Positions 1-64,000 of a stretch of 64,000 bases of DNA are shown here, piece after piece. The notes under the pieces were generated by a model that was not told the DNA's origin, did not search any database, and saw nothing but the letters and a program-made list of their open reading frames with translations. The stretch covers positions 937,501-1,001,500 of the forward strand of contig CM065646.1 of assembly GCA_033220425.1 (NCBI GenBank), read 5' to 3'. Every line of letters starts with the position of its first letter. Position 1 is the stretch's first letter. Origin of the DNA: Lepraria neglecta (Eukaryota > Ascomycota > Lecanoromycetes > Lecanorales > Stereocaulaceae). The position numbers and the translations under genes are program-made.

Positions 1-1350
1 TATGGGTCGTGGTATGCTCATCACTGGCCGTCCATGCCGCACTGAGGTTGCCAAAGTGAACCGTAAGCCTGCTTCTTGTCCGACCTTCTTCTTGCTCGGC
101 TGTTCCCAGATCTGACTTGCACCTAGGTTCCTTGTACATGTCTCGAGTCACTGGAGGTCATATCACTGAAGACGAAGTCGTTCAGGTTCTCCATTTGTAT
201 GGAAAGATCCAGGAGACATGGTACGCAATGCCGACCGAGAAAGAGATGTACCGTTTACCAGAAGGCATCTGGGTGAAATTTGCCTACTTCCAAGATTGTC
301 GGGATGCACAAGCTGTAAGTACATCCAGGCTTTCCCACAGACTTGACTGATCATCCAAGGGATTCCGCGACCACGCGGTGTACCGTCTCGAGCAGCCACC
401 TGTACCTGACGACCTTCGTACTCGTCATGGAGCCCGTCAACAGCGTGTCCTGTCGTCGGCCATAGGCGTTTCTCCAATTCAGCGACCTAGCCCCGGCCGT
501 ATGCTGCCTTCACCAATGAGGCGAGCTGCGACGGACATCTGCTTCATCTTTGTGGGCGGCTTGCCTCCGCATGCGACTCAAGAGCGTCTACGTGAGATGT
601 TCCAGGTGTATGGTCAAATCTTGCACATCGAGCTTATTCAAAAGCCTTCTGTGAACAGTATGTCTTCCTCGTCTTTATCTTTTCCGCACGAGCAGTCGCT
701 TATTGTTCCTAGTCAACGGTTTCAATACCTTCGCCTTCATTGAATATCTGTCTCCAGATATGGCCGCTGCTGCCGTTCAGGCGAGTCCCAGAATGTACGG
801 GAGCGATCGTCTTCGCGTTGAGCGCAAAGAGTCCATTGATCCCTTTGCGCGTCGCGACAACTTCGGCGGAAGCCCCCGCGATGCATACACCATGCAGGCT
901 TCTCAAGACATGGCGATGCTTTTCCAGCGCGGAGTGTATGCTGGTATAGCCCAAGCACAGGCAATTTCACCTCCTCCGGTGTACGCTGCATACCCTAGTA
1001 CGTACTACGAGGCATATGATCCTTCCCAATACAGCCAGTACACCGCGCCAGCTGCACCGGTCAACCAATACACCGCACCAGCTGCCCCAGTCAACCACTA
1101 CACCGCACCAGCTACCTCAAATAATAACCACATCGCGGCGAGCCTCCAAGGTCCGGGTCACTTCCAGTTTGGTCCTGCAGCTCAGGCGTCCGCCCCATCA
1201 ACGGCCAACTTCCAGTACCCTGCTCCTGCTCCGGCACCCACTCAATACGTTCAGCCCCCAATGGTGCCGGCTGGGAGTGGCTACCAATGGCCTCCTGCAT
1301 CTTCCAACAACGAAAACGCCAATGCGTCCCCGTCTCAAGAGGCCCAGTAG
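1..1350 (+). CDS. RRM RNA-binding protein, 5' partial
   Basis: The gene enters from the left edge. Four exons can be read: up to 62, 127-314, 360-657 and 713-1350, with clean GT...AG introns (for example GTAAGC at 63 and GTATGT at 658). The first exon reads as the end of one RRM (GRGMLITGRPCRTEVAKV), exons 2-3 hold a second RRM-like unit, and exons 3-4 a third (RNP2-like CFIFVGGLP, then INGFNTFAFIEY). The C-terminal 130 residues are rich in P, A, Q and Y and carry a short repeat, QYTAPAAPVN, about three times near 1036-1110. RRM proteins of this layout bind RNA; the target is not visible. The family is sure, the precise orthologue is not. The true start lies outside the window. Confidence 0.85.
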
Positions 1351-2327
1351 AAGCTGAGAGCACTCGCCTGTTGCACTTGACCTGAATGATCCCTACACAT
1401 CATCCTCTCTTCACCAAAGCTCACATGCCTCTCGACGTTTATGTTTCCAACACGCATACAAGCATTTTGCAATACCTGTCGGCCGCTGTGGTCATTGCTT
1501 ATTCTTCGTCCGAGTTCCTACCTTGTGTCATCGACCTGAATATGCAGCCTCATCGCGAGCTAAAATTCCTGTGGATCTTTGCACTCGCTGATTAGGGCTC
1601 GGATGTTGTCATCGACTATTACTGTGGTTATGTTTTCAATAGAAGGAGGTAAGCATTTCAAGATCGCGGCTATTCTTTCTAGAGACATGACTGACGACAC
1701 CACAGTGTGATCTTACCATCTTTTACCCCCCGCGGGGGGGCCGAGCCGCAAGTTACTGGTTAGACTTGTCTTCCCTTCTATCTGCTGAGATCTTCCTCAC
1801 TGCGATCCGATTGGCTTTGAGGCGCGGTGGACAAATCTAAGATCCAGTGGAAGTTCTTTTCATGTGGGGATGTTTGTTTCTTTCATCTTTTTCCGATTTA
1901 TGTATCGATTTCCCCATGGCATACAAAAACTTCGCAAATCAGCACAATAGACTTGTCAGAAACAATAATCAATCATCAAGATGTAGCTAAAATGAGAAAA
2001 CACGAGCTTCAAATAAAAATACATTTCAAACCCAACTCGGTCAGCTCTCCTATGACCTAGAACTATCCATCTTTCCCAGTTGCAAAGCCTCTCTACTTCG
2101 CATCCCAGCACTCTCGGAGAATGTGGCCGACTTGATATTGTACACGAAGGTTTTCGATCTGAATTTTGCTAATTTTCTGGCGCTGGGCCGTTGGCCGAGT
2201 GATCTTATCCCTAGTGCGAAAGCTTGACAGGTGAAAATTTCGTGCGACGGACAGCAGGAACCGTCAACAGACCAACATACGAGGCAAGAAGGTCTTTGAC
2301 TGCTTATACCGCTGAAGAGTCTTCGCG
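1351..2327. other. intergenic region with a GC palindrome
   Basis: This holds the 3' side of the RRM gene and the 5' side of the symporter. I see no convincing coding sequence. A small C/G palindrome (CCCCCCGCGGGGGGG) lies near 1727-1741. Confidence 0.5.
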
Positions 2328-4768
2328 ATGGGTCAACCATCATTCCAGGCATCGAATGCGATCATCTACCTGACCTACGGAGCTTTCTTGTACGACCAAC
2401 CCCACCTCCCCGTCCCCGCACGAGAATACTAATGCCTTCGTGGCGGGCAGGGTTTCGGGCTTATACATTGCTTGGTCATGGAGGTACCAGTCCAAGTCGC
2501 AATTCCTGGCTACAAATCGCACACAGAAGGGTCAGACACAGCGAGTGTTCGAGAAGGGGCATAGGGAGGCCGGCCCAGGCTGGCTCTCTTGCTCTTATCA
2601 GCTGAACCTTCTATACTTGAGAAAGAGCATTGGCTAACGACTGCGTAGCAATACCGCTTGCCCTGAACTTCATAGCTTCGGGTGAGTGCTCTCGCGGAGA
2701 AATACGTCTTTGCTGCGTAAAGCAAGCGGCAGCGACGCTCCCAACGCAATGGCATGCAAGAGCTTCGACATCTATATCGGTAGACTGAGAATGAGATCGG
2801 GGATCATGAATGGGGGATCATGACCAGGTTCGTATTTGCAGAATCAACGTAGGCTGATGCCCAAGATCTACCTACCTGCAAACGTCTACTGGGACTCTAA
2901 GAAAGCCACAGACTGGGTGGGCATGGAGATCTTGGGCAAAGGTACTGCGCGGCTTCACTACGGGTGCGGATTGTGCATAGATTGAATGTGTGGATCCAAC
3001 TCTACGCTACAAGTGTGGAGAGATCCACGCTCCTCTATGTACCTGAAGCTGAGAGCGTACCGTAAATACTCGATCAAGTTAATGCTTGCGTGGGGAACGT
3101 GCTGCCGCTTTTCCCCCCTCTCCCCTACTCATTGAGAATGTAAAGCTGACCGTAGGCCATATTGATTGCTGTCGGCAGCTCTTGGTTCTGGCATATTATT
3201 CTCGTACCCAGAAATATCTACGGTAGCTGGCGTGCAAGGCTTGGTCGTCTACACTCTATCTTCATCCTTGCCACTGCTGGTATTTGGATACCTAGGACCT
3301 ATTATAAGGAGGAAGTGCCCTGAGGGGTTTGTCCTCACGGAGTGGACAAGGCAGAGATATGGGGTGGTGACAGCTCTGTACTTAAGTCTGTTGACGTAAG
3401 CCATGACCCTTTGGAAGACGTCCTCAATGACTTGCTAACTCTCCTCTTTTAGTCTGATTACTTTGTTTCTATACATGGTGGCAGAGCTCTCAGCTCTCCA
3501 GCAGATCATCAACGCTTTGACAGGGCTCAATGGCCTCCCAGCTGTCATCGTGGAGTGTGCCGTGACTACTATCTATACTTGTAAATCTCTACCCACAGGC
3601 CCTGGGTAGGGCATGCTGATCGTAGATATAGCTCTTGGCGGTTTCCGCATTTCCTTCATAACCGACAACATCCAGGGCGCTATGGTGGTTGGCCTTGTCA
3701 TCCTCGCAGTGATCACCGTGGGCGTGGAAACCAAAATCGACCGAAGCCTCGTTGACTCTTCCGGCCTTCTCAACTCAAGCCTGCTTGGCTGGCAGCTGAT
3801 CTACATTCTTCCCGTGGCCATCCTGACCAATGACTTCTTCATCTCCGGCTTTTGGATGCGCACATTCGCCAGCAAGACGGACAAAGACCTCAGAATTGGA
3901 GTCTCTATCGCTACGGTAGCTGTCACATGCATTCTTGGCCTTGTAGGAGCAACTGGACTTCTAGCAGCCTGGACAGGAGCGTGGCCCGGCAATCCACCCC
4001 AAGGCGGTGATATTGCCTTCTTCCTCCTGCTCGAGGAGCTCCCGGCTTGGGTCGTGGGCATCGTCCTCGTGATGGTAGTATCTCTCAGCACCGCTGCTTT
4101 CGACAGCTTTCAATCTGCTATGGTCTCGACCGGAAGCAACGACTTATTCCGGAACAAGCTCAACCTTTGGTATATCAGGGCTGCGGTCGTCTTGATTATC
4201 TTCCCGGTTGTGGTCGTTGCGCTCAAGAGCCCGGACATCTTGCAAGTGTACCTGATCTCTGATCTGGTTAGTGCTAGCTCGATCCCTGTTCTTGTCATTG
4301 GCTTGAGCGATGCTTGCTATTGGTGGCGTGGTTTCGAGGTCGTTGTTGGGGGATTGGGAGGCCTGCTTACCGTCTTTATCTTTGGCACCATCTACTTTGG
4401 TAACGCGCATGAAGGCGCTTATCTTTTGTTGCTTGAAAATGGACTCTACTCGAATGACTGGAGTGCTTTTGGTAGGTCTTTGCCCGGCAGCAACGAAACT
4501 GCCCGGTAACCAAGTACTGACACTGGTTGTAGGCGCTTTCGTTGCTGCGCCCGTTGGTGGTTTGTTGTGGGCTGCTGGAGCTTTTGCGCTCCGCGTAGCT
4601 TTCCAATGGATCCAAGCGAAAAGAAAGGGCGTCAGGTTCGACGCTTTCGATCGTCCTCCGCCGCCAAGCCCAGCGCTCTACACTGGGCGTGGGGGATCTC
4701 CTGAAGATGAACCCGAAGAGCACGGCCCCACATTCAGTGTGTCGCCACAGAAGGGCAAGTTCTTCTGA
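2328..4768 (+). CDS. sodium/solute symporter (SSS family), urea-permease-like
   Basis: A multi-pass plasma-membrane symporter of the SSS family that contains fungal urea transporters (Dur3 group); the substrate is inferred only from family. Seven exons give 533 residues: 2328-2389, 2451-2530, 2649-2681, 3179-3395, 3453-3580, 3626-4471 and 4533-4768. All junctions keep frame. The start is the ATG at 2328 (MGQPSFQASNAIIYLTYGAF); the small exons 2 and 3 supply ATNRTQKAIPLALNFIAS just before ALGSGILFSYPEI. Later hallmarks are RRKCPEGFVLTEW, LYMVAELSALQQ, TDNIQGAMV, LTNDFFISGFWMRTFASKTD and SLSTAAFDSFQSAM. The C-terminus is a short, charged cytoplasmic tail. Intron 3 (2682-3178) is 497 nt, about ten times the others, so something may have inserted there. 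The donor of intron 2 (GTCAGA) is weak. Confidence 0.85.
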
Positions 4769-4970
4769 GCTGGGCACGAATATGTCACAATAGAGATGTG
4801 GCTAAAGATGGGAGAAGGAGAATATCTCAGGGCTTAGGAGCCTGGTGGAGACTGACGCAATCTGCTTTGACATCCATGCCCCCACATGTTGAATTTTTAT
4901 GGACATATTCATACACTCTCCTGTATCTAGAATATCTATATTACGAACACAATTTTTTGCTTCATAAAAA

Positions 4971-6026
4971 CTACTTCGCAACAGCGAGCGATCTAGCCTT
5001 AGGCTTCGAGCTCTGCTCCTTCCAAACATCTTTAACATCAGTCTCCTCCGTCGTCCCCCAAATCTTCCAGGAACCCTCCCTTCCCCTCAACATCATCTTC
5101 TGCATCACCAAGTACTCGACCACTCCGTTCTGCTTGCCCTTTGAGTCCTCCACCACCGTGTCTTTCTCCGCGTTCCGTCCTTTCGAAATCCCCTTCAAGC
5201 TCTGTACCGATTTTATCTGAACCACGACCTGATACAGCGCCGAGGTATCCATATCGGGCAACGCTGCTATCTTCGTACTGACGATGCGAGGACGTCCAAT
5301 GTACTTGTGTAGTGTCCAGCGAACTTTCTCGTCAGGTCGTCGTGAATTTATACGACTGCGGAGAGAGGCGACGACGCCTTCGAGGCAGGTGCCTTTTAGG
5401 GATTCGATGTCGCCACTGTTTTGAGGGAGCAAGGGGTCAGTTAAATGCTTGCTGGTGGGGTGGGTAGAGGAGAGCTCACTTGGCAAAGGAGGTATACATA
5501 TTTTCGTACATGACTTGTGCTTTGGGCCCGATCTTTCGACGATCCAGCTTGGGCCGGGGTTTTCCTTTCCTTAGGAAGAATTTGTAGAAGAACAGCCTGT
5601 GTTCGGTCAATATCAGACGCATGAAAGTAGGAGTGAAGGACCTGAAAGGCTACACACCCCGTAGTGCTTTCCCACTTCCTCTTCGCCCAGTACCATTCTA
5701 AGGCCATCCATTTTCTAGGGTCGCGGAGTAGGGAGGGTTTTTTGGGTCCTGTAGGCCTGACAAAGGTTCCTGCACACTGTGGTCAGCTTCCTGTGTAAAG
5801 ATTATGCGGCGTGGTGTGTGAACGTACCTGGTAGAAGACCTAGATCGCCTCGTATGTTTTCTTTGTTGGAAGCCTCTTGTCTTTGGACGGCCATACTCTT
5901 CTGGGCCACGTTCTTTTGGCCACTTGGTTGAAGATGGAGTGGGCGGACTGGCCAGGTGCGTCTTTGGGGATAGAGGAAGGGTATTAGAGGCCGCCATCGA
6001 ACCGGCTGCTGGAGAGCCATGTTCAT
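4971..6026 (-). CDS. mba1: mitochondrial MBA1 / mL45-like, Tim44-like domain
   Basis: Inner-membrane-associated ribosome receptor that helps insert mitochondrially made proteins. The minus-strand exons are about 6026-5820 (basic, Arg-rich presequence MNMALQQPVRWRPLIPFLYP), about 5770-5650 (PTGPKKPSLLRDPRKWMALEW), about 5597-5485 (RRKIGPKAQVMYENMYTSFA) and 5418-4971. The last exon carries the Tim44/mL45-like fold, with GDIESLKGTCLEGVVASLRS, VRWTLHKYIGRPRIVSTKIA and ALYQVVVQIKSVQSL. Family assignment rests on these conserved blocks. The start codon is 36 nt from the beginning of the EOS1 open frame on the other strand, so the two genes share a very short divergent promoter or overlap at their 5' ends. 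Confidence 0.75.
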
Positions 6027-6062
6027 GGTTCAATTGATTGCTGCCAACCACCATAATCAACA

Positions 6063-7176
6063 GTGCCGTTGGAGAAGAAAAGTGGATCTCCTTACAAGGC
6101 TGATGGCGCTTTCACTAGCAGCGCGGGCAGAATCCGGGGAAAGGAGAGCGAGACCCTTGCCAGCTCTGGAAAACGCCCCGCCACCCACCACGGTACTCCA
6201 ACACCACCTTGCACAGAAGGAAGCTCAATCTTTTCAATTGCCCATATACACCACCTTAAACCCCATGCAAATGCGGCAGCACTGGCGTCTCCACCTCCTC
6301 CCAGCTACGAGGCCATCTCTTCTTCCCTGCCGGTAAAGAACCATGCAACAGTTTCAAAAGCCCTGCACCCCCGCGTTGCGGTCCTCTTAGGCGTCAATGC
6401 CAGATGGCATATCCCTCTTCTTATATGCCGTGCCCTCAGCACTGCTCCTGCTGTGTGGTGGGGGCTAAGATGTGCGTTGACCTTTTTGGGAGAGTTGTTG
6501 CTTAGTGATGGGGATGGGAAAGGAGCATGGGAGCATGCTTGGAGTGCGGAGAAGAGGTTTAGGGTTACGGAGGTGTTTTTGGCTATTCTATGGGTACGTT
6601 GGGCACGGAGAGAGTATATGGGCAAGACTGATAAATGTAGTGTTCTGCGGCGGCGTATCTTTCGTATTTCTTTACGGATTGTTTGATGTCAAGATGGTAG
6701 ACAGTTGTCCCCTTTCCCAATTTCGAGGATTGTATGGCTGATGCTTGGTATATGCAGGCTTCTCTTCTATACCCCACCTGCGACTCTTGTTCGACTTCTT
6801 ACGACCAACTTCTTGATCGCCTATATCACATCTTGGGTGCTCTATCTTTCCGGCGCTTCGGAGGATCCGCGTATGCTTCTTCCTGCTTGGGTCTCGATTG
6901 CTACGGTATGTGATGGTTCTGATGATAGATAGCAGGATGGCTAACGCTTCTTAGACTCTCACAATGCTTTATCACCTAACGCATCGCAAAATTAATATCA
7001 AGAAAGAAACCTCGGCGTCCATTGGTGTCTTCTCGTTGGCTAGCTTCATCAGCTTGTGTACATTACTTCTCCAGTTGCATCTGACGAGGGAGAATGACCC
7101 GGTGGTACCATTCTTCTCCATGTTGAAGGGAGTCTGGAACTATGTCATCGGTTCGGAGACGCTTCTCGCTAGGTGA
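6063..7176 (+). CDS. eos1: EOS1-like N-glycosylation / ER membrane protein
   Basis: Multi-pass ER membrane protein of the EOS1 family, linked in yeast to N-glycosylation and oxidative-stress tolerance. Exons join in frame as ...LAILW then CSAAAYLSYFFTDCLMSRW, then LLFYTPPATLVRLLTTNFLI, ...VSIAT and TLTMLYHLTHRKINIKKETS. Introns begin GTACGT, GTAGAC and GTATGT. Conserved blocks include ALHPRVAVLLGVNARWHIPL and LLQLHLTRENDPVVPF, and four or more hydrophobic segments are visible. Odd point: the open frame begins at GTG 6063 just after an in-frame TAA at 6054-6056, and no in-frame ATG occurs before the conserved core. Either a short upstream exon is spliced to the AG at 6062-6063, or a non-ATG start is used. 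I give the first open codon as the boundary. Confidence 0.75.
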
Positions 7177-7560
7177 TATGTAAATTATAGTCAATATTGT
7201 TCGATTGGAGTCAGTAACGGCTGTAGACTCAAGGCTTTTCACCCGCATGGCTTCAAGGTGCTCGAAATCGACTGTTATATTTCTTGAGCTATCACGGTAA
7301 AGACTGACGGACTGTGCCGAACAACCCTGGCACATTTCTCGTAATTGACGCATGTCTCATAAAAGCCAGACAGCTCTTCTCTCATCATTCCCACTATCAA
7401 TGCACGCTCAAAGGGTATCTACCAACGCCCCCACGCACGCCTTCGCTTGACCTGCGCCCCACCAGCGGAAGAAGCAAGAAGTAGGAAAGAATCGGCTTGT
7501 CGAAAAAACTTCTATCGGTCCGCTGAGGGAGGGTGCCGTTCGGGGCGTGGTTGATAAGGT

Positions 7561-8256
7561 TTAGAACCCATGGACCTGTAGCGTTGAGTTAGTCCAAGCC
7601 GTAAGTTCTGCACATGTTGGTGGCTTACCTTGATCGTTTTAGCATCAAGCTCCAACCCTTCCTTCTTATCAACCAGGAATTCTTGTACGTCCTTGCGCTG
7701 ATCCCCTTGGAGCTGGATCACCTCGCCCATCTCGGTGTCGTTGACGATAGTGCCATTGCAGGCTATGTGGGGTAATAGTCAGTATCATTGTAAACTTGAC
7801 AAGTTGTAATGGAGACTTACCAAACTTCTTCTTGATCACCTTGAGAATCTTCTTCTGATCAAACTTCTTAGGGAGACCCTGGACAGTAGTCAAGGTCTTA
7901 CGACCATTGCGCTCTAGTGGACACGGTGTCAGTATGGTTCGGTGGTATCCCTATAGGCATGGTATTGGGTGCGACTTACGCTGAATCCGAATGTGGATGT
8001 AATTTTGAGACTGCTTAGTCTCCCCAGTATCTTCGTCGGCTTCGGCGAAGGGGTCTATTATCGTCAAGTCAGTATAGCCCAGGCTAGATAAGGAACGCAA
8101 ACGTTGGAGGATTGCGGGTGATGTCTCGGAATCCTGGGGGGCAGCGATTGCAACAAGATGCTTGCAAGTGGCCAAAGATTGCTTGAGTGTTGGAGGTGTT
8201 GCACAGAAAGCCATGGAATGTTGCTCACCGAAGGTCTTGAGGTTTTCGATGGACAT
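7561..8256 (-). CDS. sui1: translation initiation factor eIF1 (SUI1)
   Basis: Small ribosomal factor that controls start-codon selection in the 43S complex. Exons on the minus strand begin with 8256-8229 (MSIENLKTF), then from 8054 (DPFAEADEDTGETKQSQNY), and end with VHGF and TAA at 7563-7561. The joined protein is 113 residues, the usual length. Hallmarks are IHIRIQRNGRKTLTTVQGLP, KKILKVIKKKFACNGT and EMGEVIQLQGDQRKDVQEFL. The first intron (8228-8055) splits codon 10 and is 174 nt; the others are about 55-80 nt. All key SUI1 residues seem present, so this should be a working single-copy housekeeping gene. Confidence 0.95.
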
Positions 8257-8824
8257 AAACTCGTGTGTTTGCTGTAAACTTTGGGGTGGTGTTTTTGTGG
8301 TAACTTGGATTGATGCTGGGATGCAGTAAGGCGTCTGTAAGTTTGCTTATTGTGGAGTGGAGATTTTGTGGTTGTTTGAGAGACGAAGAAGACGCAAGTG
8401 TCAGAGGAGGGGGCTAAGTGCAAATGCCAAGACCGCTTGGCCTCAGGCCGGAGGATTTTCGGCCGACACCCTGATTATGACTCTGGTGACTACTGATTGC
8501 CACTTGAATCACAATAATTCACCAATCCAAAGAACTGTATTCTCCGTTTGAGCCTTTTTAAGAAATAGTGTCAAGTGGTGCTATCCTCCCCTCAAAGGAA
8601 GTATAATGACACAGGGTGAACAGCCAGGTACTGCCACTCAACATAGGTATCAACACAACCTCAGCATCGCCTCTATTGATATATAATATACATCTTATGA
8701 AGCTTCCATACATTAACCACCCGACAAAAATACTGTTGCATGCAAGGTTTAAGATGGCGGAGCCTGAATGATTTCGGAGTCAGCATTTCCCTTTTGAGAT
8801 AGTTCTTGAGTCCCAAGACATGTC
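8257..8824. other. intergenic region
   Basis: This is the eIF1 promoter side and the 3' side of the Asterix gene. No further coding sequence or repeat was recognised. Confidence 0.4.
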
Positions 8825-9575
8825 TCAGGAGCCGACAATCTTTTCCGGCTCAAAATAGAGCATGAATGAAGAAACAATAGCTCGGAAAGGATAACGTACG
8901 ACAGGTGGTGCCTCTGTACCAGTAGCTCGATTTACCCCCGGTGGCGGCATGAACATTGGTAGATACGTCTGGAGTTGATCAGCACAAAGGAGAGCAGGTC
9001 GTATGGGTTGCGAAGGACGACGTCTTACCGTCGCTAGTCCCAATACTAGATAACACAATTTGTTAGAGACTGAGAAAAACGACATGGTCGAGGGAGAAGA
9101 CTTACACGCCATTCCTGCAGACAGGTATCCTGGCGTGCCGGCCTTTTTGGCCTGTTCAGGTGTTTGGGCAAGCCAAGTCTGTACCGCAAACACAAATGAT
9201 GCCCTGGAGATGGTCAGATGGTACAGACAGGCAGCATTGTCTATTAGACGTACCAGCCGATCATCCTGATAGTAAGAAGGCGTGAATGAGCAGTTCTCCA
9301 ACATTGAGGCTGCACGTGCTTGCTTACTTGTTGCGTGTGAACATCTGAAAATGTTAGCCAAATGAACAGAGATTTGCAAGAACGTGGAGGGTCTTCTTAC
9401 AGCGACCATTGGCAATGTTGAGGCCATTGTACCGGCAACATCGTTGTCTGATTCCTTCGTTGAGGGGTCTTTGTATGGAATGACTAATACCAGATTAGTA
9501 TTCTCCCTGGGTAGAAATCGCTCAAGCAGAGGCCACACTTAGATCCTCTCTCCGCATGTCTTTCTTTGAAGCCAT
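8825..9575 (-). CDS. Asterix / UPF0139 (PAT complex) ER protein
   Basis: Small three-helix ER membrane protein, orthologous to the Asterix subunit of the PAT chaperone complex that assists membrane-protein folding. It is split into several tiny exons: MASKKDMRREDL (start 9575), IIPYKDPSTKESDNDVAGTM... with ASTLPMVA, MFTRNKMIGW, ASFVFAVQTWLAQTPEQAKK...GYLSAGMA, LLGLAT and TYLPMFMPPPGVNRATGTEA. All joins keep frame with GT...AG borders. Conserved marks are the ASTLPMVAMFTRNK and TPGYLSAGMA blocks. The 3' end is uncertain: the open frame runs to 8825, but a GTACGT donor lies just after APPVV near 8900, so a short last exon could replace the final 27 residues. Confidence 0.75.
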
Positions 9576-9918
9576 AGTCGATAATTTTGTATAATTGACA
9601 GAGTGTGGTGTCCGGAGCAAAGTAACAATTCCACGCTGGACCGGACTAGACCCTCAAGCTAAATTAAAACCCTTGCTCTCGCAAGCGCTCGCCGTGCCGT
9701 TCCGTAGGCCAACAGGGTTCATGTTTGGGGGTAAAGAAGCAGCTCCCACTTTCCGACGCAGTTGAGGCACAGGCCGATAAAGCTTCTCTTGCATTCACAT
9801 AGCTTACCTACCGTATATTCATTGCTTCTTCCTTCACCAGATTAGAATAGACACTCGCTGTATCCATGAAAAACACTACGCTGCCACCCCCCATCAAGAA
9901 CGGCAACATGACAGAACG

Positions 9919-12900
9919 ATGACCGGCAATGAACCGCCATTGCCTATCGGCAGTCGAGTCTTTCCCCGGCCTCTCAGTCGCACAGCTTCGCAGACCTTTC
10001 AGCAAACACCCAGATCATGGCCGCGCCAAAATCTCACCCAAACCCCCAATGCGCCGGCAACGCCCCGGGACGCCTCGGAGCCTGCCTTTAAGAGACAGAA
10101 GTTGGATGACACGGCCAGGAACTCGGACAGGATCATAGGTGGAGACATAGGGAATGCTTCGTCCGATGGTACGCCTGGCAGCAAAGGAGTGCTGTCAACT
10201 GGTGTTGCAGACCACAAATTGGAGACAGATGACCAGGAGAAAGAGTCCCGAGTCCATCAACGCCCTCTGCTTCCACTTCGACCAGGCAGAGACTCGCAAG
10301 CGAGAGATATTCGCTATGGTCGCGCTCTAGCCATCGAACGAGCTGCCAGGAGAGATGCGGTCCAAATCAAACCCTACGCTCCCGAGCCCCCAGCTTTCGC
10401 TCCCCGGTTTCACGAAGCTGGTCTGTACTTGACATATCTTTACAAGAGTTATATGCTGACATGTCTGTTTCTAGGGTCTGCGGACTTCTTTCCATGGACA
10501 GGACATCACCCAGAAGACGTGCTCACCGAGCTGACTACTAAATCGGGCTTCTACGACAAGTTGCAGGTCTCTCACAGCGAGTCAACGACTGCTAGGCCAT
10601 CTGTTTGGTCCAGCCTCAAGCACAAGTCGGGTATCCCAATCTTGTCTCAATTGTTCGTCTCGGCACTCGACCAGCGACAGATCCATGGCACAATCACTGC
10701 AAATACTACATTCAAACCTCCGCCCAGAGTGACACTAACAGATACCAAACGAGAGGCGTGGCTTCGAGATCTTGCAAACCCTTCGATACCTTTACGTCGA
10801 CTCAGTCGAACAATTCCACACGGCATTCGGGGGAAGATTCTTCTCGACCATTGCCTAAGTAAAGACATTCCAACATCCAGGGCTATCTGGCTTGCCAAAT
10901 GCGTAGGCGCCAATGAGATTCGAGCCTTCAAGAGAAAAGGGACAGGAGGTGTGTTCACTGTAGGTGGAGAAGCGAAATGGATCAAAGACTGGACGATCAA
11001 CGTCGAGCAATTTCTGGAATCGATCATTGGCATTTGTGGTAGTACTGAATGGCGTGCTAAGATCAACTACGGGTTTGTATTACTCCATCATACTACAAGA
11101 GACGTTGATTGACCCGTTTGTATAGCTTGCGTCTCGCGTCGCACCTCTACTCGGAGCATCTCCTCGACCAAGAGCAATACCTGGACTGGTTGATAAATTC
11201 CCTCCGAGACAGTGATTTAGACAGCCTGCCAATCTGGCTTCTTATCGTACAGATACATCAGCAAGAACTTCTCCAGCATAGACAGCGTGGAAGACGCTTG
11301 GTCGAAGGAACTTTGGAGCATTTGCAAAACGTAAGGGCTCCCTACAACCTACCTCGCGTATCCACAGCAAGTGGCTTACGGTTCTCTAGGCATACCTACC
11401 ACCGAATCGAGAAATATATGGTGCCGTCCTAGGGCAGATCATCAATTTTATAAAATCGGTCATGAACCTCGCTCCCGCCTGCTTCCTCCTTCCTGGCTGT
11501 TGGAATCAATACCAAGAGACTCTCAAAAGCTGCCTGGACGATGACGACCTTCATCTTCGATCGTGTTTCGAAAGCCTTTCGAGACGAAATACGAATCTCC
11601 AGAAGCATTTCCCTCGGCAGAAAGGATATCCTAGAAGTACTTGCCAAGAAAACGTCATTGACCTGCTTGATCAACTATACACCGAGCACAATTTTGGCAA
11701 AATAGCAGGTGCTTGCCTCAGGGTCACTCGCGATCATGATCTGCTTGTCAAAATATGCGTTGAATGGGCTGCCAGTGCTTGTAGACATGGGCATTTCAGG
11801 GCGTACGCTGCGGCGCGACTATTACGTATCTGGAACAAAAATGGCGTCGAGCTTCAGCGACCGATTTTTGACTTTTTGAGTGCCAATCCAGATCCAGTGG
11901 GGCTAAGAAAGCGCGATGTTTATAAAGTGCTTGCGGAACTCGTATCCTCAAAGCATTTGTCTGTTGGCAGGTATCTTCAATGGCTGATGGCGCGTGGAAC
12001 GCTGCAGGGTCCTCATCAGCCTGGTCCTGTGAGTAGTGCCTTCGCCCTAACATCGTCCTACTGGCTAACAGGTTTAGGATGGTCCATGTGATATTCGCTT
12101 CCTGCTTGAGCTGCCTCTGCAGGGTCTACCTCCTCACGTCCTCAATCTACGACAAACGCTGCTCTCTACGCTTGGGGTTTCCGCTGAGCAGGAGAGCAAC
12201 ACGATCTACATAACGAAAGCCAAATTAGCAGAGCAGATCCCAGACTTCTTCCATCATCATCATGTCACCTCAACTTCAGCGATGTTGAACAATGATTACG
12301 CGTCCCTGAGCCAGACCGTCAAGTCTGCCATCGCTCGGTGGATTCGACAAACTCTGATATTACGCCTCCGAGCCCGCAACGGGACCAGCTCAGGTTCAGA
12401 AGATGCTGATCGACCGATGGCGGACTCAGATGAAGCCGACTCTACGCTCATTACTGTGAAACAGTTTCAGGCCATCCGCGGTATCTATGAGGAAATTGGA
12501 GAATTTGCGGTCCTTGCAGACTTCCTCAAATTGCTCTCCACCGAGGTACTTGGCTCAGTCTTGACCGCCGCAGCAGACACCATAAACCACTACTTCGATG
12601 TCTTCGATACCATCGGTGCTGCTAATGATCTATTTCGAAACTTGTGCCGTCAGCAAGAAGACGCTTCGGGTCAGGAGCTTGTCGAAAAAGGCTTCCTCGA
12701 ATCACTAATTGACCTAGGTCGTCGCCTTCCTAATGCGATTCAAGATGTCCAACGGCTTCGAAAAGAGCTGTCTGCCTATACACCAAAGCCTTCCGCCGCA
12801 GCTTGCTCGCCCATCTCGGATACCATGGTTGAGGCAGTGCAATCATCGGAGCCGGCATTCGCTGACGAAATGGATCAAATGCTGGCAAGTGGCACCAGCA

Positions 12901-14513
12901 TGGATGACCCAACATTGGGTCGAGTGTTTGGAACAATCACAGCCCATTTGGAAAAGTCGGTACAAGAGTCAGATTGCTCAGTCACTCGGACTTCGCAGCT
13001 GCTGGCGCGTTTGAGGGGTTTCGGGACCAAGACATTCGACGCACTGCTTCACAAGTGGCTCCAAAATTGGCTCCAATCAGACAGCCGACCGAAGCTTTCA
13101 CTTGTCCTGCCACCAATGATATGCTCCAAGATAATCTCGCTGAAGACTGCTCTCAATGTAATTACGCACAGCTTATGCGATGAGGGCGACCAAGATCCTA
13201 ATTTCGTACTAGCTTCAGACACCCTGGAGCTTATAGCCGAAGCTCGTCACGAACGAATGTATATTGTGGACTATCGAAGGCACCGAATGCTTGATCAGCT
13301 CCATCGCCTTGTTCGAATGTCCCCGGCTTCCCTCATCCCCTGCATTCGTCTTATCTTTAGGGCATGCTCAGCCGCAGATTCCTTTGCGCGATCCCAAGCA
13401 CAGAACCGAATTAGGAGCAAGTCAATGCGAAGCCTGATAAGAGACGTTCTTCTGCAGCGGCAAGAAGCAGCCTCGAGTACATTGTTCCTTGACGCCAGCA
13501 CACTTAAGGACGTTGGCGAATTCCTTAACCAGGAGCAAGGGGAATGGTCCAATCCGAGCCTCAGCACGAAAATATCGAAGCTGTTAGACACTGTCAGCGA
13601 CTTCAATATACCTCTTGCCCAATTGGAACTCAAAAGGGCCCTAGGTTCAGCTCTCGAGCCCACGGAAGTATCTACTAGAATCCTGTCAGATATCCTGATA
13701 AAGAGGGCTAGAACCTCAACACCTGCTCGTATCGAACTGTGGTCATGTCTTGTCTCCGAGCTGTCCACGAGCCAAGCAGCCTCAGTCCGAGAGAGGGCTG
13801 AGACCGAATTGCTCTCTCAAGCTGTCAAAAATATGACTTCAATGCCTGGTGAGAATAAGATTGGCGGCTTGATCTCAATCGTTGAAGCGGCTGCTTTCAG
13901 CGTACCAGATACGGAGACTTCACCAATACTAGACCAGATCTCAGAAGGCCTCGCATCCCTCGCCGCCTCTCGACAACTCGAAAAGCATCAGCATGAACGG
14001 CCTGAAACGGACCCTGTATTCCAATACATCGATGTACTCCTCCGGCTCCTCACGATCCACCAGACGACCATACAGCACCCGAGATTCTCCCAACATACTC
14101 TCTACCAACTACTCATGTCCCTCGCGCTCCTCTCTATTCATTCTTTCCTAAGTCCTCATCCTACCCTACCCAATGAACTCTTCGACGTTCTCTCTCTCCT
14201 CTCCGACTGCCTCTCCGACGATACTCGCTCCCGCTGCATCCGCACTCTGCGCGACCACCATCAGACAAGAGACCCTCGATTACGGTTCGTATTTGGCTAT
14301 ACTGAAACGGTCGAGAAGGAGTGGCTACAATTAGTCACGAAGTCGGCATCAATTGCCGAGACCATGGCTGATGGCACAGCAACTGCAACGACAACAACGC
14401 AACCTTATCCCCTGCGTAGATGGGAAATGATGCAAGATGCAACGCCCGTGGCAACCGAAAACGATACCAGCCTTAGCTTGACGCTGTTTGGAGCTAGGAA
14501 ATCTGTCTTGTGA
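9919..14513 (+). CDS. srb8: Mediator subunit 12 (Srb8/MED12)
   Basis: Part of the Cdk8 kinase module that represses or tunes RNA polymerase II at Mediator; nuclear. Five exons give 1459 residues: 9919-10420, 10475-11072, 11126-11330, 11390-12028 and 12078-14513; every junction is in frame. The first intron is 54 nt and would stay open if retained. The N-terminal 130 residues are low-complexity; then comes the MED12 signature ADFFPWTGHHPEDVLTE, followed by LRRLSRTIPHGIRGKILLDH and INYGLRLASHLYSEHLLDQE. The remainder is helical and typical of fungal Srb8, ending in ...LTLFGARKSVL. Length fits ascomycete MED12. There are no breaks. Confidence 0.9.
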
Positions 14514-15033
14514 AGCTTTTGGTGCCTTGGAGGAGCCATTGGTTTTTCGATGGCGTCCTATATTTTCGCTTGAATGATGACGAATGATTACATGATCTGA
14601 TCTGTCGATACCCTGGCATAATTGGGTAGGTTTTAGCGTTTAGCGATTTTGCATGGGAAGGTGTCTCAAGGCAGGGGGGGCAAGGGAGCCTTGACTGCAA
14701 TCTACGATCGCTATGTACGAGTTTCCTTTAAAGCGCTGGCATAGCGATTTTCTGGGTGTGCTCAGGGTTAGCATAGCGATTACCCCCGAAATGCCAGTCA
14801 TGATCATCTGTTGTACATGAAATGAAGCTTCAATGAATTATTGAAATTAGGGACTTTTGAACATGTGTTTCCAAGCTCCTTTGGCATCCAATCTCGATTG
14901 CCAATACTCTGCAGAGATACATGCGCTCAGTAAACAAAGGACCAAGTAAGAGGGAATCTGCTTCAGCTCGAAAGGCAAATGGACTGGTATGTCATCAAAC
15001 ATCAGGACCGATTTCCTTCAAGGGCATTTAGAG
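14514..15033. other. convergent 3' intergenic region
   Basis: This lies between two convergent stop codons (MED12 and RhoGAP). It should hold both 3' UTRs. A short phrase, CATAGCGATT, occurs near 14741 and again near 14772. No gene seen. Confidence 0.5.
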
Positions 15034-17396
15034 TTAGTCGTCGTCAAAAATCTGGTAGGTGTTCTGCAATATGGTGTCGATAACTCGGACTTGCCAGCCT
15101 GCATCGGCTACATTGGGACCTGTCCCCATGAGTGTGGGTCTGCGAAGAATGTCAGTTCCTCTTCTTACGTTAATCGGTAAAGGGATATCATACCCAAAGA
15201 TTATGGCTAAATTCCCAGCGTTCATCCGGTTTGCTGCAGAGTGTTCTTGTACTCGGTTCAGGTGCTATGCGAGTGAGCATTCTGTCTTGTGATTTCGTAG
15301 GGAAGGCCACGCTCACCAGTGTCAACGCCCTCAAGGTGGCGTAGTTGGGGTCTGGCAGGCCATTGATGGTTGCATGCATGGAGTCACGGCGGGTGATATC
15401 GTCATCGATGCCTGTTGCCAGACATGTCAGAGTAAGCTCTCGGACTGAGGCACACCATTATAGACTTACGTGCAGCTTCAATGAAGCCTTGGTAATGTTC
15501 CTTAGTCAACAACGGCTCTGGTAAATCTCGGAAGAATTGCTTGAGCAATCCTGCAACGCTGTTGACGTCGTGGTAAAAGGCTTCTGGGTTACGAAAGTCC
15601 AGCTGATTTGAGTCTGTCGATGGTTAATTGATAGTTAATAGCAACCGCAAAACGGTAAGAAAACGTGACTCACCATTGTCAAAGACCGAGCGCAGCTTGT
15701 TGACATGTGTGGAAGATCCAGAAAGCCTGTATATTCCCTCAACTTCCAAACCATATAGATCGACAGCCTGGATACATTGATAGACCACCAAAGGAATAGC
15801 AGAGCCGTCTCGCTTCAGCAGTTCTTCCAGGGAAACACCAAATACTGGTCTTAGAGCGGGCAGACTGGTATTGGAGTTGTTGCTTTGTAGATTCGACATG
15901 CCAAGGGGAACAGGTGGTTGCGCATAAAGTGGCGTAGAAGCCTGAGCTGGCGGCAGTTGCGGTGGGCCACTGGCGGTAGGTGGGAATGTCTGGTTTTGCG
16001 GCGAACCATTGAGTCCGTTAGGTGGTGCGGAGGCTGGACCGAATGCTTGGGATGGTCCTGAGCTTTGAGGAAAACTCTGTCCCTGCAGAGCACCAGGTTG
16101 ACCTGCCTGACCGGGAGCACTGAACCCAGATGGCTGCGGGTTTGCCATAGGCTGAATCCGGGTATTGATCGGAGGTGGAGGGGTCTGCTGTGAGGATGCG
16201 AGAGTCTAAGAAGGGATTAGTGTATACGTTGACTACATTCCCGGTACATATACGTACGGGATGAGGTTGATATTTGATGTCTCCCGCATTTCCAACCTTC
16301 GACGCGAAGCTAGACACATAATTCTTGAAATCTCTTCCATTATCTATAGAGAAGACCACCTCCCGTAGACTTCGCTTGTTCGGTTCTTGGTTCTTGAGAG
16401 GGCTGACGCAGGTACCGTTGCTTAGGAGCAGTCGCTCATTGAAGGAAGCTGGACGAGATTAACATTGAAAGCCTTGGGGAGGAACTCTGCCGGGCATCCT
16501 ACCAAATTTCTGCAACTGAAGTGTCAAAGCAGAGTCGCATTCATTGATGAGGTCTTGCAATGCCCTGACGGCTTGCGGGCGTAGGCTGCTGACCAGCTCC
16601 TGTCGTTGGATCTTTGCAGTCTGCACTCTCGATTGGTAATCAGAGTCTGCCTGCTGAAGTTTTCTATGTAGGTCCTCCTCATGCTGAGCGGCAGATTTTG
16701 GCCCCTTTAGACCGAACACGCGCCCAGACTGCTTGTCTCCAGTACGAGCGCGGTCGTAGTCTTCGGCCAAGGAATCGTATTTTGATTTTGCCTTCTCCAT
16801 CAACGATTCTGCGTCCTGCACCCTCTTCTCGGCAGCCAGGCCGTTCTGCTTCCACTGCTTACGGCCGCGCTCCATGTTTGCGGCAAGGTCATGCAAGTCC
16901 TCATGCATTTGGTGTAGAGACAGCGCGAATTGAACAGCATTGTCTGCCATGGTGTCATGGATCCGGATGATCTCATCGTAATTCTGGGCGTAGGAGCCTT
17001 GTCTATTGTCGGGACGTTTGGCTGATTCGTGGCTAGTACGACATAGCTTTTTGATCCCTTGAGCTTGGTCTTCCTCGAGAGTTGATCGTTTCTTCAAAAA
17101 GGCTGCAAATTCTCTGGCTGACGCAATGCTTTGCTTAAGGCGATTTAGCAACGTGTTGATTCCAATCTGCCACGACGTCAGCATGCGTAATCTTTTTATG
17201 ATACCTCGAGACGGACATCAGAATGCAGAACGCTATCGACCAGGGGGGATGTCTCTTGTTCTGTGTTCAGCAATTGCCCGCTGCTCGCGGGTACATTGGC
17301 TCCATTGAATCCAGGTCCGTTAGAAGCAACCGCAGAGACTGGAGGCTGAGCTGGAGCCTCGGAGGATGAGCGGTCAAAAGAGTCTCTCTGCTCCAT
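15034..17396 (-). CDS. F-BAR and RhoGAP domain protein (Rgd1-like)
   Basis: GTPase-activating protein for Rho GTPases acting at the membrane during polar growth. The start is ATG 17396 ([19 protein letters not shown]). Order of domains: disordered N-terminus; F-BAR coiled coil ([20 protein letters not shown] ... [20 protein letters not shown] ... [16 protein letters not shown], about residues 70-300); a Pro/Gln/Ser linker; then RhoGAP ([52 protein letters not shown], the arginine-finger loop being GIYRLSG; then [14 protein letters not shown] and [16 protein letters not shown]). It ends IFDDD. Multiple short introns separate these blocks. The arrangement matches yeast Rgd1 and Aspergillus orthologues. 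All catalytic features are visible. Confidence 0.9.
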
Positions 17397-20329
17397 TGTG
17401 AGATCAAGGAAAAGGAGCAGGTCGTGTTAAACTGTTAACCTCGAGTTCGTAAGCTTTCCATGTTTCCTGCTGTTCTGCTGCTGTTGGCCGCACCAAGCTC
17501 GCCAAGGTACAGCTCGGGAATCCGGTGAAACAATCTTCCGCACGGGAAATCACTTGATGCAACAAGCTGGAACTCGAGGAACTTTACAACCCGATCACGC
17601 TGCTCTGTTCTGTACAACATGGCTGTGCTCCATGCGCAGGCTACTCGTATCGTGTGGGACTGTGGCTACTTTGAGCAAAAGAACGCAGTGACCCTTCCTA
17701 AGGGGAACAGCTTTTCGGGTGTAATAGCATTGAATGAACAGATACCACTATTCTATCTCATCTTCAACAGGCTTGAAGGTCTCGGTTATCTTTTTTAATC
17801 TTGCAAAGCAAGAGCCATGCATAGCTCACGCGTTTGTAAGCTGCATACAGTTGTGTTGGGACAGGCAAGCTTATCAAATGTAAATGTGGAGTCGGCGCGC
17901 TGGTCCTCTGATCACAAGGAGGGTTATCTTCCCTTCCATCAAGGCTTCTGGCACATGGAGCAGCCGGCGAACGATATCGCTGACTTCTGTCCACACTGCA
18001 TTCCCGGCCTCTTTGTAGCGTTTCCAGCCTTAAAAAAGTTCGGGAGTGTTCAACTTCGGCACCCGTCACGAGCGACAGCACATCCTAGATGATGGGGGTG
18101 ATGGGGTGATAGTCTCGCGAGATGTCCTGGTCTATCCGGCGGTGTCATCAAGTCTTCCATGTTCGTATTCCGATCAGGTCTTCTTTGTCACCCTACTGAT
18201 AACCTCCAGTCTCCAATGGAGCCACCTTTCTCCCCAATACCTTCATGATGCAAGAGATGATCCGCACATGTTATGACGAATGCCTTGAAGAAGAAGCTGA
18301 AGGTGGGAAATCGGCCAAGCTTCCGATCGTCCTTCCGACACCCAGAGGTTGGAAGCTCCTTCCATCTATTCCGAACTGAATACTCACGCCTCTGTAGGAA
18401 CTCCATCACCGAGCACGCTCATCCTTTTCCGAGAACACTCGTCGCGGTTTTCTCTGCAATCTGCGTACCCAAAGTCGCTGGTCGGTACGTGGCCTTACAA
18501 TGTTTCATTAGTACAGCTTTCACTGACCGCCTTCGGCCTAGAATTAAACACCTCTCTGAACATCTTCTACATGGCACAAGCGGATATAACTATTGCCGAG
18601 CGGTGGCTAATGGACAACACATTCGAGGACGCTGTTGCAGACGAAGCCGAAGCGGAGTGGATGGCCAAGTGATCGCGCTACTTCAAGATTGGATACACGT
18701 TTTCCTGGTGGGAACTTTCTCGGCCTTAAGTTAGCGGGAACCGAGGGAGGCGCAAGGGCAGAAAGAACAGAAGGCGGGGACGAAGATTTTGTGGGATAGT
18801 CGAGGCCGCATGCAAGTAGGGATCGACCGTACACCACAACTTCGACAACTCTAACCGGTGGGCATCGAGGGCATCAAGGCATCTATCCCTTATCTTGCAT
18901 TTACTTTTTCTACTTGCCTTCTTATTCTATGTAGCTCATATCTACGTGCCGTCAAGGCCTCGTTTCCCGTCCAATGTCAAATCAAATGCCAGGCGCAAGA
19001 TCCAAGCGATTCTGGTTCGTCCCTTCTTTCTCCCCATATCATCCTACTATCTGCCGTTACTTATTGCTGAGCATGCCATGGATGAACGGGTCTCAGTGCT
19101 ACCTCGAAACTGAAACACATTCTTTGCTCCTTCAACAACCTCTTTGCTTTTTATCACCGTCTCATTTTGGAATGATGAGCTCGCGTCTTTTGATTCGCAG
19201 ACCATCTCAGCCACTCTGGAGGACAGCCAAGATCCGACCATCATGGTTGGTAGAAGAGGGGAGAATGCAATGGTGACGACGAATGGCGAAAAGCATGTGA
19301 ATGTGGCGTCGATAGAAAGGGAAGGTGGAGGGCAGCAGTGACAATAGCTGAGAAGGGGCTGGGATAGAAGATGAGGGTAGGAGGAGGCTTGGGAGCCGGT
19401 GCAGTCAAAGGCCAAACCGCTGACGATAACGGAGCTTTCTACCATCGACGGACGCGGAGCGGTAGAGCGGTGTCCGTCGGCTCGACCAGCGAGAGTGGAT
19501 CAATCACGACCACTAAAACTACTTCTTCCTCCGCACAACGTCACATCTCTATCGTCTTCCACCACCAGATCAACTACTTCGTCAATTTTCTTTGAGGGAT
19601 ATCGTGCCGTCTCTAAATGATCGGATCGCGGACAGTGTAGAAGGCGTTCAGGACGTTGGACTACGAGCTAGGCATTGGCATAATGGGGAGAAAGACAGCT
19701 ATCTACAGTTATACTGTATGGGTCAATTGTTCTGTTCGCCGGATGAGCGTATTGCCCTTGCTGTATTTCCCTCCAAGGACGTCAGGGATCATCAGAATCT
19801 ACCTCCATAGCAGAACTCTCCCCGATAGTCACGTCGTGATCCGTAGAGGACTTATGACACGACTTCCCTGCATTGAACAGACATTCCCATATCATGCGCT
19901 CTTTTTAATGCCTTTCTTCTTCGCTTAAATATGAAGAGGACCGTCGCGCAGATGCCTAAGTCGTTGCGAGAACCTTGCGTGCGAACCTCACCGCCTCTGC
20001 CAATTGCATCAACGGTTTGTAATTTGGAGGGCGAGAGGCGTTGGAGGTCGTGGCGGGATCAACAGAGTATCAGTTGACCTAGGCAGATTGTTGTACGGTG
20101 GTGTGCGAGAATATGGCGTATTGGCTCTAGTCGAGATGTCACCAAAGACATGTTTATCCTCGCCAGATCTGCTGCGATATTCCGATCCGTATAGCGTAAC
20201 GAACATATTGACATTGTTCCCATCATCGAGAGCAGTTAGCTGGACTTCTAAATTGTTGGCTTACATTCCATTTGTTGGCTGTAAGGTCGATGTATCCGTC
20301 AGGTCGGACTTGACCAGCCTCGACTCGCT
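17397..20329. other. long region without an assignable gene
   Basis: This is nearly 3 kb at the left edge of the accessory island. There are protein-like scraps but no recognisable family. A 60-codon ATG frame runs 17619-17801 (MAVLHAQATRIVWDCGYFEQ...). A minus-strand frame lies at 17764-18081, and two plus-strand frames at about 18200-18365 (ending TPRGWKLLPSIPN) and 18280-18672 (ending EDAVADEAEAEWMAK). Their pattern suggests decayed genes. I assign no function. Confidence 0.35.
18283..18672 (+). other. unassigned open frame, possibly a gene remnant
   Basis: About 125 codons are open up to a TGA at 18670-18672, with an acidic tail (EDAVADEAEAEWMAK). The first ATG-less stretch suggests an upstream exon. 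I recognise no domain. An overlapping frame just upstream ends in LPIVLPTPRGWKLLPSIPN, which also looks protein-like, so this could be a broken gene with two surviving pieces. Low confidence. Confidence 0.25.
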
Positions 20330-20331
20330 TA

Positions 20332-22447
20332 CCGGCTTACGTCAGCTGATGCACGGCCTCACCTGATGCACGATTTTGGCTCCACCACCACCTTTAGTTT
20401 TGAAGCTATCTAGGCCTACATACATATCTAATATATCTAATTTTTTGATAGGATGGTCTATAGGATTAGGCGCATCTATCAGGCTATCACATAGTTGGTT
20501 GATATCGCTTAGGAAGACGAATTTGCCTTCCACGAGTATTCAGGGGTGGGGGATCTTCCGTATCTTCTACCACCACCAAATCTTTATTACCCCTAGGATC
20601 GCTTTGTTTTTGAGCTTGGATAGGCTTTTGAACCTTCTTAGCTCTTATTATAAGCTTACTATAAAGCTGCTTGCTAGCTTGCTTAGCTTATATAGCCTTA
20701 TCTTTTTGTTGCTGTTTTTCAGCTAGTTTACGCAATTTCAATTCCCTTATATTTGCCCTGATAGCTTTTCGTTCCTCAACTTTTTAAGCTCTTTCTACCT
20801 TTTCGGCTTCCTTACGAACCCTATCAAGCTCTTTTTAATGATGTTGAGCTGTTGTATTGGCATCTTTTTGAGCTTGTTGGTCGTGTGTATACTGGACCTT
20901 AGTAGGTGAATAGAACATTGCTCCACCATTTTCCTAAGTAGGAAAATCTAGTAATAACGGCTTGCCACGCTTTCGACGCTTCTTTTCGTTGACTAGGCTT
21001 TGTTTAAGGCCATCGTTTTGTTGTTTTAGTAGCATATTCTCAATAGATAGCGCATGCATCGTATTGCTTAGCTGCTGCGCCTTTTTGTTATAGATATTGG
21101 AAACCATATTATATAGCAGCTTTTCAATGCGTTTCCAATCTTCTGCAGCTATTACTGAGCGGGTAGAAGAGGTAGAAGAAGACCGATTATTATTCTTTTC
21201 GGTGAACTTGGTAATAATAAGCTCAGGATCAAAGGGGTGTAGACCAGTTGCTTTGAATCCAGAATAGATATTTTCAGGGGTGAATGAGGTGTTCTAGGCT
21301 TGCCAGAATAGTCGAAAGAAATCCCGTTTAGTAATAGATGAAAAGCCCTGGCATTGATCCATAAATATCGCAAGTTGGTTTGAATATGCCTGTAATAATG
21401 GCCGAAACAAACAGACATCTAGGGGCTGCAGCGTATGTGTTGAATGTGGCGGATATATAGCCAATAGGATCCTATAGGTATCGCAGTAGTCGATGAACTT
21501 CATACTAATATGTGATCCATGGCCATCTAGGATTAGCAGCCTCCAAGATCTTTACGCCTTGGCTTTTGTTTCGCGGTCGAATATTTGCGTCAGCCATTGA
21601 TATCCAAGCTCATTATTAGTCTAACCAGATGGCGATGAGGCGAAGAAACAGCTTTGCGCGTTTGGATCGAAATCCTGAAGCCATGAATCCTGGATAAGGC
21701 CTGTAGTTGCTTAATAGATAAGCCCTGGTGATAGAGCTGATCCATCCGCGCATATAGCTGCAATAGTCGTGATCCATTCGCGATTCCCATCCTGAATAAG
21801 TTGTTTGATCGATCCTTCTTTATAACGCCTGCGGGAAAAAATTCGCTTCATCTTTAAAAGTATTCCCACCAAAAATCCTTTTTTATCCATATTGTATATA
21901 TACTGCGGCTCTACCCTATACTGCTCGATTTTCTTCCTTAATAGCTCAAAATATAATGTATATTTAAATGCCGAATCTGCGCGAGAACGATTATGGTCTA
22001 GGCCCATTGTCCATTTTGAAACCAGCTCAACATGGTGACGGTGTAGAAAGCGCGAAACCCATTCTTTTCCTATCTCTTTATGGCAGATTTCCTGCGCGAA
22101 ATTCCGAATCATATATTTGCTAGGTGGTAGGCCGCGCGCGCATAAGCCATCGATATATTTTACTAAGGATTTTTCTTATTGGTTGTTGAGATTTCGTTGG
22201 TTTTGATACTGGGTATTGCGGGATCCAGTTTTACCGCGATATCGTTTCGATAGGGTAGAACGGTCACATTCGAACTGCTTGGCTATCTTAGTGATATTAA
22301 TGTGATCGTCTGGTGATAGGCTATCTATGAAGGCCAGGGCTGTATCTATCGAGCTCATATTGGTGGAGGTGTATACGGTGGAAGATATGGTGGAAAATGT
22401 CAAAATCGTGCATCAGGTGGGGCCGTGCACCAGATGACGTAAGCCGG
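20332..22447 (-). mobile_element. Fot1/pogo-type DNA transposon, inactivated
   Basis: This 2116-bp Tc1-mariner superfamily element is bounded by 47-bp terminal inverted repeats (20332-20378 and 22401-22447) that differ at three positions. Both ends start CCGGCTTACGTCA. A TA target duplication flanks it (20330-20331 and 22448-22449), so both borders are exact. It carries one long transposase frame on the minus strand. The TIRs are almost intact, so the element could in principle still be moved in trans by an active relative. It sits 153 bp upstream of the NLR-like gene and reads away from it. Confidence 0.9.
20487..22358 (-). pseudogene. Fot1/pogo transposase, nine premature stops
   Basis: One unbroken frame of 624 codons runs from ATG 22358 (MSSIDTALAFIDSLSPDDHI) to TGA 20489-20487 (ending GRQIRLPKRYQPTM), with no frameshift. 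It is interrupted by nine TAA or TAG codons: at 22178, 21713, 21623, 21554, 21296, 20936, 20837, 20786 and 20690 (first base, minus strand). Domains in order: N-terminal HTH (INITKIAKQFECDRSTLSKR), CENP-B-type HTH (KEWVSRFLHRHHVELVSKW), then the DDE core with YNMDKKGF (normally YNMDEKGF), LILDGHGSH and THTLQPLDVCLF. The stops and the E-to-K change all fit C-to-T changes on one strand or the other (CAA/CAG to TAA/TAG, TGG to TAG), as in RIP. No functional transposase can be made from this copy. Confidence 0.9.
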
Positions 22448-22600
22448 TAGTCAGCCCGAATACAGCTTGCAGAAACTTAGCCTTGTGCCGACATAGTCAG
22501 ATCTGATGAGGTATATCGCTCGACTTTGAATCTGCGATTCATCGCGACAATAGACGATTGACAAAGGTGTAAAGACGCAAAGACGGTCCGACCATCCAAT

Positions 22601-25600
22601 ATGCCAGATAGAGACCTTGGTCTCTTGTCTCTTGATGGTGGTGGAGTACGCGGGCTATCGTCGCTTTCTATCCTCAAGAAACTCATGGAAAATATCGATC
22701 CAGACTCGCCGCCAAAGCCGTGCGACTACTTTGACATGATTGGAGGGACAAGTACTGGCGGGTGGGTGATTCCATCCTTCTAATGTCCATCGCTAACATC
22801 CGCAGCCTGATGGCCATTATGTTAGGCTGCCTCGAGATGGACATTGATGAATGTATCTCCGCCTATACGGCCTTATCTGATCGGATCTTTCAGAAGCAGA
22901 AACATCGAGTCAAGATCAACGGGCAAATACAGGGAAGGTTCGATACGGCAGAGCTGGAGCGCTCAGTCAAAGAGGTTATAGTTCAAAAAGGACTGCAGGA
23001 GGATGCGCTGCTCAAAAGATCAGACCCATGTTGCAAGGTGTAAGAGACCAAATCTTTACCGAAGTAAAGCAAAGCGATGCAAAGCATAGACTAACCGTGG
23101 CCTCTAGTTTTGTATGCGCTACGAGCAAGGAGACTGCCGATACCGTGCATTTCAGAACTTACCCATCGCGTGGCTCATCACACATGTTTCACGCGACGCG
23201 GATCTGGGAAGCCGCTCGAGCTACATCCGCTGCATCATCTTTCTTCGACCCTATCAAGATCGGCCCTTATAACGAGGAGTTTGTTGATGGCGCAACGGGA
23301 GCCAATAATCCTGTACAAGAGCTGTGGAATGAAGCAAAATCTGTTTGGTCCGATGAGCCCTTGGAAAGCAGGATCCAATGTCTCGTGTCTATTGGGACGG
23401 GCGTGCCTTCTCTGAAGCCTTTCGGTTCAAGCCTCGGGGAGATTGGGAAGACGCTGGTGCAGATCGCCACGGAGACCGAGAGAACCGCTGAAACTTTCCA
23501 TCGAGGGCACTCGGAGCTCGACGCCAGTAACCGATATTTTCGTTTCAACGTACTCCGAGGATTAGAAGGAATCGGACTCGAGGATGTATCGCAGAAGAAT
23601 ATAATTATGGCGGCCACCAGTCGCTATATGGAATCTGAAGCAACCGTCAAACAAATGAAGCTCTGCGGGAAGATTCTATTGGCAAGGGAATGTACGTTCA
23701 CACATGACTGATGTATGCCTTGTTCCTCTAACTTTCTATATAGACAACGGCCTATATAAGATCAACTTTAGTATGCGAGGCTGGTCTTTTGTGAATCACT
23801 TTGTGGCCCGTGACAAAGAACTAGAACAGTTAGAGCAAACCTTGCTGCCAAGGCAAACTCGTGACTTACATCGTAAGGTCCTAATCTTGCACGGACTTGG
23901 CGGCATAGGTAAAACGCAACTGGCTGTAGCATTTGCCAGAAAGTATCAAAAGACATACAGTTCAATCTTTTGGCTAAATGGTGGCAGTAAGGATCAAGTA
24001 CGGCAAAGCCTTGCAGAGATCGCACGACGATTGCCAGAGGGTCAAATCTCCGAATTCAGCAGGACCTTCACTAAATCATCGAGCGAAGATCTCGATATTA
24101 TTATCAACGAAGTTCAAAATTGGTTCAGTCAACCTGCAAACAATCGATGGCTTCTCATCTTTGATAATGTTGATCGGGATCATTCCCCTGAGCTTCCCTC
24201 AAAAGTACGCGATCTGCATGCATTTGACGTCGAAGACTATTTTCCAGGTAGCGATCACGGCTCAATCCTAGTGACAAGTCGACTGCGCAGGCTAAGGCAA
24301 TACGGGGATAGCTTGGAGCTGACAAAAATGAACGAGCATCAAGGGAAAGCTGTCCTTGAGACCAGAACAGGAAGATCCCTTGAAGGTGCTGTGGCACCAC
24401 CAACGCTCTGCTAAGTAGCACGCTGACTGTGACAGGTCTTGAGCAAATCGTGCATCTCCTCGGCGGTTTACCTCTTGCACTTGCTCACGCCGGTTCTTAT
24501 ATGCATGAGACAGGCATAACTGTCGCCGATTACATCGCCTCTTATCAGAACACATGGAAAGCGCTTTTCGATTGTGAAATGATATCTTTGAAGGAATATC
24601 CAAACCGCAGCATTCAGTCAACATGGACGCTGTCATATGAACACGTTAAGAGAAGGGATCCAGATGCTGTAAAAATGCTAGATCTGTGGGCCTATCTTGA
24701 TTCTTCGGATCTGTGGTATGAATTGTTCACGCCCATTCTTAGCGGCCAGATTGTACTAAAAGACGAGTTACCGGAATGGTTTGTGCGCAGCGTCCACGAG
24801 AAGACCAATTTTACACAGAAAATACGGATGTTGTTGAGCTTTTCACTTGTGGAAACGCAACTCGACTCTTCCGCATATTCTGTGCATCCTGTGGTACATA
24901 AGTGGTGCTTTCACACGATGACTGAAAACAAAGATGAGGTTGCCCCTCTAGCAATTATGGCGGTCGGCTCAGCTTGTCCTTCGGGAACAGAACCAGAGTA
25001 TTGGCTGTTGCAGCGACGATTACTACCGCATTGCGAACGAATTTTACAATGGTCCCAAAGTGATTTGCAAAGTGTCCAAGATTACGAGGGACTAATGGAT
25101 TCCTCCCTCAGTAGATCATTTGACAACCTGGGTAATCTATACCAAGATCAGGGCAAGCTGAAGGAGGCCGAAGAGATGTACCAGCGAGCGTTGGAGGGAA
25201 AAGAGAAGGCATTAGGTCCGGAGCATACGTCCACGCTAAATACAGTTAATAACCTGGGTGTTCTATATAAAGATCAGGGCAAGCTGAAGGAGGCCGAAGA
25301 GATGTACCAGCGAGCGTTAGAGGGAAAAGAGAAAGCATTAGGTCCGGAGCACACGTCCACGCTAGGTATAATTAATAACCTGGGTCTTCTATACCAAGGT
25401 CAGGGCAAGCTGAAGGAGGCCGAAGAGATGTACCAGCGAGCGTTAGAGGGAACTGAGAAAGCATTAGGTCCGGAGCACACGTCCACGCTAGGTATAATTA
25501 ATAACCTAGGTATTCTATATAAAGATCAGGGCAAGCTAAAGGAGGCCGAAGAGATGTACCAGCGAGCGTTAGAGGGAAAAGAGAAAGCATTAGGTCCAGA

Positions 25601-26984
25601 GCATACGTCTACGCTACGCACAGTCAATAACCTAGGTCTTCTATATCAAGATCAGGGCAAGCTAAAGGAGGCCGAAGAGATGTACCAGCGAGCGTTAGAG
25701 GGAAAAGAGAAGGTATTAGGTCCAGAGCATACGTCTACGCTAGACACAGTTAATAACCTAGGTCTTCTATACCAAGATCAGGGCAAGCTAAAGGAGGCCG
25801 AAGAGATGTACCAGCGAGCGTTGGAGGGAAAAGAGAAGGCATTAGGTCCGGAGCATACGTCCACGCTAGATATAGTTAATAACCTGGGTGTTCTATATAA
25901 AGATCAGGGCAAGCTGAAGGAGGCCGAAGAGATGTACCAGCGAGCGTTAGAGGGAAAAGAGAAAGCATTAGGTCCGGAGCACACGTCCACGCTAGGTATA
26001 ATTAATAACCTAGGTATTCTATATAAAGATCAGGGCAAGCTGAAGGAGGCCGAAGAGATGTACCAGCGAGCGTTAGAGGGAACTGAGAAAGCATTAGGTC
26101 CAGAGCATACGTCCACGCTAGATATAGTTAATAACCTAGGTTCTCTATACCAAGATCAGGGCAAGCTAAAGGAGGCCGAAGAGATGTACCAGCGAGCGTT
26201 AGAGGGAAAAGAGAAGGCATTAGGTCCGGAGCATACATCTACGCTAAATACAGTCAATAACCTGGGTCTTCTATATAAAGATCAGGGCAAGCTAAAGGAG
26301 GCCGAAGAGATGTACCAGCGAGCGTTAGAGGGAAAAGAGAAGGCATTAGGTCCGGAGCATACATCTACGCTAAATACAGTCAATAACCTAGGTCTTCTAT
26401 ACCAAGATCAGGGCAAGTTAAAGGAGGCCGAAGAGATGTACCAGCGAGCGTTAGAGGGAACTGAGAAGGCATTAGGTCCAGAGCATACGTCTACGCTAGG
26501 CACAGTCAATAACCTGGGTACTCTATATAAAGATCAGGGCAAGCTAAAGGAGGCCGAAGAGATATACCAGCGAGCGTTAGAGGGAAAAGAGAAGGCATTA
26601 GGTCCGGAGCATACGTCTACGCTAAATACAGTCAATAACCTAGGTCTTCTATACCAAGATCAGGGCAAGTTAAAGGAGGCCGAAGAGATGTACCAGCGAG
26701 CGTTAGAGGGAACTGAGAAGGCATTAGGTCCAGAGCATACGTCTACGCTACAAATAGTCAATAACCTGGGTTCTCTATATAAAGATCAGGGCAAGCTAAA
26801 GGAGGCCGAAGAGATGTACCAGCGAGCGTTAGAGGGAAAAGAGAAGGCATTAGGTCCGGAGCACACGTCTACGCTAGGCACAGCTGGAAATTTAAGACGT
26901 CTACGCAAGGAAAGGACTCAACCGAAAAAAAGATTCTGCGCAATCAGTTTGGAAAGAATGCGAGCAGTTTTCTCTTCTGCCTAA
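22601..26984 (+). CDS. patatin / NB-ARC / TPR NLR-like receptor
   Basis: Fungal STAND/NLR-type protein of 1389 residues, probably cytosolic, with a role in non-self recognition or regulated cell death inferred from the family. Exons: 22601-22761, 22806-23039, 23108-23691, 23744-24385, 24436-26984; all joins in frame. Residues 1-325 form a patatin-like phospholipase with oxyanion loop DGGGVRG, nucleophile elbow GTSTG and catalytic Asp in VDGATGANNP. Residues about 345-600 form an NB-ARC with P-loop GLGGIGKTQLA, Walker B WLLIFDNVD, sensor SILVTSR, GLPLAL and later YSVHPVVHKW. Residues about 772-1359 are 14 nearly identical 42-residue TPR units of the kinesin-light-chain type. All catalytic and nucleotide-binding motifs look intact, so the gene is probably functional. 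A Fot1/pogo element ends 153 bp before the start codon, in the promoter zone. Confidence 0.92.
25128..26891 (+). repeat. 14 tandem 126-bp TPR units
   Basis: Fourteen head-to-tail units of exactly 126 bp each encode one TPR. The core GKLKEAEEMYQRALEG is invariant except for one M-to-I in unit 12. Differences between units cluster at few sites: residue 3 (N, V, L, I, S or T), residue 6 (Q or K), the G-K/T-E-K site, and the three residues before NN (NTV, GII, RTV, DTV, DIV, GTV, QIV). Near-identity over the rest of the unit implies recent duplication or continuing gene conversion. Confidence 0.97.
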
Positions 26985-27109
26985 ATGATTTGTACCATAT
27001 GGTGTTCATACAACATTAAATCTCGCCGAGGGCTTGGAGGATCAAGACAGCTGCAGCACGTAAACTTGTGGTACTGGTTTTCGCCGTCTGTTCCCAGTCG
27101 ATCTTAGGA

Positions 27110-27446
27110 GTCAGTCGATTTACGTCGATTCAGCCGAACTCCTGCAACCGCATACCTGACAGGTCTAAAAACACCTGTCCTATTTAATAACGAGGACAAT
27201 TCTCCCTCTGGAAACAGTCTCGCCTTTTCTTATGTCTCTAGCGGCGCAGAGACAGACGGAAGCAGTGTCGAATATGAGCCAGATGTCGATTCAACGCAAC
27301 CGACCGCCGTAGACGGTCCCGGTGACATTGTTAAAGAAGAGTTGACTGTACCACGCGCTGGATCCGCCTCTCCTACTGGAGCGTCACCGCACGTGCATGT
27401 CGACTGCGCGCCTATTCCATACGCAATCATGGCCACTAAATATTAA
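27110..27446 (+). other. orphan open frame, possible gene remnant
   Basis: An open plus-strand frame of about 110 codons ends at TAA near 27446. It has no early ATG, is acidic and Ser/Thr/Pro rich (SYVSSGAETDGSSVEYEPDV, then DGPGDIVKEELTVPRAGSAS) and ends PIPYAIMATKY. I do not recognise it. It may be the tail exon of a lost gene. It starts about 125 bp after the NLR stop codon. Confidence 0.3.
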
Positions 27447-27984
27447 AAGAAGAGCTAGATTGCTGCTCCGGTCTGCTATGCGTCATTACTAGGACTTAAC
27501 CAGGCTTTGCATGGATTAATCAATACTGAGGAGATAGAGAGTATGAGGCTCCATCACTTGCATCTATGTCCAAGGTCTCTAAACAAATCAACGCTCAAGG
27601 TGGATACTATAGCAATGCAATGCAAGCGGCATCGTACGAAGGCCACGAGACAGCGGCGCTACCGTGCAGATAGACTGATCTTCTTGGCGCTTGCTCTTTC
27701 TTCATTTTCCGTTGAGAGTTCGAGCCCGCTCGTTGCTACTCTTGTATCTCCCCGGCAGCGAGGAGCAGTTCCTCGAGGCTCGAGAGGGATTTGCTTTCTT
27801 CGTTACTGTGCCTGACTTTACTTAACTGCGACTCATGTTAGTTGGACTGGAAGAAAGGTTGACGATGTGCTCACGGCACGAAAGTCTTGGCAAGGATATT
27901 AAACCTTACCCCACCGAGCCCGCTCAGTGGAAAATGTGTGCAAGCATGAGTCATTCAGTCCCAAAAATAAGTTGATTATCGTCA

Positions 27985-28730
27985 TGATAAGTCTCTGCAT
28001 ACACACTCCAACTTATCATGGCTTGCCACTGCATATCTCATGGCCACAGCAGTGTCGCAACCAATCAGTGGTCGGTTGACAGACATATACGGGCGACGAG
28101 CTGGTCTCGTGTTGAGCAATGCCACGTTTGGCGTCGGTAATTTGATTTGTGGCCTAGCAACATCTACGGGAGTCTTGCTCCTTGGAAGGACTATCGCAGG
28201 CATTTGCGGAGGTGGAATCTATGCGATCGCGACCTTTGTGGGGCCTGATCTGATTCCTCTGAGAAAGAGGGGGATCGCTTTGGGAGCCAATAATATAATG
28301 TATGGCTTTGGACTGTCACTTGGTGGCATTCTCGGAGGCTGGATCGCCGACTCAACTGGCTGGAAGTGGGTCTTCCTCATACAAGTCCCATTCGTAGCCT
28401 TCACCACTGTCCTTGTCTTCTTTGTAGTGAAGGTCCCCCGGAAGAGGGAGCATACACCTTTGAGTCAAATCGACTATCCCGGCTCCGTGCTCTTGACAAC
28501 AGGACTGGTATTGCTGCTTTTAGGTCTCAATGATGGAGGTAACCTTGCGTAAGGGGCCAGCGCCCTGGTTCTTACGACCATCCCTCTATCTGGGGTGTGC
28601 CTGACTGGTTTCGTCTGGTGGGAGACGAAATCAGCTGTACCGATCATCCCGGTACCTCTGTTTCTACACCAAACTGTTGCTGCGGCCTGCTTGATATATC
28701 TAGTCACTTTGGTCATCGACCTATCATGTG
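27985..28730 (+). pseudogene. MFS drug-transporter remnant, truncated
   Basis: A piece of a 14-helix DHA2-type major facilitator. Protein similarity starts at LSWLATAYLMATAVSQPISG and continues through motif A-like GRLTDIYGRRAGL, GRTIAGICGGGIYAIATFVG and GWKWVFLIQVPF to GLNDGGNLA. There an in-frame TAA (28550-28552) interrupts, and the same frame resumes with GASALVLTTIPLSGV and WWETKSAVPIIPVPLFLH before fading near 28700. The N-terminal helix and the last eight or so helices are missing. The broken stop falls where a Trp or Gln codon is expected, consistent with C-to-T mutation. It is surely non-functional as a transporter. Confidence 0.85.
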
Positions 28731-28979
28731 TATATGTACATACGTCAGAGACACGTTTTATGGCGCAGATGGTTTTAAAGTACGTCGTTATGTTACTGAG
28801 TAAAGACAGTGCACAATTGTTGGACACAGGTGTATCTGTCTACACTTATTCAAATAATTTTATTCTGCAAGCTACGAAGAATCCACCTTTCGGCGGCCAT
28901 GTTTCTATCTCACGACCAACCATTGCGAGATCGCACCGGTTGGCCGGACAAAAAAGAAGGCAGAGGGTCGAGTATGTAC

Positions 28980-29701
28980 TCAATTCATTTTTCGTAGTCT
29001 TTTCCGTGCTCTTCTCACCTCAATCTCTATTTCCCCCATCTGGTTTGATAGACTTGCCAATGCCGGTACGACGTCGACTACTGCGGATTTGAAACTGCTT
29101 TGGGAGGCTCTCAACGCCGGAGGAACAAGGATACCAAACCATTTCAAAGGGTCAATAGATGTGCCTGAAGCTTTGTCCGCTTCCTCAAATGTAGGCTTAG
29201 TATCGCCCGCGTCCTCCTTAGGTAGTGTGCCGGTATTGAGGTCGTCGATCTTTAACGCCGGCGTAAAATCTGAAGCTGTAGGTTCAAGGGCGGAGAAGGA
29301 AGGGAGCGAATCGTTCACAGAGCTAGAGCGAGACTTAGCATACATGCATGAGCTGCATGTAAATGATGCTTAGACGTAGGCTCCTTACACAACTGTTGAA
29401 GCCTGCATCCGACCGTCGTAATAGTCCTGACCATAGCGAATACGATTGGGATTGGAGAAATTCGCCTGGGCAAGTGAAAAATAGCCCTACCCTTGGGTCA
29501 GCAGGAACATAGACAGTATTGCTTCGGATGGTCATATACATTCGAGAGATACCTATTCAAGTCTTGCTGCAGCTTCTGATGCTGGTCGAGGAGATGAAGG
29601 TAGCGTTCTAAGAGGTCATCAAGGGAGCGAGTCAACGTCTCTTTGCTCTCCGGTATTTTACTTGCTGGCGGTGTCGTTTCAGGGGAGAGAACCTCCGCCA
29701 T
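28980..29701 (-). CDS. vma22: V-ATPase assembly factor VMA22 (CCDC115-like)
   Basis: ER-resident assembly factor for the V0 sector of the vacuolar ATPase. Exon 1 starts at ATG 29701 (MAEVLSPETTPPASKIPESK) and holds the coiled-coil LDDLLERYLHLLDQHQKLQQ. Exon 2 gives FSLAQANFSNPN and RYGQDYYDGRMQAS, and exon 3 ends with DPLKWFGILVPPALRASQSS and EIEIEVRRARKRLRKMN. The blocks SLAQANF...RYGQDYYD.RMQAS and PL.WFGILVPPALR.AQ.SF are the family signature. Joins are in frame (donors near 29545 and 29388). The gene is divergently arranged with the next gene, 199 bp apart. Confidence 0.85.
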
Positions 29702-29900
29702 TCTATCAACTATACCGAATTAAAACCCGTTCACAGGATCTGTGAACGTGTTTGGGTTGGAGTAATAACGAGGAAGCTCCGAAAGAAATGAAGTCCAGAG
29801 CAAGCGCGCTTGGCGCGCCATCGAAAAGCATCATCGAGCATGAGGGGCTTCCACTTTCGGACTTGACAGGTGGAGCTTCGTCGTCGCCCTCAGCATCGAA

Positions 29901-31709
29901 ATGCTGTCCCACAGATTACCATTGGTGAGGGTGTTGCGCTCTGGACGCCCTCCAAGACCCTCCAATCCTACCAACCCCCTGCCCAACCATAGGCTATTCA
30001 CCCAGAATTCTCAGCTGCTTCTTGTCTCCGGCGCGACTCCCCGACCTCAATTGCCCTTTCTGCACCCCGCTGCTGGGGGTAGGCCGCCTCCAGTAGTACC
30101 TCGTACCCAGCTACAATATCAGCTTGCTCGCCTTTTAACTACGGAAAGAAAGCTTTACTTCAAGGATCAACTATGGAAAGGAGCGAAGTATACTGTATAC
30201 GGCTGGGCAGCTTTAATACTTTTGGCGATGATGTCGTTTGGCATTCAGAGCGAAGTGGCCGAGAGACGCTTTCCTGCACCGCCCGAATGGACAAAATGGT
30301 CTCGGTTCCATTACCATACGACGAAGACTCGGGAAGATCCAGATCCCAACTCAGGCCTCATAGATTGGTCCAAAATTGGCAATGAATACCTTGAATTGCT
30401 TCGGCGGCTTGAAGACCCTTCCATAGACGGCCAAGATTTGCGGCCCATCTTACAAGACGAAGGGGATCTCTACGTCGCTGGGATTGGCAAAGCTGGGCTG
30501 GACATATCTGCCAAATCCGAGCCTTGGAGGCGTGGATACTACACGTGTCTGATGGGAATTGCCAAGGCAGCTGAGAATAGAGACGGCTGGGTTGATGATA
30601 CCACGAGAAATCTCGTGTTCCCACCAGAGCTGGTTGTTGGCCCGTCAAACCCACGTCCGAAACCGGTGCCATACGGTGCAATGGCTGCCCCTCGCGAAGA
30701 GGATTGCGTTCCAGCTTTCGAGCCAGCTGAGACCTATTATATGAAGATCCTCACCACCCATGGATTCAGTACTCGTCAGCGTCTTGACGCCGCATTAGCG
30801 TATGCTGATTGGCTAGACTTCAAAGGCCTGTCGTCAACCGCAGAAGAGATGTACGATTGGAGTCTGGACATCGCAATGGGAGCCCTTCCAGTGGGTGTCA
30901 ACAATGTTGTGGACATCAAGACAGGCGTCATCAACAGTAAAGCAACATATATCTCTTCGAACGTGCTGCTCGCAACGACTTCCTTGGCTTACCATCACGC
31001 CCGCAATAACAACCTCACAGCGGCGTTACCTATATTCTTATCTGTGCTACGAGCGAGACGGCAACTTCCCAACTCCACATCAGCAATTACGGAACCGAGA
31101 TCACAGGCTGATTCTCCATGGTCCGCGGTTTTCTCCTTCTTTCGGTCTCTGATCGTTACCCCGCCTTATCCTGAAGCGCCACCAACTGGCGACGAAACTC
31201 CGACCCGGACACCGGCAGCAATATGCGAAGAAGCTGCGGTGATGTCCCATGTTGGAGAAATCCTATTCGCATCACCAGGTGCAAGCTCGTTCGCCAAAAT
31301 GCCATCTAACACCTCTGTTGGGCCACCGATCGCCACTAGAGCTACAGCCGGACAATTGAAGAATCAGCAAACTGGCCTGAGCTGGACTCGCGATGCTGTG
31401 GATTTAGCCGAAGCAACCATTGATTCAGCAGACAAAGACGACCAAGAGGCAAGGGATAAATGCTCAGAGTGTCTGGCAGTAGGCATGGAGAATTGGTCCA
31501 CGATGGTCTCGAAGTTGCTAAAGGACGAACGCAAAGCCAGAGCCGGACCTCAACAGAAGGGTGGTAGCAATTGGTTCTGGGGTAGCAGCGCTGCTACGGA
31601 TGAAGAGGAAGGTAGATGGGAGCGAGAAGCAAAAGTTGTGGACGAGAGACTGAGGAGTGTGAGGAACATACTTATAAGGGAGGCAGACAGAAAAGATAAC
31701 GCTGCTTGA
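29901..31709 (+). CDS. mitochondrial membrane TPR protein (Mgr3-like)
   Basis: A single exon of 602 residues. The N-terminus is basic and Arg-rich, typical of a mitochondrial targeting sequence. One transmembrane segment follows (YTVYGWAALILLAMMSFGIQ, about residues 93-112). The soluble part is helical and TPR-like, with RYADWLDFKG-like helices, LDAALAYADWLDFKGLSSTA and NNLTAALPIFLSVLRARRQL. This layout resembles Mgr3, the adaptor of the yeast i-AAA protease, but I infer this from architecture rather than a full-length match. Fungal orthologues are often labelled, probably wrongly, as maltose permease. No breaks. Confidence 0.6.
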   Translation: MLSHRLPLVRVLRSGRPPRPSNPTNPLPNHRLFTQNSQLLLVSGATPRPQLPFLHPAAGGRPPPVVPRTQLQYQLARLLTTERKLYFKDQLWKGAKYTVYGWAALILLAMMSFGIQSEVAERRFPAPPEWTKWSRFHYHTTKTREDPDPNSGLIDWSKIGNEYLELLRRLEDPSIDGQDLRPILQDEGDLYVAGIGKAGLDISAKSEPWRRGYYTCLMGIAKAAENRDGWVDDTTRNLVFPPELVVGPSNPRPKPVPYGAMAAPREEDCVPAFEPAETYYMKILTTHGFSTRQRLDAALAYADWLDFKGLSSTAEEMYDWSLDIAMGALPVGVNNVVDIKTGVINSKATYISSNVLLATTSLAYHHARNNNLTAALPIFLSVLRARRQLPNSTSAITEPRSQADSPWSAVFSFFRSLIVTPPYPEAPPTGDETPTRTPAAICEEAAVMSHVGEILFASPGASSFAKMPSNTSVGPPIATRATAGQLKNQQTGLSWTRDAVDLAEATIDSADKDDQEARDKCSECLAVGMENWSTMVSKLLKDERKARAGPQQKGGSNWFWGSSAATDEEEGRWEREAKVVDERLRSVRNILIREADRKDNAA

Positions 31710-32349
31710 TTTTTCCAGTGACCTCGACTTCCATTTTTTGTGCATCAAAGCAATAGAGGAGGCCGCTTAGATCCGTGGTGATCTTGACCCAGGACAGTTG
31801 AAGAAACCGGGCGAGCGATACGTGGTCAACTCATACGTCGCTGAGATGGACCGTGGCTCCGCACAGCACGATTTTGGATCCTCACACTCCAAATCATAAC
31901 CACAGAATGGATGGAGAATCCGAGATACGCTCCTACAAGCAACGCCAGCGCAACATCATGTCAATCTATGACTAGGCATCTTCTTGGTCTTGTTATGTTC
32001 ACGGCAGTTCGATGACCAAGGAATGTCAGACAGAGACCACCATGGCGGAAGAATTGTGGCATCAAAGAAAGGGGAGGTTAAAGATCTTGGTAATCGGCTC
32101 AACGGACGAGCCTCCAGCGGAGGTCAATCTAGAGTTGCCATTCAGGGCAGAGTGGCTAGGGCAAAGCCGAAAAGGGTACGCAAGTACAGAACCATACTTA
32201 GGTGAAGAGGAAAGCATTTCGCTTAGCACAGAGTCTCATGCAGCCGCAGAAGTTCATCAAAACCACGCATAACCAACCATATTCCATTGCTGCATTTCTC
32301 TATCCTGCCTCAATCCATCCAGCACATCTTCACGCCAACCCCAAAACCC
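31710..32349. other. convergent intergenic region
   Basis: This lies between the TPR gene and the 3' end of the ATP sulfurylase gene. No gene or repeat recognised. Confidence 0.4.
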
Positions 32350-34367
<2,018 letters not shown>

Positions 34368-34619
34368 TCAAAGCTCGCGTAGTGGGTACAGAATTAGTTG
34401 AGATTAAGGAGTAGCTGGATTGTAAGCTTCTTATGGCACTTTTCGGGAAAATGATGAAGACTAAGCAAGGATTACAAACTTGCTGGAATGTTCAAGATGC
34501 TCAATTAAAGTCTGGCCACCTGAGGTGTTTACGACATTCAGTAAAATGAGGGAAGTATGTGAGACAATTCAAATGTTTTGTGTGGTAATGCGATTATCAA
34601 CAAAAAGTTCGGATGTGCG

Positions 34620-34629
34620 ATGACGTGAC
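34620..34629. promoter_or_regulatory. candidate Cys3/MetR bZIP site (8/10)
   Basis: ATGACGTGAC lies 274 bp upstream of the ATP sulfurylase start. Fungal sulfur regulators Cys3/MetR bind ATGRYRYCAT; eight of ten positions match. It is a prediction from the motif only. Confidence 0.35.
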
Positions 34630-34891
34630 GGCAAAGCATCTCCGGCCAGCCTTTTGCCTCGTGCGAATTGATCATGACACGACGTAAAGCAAGCAGCATT
34701 TCGGTGAACATATCTGAATAGCAGTTTGGAAGAAAAGTTGTTTTAAGTCAACCTATAGCTAGTTCCAAGAACAGCCGCCACACTCTAAGTATGCAGATCT
34801 AGATCCTTTTCCCCTATGCAAATGCAACCCAAAGAGCCCCCACAGCGCCATGCTATGTATGCAAGCCAAATATCCTCCCACGCATGATGCA

Positions 34892-35855
34892 CTATGATGT
34901 AATTTCCGCCCCCTCTTCAGACTCTAAGGCCTGATGCAAAGCCTCCGACTGCTTCTTCATCTCCTGCTCCTTCAAAAACTGCGCAAACTTCGACCTTGGG
35001 TTATGAATCCCGCATTCCGTCTTCTGCTGCCCTTGCCACCTTCCAGCGCGCTCATCTTCGCCTTCCTTGACAGGTTTTGTAGAGTGCCAATCGCCCACGC
35101 TCTTGTACCCGCGGTCGAGAAGCTCGTTGTAGGGAACGTTGTTTGCCTTGATGTACTCGTTGACTTGCTTGAATGACCAGTTCGCGAATGGGTTCACTTT
35201 GACGAGACCGGCTTCATCGACTTCGATCACGGGGATGTCGCCGCGTTGGCCTCCTTGACTGCGTCGTCGGCCTGTTAGGACGGCGCCAACTTGTAGTTCT
35301 CTGTATGCCCGCTGGGCTGGCTCCACCTTCGCTAGCCAGTCGTAGAGCTCGTCGTTTGTCTCCCATAATCTTTCACCGTGTTGCCGGGCGAAGTCCTCTT
35401 CGCTGTCTGCGCCAGCGGGCTTATATATGTGGAGGTTGACTAGTGGATATCGGTCTCTTATGCGGTTGATGAGGTCATGGGTTTCGGGGAAGTGGTGGAG
35501 GGTGTCGAAGAAAATCAGGTCAACCATTTGCGGTCTTGGAATCTTCATTTTTGCAAGCATGTCGAGGCTCGTTACGCCAGTGACGCCGAATGCGGTTTCT
35601 TGGTATAAGCCGGGTAATGAGGTGATGCACCATTGTAATATTTCTGCATTGTAAGTCAGCTTGGCCTTGAATAAGCAGACTGGCAAAATTCGTACCTTGA
35701 GGCTCAAGGTTCTGAAGTTGACGATTTAAGAAGACCAAATGTGGTTTTGTGAAATATATCTCTGGGAGCTCCGCATCGCTGGAACTGCCACTGGCATAGC
35801 CAGATTCGTAGTCATGGCCATCTTCTTCTAGTTTGTAGACTGGAGAAGATCCCAT
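34892..35855 (-). CDS. met16: PAPS reductase
   Basis: Reduces PAPS to sulfite with thioredoxin, the third step of sulfate assimilation. Start ATG 35855 (MGSSPVYKLEEDGHDYESGY); an upstream in-frame ATG at 35951 is less likely. Exon 1 ends ...LNRQLQNLEPQ; exon 2 starts about 35647 with EILQWCITSLPGLYQETAF. Signatures: FGVTGVTSLDML, LIFFDTLHHFPET, the PP-loop region, VIEVDEAGLVKVNPFANWS and the catalytic KTECGIH near the C-terminus. The protein is about 305 residues, normal for the family. It is followed in the same direction by ATP sulfurylase, with 545 bp between the genes, so co-regulation is likely. Confidence 0.94.
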
Positions 35856-36059
35856 TTTGCGAAACTCAATTGGGCACTTGAATATAGTAGGAAAACCGAA
35901 AATAAAGTTTGCCGTCGAACTTTTCAGATATTGAGCAGAAAGGCCGTTCAAAAGGATGCTGACAGATGTCAGTTAAGAGAGATGATGTGGAATAAATATA
36001 GGGAGAGTGACAAGGTACTTGGAAAAGAGCCGCAGATCGTGGATTACACATTGTGGGCA

Positions 36060-36069
36060 ATGATATCAA
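36060..36069. promoter_or_regulatory. candidate Cys3/MetR bZIP site (9/10)
   Basis: ATGATATCAA, 205 bp upstream of the PAPS reductase start, matches the ATGRYRYCAT consensus at nine of ten positions. Together with the site in front of ATP sulfurylase this supports shared sulfur control, by inference. Confidence 0.4.
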
Positions 36070-36669
36070 AATTACCACATCCGCCATACGAATTGCGTGC
36101 TTGCCGCTAAAAAGTCGGCTTCTGACAAAGCCAGGGGATTGATCCGGAGAACAAGGGAATCCCAACGACTATGATGGAATCACAAAATGCTATGGCCCAA
36201 TGACTTGCTCTTCACATTCATAACTTCTACCGTCTTTCAGCTGTGACACTGGACGCCTCTTGGGCAAGGAAACAGCTGAAGAAGCACGGAGGAATTTGCG
36301 GAGAACACGGAACCATCACCGCCTCCCCACATCTTGTGAGTGACGCAATACCATGCTTGGGAGGTAGGCTCTTAATGGCGCAATGAGTTGCGACATCAAT
36401 ACTTGCCTTTGGTTGTTTTTGACCCTCGGAAGCTTTTCGGCGAAGGCGTGATGTTCACTGCGGACATGAGGCCGGAGATGCGGCAAAAAAAAATAGAAAT
36501 CTACGGTGGTTCATAGAGTCTAATGCGCAAAAGTCTCGTCTCAAATAAGGAGTTCGGGATGCAAAGATGTAAAATCAGATCAAGTTTATGTTTGAATAAG
36601 AACACTCTTTGGTATCATAAATATCCCACACAGCGTTATATCCAACCGTTCTCATCAACAAAACCCAAA
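36070..36669. other. intergenic region
   Basis: Upstream side of met16 and 3' side of the next gene. An A tract lies at about 36484-36492. No gene seen. Confidence 0.4.
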
Positions 36670-39228
36670 TCATGAGCCATTGCCACGACCTCCCAATGAT
36701 CTCTCTAGACTACCCAATAAATCCTCTTCTCCGTCAGGGAAATATGTAGACTTCTCTCCAGCGGCTTCCTGACCAGCAGGGCCCTCCACAGCTGTAGGCT
36801 CGGCCATCCCATCCAGCGGATCATGTTCGACAGGAATCTGGGCATTGAATTGCGGAGGTTCAACTTGTGGAGCAGCCTCCACTGATATACGCTCAGCATT
36901 CGGGATGTGCTGCATGTCCGGCACCAGGGCTGGCTCAGCTTCCTCTGCGGCGTCAATTTGCGGCGGCAACTGAGCGGACAGTGGTAGATCTGGCGAGCTA
37001 GACATGCCCCTATCAATTGGCGTTGGAGGACTCATTGTAGGAGCTTTTGGGCTTAGATAGGGTGCCTGAGGTGCTTGAAGACCACTAAACGTGGTTTCAA
37101 TGGGTGTGGGTGGGCTCGGAGTCGGCGCTTTCGGGCTACTCGTAGGCCTTGTGAACGAGAATTTGCGTTCCGGTGTAGGCTCAGGCATGGGTTCGTTGAA
37201 TCGTTCAATCAGTGGCTTTGGCTCAGGCTCAGGCTCAGGCTCAGGTTCAGGTTGAGAAATAGCCTCAGCAACGTGTTCTGCAACAAGCTCTGCTGCAGCT
37301 TCCGAAATAGGTGCTGCTGAAGGTTCTGAGATGGGCGTTGCATAAAATTCTATACTTGGCTCGGGCAAAGCCTCTGCCATTGCCTCGTCTTCTTCTTTGG
37401 TCGTTAAAGCAGCCGTTGATTCTGCCTTCGGCTCGAGCTCAGCTGCTGGATGTGCCACTGTCTCGGCGTTTGTAGCTTCTGGCGCAGCTTCTGGCATCTG
37501 TTCCACATCGGTTTGGGCCACTGACTCCGTCAAAAGTTCAATTACTGGCTCTACGATACGGTCTGTCGTGGGCTCTTCGGCCATGCTTGTTAGATGATCT
37601 TCTAACATTTCTGTTATAGGATCTGCAGTAGCTTCTACCGCCGACTTAGGGATAACCTCTGTAGTTAGCTCTTCTAGAATTTCTGTTGTTTCTAGGACAT
37701 TCTCCGTCCGAGGATTGACTGGCACTTCTGCCGTGACCTCCAGCTTGATCGTGGCCGCTATTTCTGGCATAGCATAGGTCAGAGGTGGAGTCGTAGATAC
37801 ATTCGTAGTGTCCGGCACACATTCGCCCATGGGTTCGTCTAGCATTTCATCCATAGGCTCATCTAGCATCCCATCCATGGGCTCGTCTAACATTTCATTG
37901 GTGGCTTCTTTTGTAGGCTCGTCTACATGTCTGGTCATAGGCTCGGCGAGAGGTACTGTAGGGGGTTCGGTCGCTGGTGGTGGCATGTTCGATGGAGCGT
38001 GGACATCGATAGGGAAGGCTGTTCCAGGTTCGGGCCCAGTCTCGACTATTGCTGGCGGAGGAGGCTTCGTGGGTGACCTGGATGCGCTAGGCGAAGGCGA
38101 AACCTCCCCTTCCTCTCTGTCACCTTCTTCACCCTCCTCATCCTCGCTTCCTTCTTCACTACCCTCTTCGCCTTCTTGATCGCCTTCTTTCAGTAGTGAG
38201 TCATCACCCATCTCCGTATCGCCATTTGACGCCTCTTGCCCACCATTTGTGCTCTTGCCTTCTTCATTCTTGATTGTACCGTATGAGGCTCCATCAACTC
38301 CGTTGGCCGTGGGCATTCCGTCTGCTCCGGCAAAAGCAACCTTCTTCCTCCTGCCTCTTCCGGGGCCTTTGGGTTTCCTCTTCGGAGGTGGTGGTCTCCT
38401 CTTATTGATTGCGGGCACGCCTTGGTCCCCAGCAATGACCACACCCTCTGCGTTCACAACTCCGACACCCTCTACCACAGTTCCAGGCGCGGGTGCCTGT
38501 GTAGGGGTAGTCTCTTCCTCCACGACCTCACCGTCCACAGTCTGGCCCTCAGGAACAAGGACTTCCCAGACGGAGTTATTGCCCTCATTGTCAATCTTTC
38601 TGATCTTTGTCTTTCTCATCGGGGCTGTGCTGTTAATTGTTCCAAGTGCCCCACTGTGAACAGACGGGAGCCCTTTCCTTCTCTTGGCCAGAAATTCAGG
38701 CTCGGGTCCCTCTAGCTCCTTTGGCAGAACGGCCCACCTCTTCGCAACGAAACCAGTATCAAGTTCACCATCGGCATCCTCGTCTTCGCCAGGTTCCTTG
38801 TCATCGTCGAGTAGAGGGGTAGTCGGTTTCTTGGCTTGTGGCATCCGCGCAGCGCGTAGTAGGTCTTGACTCATGGGCGATAGCAGATGGGCGTCTCGAG
38901 GCAAGGGCAGTTCCTTCCATGTCAGGTTGCGCAGGCCTGCATTGTCTATGTTCTCCTTCTCGGGTGCCGCATTGACGTTGATCGCTTTCTTCCGCCAATG
39001 ACGGACAGGCAAGCCTTCAAAGACATCATGGTCGATTTGAGTACGCGCGGTACGGTTACCAGTGCGACTACTCCGATACTGTAATCCAGGATTTGTTAGC
39101 TTCCGGTGCAGTTCATTGTAGTTCCTGGGCAGTATAACGACTGTGTCTGAGCCCAAAGGGTGATCGACAGGGATGGGCGCAGAATGGTGGGGGAGCTGAT
39201 TGAATCTGGATGGCTTTCTGGATAACAT
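36670..39228 (-). CDS. disordered acidic nuclear-type protein
   Basis: An ascomycete-specific-looking protein of unknown function. The start used is ATG 39228 (MLSRKPSRFNQLPHHSAPIP), giving 852 residues. The N-terminal 230 residues look conserved (VDHPLGSDTVVILPRNYNEL, HWRKKAINVNAAPEKENI, FVAKRWAVLPKELEGPEPEF, LAKRRKGLPSVHSGALG). A basic AT-hook-like stretch follows (KRKPKGPGRGRRKKV). The rest is low complexity, very rich in E, P, T and S, with short repeats (MLDEPMD x3, and an EPEP run). A possible extra exon exists: 39577-39441 spliced with a GTAAGT donor to about 39345 keeps the frame and would add an N-terminal extension. Nuclear location is inferred from the basic patch. Confidence 0.7.
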   Translation of the reverse strand: MLSRKPSRFNQLPHHSAPIPVDHPLGSDTVVILPRNYNELHRKLTNPGLQYRSSRTGNRTARTQIDHDVFEGLPVRHWRKKAINVNAAPEKENIDNAGLRNLTWKELPLPRDAHLLSPMSQDLLRAARMPQAKKPTTPLLDDDKEPGEDEDADGELDTGFVAKRWAVLPKELEGPEPEFLAKRRKGLPSVHSGALGTINSTAPMRKTKIRKIDNEGNNSVWEVLVPEGQTVDGEVVEEETTPTQAPAPGTVVEGVGVVNAEGVVIAGDQGVPAINKRRPPPPKRKPKGPGRGRRKKVAFAGADGMPTANGVDGASYGTIKNEEGKSTNGGQEASNGDTEMGDDSLLKEGDQEGEEGSEEGSEDEEGEEGDREEGEVSPSPSASRSPTKPPPPAIVETGPEPGTAFPIDVHAPSNMPPPATEPPTVPLAEPMTRHVDEPTKEATNEMLDEPMDGMLDEPMDEMLDEPMGECVPDTTNVSTTPPLTYAMPEIAATIKLEVTAEVPVNPRTENVLETTEILEELTTEVIPKSAVEATADPITEMLEDHLTSMAEEPTTDRIVEPVIELLTESVAQTDVEQMPEAAPEATNAETVAHPAAELEPKAESTAALTTKEEDEAMAEALPEPSIEFYATPISEPSAAPISEAAAELVAEHVAEAISQPEPEPEPEPEPKPLIERFNEPMPEPTPERKFSFTRPTSSPKAPTPSPPTPIETTFSGLQAPQAPYLSPKAPTMSPPTPIDRGMSSSPDLPLSAQLPPQIDAAEEAEPALVPDMQHIPNAERISVEAAPQVEPPQFNAQIPVEHDPLDGMAEPTAVEGPAGQEAAGEKSTYFPDGEEDLLGSLERSLGGRGNGS

Positions 39229-39964
39229 GTTTGTTGTGCAGACAACTGAAGGGGGGTGAAAGAGGCATGTTGAAGCTTTTGTAGCATCAAATAAAAGACC
39301 CGGTGCTGTGGCGGCGAATTGAGGAGTGTGATGGATCACATCTGCAAGGTACAGTGAAGTACTCGCGCGCGATCGTCATAGCCTGGTGGTGTGTATGCAT
39401 GGTAATGTAATGAGAAGTACTGGACTTACAGGGGCCATGGTGCGCGAGACAAGCGCCCTCGGACTTGCACGAGACCGCAAAAGAAGCCTCTTGCAGGCTT
39501 GTCAGGGAAATTCGCGCACTTGATGTTTTGTACTTGGTTTGGTTACCTCCGAGGATGAAGCGAGTCTGACACGGCATGGCTGAAGAGGAAAAGGTCGGGT
39601 TCAACCAGCCTGAAGAAAGTCGAGAGGTCTTGGCAAGAGAACTGCAGCCGAAGCGCTGTCAACTTTAGACTTTGACGATTTCGCTCGATTTGGGGGCTGA
39701 TCATGCCCGAACATCCTGGCCCGTGTTGCTATCCAGACGGGGAACATGCTACTAATTTAGTTATCTCTAGGCACCAACAGCGCCGATCAGTATGTTTCCC
39801 CTCCTCCATATGCAAGCGAGGCACTCTGCAGCCTGTTTGCATTCTCACTCTCGCTTTCTCATGTCGTGCGAATGCCCTCTTCTTGCGTTGCTCGAAGTCT
39901 TTCTAATCCCTTCCTGAATTTTTTTTGGTGTAAATAATACTCTATATCCAATACATATACCGCC

Positions 39965-42151
39965 ATGGACCAGCCTTTCAAAAACGAACCTCTCTGGGTG
40001 CCGACTGGCGATGACAATCTACGTAGCGAATCTCCCACATCTAGAACGGACCGAAGACATTCTTCGTCGGCTAGTACTTCTACAGGTACCACAGGCGACA
40101 GCAGTGACACCTCTAATGGGCGTGGCCGCCGTTCACGACCCTCTGTGGCCTCGGCCTCTTCACAGCTACCCACAGTCCGTGAGAAGAACCAGCAGAGAGC
40201 TTTGTCGTTGAATTCCGTGAATAAGCCACCTAGTTTAGCCAAATTGGGTTCCGACGAGACTGTAGTCAGTTCGAAGAAGGTGAGACGGCCTTGTCTATAA
40301 CAGCTCTTTCTCTTGCTGACCCATCGCACTCTAGGTCTTGACCAACTTCAGCAAAGTAGCTACCCGAAATGTAGAGAAGGAAGAAGCCCGGCGGCAAAAA
40401 CTCGATCGGTATAACCAAGAGAACAATGGTCAGCGCGAAGTCTATAACCGACTGAAAAGATGGGCGGATGCAAAGGAAAAGGGAATTAAAGAACGTCTCC
40501 TGTCGTGGGTAGTGCCCAGCTATCGCCAGCCTCCTCTGCCACACATCGAAGAGTTGAAGTCTCTGGCTCGCCATTACTATACTCCGCGCTCCGAGTTGAG
40601 GTGCCATGTTTGCGATTTTGGCGAAGGTCGAGCGGAGCACAAGATGGTCGATCTCGGACAACTCGAAGAGTATTGGCAGACGAAACCTGCGTGGGTAGAT
40701 GTGCGGTGGATCCATGCTCCGCTTGGAATCGGTCTGACACACAGTTCGGTGGAAGACATCTTTCTTCACGATGGTCCGACCGGCCGTGAATTCGAAGCTG
40801 CAGCACGTTCTGGCTGGCCATACATGGAAACAGAAGTTCTGAACTTCCGGCATCGTGATAATTCCCAAGAGATGCGTGACGTTTACTTGCTACTTCACAA
40901 AAAGGAGGCACTCCTCCAGGACCTTAATGAATCAACCTGGAAAGCAGATCAGAACGCCAGCTTGCATAGTGATGTTGATTGGAGAGCTGATCATATGGCC
41001 TTGGACCCCAATTACTGGACTATGGTAGCTTCGGACATGCCATGGCAGCTTTCTGAAGGGCTTGCCATGGGCACCGGGGGTTCGCCCAAGGGTGGGTTTC
41101 GAGAAATCAACCGCCATATCGACAAGCAGATCTTATCTTCGCACCCGTTCTACAAGGATGCTCTGCTTGTCAGAAACCCTTTCCGAACATTTCATCGTTC
41201 TGACGGGTTCTTGTTGACCCTTTCCCCTATGGCTGGTATCAATTATTTAGATAAGCACTTCAGCAGGTATCTCGCTGAGCCAATCGACGCAATATTCGAC
41301 AACGATGATGCTAGTGCGGTCGGACATGTTTACCAGGCCTTTGCAGAACAAGGCACAAGCACTTGGCATCGACGGACCGTCGAATGGTTCCTCGTCTACC
41401 TGATCTCCGAGGTAGGGGTAACCCCTCACAGCCTCCGGCAAGGCCACAACGCGCCCGCCATGGAGACTGCGTACTCATCAGTCATCCAAGATTTGAAGCG
41501 ACGGCGATACGACACATGGCAACCCAACAAGACTGTACAACTCGTTCGCGAATATCTGAGCGGTATCGACGAATTGACCACCATAAGAGTTAATTTTACA
41601 AAGAAGGTAGAGTTCTTCACGGTCATGCAACAAGATGTCAAGAAACATGAGGCAGATGACACGCGGATGCGCAAGGCTCCAGACAATCCCGATGGAGAGT
41701 CGTCCATAGAACGGGTATCATGGGCATTAAAAATGGTCGAGGAACAACTAAACGTTTTCGACAGGCTTTTGCTTGACTTGAAGCAATCAATGGACGCTGT
41801 AAGCCTACTTTTTCTGTACTACTTGATCTATTCACTAACACAAACTAGCTCTTCCAGCTCCGCTCTATTGAGCAAAACGAACTCGCCATCGTTTCCGACT
41901 CGCAGAACAAAGCTATCATGGTTTTCACCGTCGTGACTGTAATCTTCCTCCCTCTGTCTTTCTTCACCAGCTACTACGGCATGAATCTTAGCGGCATCGT
42001 CAACACGGTCAAAACTGAAGGCTACTTTTGGAAGGTGTGCGGCTCTGCGACTTTGCTCATCGTCCTTTTTACTGCATTGAGCGCTTTCAGGCATCAACTT
42101 AGGAGAGTCATGAGGAGTAGGATGATGAAGAGACCATCACTCATGGTCTGA
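39965..42151 (+). CDS. CorA-type Mg2+ transporter
   Basis: Three exons: 39965-40279, 40335-41798 and 41849-42151. The long N-terminal cytoplasmic part starts Ser/Thr rich and then is helical; the C-terminus has two transmembrane helices (AIMVFTVVTVIFLPLSFFTS and the segment around FWKVCGSATLLIVLFTALSA) with the CorA signature YGMN between them (SYYGMNLSG). The coiled coil before it (LFQLRSIEQNELAIVSDSQN) fits the stalk helix. Fungal CorA relatives of this length work at the plasma membrane or vacuole; location is not resolved. Introns keep frame. No breaks. Confidence 0.88.
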
Positions 42152-42674
42152 TTCCGAGAAGAGGAGGACTACCATGAGGCCCCACGATCATGATTCAATG
42201 CATTTTTGGCTTCGACTATCATTCAATTCTGGAGACCATAGCGCTTGAACCCTTGATTTTGGCTTGGTGCTTTCATTTGCAGCGTTCCAGCGACATTTGA
42301 GTTTTTGGGCACTCAATGGGACGACGACAATATGGCTGATGTTGGGATTTATGGGCGTTTTGTGTATGGCAATCTTGGACGTGGTGTATCTAGGGTAGCC
42401 TGGACAGAGCAACAAATAATCATCTCCAACATGGTTCGAATCGTTGGTAGTACGAGACCGAGCCTCTACCCTCCAGACCCGTAGAGATTGTGAGCAAGGA
42501 ACGACAGATATTGCCCAAACGCAGCAACAGGTCGGTTTATGCTTTGGAAGCAATTTGCTGGGATAGCTGAATATGTTACAATATCTTCACGAATTCTATG
42601 TTTGACTAACGAGGGTAAATCCCATATGATACAAATGATCAACCCTCCAACGCCAAATGGGTAGGTGATCAAGC

Positions 42675-43268
42675 TCATTCCGTGGTCTGCCGTACTATGC
42701 CTCCTTCCTTGCCCGTCTGCTTCCCCTGCAAAGCCATTAGCTCAGACGTATAGCCATAGCTGGAAATTGTGCATACCGTCTTCTGCCCCTCCACCACTAA
42801 TCGATCGAGCTGAAAGAATTGGCTGACTACCGTTTGTCTCTGCAACACGCACCAAAGTCAGCGAATATCTTCTCACCACCCCCCGGTCCCCCTTCATTTC
42901 TCCCCTCTTCCTTCTGCTACTCCCATTGCCATCCCTCCACCATCCTCCTTGTCCCAAGTGTACGCACCTTCATCATCTGCAACTCCTTCAACCCCCGCTG
43001 TATCAACTCCTGCACCTCCCTTTCCCCCAACCTTTTATCGTGGTTCTCGCGAAAAGCGTCTTTTGTTCTCCGTTTGGCGTACTCGCGGAAATTGTAGGCG
43101 GCGAATTGGGAGGATTGTCGGAGTAAGGAACGAAACTGTGCGGGATCATGAGGATTAGCAAACGTTTGATCGAGAGGAGAATCGAGGGGGCGTGGAATTA
43201 GCTCTATAGAATCGTACCAGTGATCGTGCTTGGAAAGCTGTTTCCCCGGATGTCAAGGTCATTGACAT
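42675..43268 (-). CDS. isd11: ISD11 (LYRM4), Fe-S cluster biogenesis
   Basis: Mitochondrial matrix LYR protein that stabilises cysteine desulfurase Nfs1. The gene is made of four short exons and is easy to miss: 43268-43218 ([17 protein letters not shown]), 43135-42968 ([20 protein letters not shown] ... [18 protein letters not shown]), 42839-42777 ([20 protein letters not shown]) and 42725-42675 ([19 protein letters not shown]). Introns start GTACGA, GTGCGT and GTATGC and end in AG; all joins are in frame and total 110 residues, the family's usual size. The [20 protein letters not shown] block is diagnostic. The LYR motif is LFR here (SL|FR across the first intron). Confidence 0.92.
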
Positions 43269-43703
43269 CCTCGGGTGTGAGTGAAACGCTGAATGCGCTG
43301 ATGTGTTAGAAGTAGCAAAGTCGCTAGGTATTGGGAGTCTCTATCACGGCGTAAGGTGGGTGAGTATGAATTTTTAGACTGGTAAAGGTCAGGATATGTA
43401 ATGAGCTTTCAGTGTTTGCTCGATTTGCTAGTGTATGATGAAATCTTGGCACTATCGCGGAAAAACACCGCGATATCAGATGAATTTTTGTGAAGGTTGA
43501 TGCTGGTCATGATTTCATGAATAAGAGCGCGAGCTTGTAGGTAATGAGTAGATGATCTTCAGTGGCAAGAGCTTGTAGTCAGGAGCTACAATGTGCAAAG
43601 CACACTTTCCCTAGCTACCACGCATTTTTGTCCGTTAATCGCCGAATTGATGTGCACCGTCACGTCCTGGCCCCCCCGGAATTGCTGCTCATATTGCTCC
43701 CTT

Positions 43704-45006
43704 CTAAGCAGTACGCGGGCTCTCTGCACGGACACCCGAACGAACCCCTTCCTCCCAGCTCACGTATCTAGAGCTATCATCTCCTTGTGGTTCAACCTCC
43801 CCTTCAAAGTATCCTGGGACATCATTCACGAGCTGGAAAAAGGTAAGCATGCTCTTATAGGCACGCGGCATGATGCATTCGGTGAACGTTGCTTCTCCGG
43901 AAGAGAAGCAGTTGCAGCCGAGTTGTGCGCGGCCGTAAAGGGGTGTCTCGACTGGCTCGTTGTGGATGAGGTAGGCGCGCGCGCGCTGTTGAATATACAG
44001 CATATCAGTAAACACGTAGAGTGCTGGCGTAGGATTGAAACATACCTTGCTCCAAAACTCCTTGAACCTTCCATTCTGGACCTGATCTCCAACAGACCAC
44101 ACGAATCCCATTCCCACACACATTGCCCTCACCTTCCCCTCCCAACGCTCCCAATTCTGATCCAAGTATTCCACCGCTTCCTCAGCTCCCTCGCCAATCC
44201 CAATGATATCAATGGCAACATCGCCCCTCGCCAGCTTCTCCACGGCCGTAAAAACGCTTGCCACATGTTCTTTCACTCCCTCGTTCCCCGGGATATGGTT
44301 CTTGATAGCATCGATTCTCGTCGGCCCACTCACACCTGTTTTCCTGGGCAAGCCGTTCCAGGTCGCCATTGTCATGGCACGCTGACCACGGCGGTTCCAG
44401 AGCAGCTGGCCAAGATTGGCAATCACGATCGCAGTATCTGCTCCCTCCTTGCCAGATTGTATGTTGTGTACGAAGTCGAGAGCTGAGCCGGACGCAATGG
44501 ACTCTTGACCAATGATACGATAGGCGAAGATGCCGAGATCTTGCGTTGATTCGCCGAAATAGAGTACCAGACGCTTTGCAGTAGCGAGGTTGGAAGATGT
44601 CAGGATGGGGACGTGAGGGTCTGTGGGTCCTGCGTTCAAGGGAAGCAGTGTATTCTCAAGGCCGGCGGCTTGGAAACGCGGGGCGAGTTCACGGCGGATG
44701 CAGGCTATAGAGTGTTAGTGAGAGCTGAGACTGGGATCCAAGTGGTGTGGGGAAAGACTGACTGTCCATAGCCTCGCGCTGTACTTCACGAACGCGTTCA
44801 TTCTTGCTGATAAAGAAGTGAAACTCTTGCTCAGGGTTTGCGATAGAGCGGATTTGATCCTTTTCGTTGATGGAGTAGCTGAGTTCGGATTAGCACTAAT
44901 GCCTCGGTGAGATACTGTGTTGTGCTGGATGGACTTACCCTAGCTTCTCAAGGTCTGCTGGAAACTCAGGATCCTTTGGCAGACTGCTGCTCAAGCGGCG
45001 AAACAT
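43704..45006 (-). CDS. Arb2-domain protein
   Basis: Start ATG 45006 (MFRRLSSSLPKDPEFPADLE), then GYSINEKDQIRSIANPEQEF and HFFISKNERVREVQREAMDT, then CIRRELAPRFQAAGLENTLL. The middle has an alpha/beta-hydrolase-like fold: LVLYFGESTQDLGIFAYRII, IVIANLGQLLWNRRGQRAMT, VAIDIIGIGEGAEEAVEYLD. This is the Arb2 domain, found in the argonaute siRNA chaperone complex of fission yeast and in human FAM172A. A 60-nt intron that would stay open lies at about 44043-43984 (GTATGT...CAG). The 3' end is less sure; another donor occurs near 43770. RNA-silencing role is by family only. Confidence 0.75.
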
Positions 45007-46904
45007 GGTGACAGTGGTACTAAACAGATTGTGTGGCCAGTGAAAGTGTCCTCAAGAAGCATAAGATAAGATGAAGAGTGTTGATTGTAAAGATGATCAA
45101 GTGAGACTGCGAAGGATATTTTGGTATTAGTGTCGACTATCGAGGAAGGAGAGCCGATGTTGAAGAAACATCAAATTCTTCATGCGGCCAGCCGAACTTA
45201 TAGTAACCTGCGTAAAGTGAAGATCATGTAGAGTGAATATTGCTGCTGAAAAATGAACAGAATGGCTAGGATTGCCGGATGAATTAGTGTTCCAGATCCG
45301 TCCTTATTCTTCCGATGTTGCCATGCCTGAACGCCTCGATATGCTCCTTTATGTACATAGGATTGCTCCATCACCAACTAGCTTTCTTCACTCCGGGTAT
45401 ATTTCCCTCGAGAGCGTTCATCCTAAAGGGGAACTGCGCATTCATATCAGTGGCTGATTACGATGATGTAGCGCCCATGTAGACATACTCTTGCCATCCT
45501 GAAGTCCTTCAACACACCGCGTGATTTGCCTCCTTCTATGCACCTATTGTTTATCTGTGTAGACCTCGTGTAGCAATGCATCTGGGATAGCTGTAGTTGC
45601 GCTTGGGCGCGCGCTCGTTGTGGTAGGGTGGTGTTGCGGATTATGTAGCGGAGGGCTTGTCTGTAGGAACGCAGAGCAATTAGTACACCACAAGACCAGG
45701 GAGAATTGATGAACAGAATTGCTAATCCCCAGTGGGGTTGTAGCGAGTCTTTGCAAGGTTTTAGCTATACCTTTGAGTCTCATACTGCTCGAATACTTTT
45801 CTAGGAGGCGTTAGCAACAAAGGGAGCTTGCTTTGGCAAACGTTGCTTACCGTTTCGTATGATCTCGAAGGACTCTGACATTGATGAAGCAGCTGAGGTC
45901 CAGCTTTTTGGATCGGAATTGAGACATTGCACTCGATGCCGATTGACTTGGGATCATTCTACAATGTTCAAGAACCAAGTGGTGAAGGTACCCCATTGCT
46001 TAGTAATCATCGATATTCAGTCAACTCTACTTCACTTGCGTCATTAGGCAACGCAAGACTACGGCATATCCTTGGGTGTCTTCATTATTAACGCGTAACC
46101 TCTACCGCCCATTCTACACATTGTGCCTGTATCAATTCGCTCTAGAACAGAGTAGCGGTAAAAGCCAAGCAATCCTCAATTTTAGGGTCGTCACCATTAG
46201 AAAAAGCACAGAATTGGAGGGTCATCAAATAGTATATTTACTCATACAAGTTCACTTGATGGAAGAAGCAAGGCGTCATCTTCTTTGAAAAATCAGGGTT
46301 TTCATTATAGACAATTGCTCTAATCCAGGCTGCACCTAACGCTCGTTCAAGTTAGTGCGGAGTCATCATCTATCGAATTATATAGAGGTGGATGATAAGA
46401 TTGCCGAAAACCAATTGGCCAAAAGTCGGTCTAGAACGGGCATCAAGATGTGGCCATGGATCTGTACATCGATTGATGTTCTAGGTTAAAACTCCAAAAA
46501 TATTTACATTCTAGGTTACAATCTCGTCAGCATGCTGTTTCTGCTGAAAGCGCTTTTCTTCATTCAAACATCGGCGATCCCAGCTTGCAAGATTCTCTCA
46601 TTCCCTGTGAAACGGTCTCACCAACCATTCCATGATCGGTTAAGGGGGATCCTTCCCCCTCTTCCGCGTCCAACTTAGTCCACCTCGACGTATTCTACTC
46701 CTAAGACCACCTGTAACTCTACCTCCCAGCTATGGAGAGCGTTAGATTACTAGCGATTCTTTGCCGGTAGAACCGAGGAACCGATGGCGAACCTTATTAA
46801 AACCATATTAAAGTACTCTTCGGGGCTGCGACTACCCATTATCCAACATCTAATCATTCTGGACCAGTTCTTAGGGACTCGCCCAAAGGACAAAACGCAG
46901 CCCT

Positions 46905-47073
46905 AGGTGATTGCAATTGACGGACTGGATACGAATGCCGTCCAAATGATGATCGCCAACCTGCATCACTTTCTAACAAGAGACCTTGGACGCACTGTCC
47001 GCATCGTAGGGTCAGAAACCGATTTCGGTTCAGAAGATGAAGACATTCCACAACTCTCTCTACCGTCCCCCTA
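46905..47073 (+). other. protein-like open frame, unassigned
   Basis: After an AG acceptor-like CCCTAG at 46900-46905, a frame reads VIAIDGLDTNAVQMMIANLH then HFLTRDLGRTVRIVGSETDF and stops at TAG near 47073. It looks like a real internal exon or a remnant, but no upstream exon or family was found. Confidence 0.2.
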
Positions 47074-47485
47074 GCTAAAAACGACAGTGTTCCCACCTGC
47101 CTGCACCGCTTGCTTCTAGCTTGAATCCTAGAAACGGTCTCGTGGAGCCGGATGAGCGTAAGCCGGAAAGCGACGTGGACGCAGGAGCCCGAAGCTGCCT
47201 GTCTGTGATACAAAATGCCCTTAATCTGATCTTTGAGTCGTAGGGAGTAAGCAAGAGAAGAGGAAGAGGGGTTTGGATGTGAACACAGCGTACCACCACT
47301 AATTGATCTGTTTCCCAATTATCAATGAGTACATGTAGGAGTTAACGTAAACATAAGTTCAAAATTGATGAGGACGAGATAACCTCGCATCCCGTCTTAG
47401 CACTCACCATTCAAGCGAAAGAGTACGAAAAGGGCAACGACCGTAAAAGTCGAGATTGTCATTGAGGTGTGTGTAGACTCTACCT

Positions 47486-47962
47486 TTGAGATCCAGGCTG
47501 AGATGGAGACTGATCCGTACCTTGCAGTGTAAAGCGTTGAAACACGGGCTTAGCAATGAGCGCATTCTTGGTCAGGAAGTGTCAATAGATTTGCTTGAAG
47601 TGGCATCAACACTCATGCATTACAAGAAGGGCATGCACAAGTACACAATAAGTAAATGGTCAAATGAGTCACAGCAGGACCAAACGAAAGCCTCTAAGTC
47701 CTACCTGATCTCGTGGCATCATCTGAAATGCTACATTAGCCGCTTTGTGGTCACCGAAGATTACCTTGCGCATCTCGAAGATACCAGAGAGCTTCGCAAG
47801 CAACGGCCCACTCATCTACAGCGAACATGCAGTTATAAGAATCTAAGGAACTCAGAGGAACTTGTTGAGGTTGCGACAATAAATGTGCGTATAGCAATAG
47901 AGATGCTGTCAAGCTATAATAGTCCAGCGACTTTAAGAATTGCAAAAAGACTATTATACTAG
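47486..47962 (+). other. 158-codon open frame without ATG, unassigned
   Basis: Open from a TTG codon to TAG 47960-47962; the first ATG is internal (HYKKGMHKY region). The composition is Lys/Ser rich and helical. No family recognised. It may be a remnant. Confidence 0.2.
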
Positions 47963-48106
47963 CTCATATGAACCGAAGCCAGGTTGATTTGATTGAGTAA
48001 ACAGATTCGACCACGAACTCAACCACCAAACGCACTGAATGTTCCAGGCGCGCTCGTAAAAGCCCACTGCTTTGCAGACTTTAACGGCAATGTTTTCGCA
48101 TATAGC

Positions 48107-48427
48107 TCTTCCCTTTCCCTTTTCTTCTCCTTTTCCCTCTTCTTCTCTTTTTCTCTTTTTCTCTCCCTTTCCCTTTTCTTTTCTCTCTCCTTTTTCTTCT
48201 CCCTTTCCTTTTCCTTCTCTCTTTTCCTTTCCTTCTCCTTTTCCCTCTTCATCTCTTTTTCTCTTTTTCTCTCCCTTTCCCTTTTCTTCTCCTTTTCCCT
48301 CTTCTTCTATTTTTCTCTTTTTCTCTCCCTTGGCCTTTTCTTTTCTCTCTCCTTTTTCTTCTCCCTCTCTCTTTCCCTTTCCCTTTCCCTCTTCTCCTCC
48401 CTCTCTCTCTCCCTTTCCCTTTCTTTT
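48107..48427. repeat. polypyrimidine (CT) low-complexity tract
   Basis: About 320 bp of almost pure pyrimidine on the plus strand, made from units such as TTTTCTCTCCCTTTCC, with scattered A or G. It creates spurious Lys/Glu/Arg-rich frames on the minus strand and Ser/Phe/Leu-rich ones on the plus strand. Such mirror-like tracts can form triplex (H-DNA) structures. Confidence 0.95.
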
Positions 48428-48531
48428 CTTATCTGCCGCCGCGCCCTCTGATGTCTTTCTCTTCCCCTTAACGTTTCATTTGAGCTTTCCCACAAGATGT
48501 TCGTTGAGCTTGCCATTGAGGGTTCCCATGA

Positions 48532-48618
48532 GCTATCATCCGTGTAGTTATCATCCGTGTAGCTATCGTCCGTGAAGCTATCATCCGTGAAGCTATCATC
48601 CGTGAAGCTATCCGTGAA
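48532..48618. repeat. 15-bp minisatellite
   Basis: Five tandem copies of CTATCATCCGTGAAG-like units (variants end TGTAG), followed by a 12-bp partial copy. In the minus strand each unit reads (S/N)(F/Y)TDD within a longer open frame (48307-48774). Confidence 0.95.
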
Positions 48619-50222
48619 GCTATTCGTTGACCTCTCTCGTTCTCTCTCTCTCTTCCTCTCCCTCTTGCTTTTCCTTTTCATCCTATCCGTTTCCCTCGGC
48701 TGCCGTTCTCTCCGGAGCCCGAGCAAGTCTGTCAGATGCAGCGCGGCGTTGACCCAAAAACTCACCATAGCCAATCGATTAAATTGGGATAGATGGAATC
48801 TGCAGGTTGAAAATTGCGCAACGAGATTGCGATGTTCAAGTAAGAAGCGCTTTCATGGTCAACCATATAGTAATTTGAAAAGTAGACGTAAGGACACAGT
48901 GGACGATATTTCAACATTTATAGCATACTGGCCCGACTGCCGGTAGACCGATACTTGAAACTTCAATGAGGCTGAAAGGTCTCGGCTTGACGCGTCAAAT
49001 CTATCTATTTCTCCTTTTGGTCTAGAAAGTCAAGGATTGATAGCAGCATTTTACACCTTTCAGGCCTATGCCCGACAATTCGCCCTCGGCTTTTCACTTT
49101 CTGCTTCCTAATCTCAGACAATTCATTCCCCGAATTTGGGGTCCACCGTATACGTATAATCTGGCCTCACGGTCATTCTTCAAACAAAGATTGGAAGAAC
49201 CGGAGCGCTAATTTGTGTTTGACCGAGCCAATGACAACGTAATGGAACTCAGCGGGTTGGTTGACATTGCTACACACGTCAACAGCGGCGGTTAGCAAAC
49301 ACATGTCATTTGTTACCGTATAGAGCTCTGGCTGCTGATATGCAATTTGCCTGCTCAGTGCCGTTGCTTGTGTTTTGCATTGTGACTGAATTAGCATAGA
49401 AGTACCGTAAGGCTAGCCGCCAAGAGAAGAGATGATGCAAGCTTCGTCTGGGTCTCGTCCCTTCAACCGACGACGTGCTCCTTTTCAAGATACAGCCATC
49501 GCGAAATAACTGAAACTGGCCCCCAAGTCGCGCTCAAGAGACCGAACCATGGAGGCCACCCTCTGATGAAACAAATGGGAAACACGTGTTTCCGCTGTCC
49601 GGGTTGCAATATATCAATCAATGCCCACATCGATTCATCCAACACGTTCCAACAACACACATCTATTAGTGTCAGGTAGACAACCCTCACACGTTCGGCT
49701 CCATCCGTCGCCAAAGGCCATATCCGTCAGCTATGGTGTAGAGCATACATGAGTGGTCGAGAAGAAGGCAGCTGGCTATGTCAGATAACAGCCCCTATGC
49801 ATGTCTGCCTTTAAGTGTGATTTTGAGTCTCGATTGCACTTGGTGTTCAGACGGTGGTAGGCTCAGGCTGGCCTTGCACTACTATTCAACAACTGAGTAC
49901 ATAAGATTCTCGCGTTTTGAGTAATGGTTCGCCCTTTACACGAAGGACATTTCATGACGCGTTGTGTCTTAATTGCGTAGAAGGATGGTGGGCGTGGTTT
50001 AGCATTGGTTATACAGAAATACTCAGAACCTGGTATCTGCCTTTGGGCGGCTAATTTCCATGTTCTTGCTCTCGTTTAGTTGCATAGCCTTGTCGGAAAA
50101 ACTTATAAATTCATGGTTCAGCCTTGCACGAACACGCATGTCTTTCCTTAAATTCCAATTATCTTCCATCGAAGCGTTTGAAGCAGCCGATTATCTTCCA
50201 TTTTGCCCTTTGTCTTTTTAAA

Positions 50223-51206
50223 ATGTCGAACGGTACCATGCCCATTGTGGGTCCGACTAATCTTACCGATTGTAGGTTTCGTGGAAATTCTGACATGTAC
50301 GGCCTTGGTATCCGCATCGGATTTTATCTGCAATGGTACAGCTCAATCATAGCTTCCATACCAATATATACTCCAAGATCGGGATTATCGGTGCTGGCTC
50401 CAGGGGATTCCAAATACTTTATCTTCTCTAATATCATCTTCACTGTCGCCACCTCCCTAGCGCTTCTCATCGAGGCTCAGACTTTGGGTATAGCTGAGAT
50501 CTATATCATCAGCTTACTCATATTTGGCTACATCTATTACATTGTTCTATCCCAAATCACACGAATCCTTAGGCGCTGCAATCCGCATTGGAGCCCAAGC
50601 GGTAGCAAGCAACCAGGACCCATCTATGTTCGGCTCACGTCCCTGTTTCTGTCGGCTATTTCAGGCATCGAGCTTTGGTTTTGGGGCGGCCGGGTTCGAC
50701 ATTCCAGCCCCACAAGTGGCAATTGTAAGGCTTTTGGATTCGGTTTTAAGAAAGTCAACCTCGAAGACAACGGATTCATCGCTTTCAATATTATATACTC
50801 AGCATTTCTTTTGATTTGGTCCGTCTTCAGTTTCTGGGCATCATTGGATCCCCGCTTTTCGGCTTCAAAGCAGTCGGAGGCGAGCTTACTCAATTCATCA
50901 CAAAGGTACGCAGAACTACTCTACACCTTTTCCAATAATAAAATAACAAGATGCAGAGGTTCGCGAAGGGAGACTACAAATGACGGAGGATATTTCGGTT
51001 TTGAGGTCCTTAGATCTACACTGAAACTTACATTCATGACCAATTTAGTTGTCGCCATAGAGCTAAGCATCACCTGGAACCAAATCACGGACGTCCATTG
51101 GCTATCGTCGGCGGGCCAAATGATTCCTTTCTTTCTCGGACTTGCGGCACTAATGCGAGTATTCTATGTTGCTTACACGAAAACACCCTCGACACCTCAT
51201 CACTGA
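50223..51206 (+). CDS. seven-helix membrane protein, unknown function
   Basis: Single-exon gene, 327 residues from ATG 50223 (MSNGTMPIVGPTNLTDCRFR); an upstream in-frame start at 50124 is less likely. About six to seven hydrophobic segments are visible (IRIGFYLQWYSSIIASIPIY, FSNIIFTVATSLALLIEAQT, IYIISLLIFGYIYYIVLSQI, LTSLFLSAISGIELWFWGGR, NIIYSAFLLIWSVFSFWASL, LTFMTNLVVAIELSITWNQI and AGQMIPFFLGLAALMRVFYV). The D-x-RGNSDMYGLGIRIGFY-like opening recurs in fungal membrane proteins often of unknown function. No named family is assigned. Intact. Confidence 0.7.
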   Translation: MSNGTMPIVGPTNLTDCRFRGNSDMYGLGIRIGFYLQWYSSIIASIPIYTPRSGLSVLAPGDSKYFIFSNIIFTVATSLALLIEAQTLGIAEIYIISLLIFGYIYYIVLSQITRILRRCNPHWSPSGSKQPGPIYVRLTSLFLSAISGIELWFWGGRVRHSSPTSGNCKAFGFGFKKVNLEDNGFIAFNIIYSAFLLIWSVFSFWASLDPRFSASKQSEASLLNSSQRYAELLYTFSNNKITRCRGSRRETTNDGGYFGFEVLRSTLKLTFMTNLVVAIELSITWNQITDVHWLSSAGQMIPFFLGLAALMRVFYVAYTKTPSTPHH

Positions 51207-51579
51207 ATCTGGGTATTTTCTTCGGACCTTCCCGCTTTATGAAAAGGCACCATGTTTTCATCCTCAGGTTTGAGACTTCAACGGCGTCCAGACCAATATT
51301 CAATCTACTAGATTTCCTCACGATTACAATAGCTTAGAATTGATTACTGCGTCTTTTTTGGATCTCGCGCTATCACGTGATGGTTGAATGCTGGTCTGAA
51401 CCCTTCACTAGCTTGGACTAGTCGGGTTCGTGTTCATATAGACCATCAATTAGGGCGAAACCACACTCCATTTGGGGTATTGTTTCGGGCAGTAGTATTA
51501 GGGGAGAAATCATATCAAAAGAACAAAGACACAGTACCAGGGTGAGCTGAAAACGGGGGTTCTTATAAGGTGAGACCCC
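51207..51579. other. intergenic region
   Basis: No gene or repeat recognised. Confidence 0.4.
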
Positions 51580-51848
51580 TAGAAGGGTTCACCCCCACCG
51601 GCCAGCCGGCCAAACCCCCCAAGCGTTCACCTTGCTCTAACTCCACAGATACGAAGTTTGACAATATTATTTTGCGTATAGAATTGTGGATTTGGTACGT
51701 CTCTAAAAGGTTGGTACCCTTGTAGAGCTCTGCAAATTGTCGCTGCCTACGCCCCTAGGAGAGCCCTAGCGTTGTACCCCAGAGCGATAATTCCGGGCGG
51801 CAGCCCTACAAGGCTGGTCGGTTGGGGGTTGGAGGGTGAACCCTTCTA
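51580..51848. mobile_element. candidate MITE with inverted ends and TA flanks
   Basis: A perfect 15-bp inverted pair, TAGAAGGGTTCACCC (51580-51594) and its reverse complement (51834-51848), bounds a 269-bp GC-rich segment. Inside the arms, ACCGGCCAGCC on the left pairs with ACCGACCAGCC on the right after an offset, so the arms are longer and imperfect. The terminal TA on both sides fits a Tc1-mariner-type target duplication. It has no coding capacity. Confidence 0.6.
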
Positions 51849-52009
51849 CCCGAAACAGTACCCCAAAGGGGGACGATCATACTAGCATGACCGTTCAGCA
51901 GTTTAAGCCGAAAATTATCCTCAAATATAGCAGCACAAGGCTTTGCTAATCATCTGCACAGCTCATGTACGACGCCACGAGCATAGCCGAGGGCTATATA
52001 AACATGTAG

Positions 52010-52479
52010 ATGGGTGACTTCAGCGGCACCGTTGCACCCATCGAGGATGAGTCGGAAGGTCTCCAGCTCGCCTTGGACTTGTTGGCGCTTGGCTTCGCGC
52101 TCTTCGCCTCTCCAATATGGAACTCTGATCAGTCATGTTCTGCACTCGGCGATCACATCAGCAGTCCTATTTGATGATTTGAGCTCCTCCCAACTCTGAA
52201 AGCAGTCAACTTCCTGAAGCCAACAGTAGCACTCTCGGCACCCTCAAAGACTGGTCAACCCCGTCGTCTCCGACGGCATCACTATTGTCAAAGATATATC
52301 CATCTCCGGCACCACCATCAGTGCTCAGAACGACACAACAAATACAGGCAATCTTGTCAAGACATGGCACGAGACGCTCGACAACTATAACAATGACATC
52401 TTTGGCAAGATTTTAGGGGGCTATCGAATCCCTGTGGAAATTACCGATCAATACCTTCAGCCCGTTTCCGCATTTTAGG
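52010..52479 (+). other. decayed protein-coding remnant
   Basis: Protein-like frames with good codon texture survive in this stretch (for example ESEGLQLALDLLALGFALFA and SDGITIVKDISISGTTISAQ), but they do not form one gene. The family is not resolved; the helix-rich tail suggests the end of a secreted enzyme. It is broken. Confidence 0.35.
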
Positions 52480-52573
52480 TGCTAAAATACATGTGAGAAG
52501 GTCTTGTAAAACGACGTCGAAACAAGCTCGAATCAGACGCCTTCTCACCTGCACATAAACTATCCGCGTTGAC

Positions 52574-53203
52574 TTAAGCTGCGGCAACTTGTTCTCCCAC
52601 TATCTCTCCTTTATCAACTTTCTCGCCATGGTCCCCCGTCTCTCGTCGTCCTGGCTGTATCACATCAGCTGCCTCTTCCTGGGCCTCCTCGAATGTACGA
52701 CCCAATATCGCTCTCGCTTCACTTTCACGTTCGCGACTTGCTTCCAAGTCATGTGTTATCCTCGCGATCTGTAATTGCATCTTTATCCCCTCGATGAGCG
52801 TCCGACGGAAATGGGACTCGAGCAGAAGGATCGGATTGTTGTCCTGATCGTTGGCTTCCATGGCGGTGGAAGCGTTTTGTACGTCGCCACCTTCCTTCTG
52901 CGAGCGCTCGAAGGCTTCAAGAAGGTTCTTTATCAGTGGTAGCTTTTCGAGGAATTCGATTGGAGTTGGCCTGGGGACGAGAATACGCCCCTGCTCGTCC
53001 ATGCCAAGGGCGTTGGCGGCTCTATCGAGGCTGTCCTGGTGGCCCATGTCATCGGGTCCCCGTTCCTCTTTCTGCCAGTGGCGGAAAGGTTCTTGATGGC
53101 TGGTATGGTCATGATATTGGCTGAGAGGGACATTTTTGAAACGAATCTTTGGGGTGTCGGAAGAGTGATAGGTATGAAGAAGGGATAGAAGCTTCAAAAG
53201 CAT
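52574..53203 (-). pseudogene. RING-less, frameshifted copy of the RING gene next door
   Basis: A 209-codon frame is open here, but the protein clearly parallels the neighbour at 53739-54799 with the RING removed. Matches: PFRHWQKEERGP with AFLRWHEEEFEP; RILVPRPTPIEFLEKLPLIK with GPVPTPAAIAFIFSLPLINP; FRRTLIEGIKMQLQ with LRESLVEGIELQPR; and GEIVGEQVA with GEIVEGGEIVA. The true N-terminus (MTIPAIKNL at 53112, matching MAALKDL) is in another frame, so an early frameshift separates it from the rest. About 100 residues holding the zinc ligands are absent. It is either a pseudogene or a young gene that now starts at 53203. Confidence 0.7.
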
Positions 53204-53738
53204 GAGATTCCTATCCTTTGGAATCCCATGGCGTTGAATAGTGTTATGGGTCTAGAGTCTCTTTGTTCCAGTCCACAGAGACAAAGACACAGGGCAATTC
53301 CTTGCAAAACCGTTTTTGTCATATTCAATGGCATTGTAAACACTGTTCCCAACGAGGTCCCTTCGCCAGAGCTGAGTGGGTTGATCATAGCTTGCTTTTG
53401 CGTGGTGCTCTTACTCTCGCAGCTGCCATCTTCTGGTGAGGAACCACACCCACATACGAAAAAATGTTTGCTCAGCCTGTGCCAAGAGAAAATTGCCAGA
53501 AAGGATGAATTATGATGTATTGTGAAGCCCAAGATGTTTTTGGGGGCGGGGGGGAACAATCTGAATCAGGATGTCACCTTGCACGGTACACTAAATCGAC
53601 AAATTTTGGAGCAGGAGGTTGACCAATACCGGGATCAATAGGCGCACGAATCTGTCTTGCTAACAGGTGGCATATTATGATATCCTTTAGAAGCAAGCTC
53701 GTACCATGGGGAAATTCAACGGATCGACACTAGGCAAT

Positions 53739-54799
53739 CTACTCCTCCATCTTATCCTCTTCTTCCTCCTCGTTCGTTGTCTCAGCTTCTTCTACTGCAA
53801 CAATCTCTCCACCCTCGACTATCTCACCTTCCTCAATCTCGTCAACCTCCTCCTCCATCTCCCACGCATCCGATCCCTCAACTTCCACATCACCATCTTG
53901 CCAGACAATATCAAGAGCCCTCGCCATAGTATCTCTCGCCTCCCCATAATATCCCGCACTATTCCCCGCCTCCATCCTCAACTGCGTGTGTCTCGGCTGC
54001 AGTTCAATCCCCTCAACCAAACTCTCTCTCAAGTCGAATTCCATGAGGACTCGTGAAAATTCCGCGCTGATGGACGTCGGCGCAGCAAGCACCCGCTCTG
54101 CAATCTCCCTCTCAAGTTTGGCGCGCTCGTGCTCTAGCTCCACTAGCGCCTTATCCAGCCAGTAGCTCACGATGCTTATCCTGAACCTATCCAGTTGGGC
54201 TCTCTCGACGCTGTTAAGTCCCCGAGTATACGTTCCGAGTCCCCACTCGAGAACACCAAGACATTCCTGGAGCCCCTCGATGGTGTCCTCATCAGCAAAT
54301 TTCTTGAAGCAAACGGCGCGGCAGTAGGGGCACTACACCATTTCGTAGTCAGCTGTTCTCTTTGAAAACGGGTTGGAATTTTGACCCCGCAAGTGCTAGA
54401 AAGGGGAAGGAATAACTCAGAAAGGGTGCTTACAGTATTATTATTCATTCTCTGAAGCGGATTCAGCCATGCCTCTAGACATCGGTATCCTGTAGTATGG
54501 CCGCACTCCAGACGAGCTACCACCTCGAGTCTGTGATTTCCCGACCAGTCGTTCTCTACGTGCATCATTTCCCTGCAGATGTCACATTCTCGCCGGTCTT
54601 CTGGTAGCTCCCAGGGGTTGATCAATGGCAGTGAGAATATGAAAGCAATGGCAGCAGGCGTCGGGACTGGTCCGTCCTCCTGTATCTCAAGCTTCAGGAC
54701 GCGTGCAGCGTGACGTACGTTGGATTGGAGGGCGCTGGGCTCGAATTCTTCTTCGTGCCAGCGAAGGAAAGCCTCGACGAGGTCTTTGAGCGCTGCCAT
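53739..54799 (-). CDS. RING-finger protein with acidic tail
   Basis: Two exons: 54799 to about 54433, and about 54333 to 53739, joined ...LQRMNNNT|CPYCRAVCFKKFADEDTI. Start ATG 54799 (MAALKDLVEAFLRWHEEEFE). The RING ligands run CDICREMM ... LECGHTTGYRCLEAW ... CPYC, a plausible C3HC3-type set, so an E3 ubiquitin ligase role is inferred. After it comes a helical part (YWLDKALVELEHERAKLERE) and a very acidic tail (EVDEIEEGEIVEGGEIVAVE). The reading frame continues unbroken from the RING exon across 54176, so it is one gene rather than two. Confidence 0.75.
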
Positions 54800-55299
54800 C
54801 GTCTGAAAGTTGTGGAGATCGAGATTCCAAGGACTTGCAGTATGGGGAAAGTTGTTGATTACCTGACGAAAGGTGGAAATGATTGAAGGAGAGATGGAAG
54901 ATATGAAGGTATGAGATTTTATCATCATAGACAACCAAAGGGTGATGATAATGCTGTGGTCCTCGACAAAGAGCATTCTTATCCTCCAACACAATGCTCA
55001 TTGTGTAGCACAACCCAGCGTTGAAGTAGCCAATGGTGAAATTGCCTGTTATTCTTGCTAAGAGATCCTCTATCATCAAGATTTTCATTGTAAATGCTTA
55101 TCGGCAAGCTCTTGATGCCTGATTTCTGCTCGTTCTAGCAACGAAAGACTAGGCTCCCTGTGGCACCAGGCCGAAGGAGCACACGAGCTAGTTTGGCCAT
55201 ATCCAACAACCCAAATCGTCTTCTTAAGATGCCACGCCTACTCGTTCCAACACTCGGTTGCCAGTTCTTCATTTAAAGCACGCATTCCCAGGCGCAAGT
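54800..55299. other. intergenic region
   Basis: Upstream of the RING gene. No gene recognised. Confidence 0.4.
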
Positions 55300-56120
55300 C
55301 TATCGCCTAAGCGGTAACGAGGTAGGGTTCTCGAGGTCCTCCTTTGATGTTAGCCTTGTTGCCGTTCTCATCAACGCCTTCAGGATGATGATCACTTGCT
55401 GTATGCATCTCGTGTTCGTGTATTGAAGTGCTGCAGAGATACGTCCATAGACAGACGGAGAACATGGGTTCTCCTCCTGCGTATAGCGTCTGTTGCTGGG
55501 GAAAATCCAATGCTTGAACGAGGAGAGCTGGGCTAACTTTACAAGGTTGTCGAGACCGATGAATTCGCAAGCGACAATATCGAGGAGGCAAGAACGGCAA
55601 GTAGCGTTCACCTTGGTCTTGATGCGTCCAATCTCATCGCGAAATGTCTTGAGTTCGGTGGTGGGGTTATTAGCACATGATTGGGATTTTTGACGAGTTT
55701 TGTGGATGACTTACAGAGTTTTGGTAGCGGAGCTCGTTGTCTTGGTCACAGCATCCTCTTTATTGTGTAGGGCTCTCACGTTCGTAGCTGCTATCTCAAC
55801 AGCGTAGGCAGGGCGGGGACTCTGAGATTCAGAGCGGTCCAGTAGCAGAGATCGAGTATTATAAAACATGTCGAGAGGACATTGAACGTTTCTCGACATT
55901 CGAAATGTGGACATCAACCAGGAAAACAGGAAACAACGCAGATTAAGAGAATGAACAGAGCGCACACGAAGAGAGAGAGAGAGATACATACATGTAAAGA
56001 AGAGGAATCAAGCACGCTGCAAAAGTGAGAAGGATGAGCGGGGAAGATCCAGTTTCTACAAAGCATTTCAGAAGCTACAGTGGCCCAATCATTAGCGATG
56101 CAGCTAAGCAATCTCTCCAT
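55300..56120 (-). CDS. hypothetical small protein, multi-exon
   Basis: Best model, minus strand: an exon with SRNVQCPLDMFYNTRSLLLD and RPAYAVEIAATN, then a 47-nt intron (GTGAGA...CGAG), LRYQNS, an intron with GTAAGT, and TFRDEIGRIKTKVNATCRSC through IVACEFIGLDNLVKLAQLSS to the stop at 55300. A possible first exon starts at ATG 56120 (MERLLSCIANDWATVASEML) with a GTATGT donor. An overlapping frame (55307-55600) is also open, so the last exon's frame is not certain. I recognise no domain. Confidence 0.4.
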
Positions 56121-56230
56121 GCGGAGAAGGCCGGAAATACTTCGTTGTGAGTGCCTGTATTTAGGAAGAGTGCTCTGAAATTCATGAAAACCGTGTAGAG
56201 CAACACTATAGTTCTGGCACTTCTACAAGC

Positions 56231-57783
56231 TCATGCACTGAATCCAAAGGCAGCCTCCTCGATCCCTTCCAGGAATGGCCTCTCCTTCGTCAGCTCAGCG
56301 CTATTCTTCGATTCACCTAGCACTCCCCTCCCATTGCTTATGCCAACACCGCCGCTATTCTCTATCCCCTTGGGTTTGCCAGGCGAGCCAATCTCTATGA
56401 CGTCCTTGTCGAAGTAGCTCATGCACCGTTCTCGTTTTGGCCCTCTGCCCTTGCGGTGACGTTCGACAAGTGGACTGAGTTCTGCCAGCGTTCCGGCTAG
56501 TTGGTCTTCGTGGATGGTGAAGTCCTTGTCGGTGGAGGTAGCAGTCTTCAAGCCGCTGGTGGCTTGAGTGTCGACACGAGCTTTCTTTCGCTTCTGCGGA
56601 AGGCTGAAATGGCCTTGGGGTGTTAAAGGGTGAGCAAAGCGGAGAGTCGCTGTGGATTGAGGCAGTGGCTGCGTCCTGGGATTGCGGAAGCGAAGCGGTG
56701 TGCTTGGGAGGTCTAGAGGTGGGGAACGGGCGGGTGATGGCGAAGACTTGACGGGACTGAGATTCTCCTTGTTACTTGATGTAGTGGAGAAAGAACGAAG
56801 GCCTTGTAGTGGCTTGGATGCGGATGGTGTGACCGACCTTTGGCCAGGAATGATTGGGACTGCCGTGGGCGAGAGTCGAGCATTGTCCGTGGTGACGATT
56901 TCCTCTTCCTTATCGTGCAACTGGGGACTTGATGGTGGATTATTGCCGCTCGATGCCGGTATACCGGCTAGCCAGGAGTCGATATTAGCACTTTGAGCTG
57001 CATTGATATTGAGTTTCGAGAAAGAGGTAACCCCGAGTATCCCATGGCTGGATTGGCTATTATTGCCGTCGGGGCCACACCCAGATGCTATGGGCGATGA
57101 CGGGGGCAATTTCCAGGTTTCGAAAATCGGGTACCGTATCTCTCCGGGAGTCTCCGGAGGATGGCTGTACGGCATGTACGGCGTTGTAAAGCCGCTGCTG
57201 ATGGGCTCTCTGGCGACGTTCTCGCCTGGCGATTGAAGCTCAACCCTGGGTGGGATCTGGCCATTGGCATGAACAGCGCTACCGAATCTGATGCCGCGAG
57301 CTTGCGAGAAGGGCTGGTTGCATCGCGTAATATTTGAGGATGGTTGGTAGGGATGTGACCGGAAACCTTGCAAGGTGGCTGATGCATCTCGAAAGATCGT
57401 CGACATCTTTTCGCCATGGCCGGGGCTTGCTAGAGAGCGTGATAAGTCTGGCAACGGTCTCCTCTTCTTAGCGCTGTTCGGTGTTGCCCTTTGAGGTGTT
57501 CTCCCGAATTTGGAGACTAGGTCGGCGGCGAGACTTTCATTGGGAACATGTTGAGCCGGCGGTGTAGCAGAATCCTTCGACAATGCAATCCCTCCTGTGT
57601 CCTCATTATCGGCTACCGTACCTATCAGCGACTCATGTCAGGCGTAAGCAACAATACGCTGGCTGATTACTTCTGGATGAAGGCACTCTGCGCACACATA
57701 CCGTTGTCAGCTATGTGTGCCTCATCACGCAAGGTGTTCCTAGAATGGCGTGCAAGTGGTAAAGCGTGGGGATTGCAAGACAT
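56231..57783 (-). CDS. Ser/Pro-rich disordered protein
   Basis: Two exons, 57783-57702 (MSCNPHALPLARHSRNTLRD) and 57621-56231, joined by a GTATGT...TAG intron in frame, 490 residues. The first exon is short and easily missed; the long exon itself opens with a TTG, not an ATG, which supports this model. Most of the protein is disordered, with many S/T-P pairs (TPLRFRNPRTQPLP, LTPQGHFSLPQKRKKARVD). A bipartite-like basic patch (KRRPLPDLSR and KRKKARVD) suggests a nuclear protein and CDK-type phosphorylation is possible. No known domain was found. Confidence 0.65.
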
Positions 57784-58617
57784 CGCTCGTTGAGACGTGC
57801 CGATTTGATTGTGAATTTGCCTCAGAAGTTCCTTAAGGTTATGTTATGAAACGATAAGCGTTACGGAAATTAGAAGATTCTGTTTGACGTATGAAGTGGA
57901 AACGTTGCAATCTGATACGTATGCAAATGCTCCGATGGGAATGCTTCCGATGTCTGTGACGTTTAAGAGGTAGCATTGAAGGCTCGGTGTCGTTCGAGCT
58001 GTAGCAAGTCATGATTGCCCCTTCCGAAAAAAAAAACCAGTCAATTGCTAAAGCAGTATGCATCACCAACGAGAAAGGCATTTGCGACCTCTGGCGCAGA
58101 TAGCAAAGGAATATTTCGATCGTAAACAAACAACGAGCAGTCAAAATCTCACGGGGGTATGCATCGTTTCTCACAGGACCCCAACCGAATCCCGCCTCAC
58201 TCAGACCTTATCTCTGGAGGAGTGGGTACTTGCATATACTTCTGACGGCTTTGCTTCGGTCACCTAAAGGCACCGAATGTGGCAAGAATCCCACGCGAAC
58301 CTTGCCAGGGATGGTAGCGAGAAACGTGGTTTCGTGTTCAGCTGACTGTCTCGACTGTGCCATGAATCCATGACGCTACATGAAAATGCATCCTACCGAT
58401 GTGGAATAGGTGAGAAGTTTGTTTGCAGATGGATCGACTACCAACATCCTTCAGAACTAGTTTTTACTGGACGAAGGATTCAGAGTGACAAATCGAGGCA
58501 CGACGGAGTCGAATCTAAAGTTGAGGCTATTCATCAAACGGTATCTGAAGCGACGCAAGGCTGTTGATGGTTTGAATGAGCTGGTTTCAGACGCAAACCG
58601 GTCCAACTACGAATGTT
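57784..58617. other. intergenic region with a partial MITE-like piece
   Basis: No gene recognised. At 58595-58613 there is a 19-nt copy of AAACCGGTCCAACTACGAA that recurs at 58820-58838 inside the neighbouring MITE-like element. Confidence 0.4.
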
Positions 58618-58872
58618 TAGTGGTTAGACGGTCTGGTTTGAAAGTCAAACCACCTAAACCATTAAAACCAGTAGTTACTAACGTTTCTGCGGGTAGCTCG
58701 AGTGTAGGGCTACTAGCCTTTTTAGGTAATACGCTAACCTAATATATACCAAAAATCTATTCCCTAGGTTTTGGCGGTTTTGATGGTTCCAACCACCTAC
58801 CATATAAGTTAAACGGACTAAACCGGTCCAACTACGAAGGTCAAAAAGGCAAACCAACCATCTAAACCGCTA
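58618..58872. mobile_element. candidate MITE, TA-flanked
   Basis: About 255 bp including flanking TA dinucleotides. Left end reads TAGTGGTTAGACGGTCTGG and the right end, reverse-complemented, reads TAGCGGTTTAGATGGTTGG, an imperfect inverted pair. A short perfect palindrome (GGTTTGAAAGTCAAACC, 58635-58651) lies inside the left arm. It has no coding capacity. TA flanks fit a Tc1-mariner-type MITE. A 19-nt piece of its right side is repeated just outside its left end, as if a second partial copy were next to it. Confidence 0.55.
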
Positions 58873-60227
58873 AGAAATTAATTAGTTGGGTAACCATCAA
58901 GAGCGTTGAAGCGACGGTAAAAGATGATGGACATAGTGGATTTTTATGTCTCAACCTAAGCACTGCCGACAGACTGCACGCCATAAGATGACTGCAGCAA
59001 CTATTTTTTTGGGTTTTGTCGAAGTCGAAAATCCTTCGAGCACATGGCAATCCTTCGAAGACCGCAAGACGCGGCCGAATTCCGGACTTTACGATTACGA
59101 ATTGGCGCTCGCAAAGCCCCAAGCAAAATCTGAAACAAGCTCCGTTTCCACGCCCCCAAATCTCTGACACGCCAAGAACGCGCCCATTCGCTAGAACAAA
59201 TGAGATCCAAGTCGGAGACTCGGCGAAACGCCCACTCTGCATGTTGATGGAGCAGCACCAATTTGTGTGTGGAGACTATGCGTGATGTTGACAAGCTGGC
59301 AAGGTTGAGCAAGCATGAATCCGTCAATCTGTGCCTCAATAATTCCCATTTCATCGACAATCTCTCTTAAACCCAACGTGCAAACCGCACCAAGATATAT
59401 GCCCTTGTCGTGCCACGCCAATCAGGAAGTCCGCTAAAGGTGTGTCATCCGCCAAAGCCTGCCACGCTAGAGCCTTAGAGCCACTATTTCATGCACTCCT
59501 GCCGCTCCGGACACGCCTGAAGCCCAATCGAGCCGCGCCCTTCTTGTGCAGGATTGCGCAAACACTTTCATTTCTCTGCCACCACCAAAGAGTACTTTCT
59601 TTTCCTTGCTCTCCTCCTGTCTATTTCTTTGTACCTCCTGCTCTCAGCTAGTATTTTTAGACACACCTTGCCGCAGGCGGAGATCTGCATAAAGCATATC
59701 ATTAAACACTACACGCACGCTAATTCCTTCTTTTTGTTCTGTTTCCGCATCCGTACCGCTCCTTCGAAGTCCCTCCCGAAGTTGAGGCTCTATGATCCAC
59801 TGGACGAAAGCTTGTCGCTGGCTTGACATTTTCGATCCTCTACATCCTCAGATCCTAAACGGTCAGAACGATTCCACATAGGCCTGCTGCTCACGCATCC
59901 ATCCTGTTGCCCTCGTACCCGCTAGTCGGCGATATAACTAATTTTCGCTGCTCACGCCGCAATTGTTGCCCTGAGACCTCTTCGCTTCTTTGTCACTCAC
60001 TCTACGCCTTCTTGGATCCCTACGGTCTTTACAATATTGTCTAATCTAGGCACGATCCAAAGCTGCTGGCTGGCTAAGTTCAAAAATTAATTGTTCAAAC
60101 TACACGCCTTGGAAGCGGAGCTCAGTCCTTGCAACGAATAGAGCTCGCAAACGACATCAGCAGTCAGGGCCAGCTGCCGCCGTATTGGTCATGATTTGAA
60201 GCTCTGGGCCGCGCAACACGTACACAA
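58873..60227. other. intergenic region and 5' leader
   Basis: No gene recognised. From about 59540 the plus strand becomes pyrimidine-rich (CTCTCC, TTCTT, TCCTC), typical of a fungal promoter/leader for the following gene. Confidence 0.4.
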
Positions 60228-62843
60228 ATGGAGTCCGACACTCGGGAACCCGTGGGGGCTGAAACAGGTGTTGCGAGGCCAGCGAACGGGAAAAAGAGTC
60301 CTTCTGGCTCAGTAAAACGTGCAAGGGAGAGAGCAACAGCTGGGCTACCCCCTGAACGGCCACAAATGCCTGACTTTCCTATTCCACTCAATGTCAAGTC
60401 GCCAAAAAGGTCACCACCAGAACGTAACCAATATCCTCAGTTCCAACCTCAAGCGAGCGGGCAAGCTTCAATTCCTCCTAGTAGCCTACCCTCTGGTTCA
60501 AGTCGTCCTCAACAAGGCTCCGCCGGCCTCCCAACAAGAAGCACCCCCACTGCCCAAGACCAGAATGTTGGTAGAGGGCCAGCACCACAAAGGCCACCAA
60601 GACCAAATTTCGTGTCGCCAATGCTTCAAACCTCGGGTTTACGTGACAACCAGCCCGCTCCTCTCCAGCTCCGCAGACCACAAAACCAGGAGCAATCGCC
60701 ACAGAATTATTGGGAGGAGAGTGGCTTGGAGTCGGGTGGATGGAGTAGACCACTCACGACCTCATCATATTCTTCTACTGGCAGCATACCTGATTTCCCT
60801 TCTACACCCTCGATTCCCGTGCCCCTCGTACCTACTTTTCAACCGCCGCCTCGCCGAAACCTTGGGCCGCCGCCTTCAGCGCGAAAAGCTGGATCAGCGT
60901 ACTATTCACAAACATCTTTCGTACCGCCCATTCCAGAAGAGATTTCAGACTCCCACAGCTCGTATGCGTCAAGTCACGTCATGCCCGTGAGCTGGGAAGA
61001 TGGTCCACTTGAATACTACATGGGACCTGGGATTGAGGAAGAGGAAGAAGACAGTACAGTAGGCGGAGATAGCGGACGTGCGTCGAGTGCGGGCGATCAC
61101 GATGATGGGAGTAACTTGGTGAGGAAAGCAAGCAAAGGAACCCCACGGACACTAGACACAGTGGAAAGCGGAGACGAGTCAGATGTAGGAGAGCGCAGAA
61201 TGCGAGAACTAGATTGGCAGAACAGACAAGATGAACGGTGGCGACCTGGCTTTGCTGGGGGCGCTGGTCAGGATCCCATTGGACGGCATAATTTCAGAAA
61301 TAATGGCAGGCTACATCTACAACCATACTCTGGGTATGAGAGCGACGCAACCTTTCTGGACTCGCCTACCGGTCATTCTCCTATACCTCAATTGCCAGGT
61401 ACCAACCCTTACTTTGGTGCACCATCTCCAAGTTGGTCACCGATTGATCCTAGGGTAAACCAGATCCTTGGCCATCTCGAGAAAGGCGGTGCCCTTTCTT
61501 CGACAAGTGGGACGGCTTCACCGGAGCCTTCGCTCACTGAGAAAGGATTCAAGCGTCCACCGCGGTTGAATCTGGAGGGGTCAAGGGAAGGTCCCGGTAG
61601 GGGCAGTGCGACAAGTTTGCCGGAGCTCATCAGACGCGCAACGAGATTGGCTTCAAATCTGGACCGAGGCAAAACAGCAAGTCGAATCGGGATGCTGGAT
61701 CTGTTGAATGCGAAAGAGAGGGAGGCGAGGGAGTCAAAAGAGAGAGATGGCAAGGCTGGGTCTATCTCCGATATCCTGGCAGCTTTCCCATCACCTTCTC
61801 CAACCACACCCAACTATCATAAGCCGTCAAATCGGCCAGGATCGCCTTCGCCACATGGTAAATCTGGTCTGTCTCGGACTCAGACCGTCACCTACGGCTC
61901 TCAAGGCTCGAACCAATATCGAGAGCGGAGGTGTTGTGGCTTGCCCGTCTGGGCCTTCATTCTCCTTCTCATCATCCTACTCCTCCTTATTGCCGCTGCT
62001 ATCATCATTCCTATCACGCTGATTGTGCTTCCACATCATGCCAAGGACAACGCCCCAGACCTTGCCAGCTGTCAAACGAGCAGTCCTTGTGGACACGGCG
62101 GGACGAGCATCGTCAGCAACAGCCTATGCCGTTGTATCTGCGCCAATGGCTTCACAGGATCTACGTGCAACTCGCCCGCTGATAGCGGCTGTACAACTAC
62201 TGACATCCCCGTCACTGGCTCTGCCACCATCTACCACAACGCGACGCTTGGTGACAGCCTCCCCCGAATTATTACCGGCGCCAAACCCAATTTCAGTATC
62301 CCTATAACTTCCTACACCATTCTTTCCCTCTTCAGTGCCACCAATCTCACCTGCTCTTCCGAAAATGCTCTCGTCACATTCAATGGGCAGTCGCAACGCC
62401 GCGACGAACCCTTTCCACTCCTGTTAGAGGACGTCATCCTCCTACCCACAAAGGTCCACACCCACCCTTCACATACACTTCACGCTCGAGGTGGCGCCGC
62501 CCAGACCTCTAACAGCATCATCTTTGCTGCTCCCACTGGCGATATGTCCAACTCAGCTCCCGCACCCACGACAAGCGCCACGTCCCCCTCTGGCGGAAAC
62601 ATCAAACCTATTACCCAGCCAGTCCTCGATTTCGCCCGCACGGCCGTTCTTTTCATCTTCCAAGAAACTTCGTCATTAGAAACAACTACAATTGCGTTGA
62701 ACAGGCTGCAGGCTACATTGGCCGGTGGGAAGTCGTTTGATGCGAGTCAGACGAGTGCAGGTGGCAATATCACAGTCGACCTTTGGGCTATGAGAGTGGA
62801 TTTTGGGAATGGGACACACTACGGGGCTCCAGCTCCAGGATGA
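60228..62843 (+). CDS. single-pass EGF-like membrane glycoprotein
   Basis: Single exon, 871 residues, ATG 60228. Residues 1-580 are disordered, Pro/Ser/Arg rich, cytoplasmic by inference, with a conserved-looking block (SATSLPELIRRATRLASNLD then RGKTASRIGMLDLLNAKERE). One transmembrane helix follows (VWAFILLLIILLLLIAAAII, about residues 571-590). The outside part starts with a six-cysteine EGF-like module (CQTSSPCGHGG ... CRCICANGFTGSTC), then about 200 residues with several N-glycosylation sites (NLTCSS, NATLGD, NITVD, NGTHYG). Such fungal EGF-domain membrane proteins are widespread and uncharacterised; a cell-surface or cell-wall role is inferred. No breaks. Confidence 0.8.
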   Translation: MESDTREPVGAETGVARPANGKKSPSGSVKRARERATAGLPPERPQMPDFPIPLNVKSPKRSPPERNQYPQFQPQASGQASIPPSSLPSGSSRPQQGSAGLPTRSTPTAQDQNVGRGPAPQRPPRPNFVSPMLQTSGLRDNQPAPLQLRRPQNQEQSPQNYWEESGLESGGWSRPLTTSSYSSTGSIPDFPSTPSIPVPLVPTFQPPPRRNLGPPPSARKAGSAYYSQTSFVPPIPEEISDSHSSYASSHVMPVSWEDGPLEYYMGPGIEEEEEDSTVGGDSGRASSAGDHDDGSNLVRKASKGTPRTLDTVESGDESDVGERRMRELDWQNRQDERWRPGFAGGAGQDPIGRHNFRNNGRLHLQPYSGYESDATFLDSPTGHSPIPQLPGTNPYFGAPSPSWSPIDPRVNQILGHLEKGGALSSTSGTASPEPSLTEKGFKRPPRLNLEGSREGPGRGSATSLPELIRRATRLASNLDRGKTASRIGMLDLLNAKEREARESKERDGKAGSISDILAAFPSPSPTTPNYHKPSNRPGSPSPHGKSGLSRTQTVTYGSQGSNQYRERRCCGLPVWAFILLLIILLLLIAAAIIIPITLIVLPHHAKDNAPDLASCQTSSPCGHGGTSIVSNSLCRCICANGFTGSTCNSPADSGCTTTDIPVTGSATIYHNATLGDSLPRIITGAKPNFSIPITSYTILSLFSATNLTCSSENALVTFNGQSQRRDEPFPLLLEDVILLPTKVHTHPSHTLHARGGAAQTSNSIIFAAPTGDMSNSAPAPTTSATSPSGGNIKPITQPVLDFARTAVLFIFQETSSLETTTIALNRLQATLAGGKSFDASQTSAGGNITVDLWAMRVDFGNGTHYGAPAPG

Positions 62844-64000
62844 CACCCATGAGCGTGTTCTACCAGTTCTCCCTTTTTCTGGAACGACCGAATGGTCATC
62901 TCGGAAGACTCCGGCAGTAGCATTGGGTGTCAGCCACGAGCGCATTTCCACCACGGGTAGGAAATTATTAGGCCACCCAGGCCACCTCCCCGAGCCGCTC
63001 ATCTCCACAACTGGACCATATACTCTATACCCACGCCATGTTTCCTTTGCATTACGGCGTACGGCGCAGCATATTGACACGGATGAGCATACTCTGTACA
63101 GGGTTAATGTCTGGATAATGGTATGATGGATGGATCTCGACTTGACATAAGTCAAAAGTGCGATATGGTATATGTTTTGGTACCGTACCCTCTGATGTTT
63201 ATGGCTGGCAATCTATCTGCATTTTGAGCAATATTATTTTCTGTAACACCATGTCATGGTGCATTTGCTGTACACTTCATCTGGAGAACTTGATACCACA
63301 TCTTAGCGACATCTAAACCACCACATCATAGCGCTTCTGCTGCTCTATGCATCATAATTACATAGCTAAAGCAGACATAACAATCTTATCAGACTACACT
63401 ATCAAATCTACTGCATCCGATGCATTAGAATTGCCGAGTCATCTTTCTGAGGCTAACACATTTCGTAACCCGTCTCGTAAAGCCTCCGCGTCCCATCCTT
63501 TCGCTTCAGTGAATAAGCGTCGACCGCTCTCACCCACAAGGGAAAGAAAAGGAGTGAAGGATTGTGAACTCTACGACCTTGATCAGCACGTCATCGATCT
63601 TTCAATCGTATTCCCTACGAAAAGGAATCATCTTTGACACATTCTAGTTCGGGGGGGGTTTTTTTGCCCGGTTACAACCTTGTATAATGCTGACTGAGGG
63701 AGCGATAGTCGGTGTGGGGGTTCAAGGATCCAAGCGAATCATCATCCTGCGCAAGTGCATTGATCGTCGCGTAGGCGTAGGACGAGATGGAGCCGGCCAC
63801 GGGGCCTGGGATTGTTACAAGCGAAGGAGCGTCAGTGGGGGTAGATGAGCGAAGGAATGGTGGGGGGGGGATGGTGGGGCATTGGGTGTTGGGTGGGGAG
63901 GGGGAGGGCGGATAAGACTAGGGACCAAGGATTGACCCTGATATAAGAACAGAGGAGCGAGAGCGGTCGAGGTGTTCGTGATTTTCATGGCGTTACGTTA
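62844..64000. other. right-end region without an assignable gene
   Basis: The 3' side of the EGF gene. Minor open frames on both strands (62676-63155 minus, 63347-63637 plus) are not convincing. A G8T7 run occurs near 63651-63665 and a G-rich stretch near 63860-63910. Confidence 0.4.

What the first reader, a model, noticed from the sequence alone, without database searches (positions are those of the whole stretch)
22601..26984. Intact patatin-NLR with 14 nearly identical TPR units
The sequence shows intact lipase (GTSTG, DGA), NB-ARC (GIGKT, LLIFDNVD) and 14 repeats of exactly 126 bp. Variation is concentrated at a few residues (positions 3 and 6, the K/T site, and the triplet before NN). 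Fungal NLRs with such high internal repeat identity are known to carry recognition variation. This locus may be a het-type or immune-like receptor.
Basis: partly seen in the sequence, partly recalled or inferred. Interest (0 to 1): 0.85.

Follow-up and report, generated by a model that had tools for sequence, protein, structure and literature searches.

The report
Fungal immune-type receptor with repeat array
This is an apparently intact fungal gene for a self/non-self-type receptor (a lipase, a molecular switch and a sensor of 14 nearly identical repeats), a clear example of a kind of receptor already described in fungi.

Summary
With four GT-AG introns, 22601-26984 gives one open gene of 1389 aa: patatin lipase (Pfam E 1.2e-25), NB-ARC (2.6e-8) and 42-residue TPRs. 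The array, 25122-26885, is 14 contiguous units of exactly 126 bp, 91.3% identical on average, 13 of 14 distinct. Six of 42 codons carry 86% of the amino-acid diversity (0 of 2000 random placements reach this). The three most variable positions correspond to TPR positions 9, 2 and 12, all among seven published hypervariable ligand-face positions. The class reading (het-type or immune-like NLR) is supported: patatin/NB-ARC/TPR NLRs with near-identical repeats, repeat-number polymorphism and diversifying selection are in print (Dyrka 2014), and Neurospora PLP-1 has this architecture. Positive selection is only suggestive from one allele and not significant after correction. Population variation, ligand and cell death could not be tested. 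None of the 68 other ORFs of 130 aa or more in the window matched a SNARE family. In passing: a pogo-like element ends 151 bp before the start codon. New member of a known kind.

The parts
22601..26984 (+). patatin/NB-ARC/TPR NLR gene, 5 exons, 1389 aa
   Evidence: spliced open frame with four GT-AG introns; Pfam Patatin, NB-ARC, TPR_10/TPR_12
22601..22761 (+). exon 1: start of patatin domain, with GTSTG near its end
22806..23039 (+). exon 2: patatin domain
23108..23691 (+). exon 3: rest of patatin domain with DGA motif (Pfam match residues 9-205)
   Evidence: phmmer matches to CBASS CapV phospholipases, patatin 1oxw and iPLA2beta
23744..24385 (+). exon 4: NB-ARC with Walker A GLGGIGKT and Walker B-like LLIFDNVD
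   Evidence: Pfam NB-ARC residues 350-589, running into exon 5
24436..26984 (+). exon 5: end of NB-ARC (GLPLAL), linker, TPR array, short non-repeat C-terminus
25122..26885 (+). 14 tandem 126-bp units encoding 42-residue kinesin-light-chain-type TPRs
   Evidence: predicted two-helix pattern in each unit, weaker in unit 14
22762..22805 (+). intron 1
   Evidence: GT-AG and frame
23040..23107 (+). intron 2
   Evidence: GT-AG and frame
23692..23743 (+). intron 3
   Evidence: GT-AG and frame
24386..24435 (+). intron 4
   Evidence: GT-AG and frame, donor GTGCTG
20330..22449 (-). pogo/Tc1-type element: 49-nt terminal inverted repeats 94% complementary, TA at both outer ends, broken transposase frame; right end 151 bp before the NLR start codon
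   Evidence: inverted repeat I1, Tc5 transposase DNA-binding domain on the - strand, end sequences, distance

Best explanation
An intracellular fungal NLR of the patatin/NB-ARC/TPR architecture. Shown: the domains, the intact spliced frame, the near-identical 126-bp array, strong constraint on 36 codons and concentration of change on six. Inferred: the 14 TPRs form a superhelix whose inner face reads a cell-internal protein (own, altered, or from a fusion partner); binding lets NB-ARC exchange nucleotide and oligomerise; this clusters the N-terminal patatin lipases, which attack membrane lipids and kill or wall off the cell. The near-identical units exchange and duplicate, so unit order and number can change quickly while the scaffold is kept, changing the reading surface (unit positions 5, 8 and 40, i.e. 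TPR positions 9, 12 and 2).
For: Pfam: TPR_12 5.5e-195, TPR_10 4.1e-183 (14 stretches), Patatin 1.2e-25, NB-ARC 2.6e-8 (33.9 bits, cut-off 23.5). Patatin relatives include CBASS CapV phospholipases and PADLOC phospholipase effectors. Array facts. 36 codons: 4 non-synonymous changes against 40 expected from the synonymous rate; six codons: 15 against 6.8 (the six were chosen after seeing the variation). pN/pS is 0.30 over all 42 codons, 0.04 in the 36 and 1.20 in the six. The three most variable positions are 3 of 3 in the published hypervariable inner-face list (hypergeometric P 0.003). TPR numbering rests on the Pfam TPR_1 match, profile position 5 at unit position 1. Units 2 and 7 identical, exact runs of 138, 135 and 112 bp at offsets of 5, 2 and 1 units: recent internal exchange. 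In print: patatin NLRs almost invariably carry NB-ARC, and NB-ARC is preferentially followed by TPR; 21.2% of TPR repeats of fungal NLRs show high internal conservation against 0.4-1.2% of such repeats globally, with repeat number polymorphism; PLP-1 death depends on patatin activity and the ATP-binding motif, and PLP-1 binds SEC-9 and itself (review passage).
Against: One allele, one assembly; no population data, no transcript, no ligand. No SEC-9-like SNARE among 68 of 68 other ORFs of 130 aa or more in the window, though a partner need not be linked and shorter exons were not scanned. Unit positions 27, 41 and 42 are variable but not in the published inner-face list; counting the top six, only 3 of 6 are (P 0.048). 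Positive selection at codons 5 and 40 does not survive correction for 42 codons. No solved NB-ARC structure matched in the sequence search of the PDB: all 9 hits lie in the patatin part. The structure model is of moderate confidence (no alignment; mean pLDDT 60.7, 0 residues at 90 or more). The short C-terminus after unit 14 may be a worn-down repeat.
Confidence: 0.75

Rival explanations
1. An NLR gene whose array is homogenised by neutral unequal exchange; the six variable codons are only the tolerant, exposed ones, and no recognition polymorphism is maintained.
For: Relaxed constraint plus exchange would also give few variable codons; the codon-wise excess is not significant after correction; 12 of 24 transition-polymorphic columns sit in RIP-type contexts against 6.3 expected (P 0.005), so mutation bias may supply part of the change.
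Against: The three most variable positions are all in the published ligand-face list; codon 5 has six amino acids with an unchanged third base; non-synonymous changes at the six codons are about twice the synonymous expectation (15 against 6.8), although those codons were chosen post hoc.
Confidence: 0.2
2. The array as assembled is partly an artefact: short reads joined units in a wrong order or number.
For: A 2025 study reports that NLR repeats of 126 bp are not accurately reconstructed from Illumina-based assemblies, with chimeric repeats in some (passages read); here exact runs of 138 and 135 bp exist, near short-read length.
Against: 13 of 14 units differ, with no frame break and no gap; the gene on both sides is continuous. 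The sequencing technology of this window is unknown to me.
Confidence: 0.15
3. The gene is in frame but silenced or misexpressed because a pogo-like element lies 151 bp upstream of the start codon.
For: Element with 49-nt inverted ends and TA at both ends at 20330-22449.
Against: The open frame and strong constraint within the array (pN/pS 0.04 in 36 codons) speak for function at least until recently; age and effect of the insertion are unknown.
Confidence: 0.15

Closest known systems
Neurospora crassa PLP-1 (with the SEC-9 systems of Podospora, Cryphonectria and Botrytis), which detects the SNARE SEC-9
   Same: Patatin, NB-ARC and TPR in the same order (review passage); patatin and P-loop motifs present here
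   Different: No SEC-9-like gene seen in this window; PLP-1's own sequence and repeat identity were not available to compare; ligand unknown
Fungal NLRs with high internal TPR repeat conservation (Dyrka et al. 2014; Podospora Pa_2_10340 and others)
   Same: Kinesin-light-chain-type TPR units with high internal identity, few variable sites that map to the concave side, unit number like those published (2 to above 15 at Pa_2_10340; 21 in a Penicillium protein)
   Different: Effector is patatin rather than sesB-like; repeat number polymorphism not tested here
P. anserina kinesin-light-chain-like TPR repeat structures 4y6c/4y6w
   Same: Repeat family (2.8e-21 and 1.1e-22); that they come from work on near-identical 42-residue repeats is recalled
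   Different: Solved chains of 229 residues, repeats only; no effector or NB-ARC
HET-E/HET-D/HET-R of P. anserina
   Same: Principle: NLR sensor of near-identical 126-bp repeats with concerted evolution and hypervariable sites
   Different: HET/NACHT/WD40 rather than patatin/NB-ARC/TPR
CBASS CapV phospholipases of bacteria
   Same: Patatin lipase domain (1.8e-14; PADLOC phospholipase effectors to 4.5e-37)
   Different: Named cGAMP-activated in the PDB, not joined to an NB-ARC/TPR sensor

Membership tests
Fungal NLR (tripartite STAND protein) | N-terminal effector, central NB-ARC or NACHT, C-terminal superstructure-forming repeats | tested here: met
   Pfam order Patatin 9-205, NB-ARC 350-589, TPR from about 769
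Fungal NLR (tripartite STAND protein) | P-loop and Walker B of the nucleotide switch | tested here: met
   GLGGIGKT and LLIFDNVD in frame; the meaning of the motifs is recalled
NLR with high internal repeat conservation | Repeats over 85% identical over at least 100 residues | tested here: met
   met by the mean, 90.1% in protein over 588 residues; the lowest unit pair is 81%
NLR with high internal repeat conservation | Repeat number polymorphism between isolates | not testable with these tools
   no population sequences; no genome held for this window
NLR with high internal repeat conservation | Positive diversifying selection at sites of the binding face | tested here: inconclusive
   top three positions match the face, but the excess of change is not significant after correction
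PLP-1/SEC-9 type allorecognition pair | Patatin/NB-ARC/TPR protein | tested here: met
PLP-1/SEC-9 type allorecognition pair | Nearby sec-9 SNARE gene ('nearby' in N. crassa) | tested here: not met
   68 of 68 other stop-to-stop ORFs of 130 aa or more in the window (list) gave no SNARE family match (at E 0.001; at E 0.1); shorter exons not scanned. So it is not filed as such a pair
Patatin-like phospholipase | GxSxG and DGA/DGG catalytic dyad motifs | tested here: met
   GTSTG 49-53 and DGA in frame; Pfam 1.2e-25 over profile 1-191 of 191
Patatin-like phospholipase | Lipase activity | not testable with these tools
   needs an enzyme assay

The most novel reading that the evidence does not exclude
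The receptor's specificity is written in a small code of three inner-face positions per unit (5, 8 and 40) repeated over 14 units, reshuffled by unit exchange and fed with new letters partly by RIP-type mutation, so that one patatin NLR locus makes many specificities in a population.
Probability: 0.3. Interest if true: 0.5.

Novelty: new member of a known kind. Interest (0 to 1): 0.3.

Why it matters
If it is a working receptor, its 14 near-identical units make it a clean case for asking how fungi make new recognition specificities at one locus, and what a patatin NLR without a SNARE gene in view detects. The kind itself is already described, so the gain is one well-defined test case rather than a new principle.

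Tried and rejected
Considered a pseudogene: rejected, since four GT-AG introns give one frame with no internal stop. Considered close bacterial relatives: the genome-contig scan gave 4 loci (28-63% identity in the best segment); the frames printed at the matches look like other TPR or membrane proteins (L001 ends in what I recognise from recall as a CHAT domain), without a near-identical array to the eye; they were not domain-searched. The viral-contig scan gave nothing. Own-genome search not possible.

RIP: the dinucleotide index of the array is high (+0.67 against -0.73 for 22601-25121), but the array is one unit 14 times over, so the index is not independent evidence; the context test is suggestive only (12 of 24 columns; 13 of 27 by a looser count). 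Foldseek: 425 chains at E 0.001 or better, 50 shown; the ones I could judge are TPR proteins or other helical-repeat complexes (best 1.1e-13; kinesin light chain 1 with TMt up to 0.76); this confirms TPR and no more. The taxon is not established: the neighbouring ATP sulfurylase matches solved chains 1m8p/1i2d best (4.3e-251, 4.4e-251), which I recall as Penicillium, so a Eurotiomycete is a guess.

Full report
Observation. The window holds an apparently intact gene at the stated place. The raw frame is cut by four short introns (44, 68, 52 and 50 nt), all GT-AG; joined, 22601-26984 reads 4170 nt, 1389 aa, with one stop at the end. No transcript supports the introns; frame, splice sites and domain continuity do. 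Pfam gives Patatin (1.2e-25, residues 9-205, profile 1-191 of 191), NB-ARC (2.6e-8, residues 350-589) and TPR_10/TPR_12 (4.1e-183/5.5e-195). A sequence search of the PDB with the part before the array gave 9 hits, all in the patatin part, CBASS CapV first (1.8e-14); no solved NB-ARC matched.

Array. 25122-26885 is 14 units of exactly 126 bp without gap. Mean identity is 91.3% in DNA and 90.1% in protein; 13 of 14 units are distinct in DNA and in protein. Units 2 and 7 are identical; exact runs of 138 bp (offset 5 units), 135 bp (2 units) and 112 bp (1 unit) point to recent internal copying. The change at position 27 (K/T) is always AAA against ACT, two bases together, with ACT in 4 of 14 units, as expected if units spread by exchange rather than by repeated mutation (inference).

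Where the variation lies. Of 42 codons, 10 vary in amino acid. Six of them (5, 8, 27, 40, 41, 42) hold 86% of the amino-acid heterozygosity; 0 of 2000 random placements reach that. This null ignores purifying selection, so it shows concentration only. pN/pS is 0.30 over the whole unit, 1.20 in the six and 0.04 in the other 36. Counting the fewest changes per codon, the 36 other codons have 4 non-synonymous changes against 40 expected from the synonymous rate; the six have 15 against 6.8 (Poisson P 0.005, codons chosen after the fact). Codons 5 and 40 have 5 each against 1.0 and 1.2 (P 0.004 and 0.007; 0.18 and 0.30 after multiplication by 42); codons 8, 27, 41 and 42 show no excess. So constraint elsewhere is strong and diversifying selection is suggested, not shown.

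Position on the TPR. By the Pfam TPR_1 match (residue 938, unit position 1, at profile position 5), unit positions 5, 8 and 40 are TPR positions 9, 12 and 2. Magliery and Regan 2005 (PMC1261162, passages read; authors recalled) list 2, 5, 9, 12, 13, 33 and 34 as the most variable and as exposed on the concave face. The three most variable positions here are all in that list (P 0.003); of the top six, 3 are (P 0.048); of all ten variable positions, 6 are (P 0.0003), four of the ten being single-unit changes. Positions 41, 42 and 27 are not. AlphaFold2 on exon 5 alone, without an alignment, gives the two-helix pattern in each unit (weaker in unit 14) at moderate confidence (mean pLDDT 60.7; residues 1-227, before the array, under 50); Foldseek matches TPR proteins, kinesin light chain 1 among them.

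Surroundings. A pogo/Tc1-type element lies at 20330-22449: 49-nt ends 94% complementary, TA at both outer ends, a Tc5-type transposase DNA-binding domain in a broken - strand frame. Its right end leaves 151 bp to the NLR start codon. Further neighbours look ordinary: Med12, F-BAR and RhoGAP frames, ATP sulfurylase, PAPS reductase and an Arb2-domain gene, an MBA1-like frame. A 193-aa MFS frame at 27971-28552 has no Pfam match in the next two + frames scanned. None of the 68 other ORFs of 130 aa or more (of 71; three belong to the NLR) matched a SNARE family; exons shorter than 130 aa were not scanned.

What is known. Dyrka et al. 2014 (PMC4986451; abstract, passages, sections 12 and 17 read) describe fungal NLRs in which patatin is almost invariably associated with NB-ARC and NB-ARC is preferentially followed by TPR, with 21.2% of TPR repeats of high internal conservation, repeat number polymorphism at each of eight Podospora ANK and TPR loci tested, and variable TPR sites on the concave side. 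Reviews (PMC10197012 and PMC12881547, passages read) describe N. crassa PLP-1 as patatin/NB-ARC/TPR, interacting with SEC-9 and with itself, with death dependent on the patatin activity and the ATP-binding motif; Heller et al. 2018 itself was not held. In A. fumigatus, hetC alleles encode a patatin-like protein without the other NLR parts (PMC11138114, passages read). Short-read assemblies of 126-bp NLR repeats are reported unreliable (PMC12222747, passages read), a caution for this array too.

Verdict. A well-preserved new member of a known kind.

Noticed in passing
20330-22449: Pogo/Tc1-type element with 49-nt inverted ends, TA at both ends and a broken transposase frame, ending 151 bp before the NLR start codon.
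   Followed up: partly
27971-28552: MFS transporter frame of 193 aa matching positions 26-187 of 347 of the Pfam profile, with no Pfam match in the next two + frames; possibly a truncated gene.
   Followed up: partly
48110-48623: Pyrimidine-rich tandem array (periods 18, 54 and 12; 48110-48414) followed at 48531-48623 by a 15-bp period array.
   Followed up: no
26886-26984: C-terminus after unit 14 keeps only a trace of the repeat (GNLRRLRKE...) and may be a worn-down fifteenth unit.
   Followed up: no
25122-26885: 12 of 24 transition-polymorphic columns lie in CpA/TpG-type (RIP-like) contexts, 6.3 expected.
   Followed up: partly
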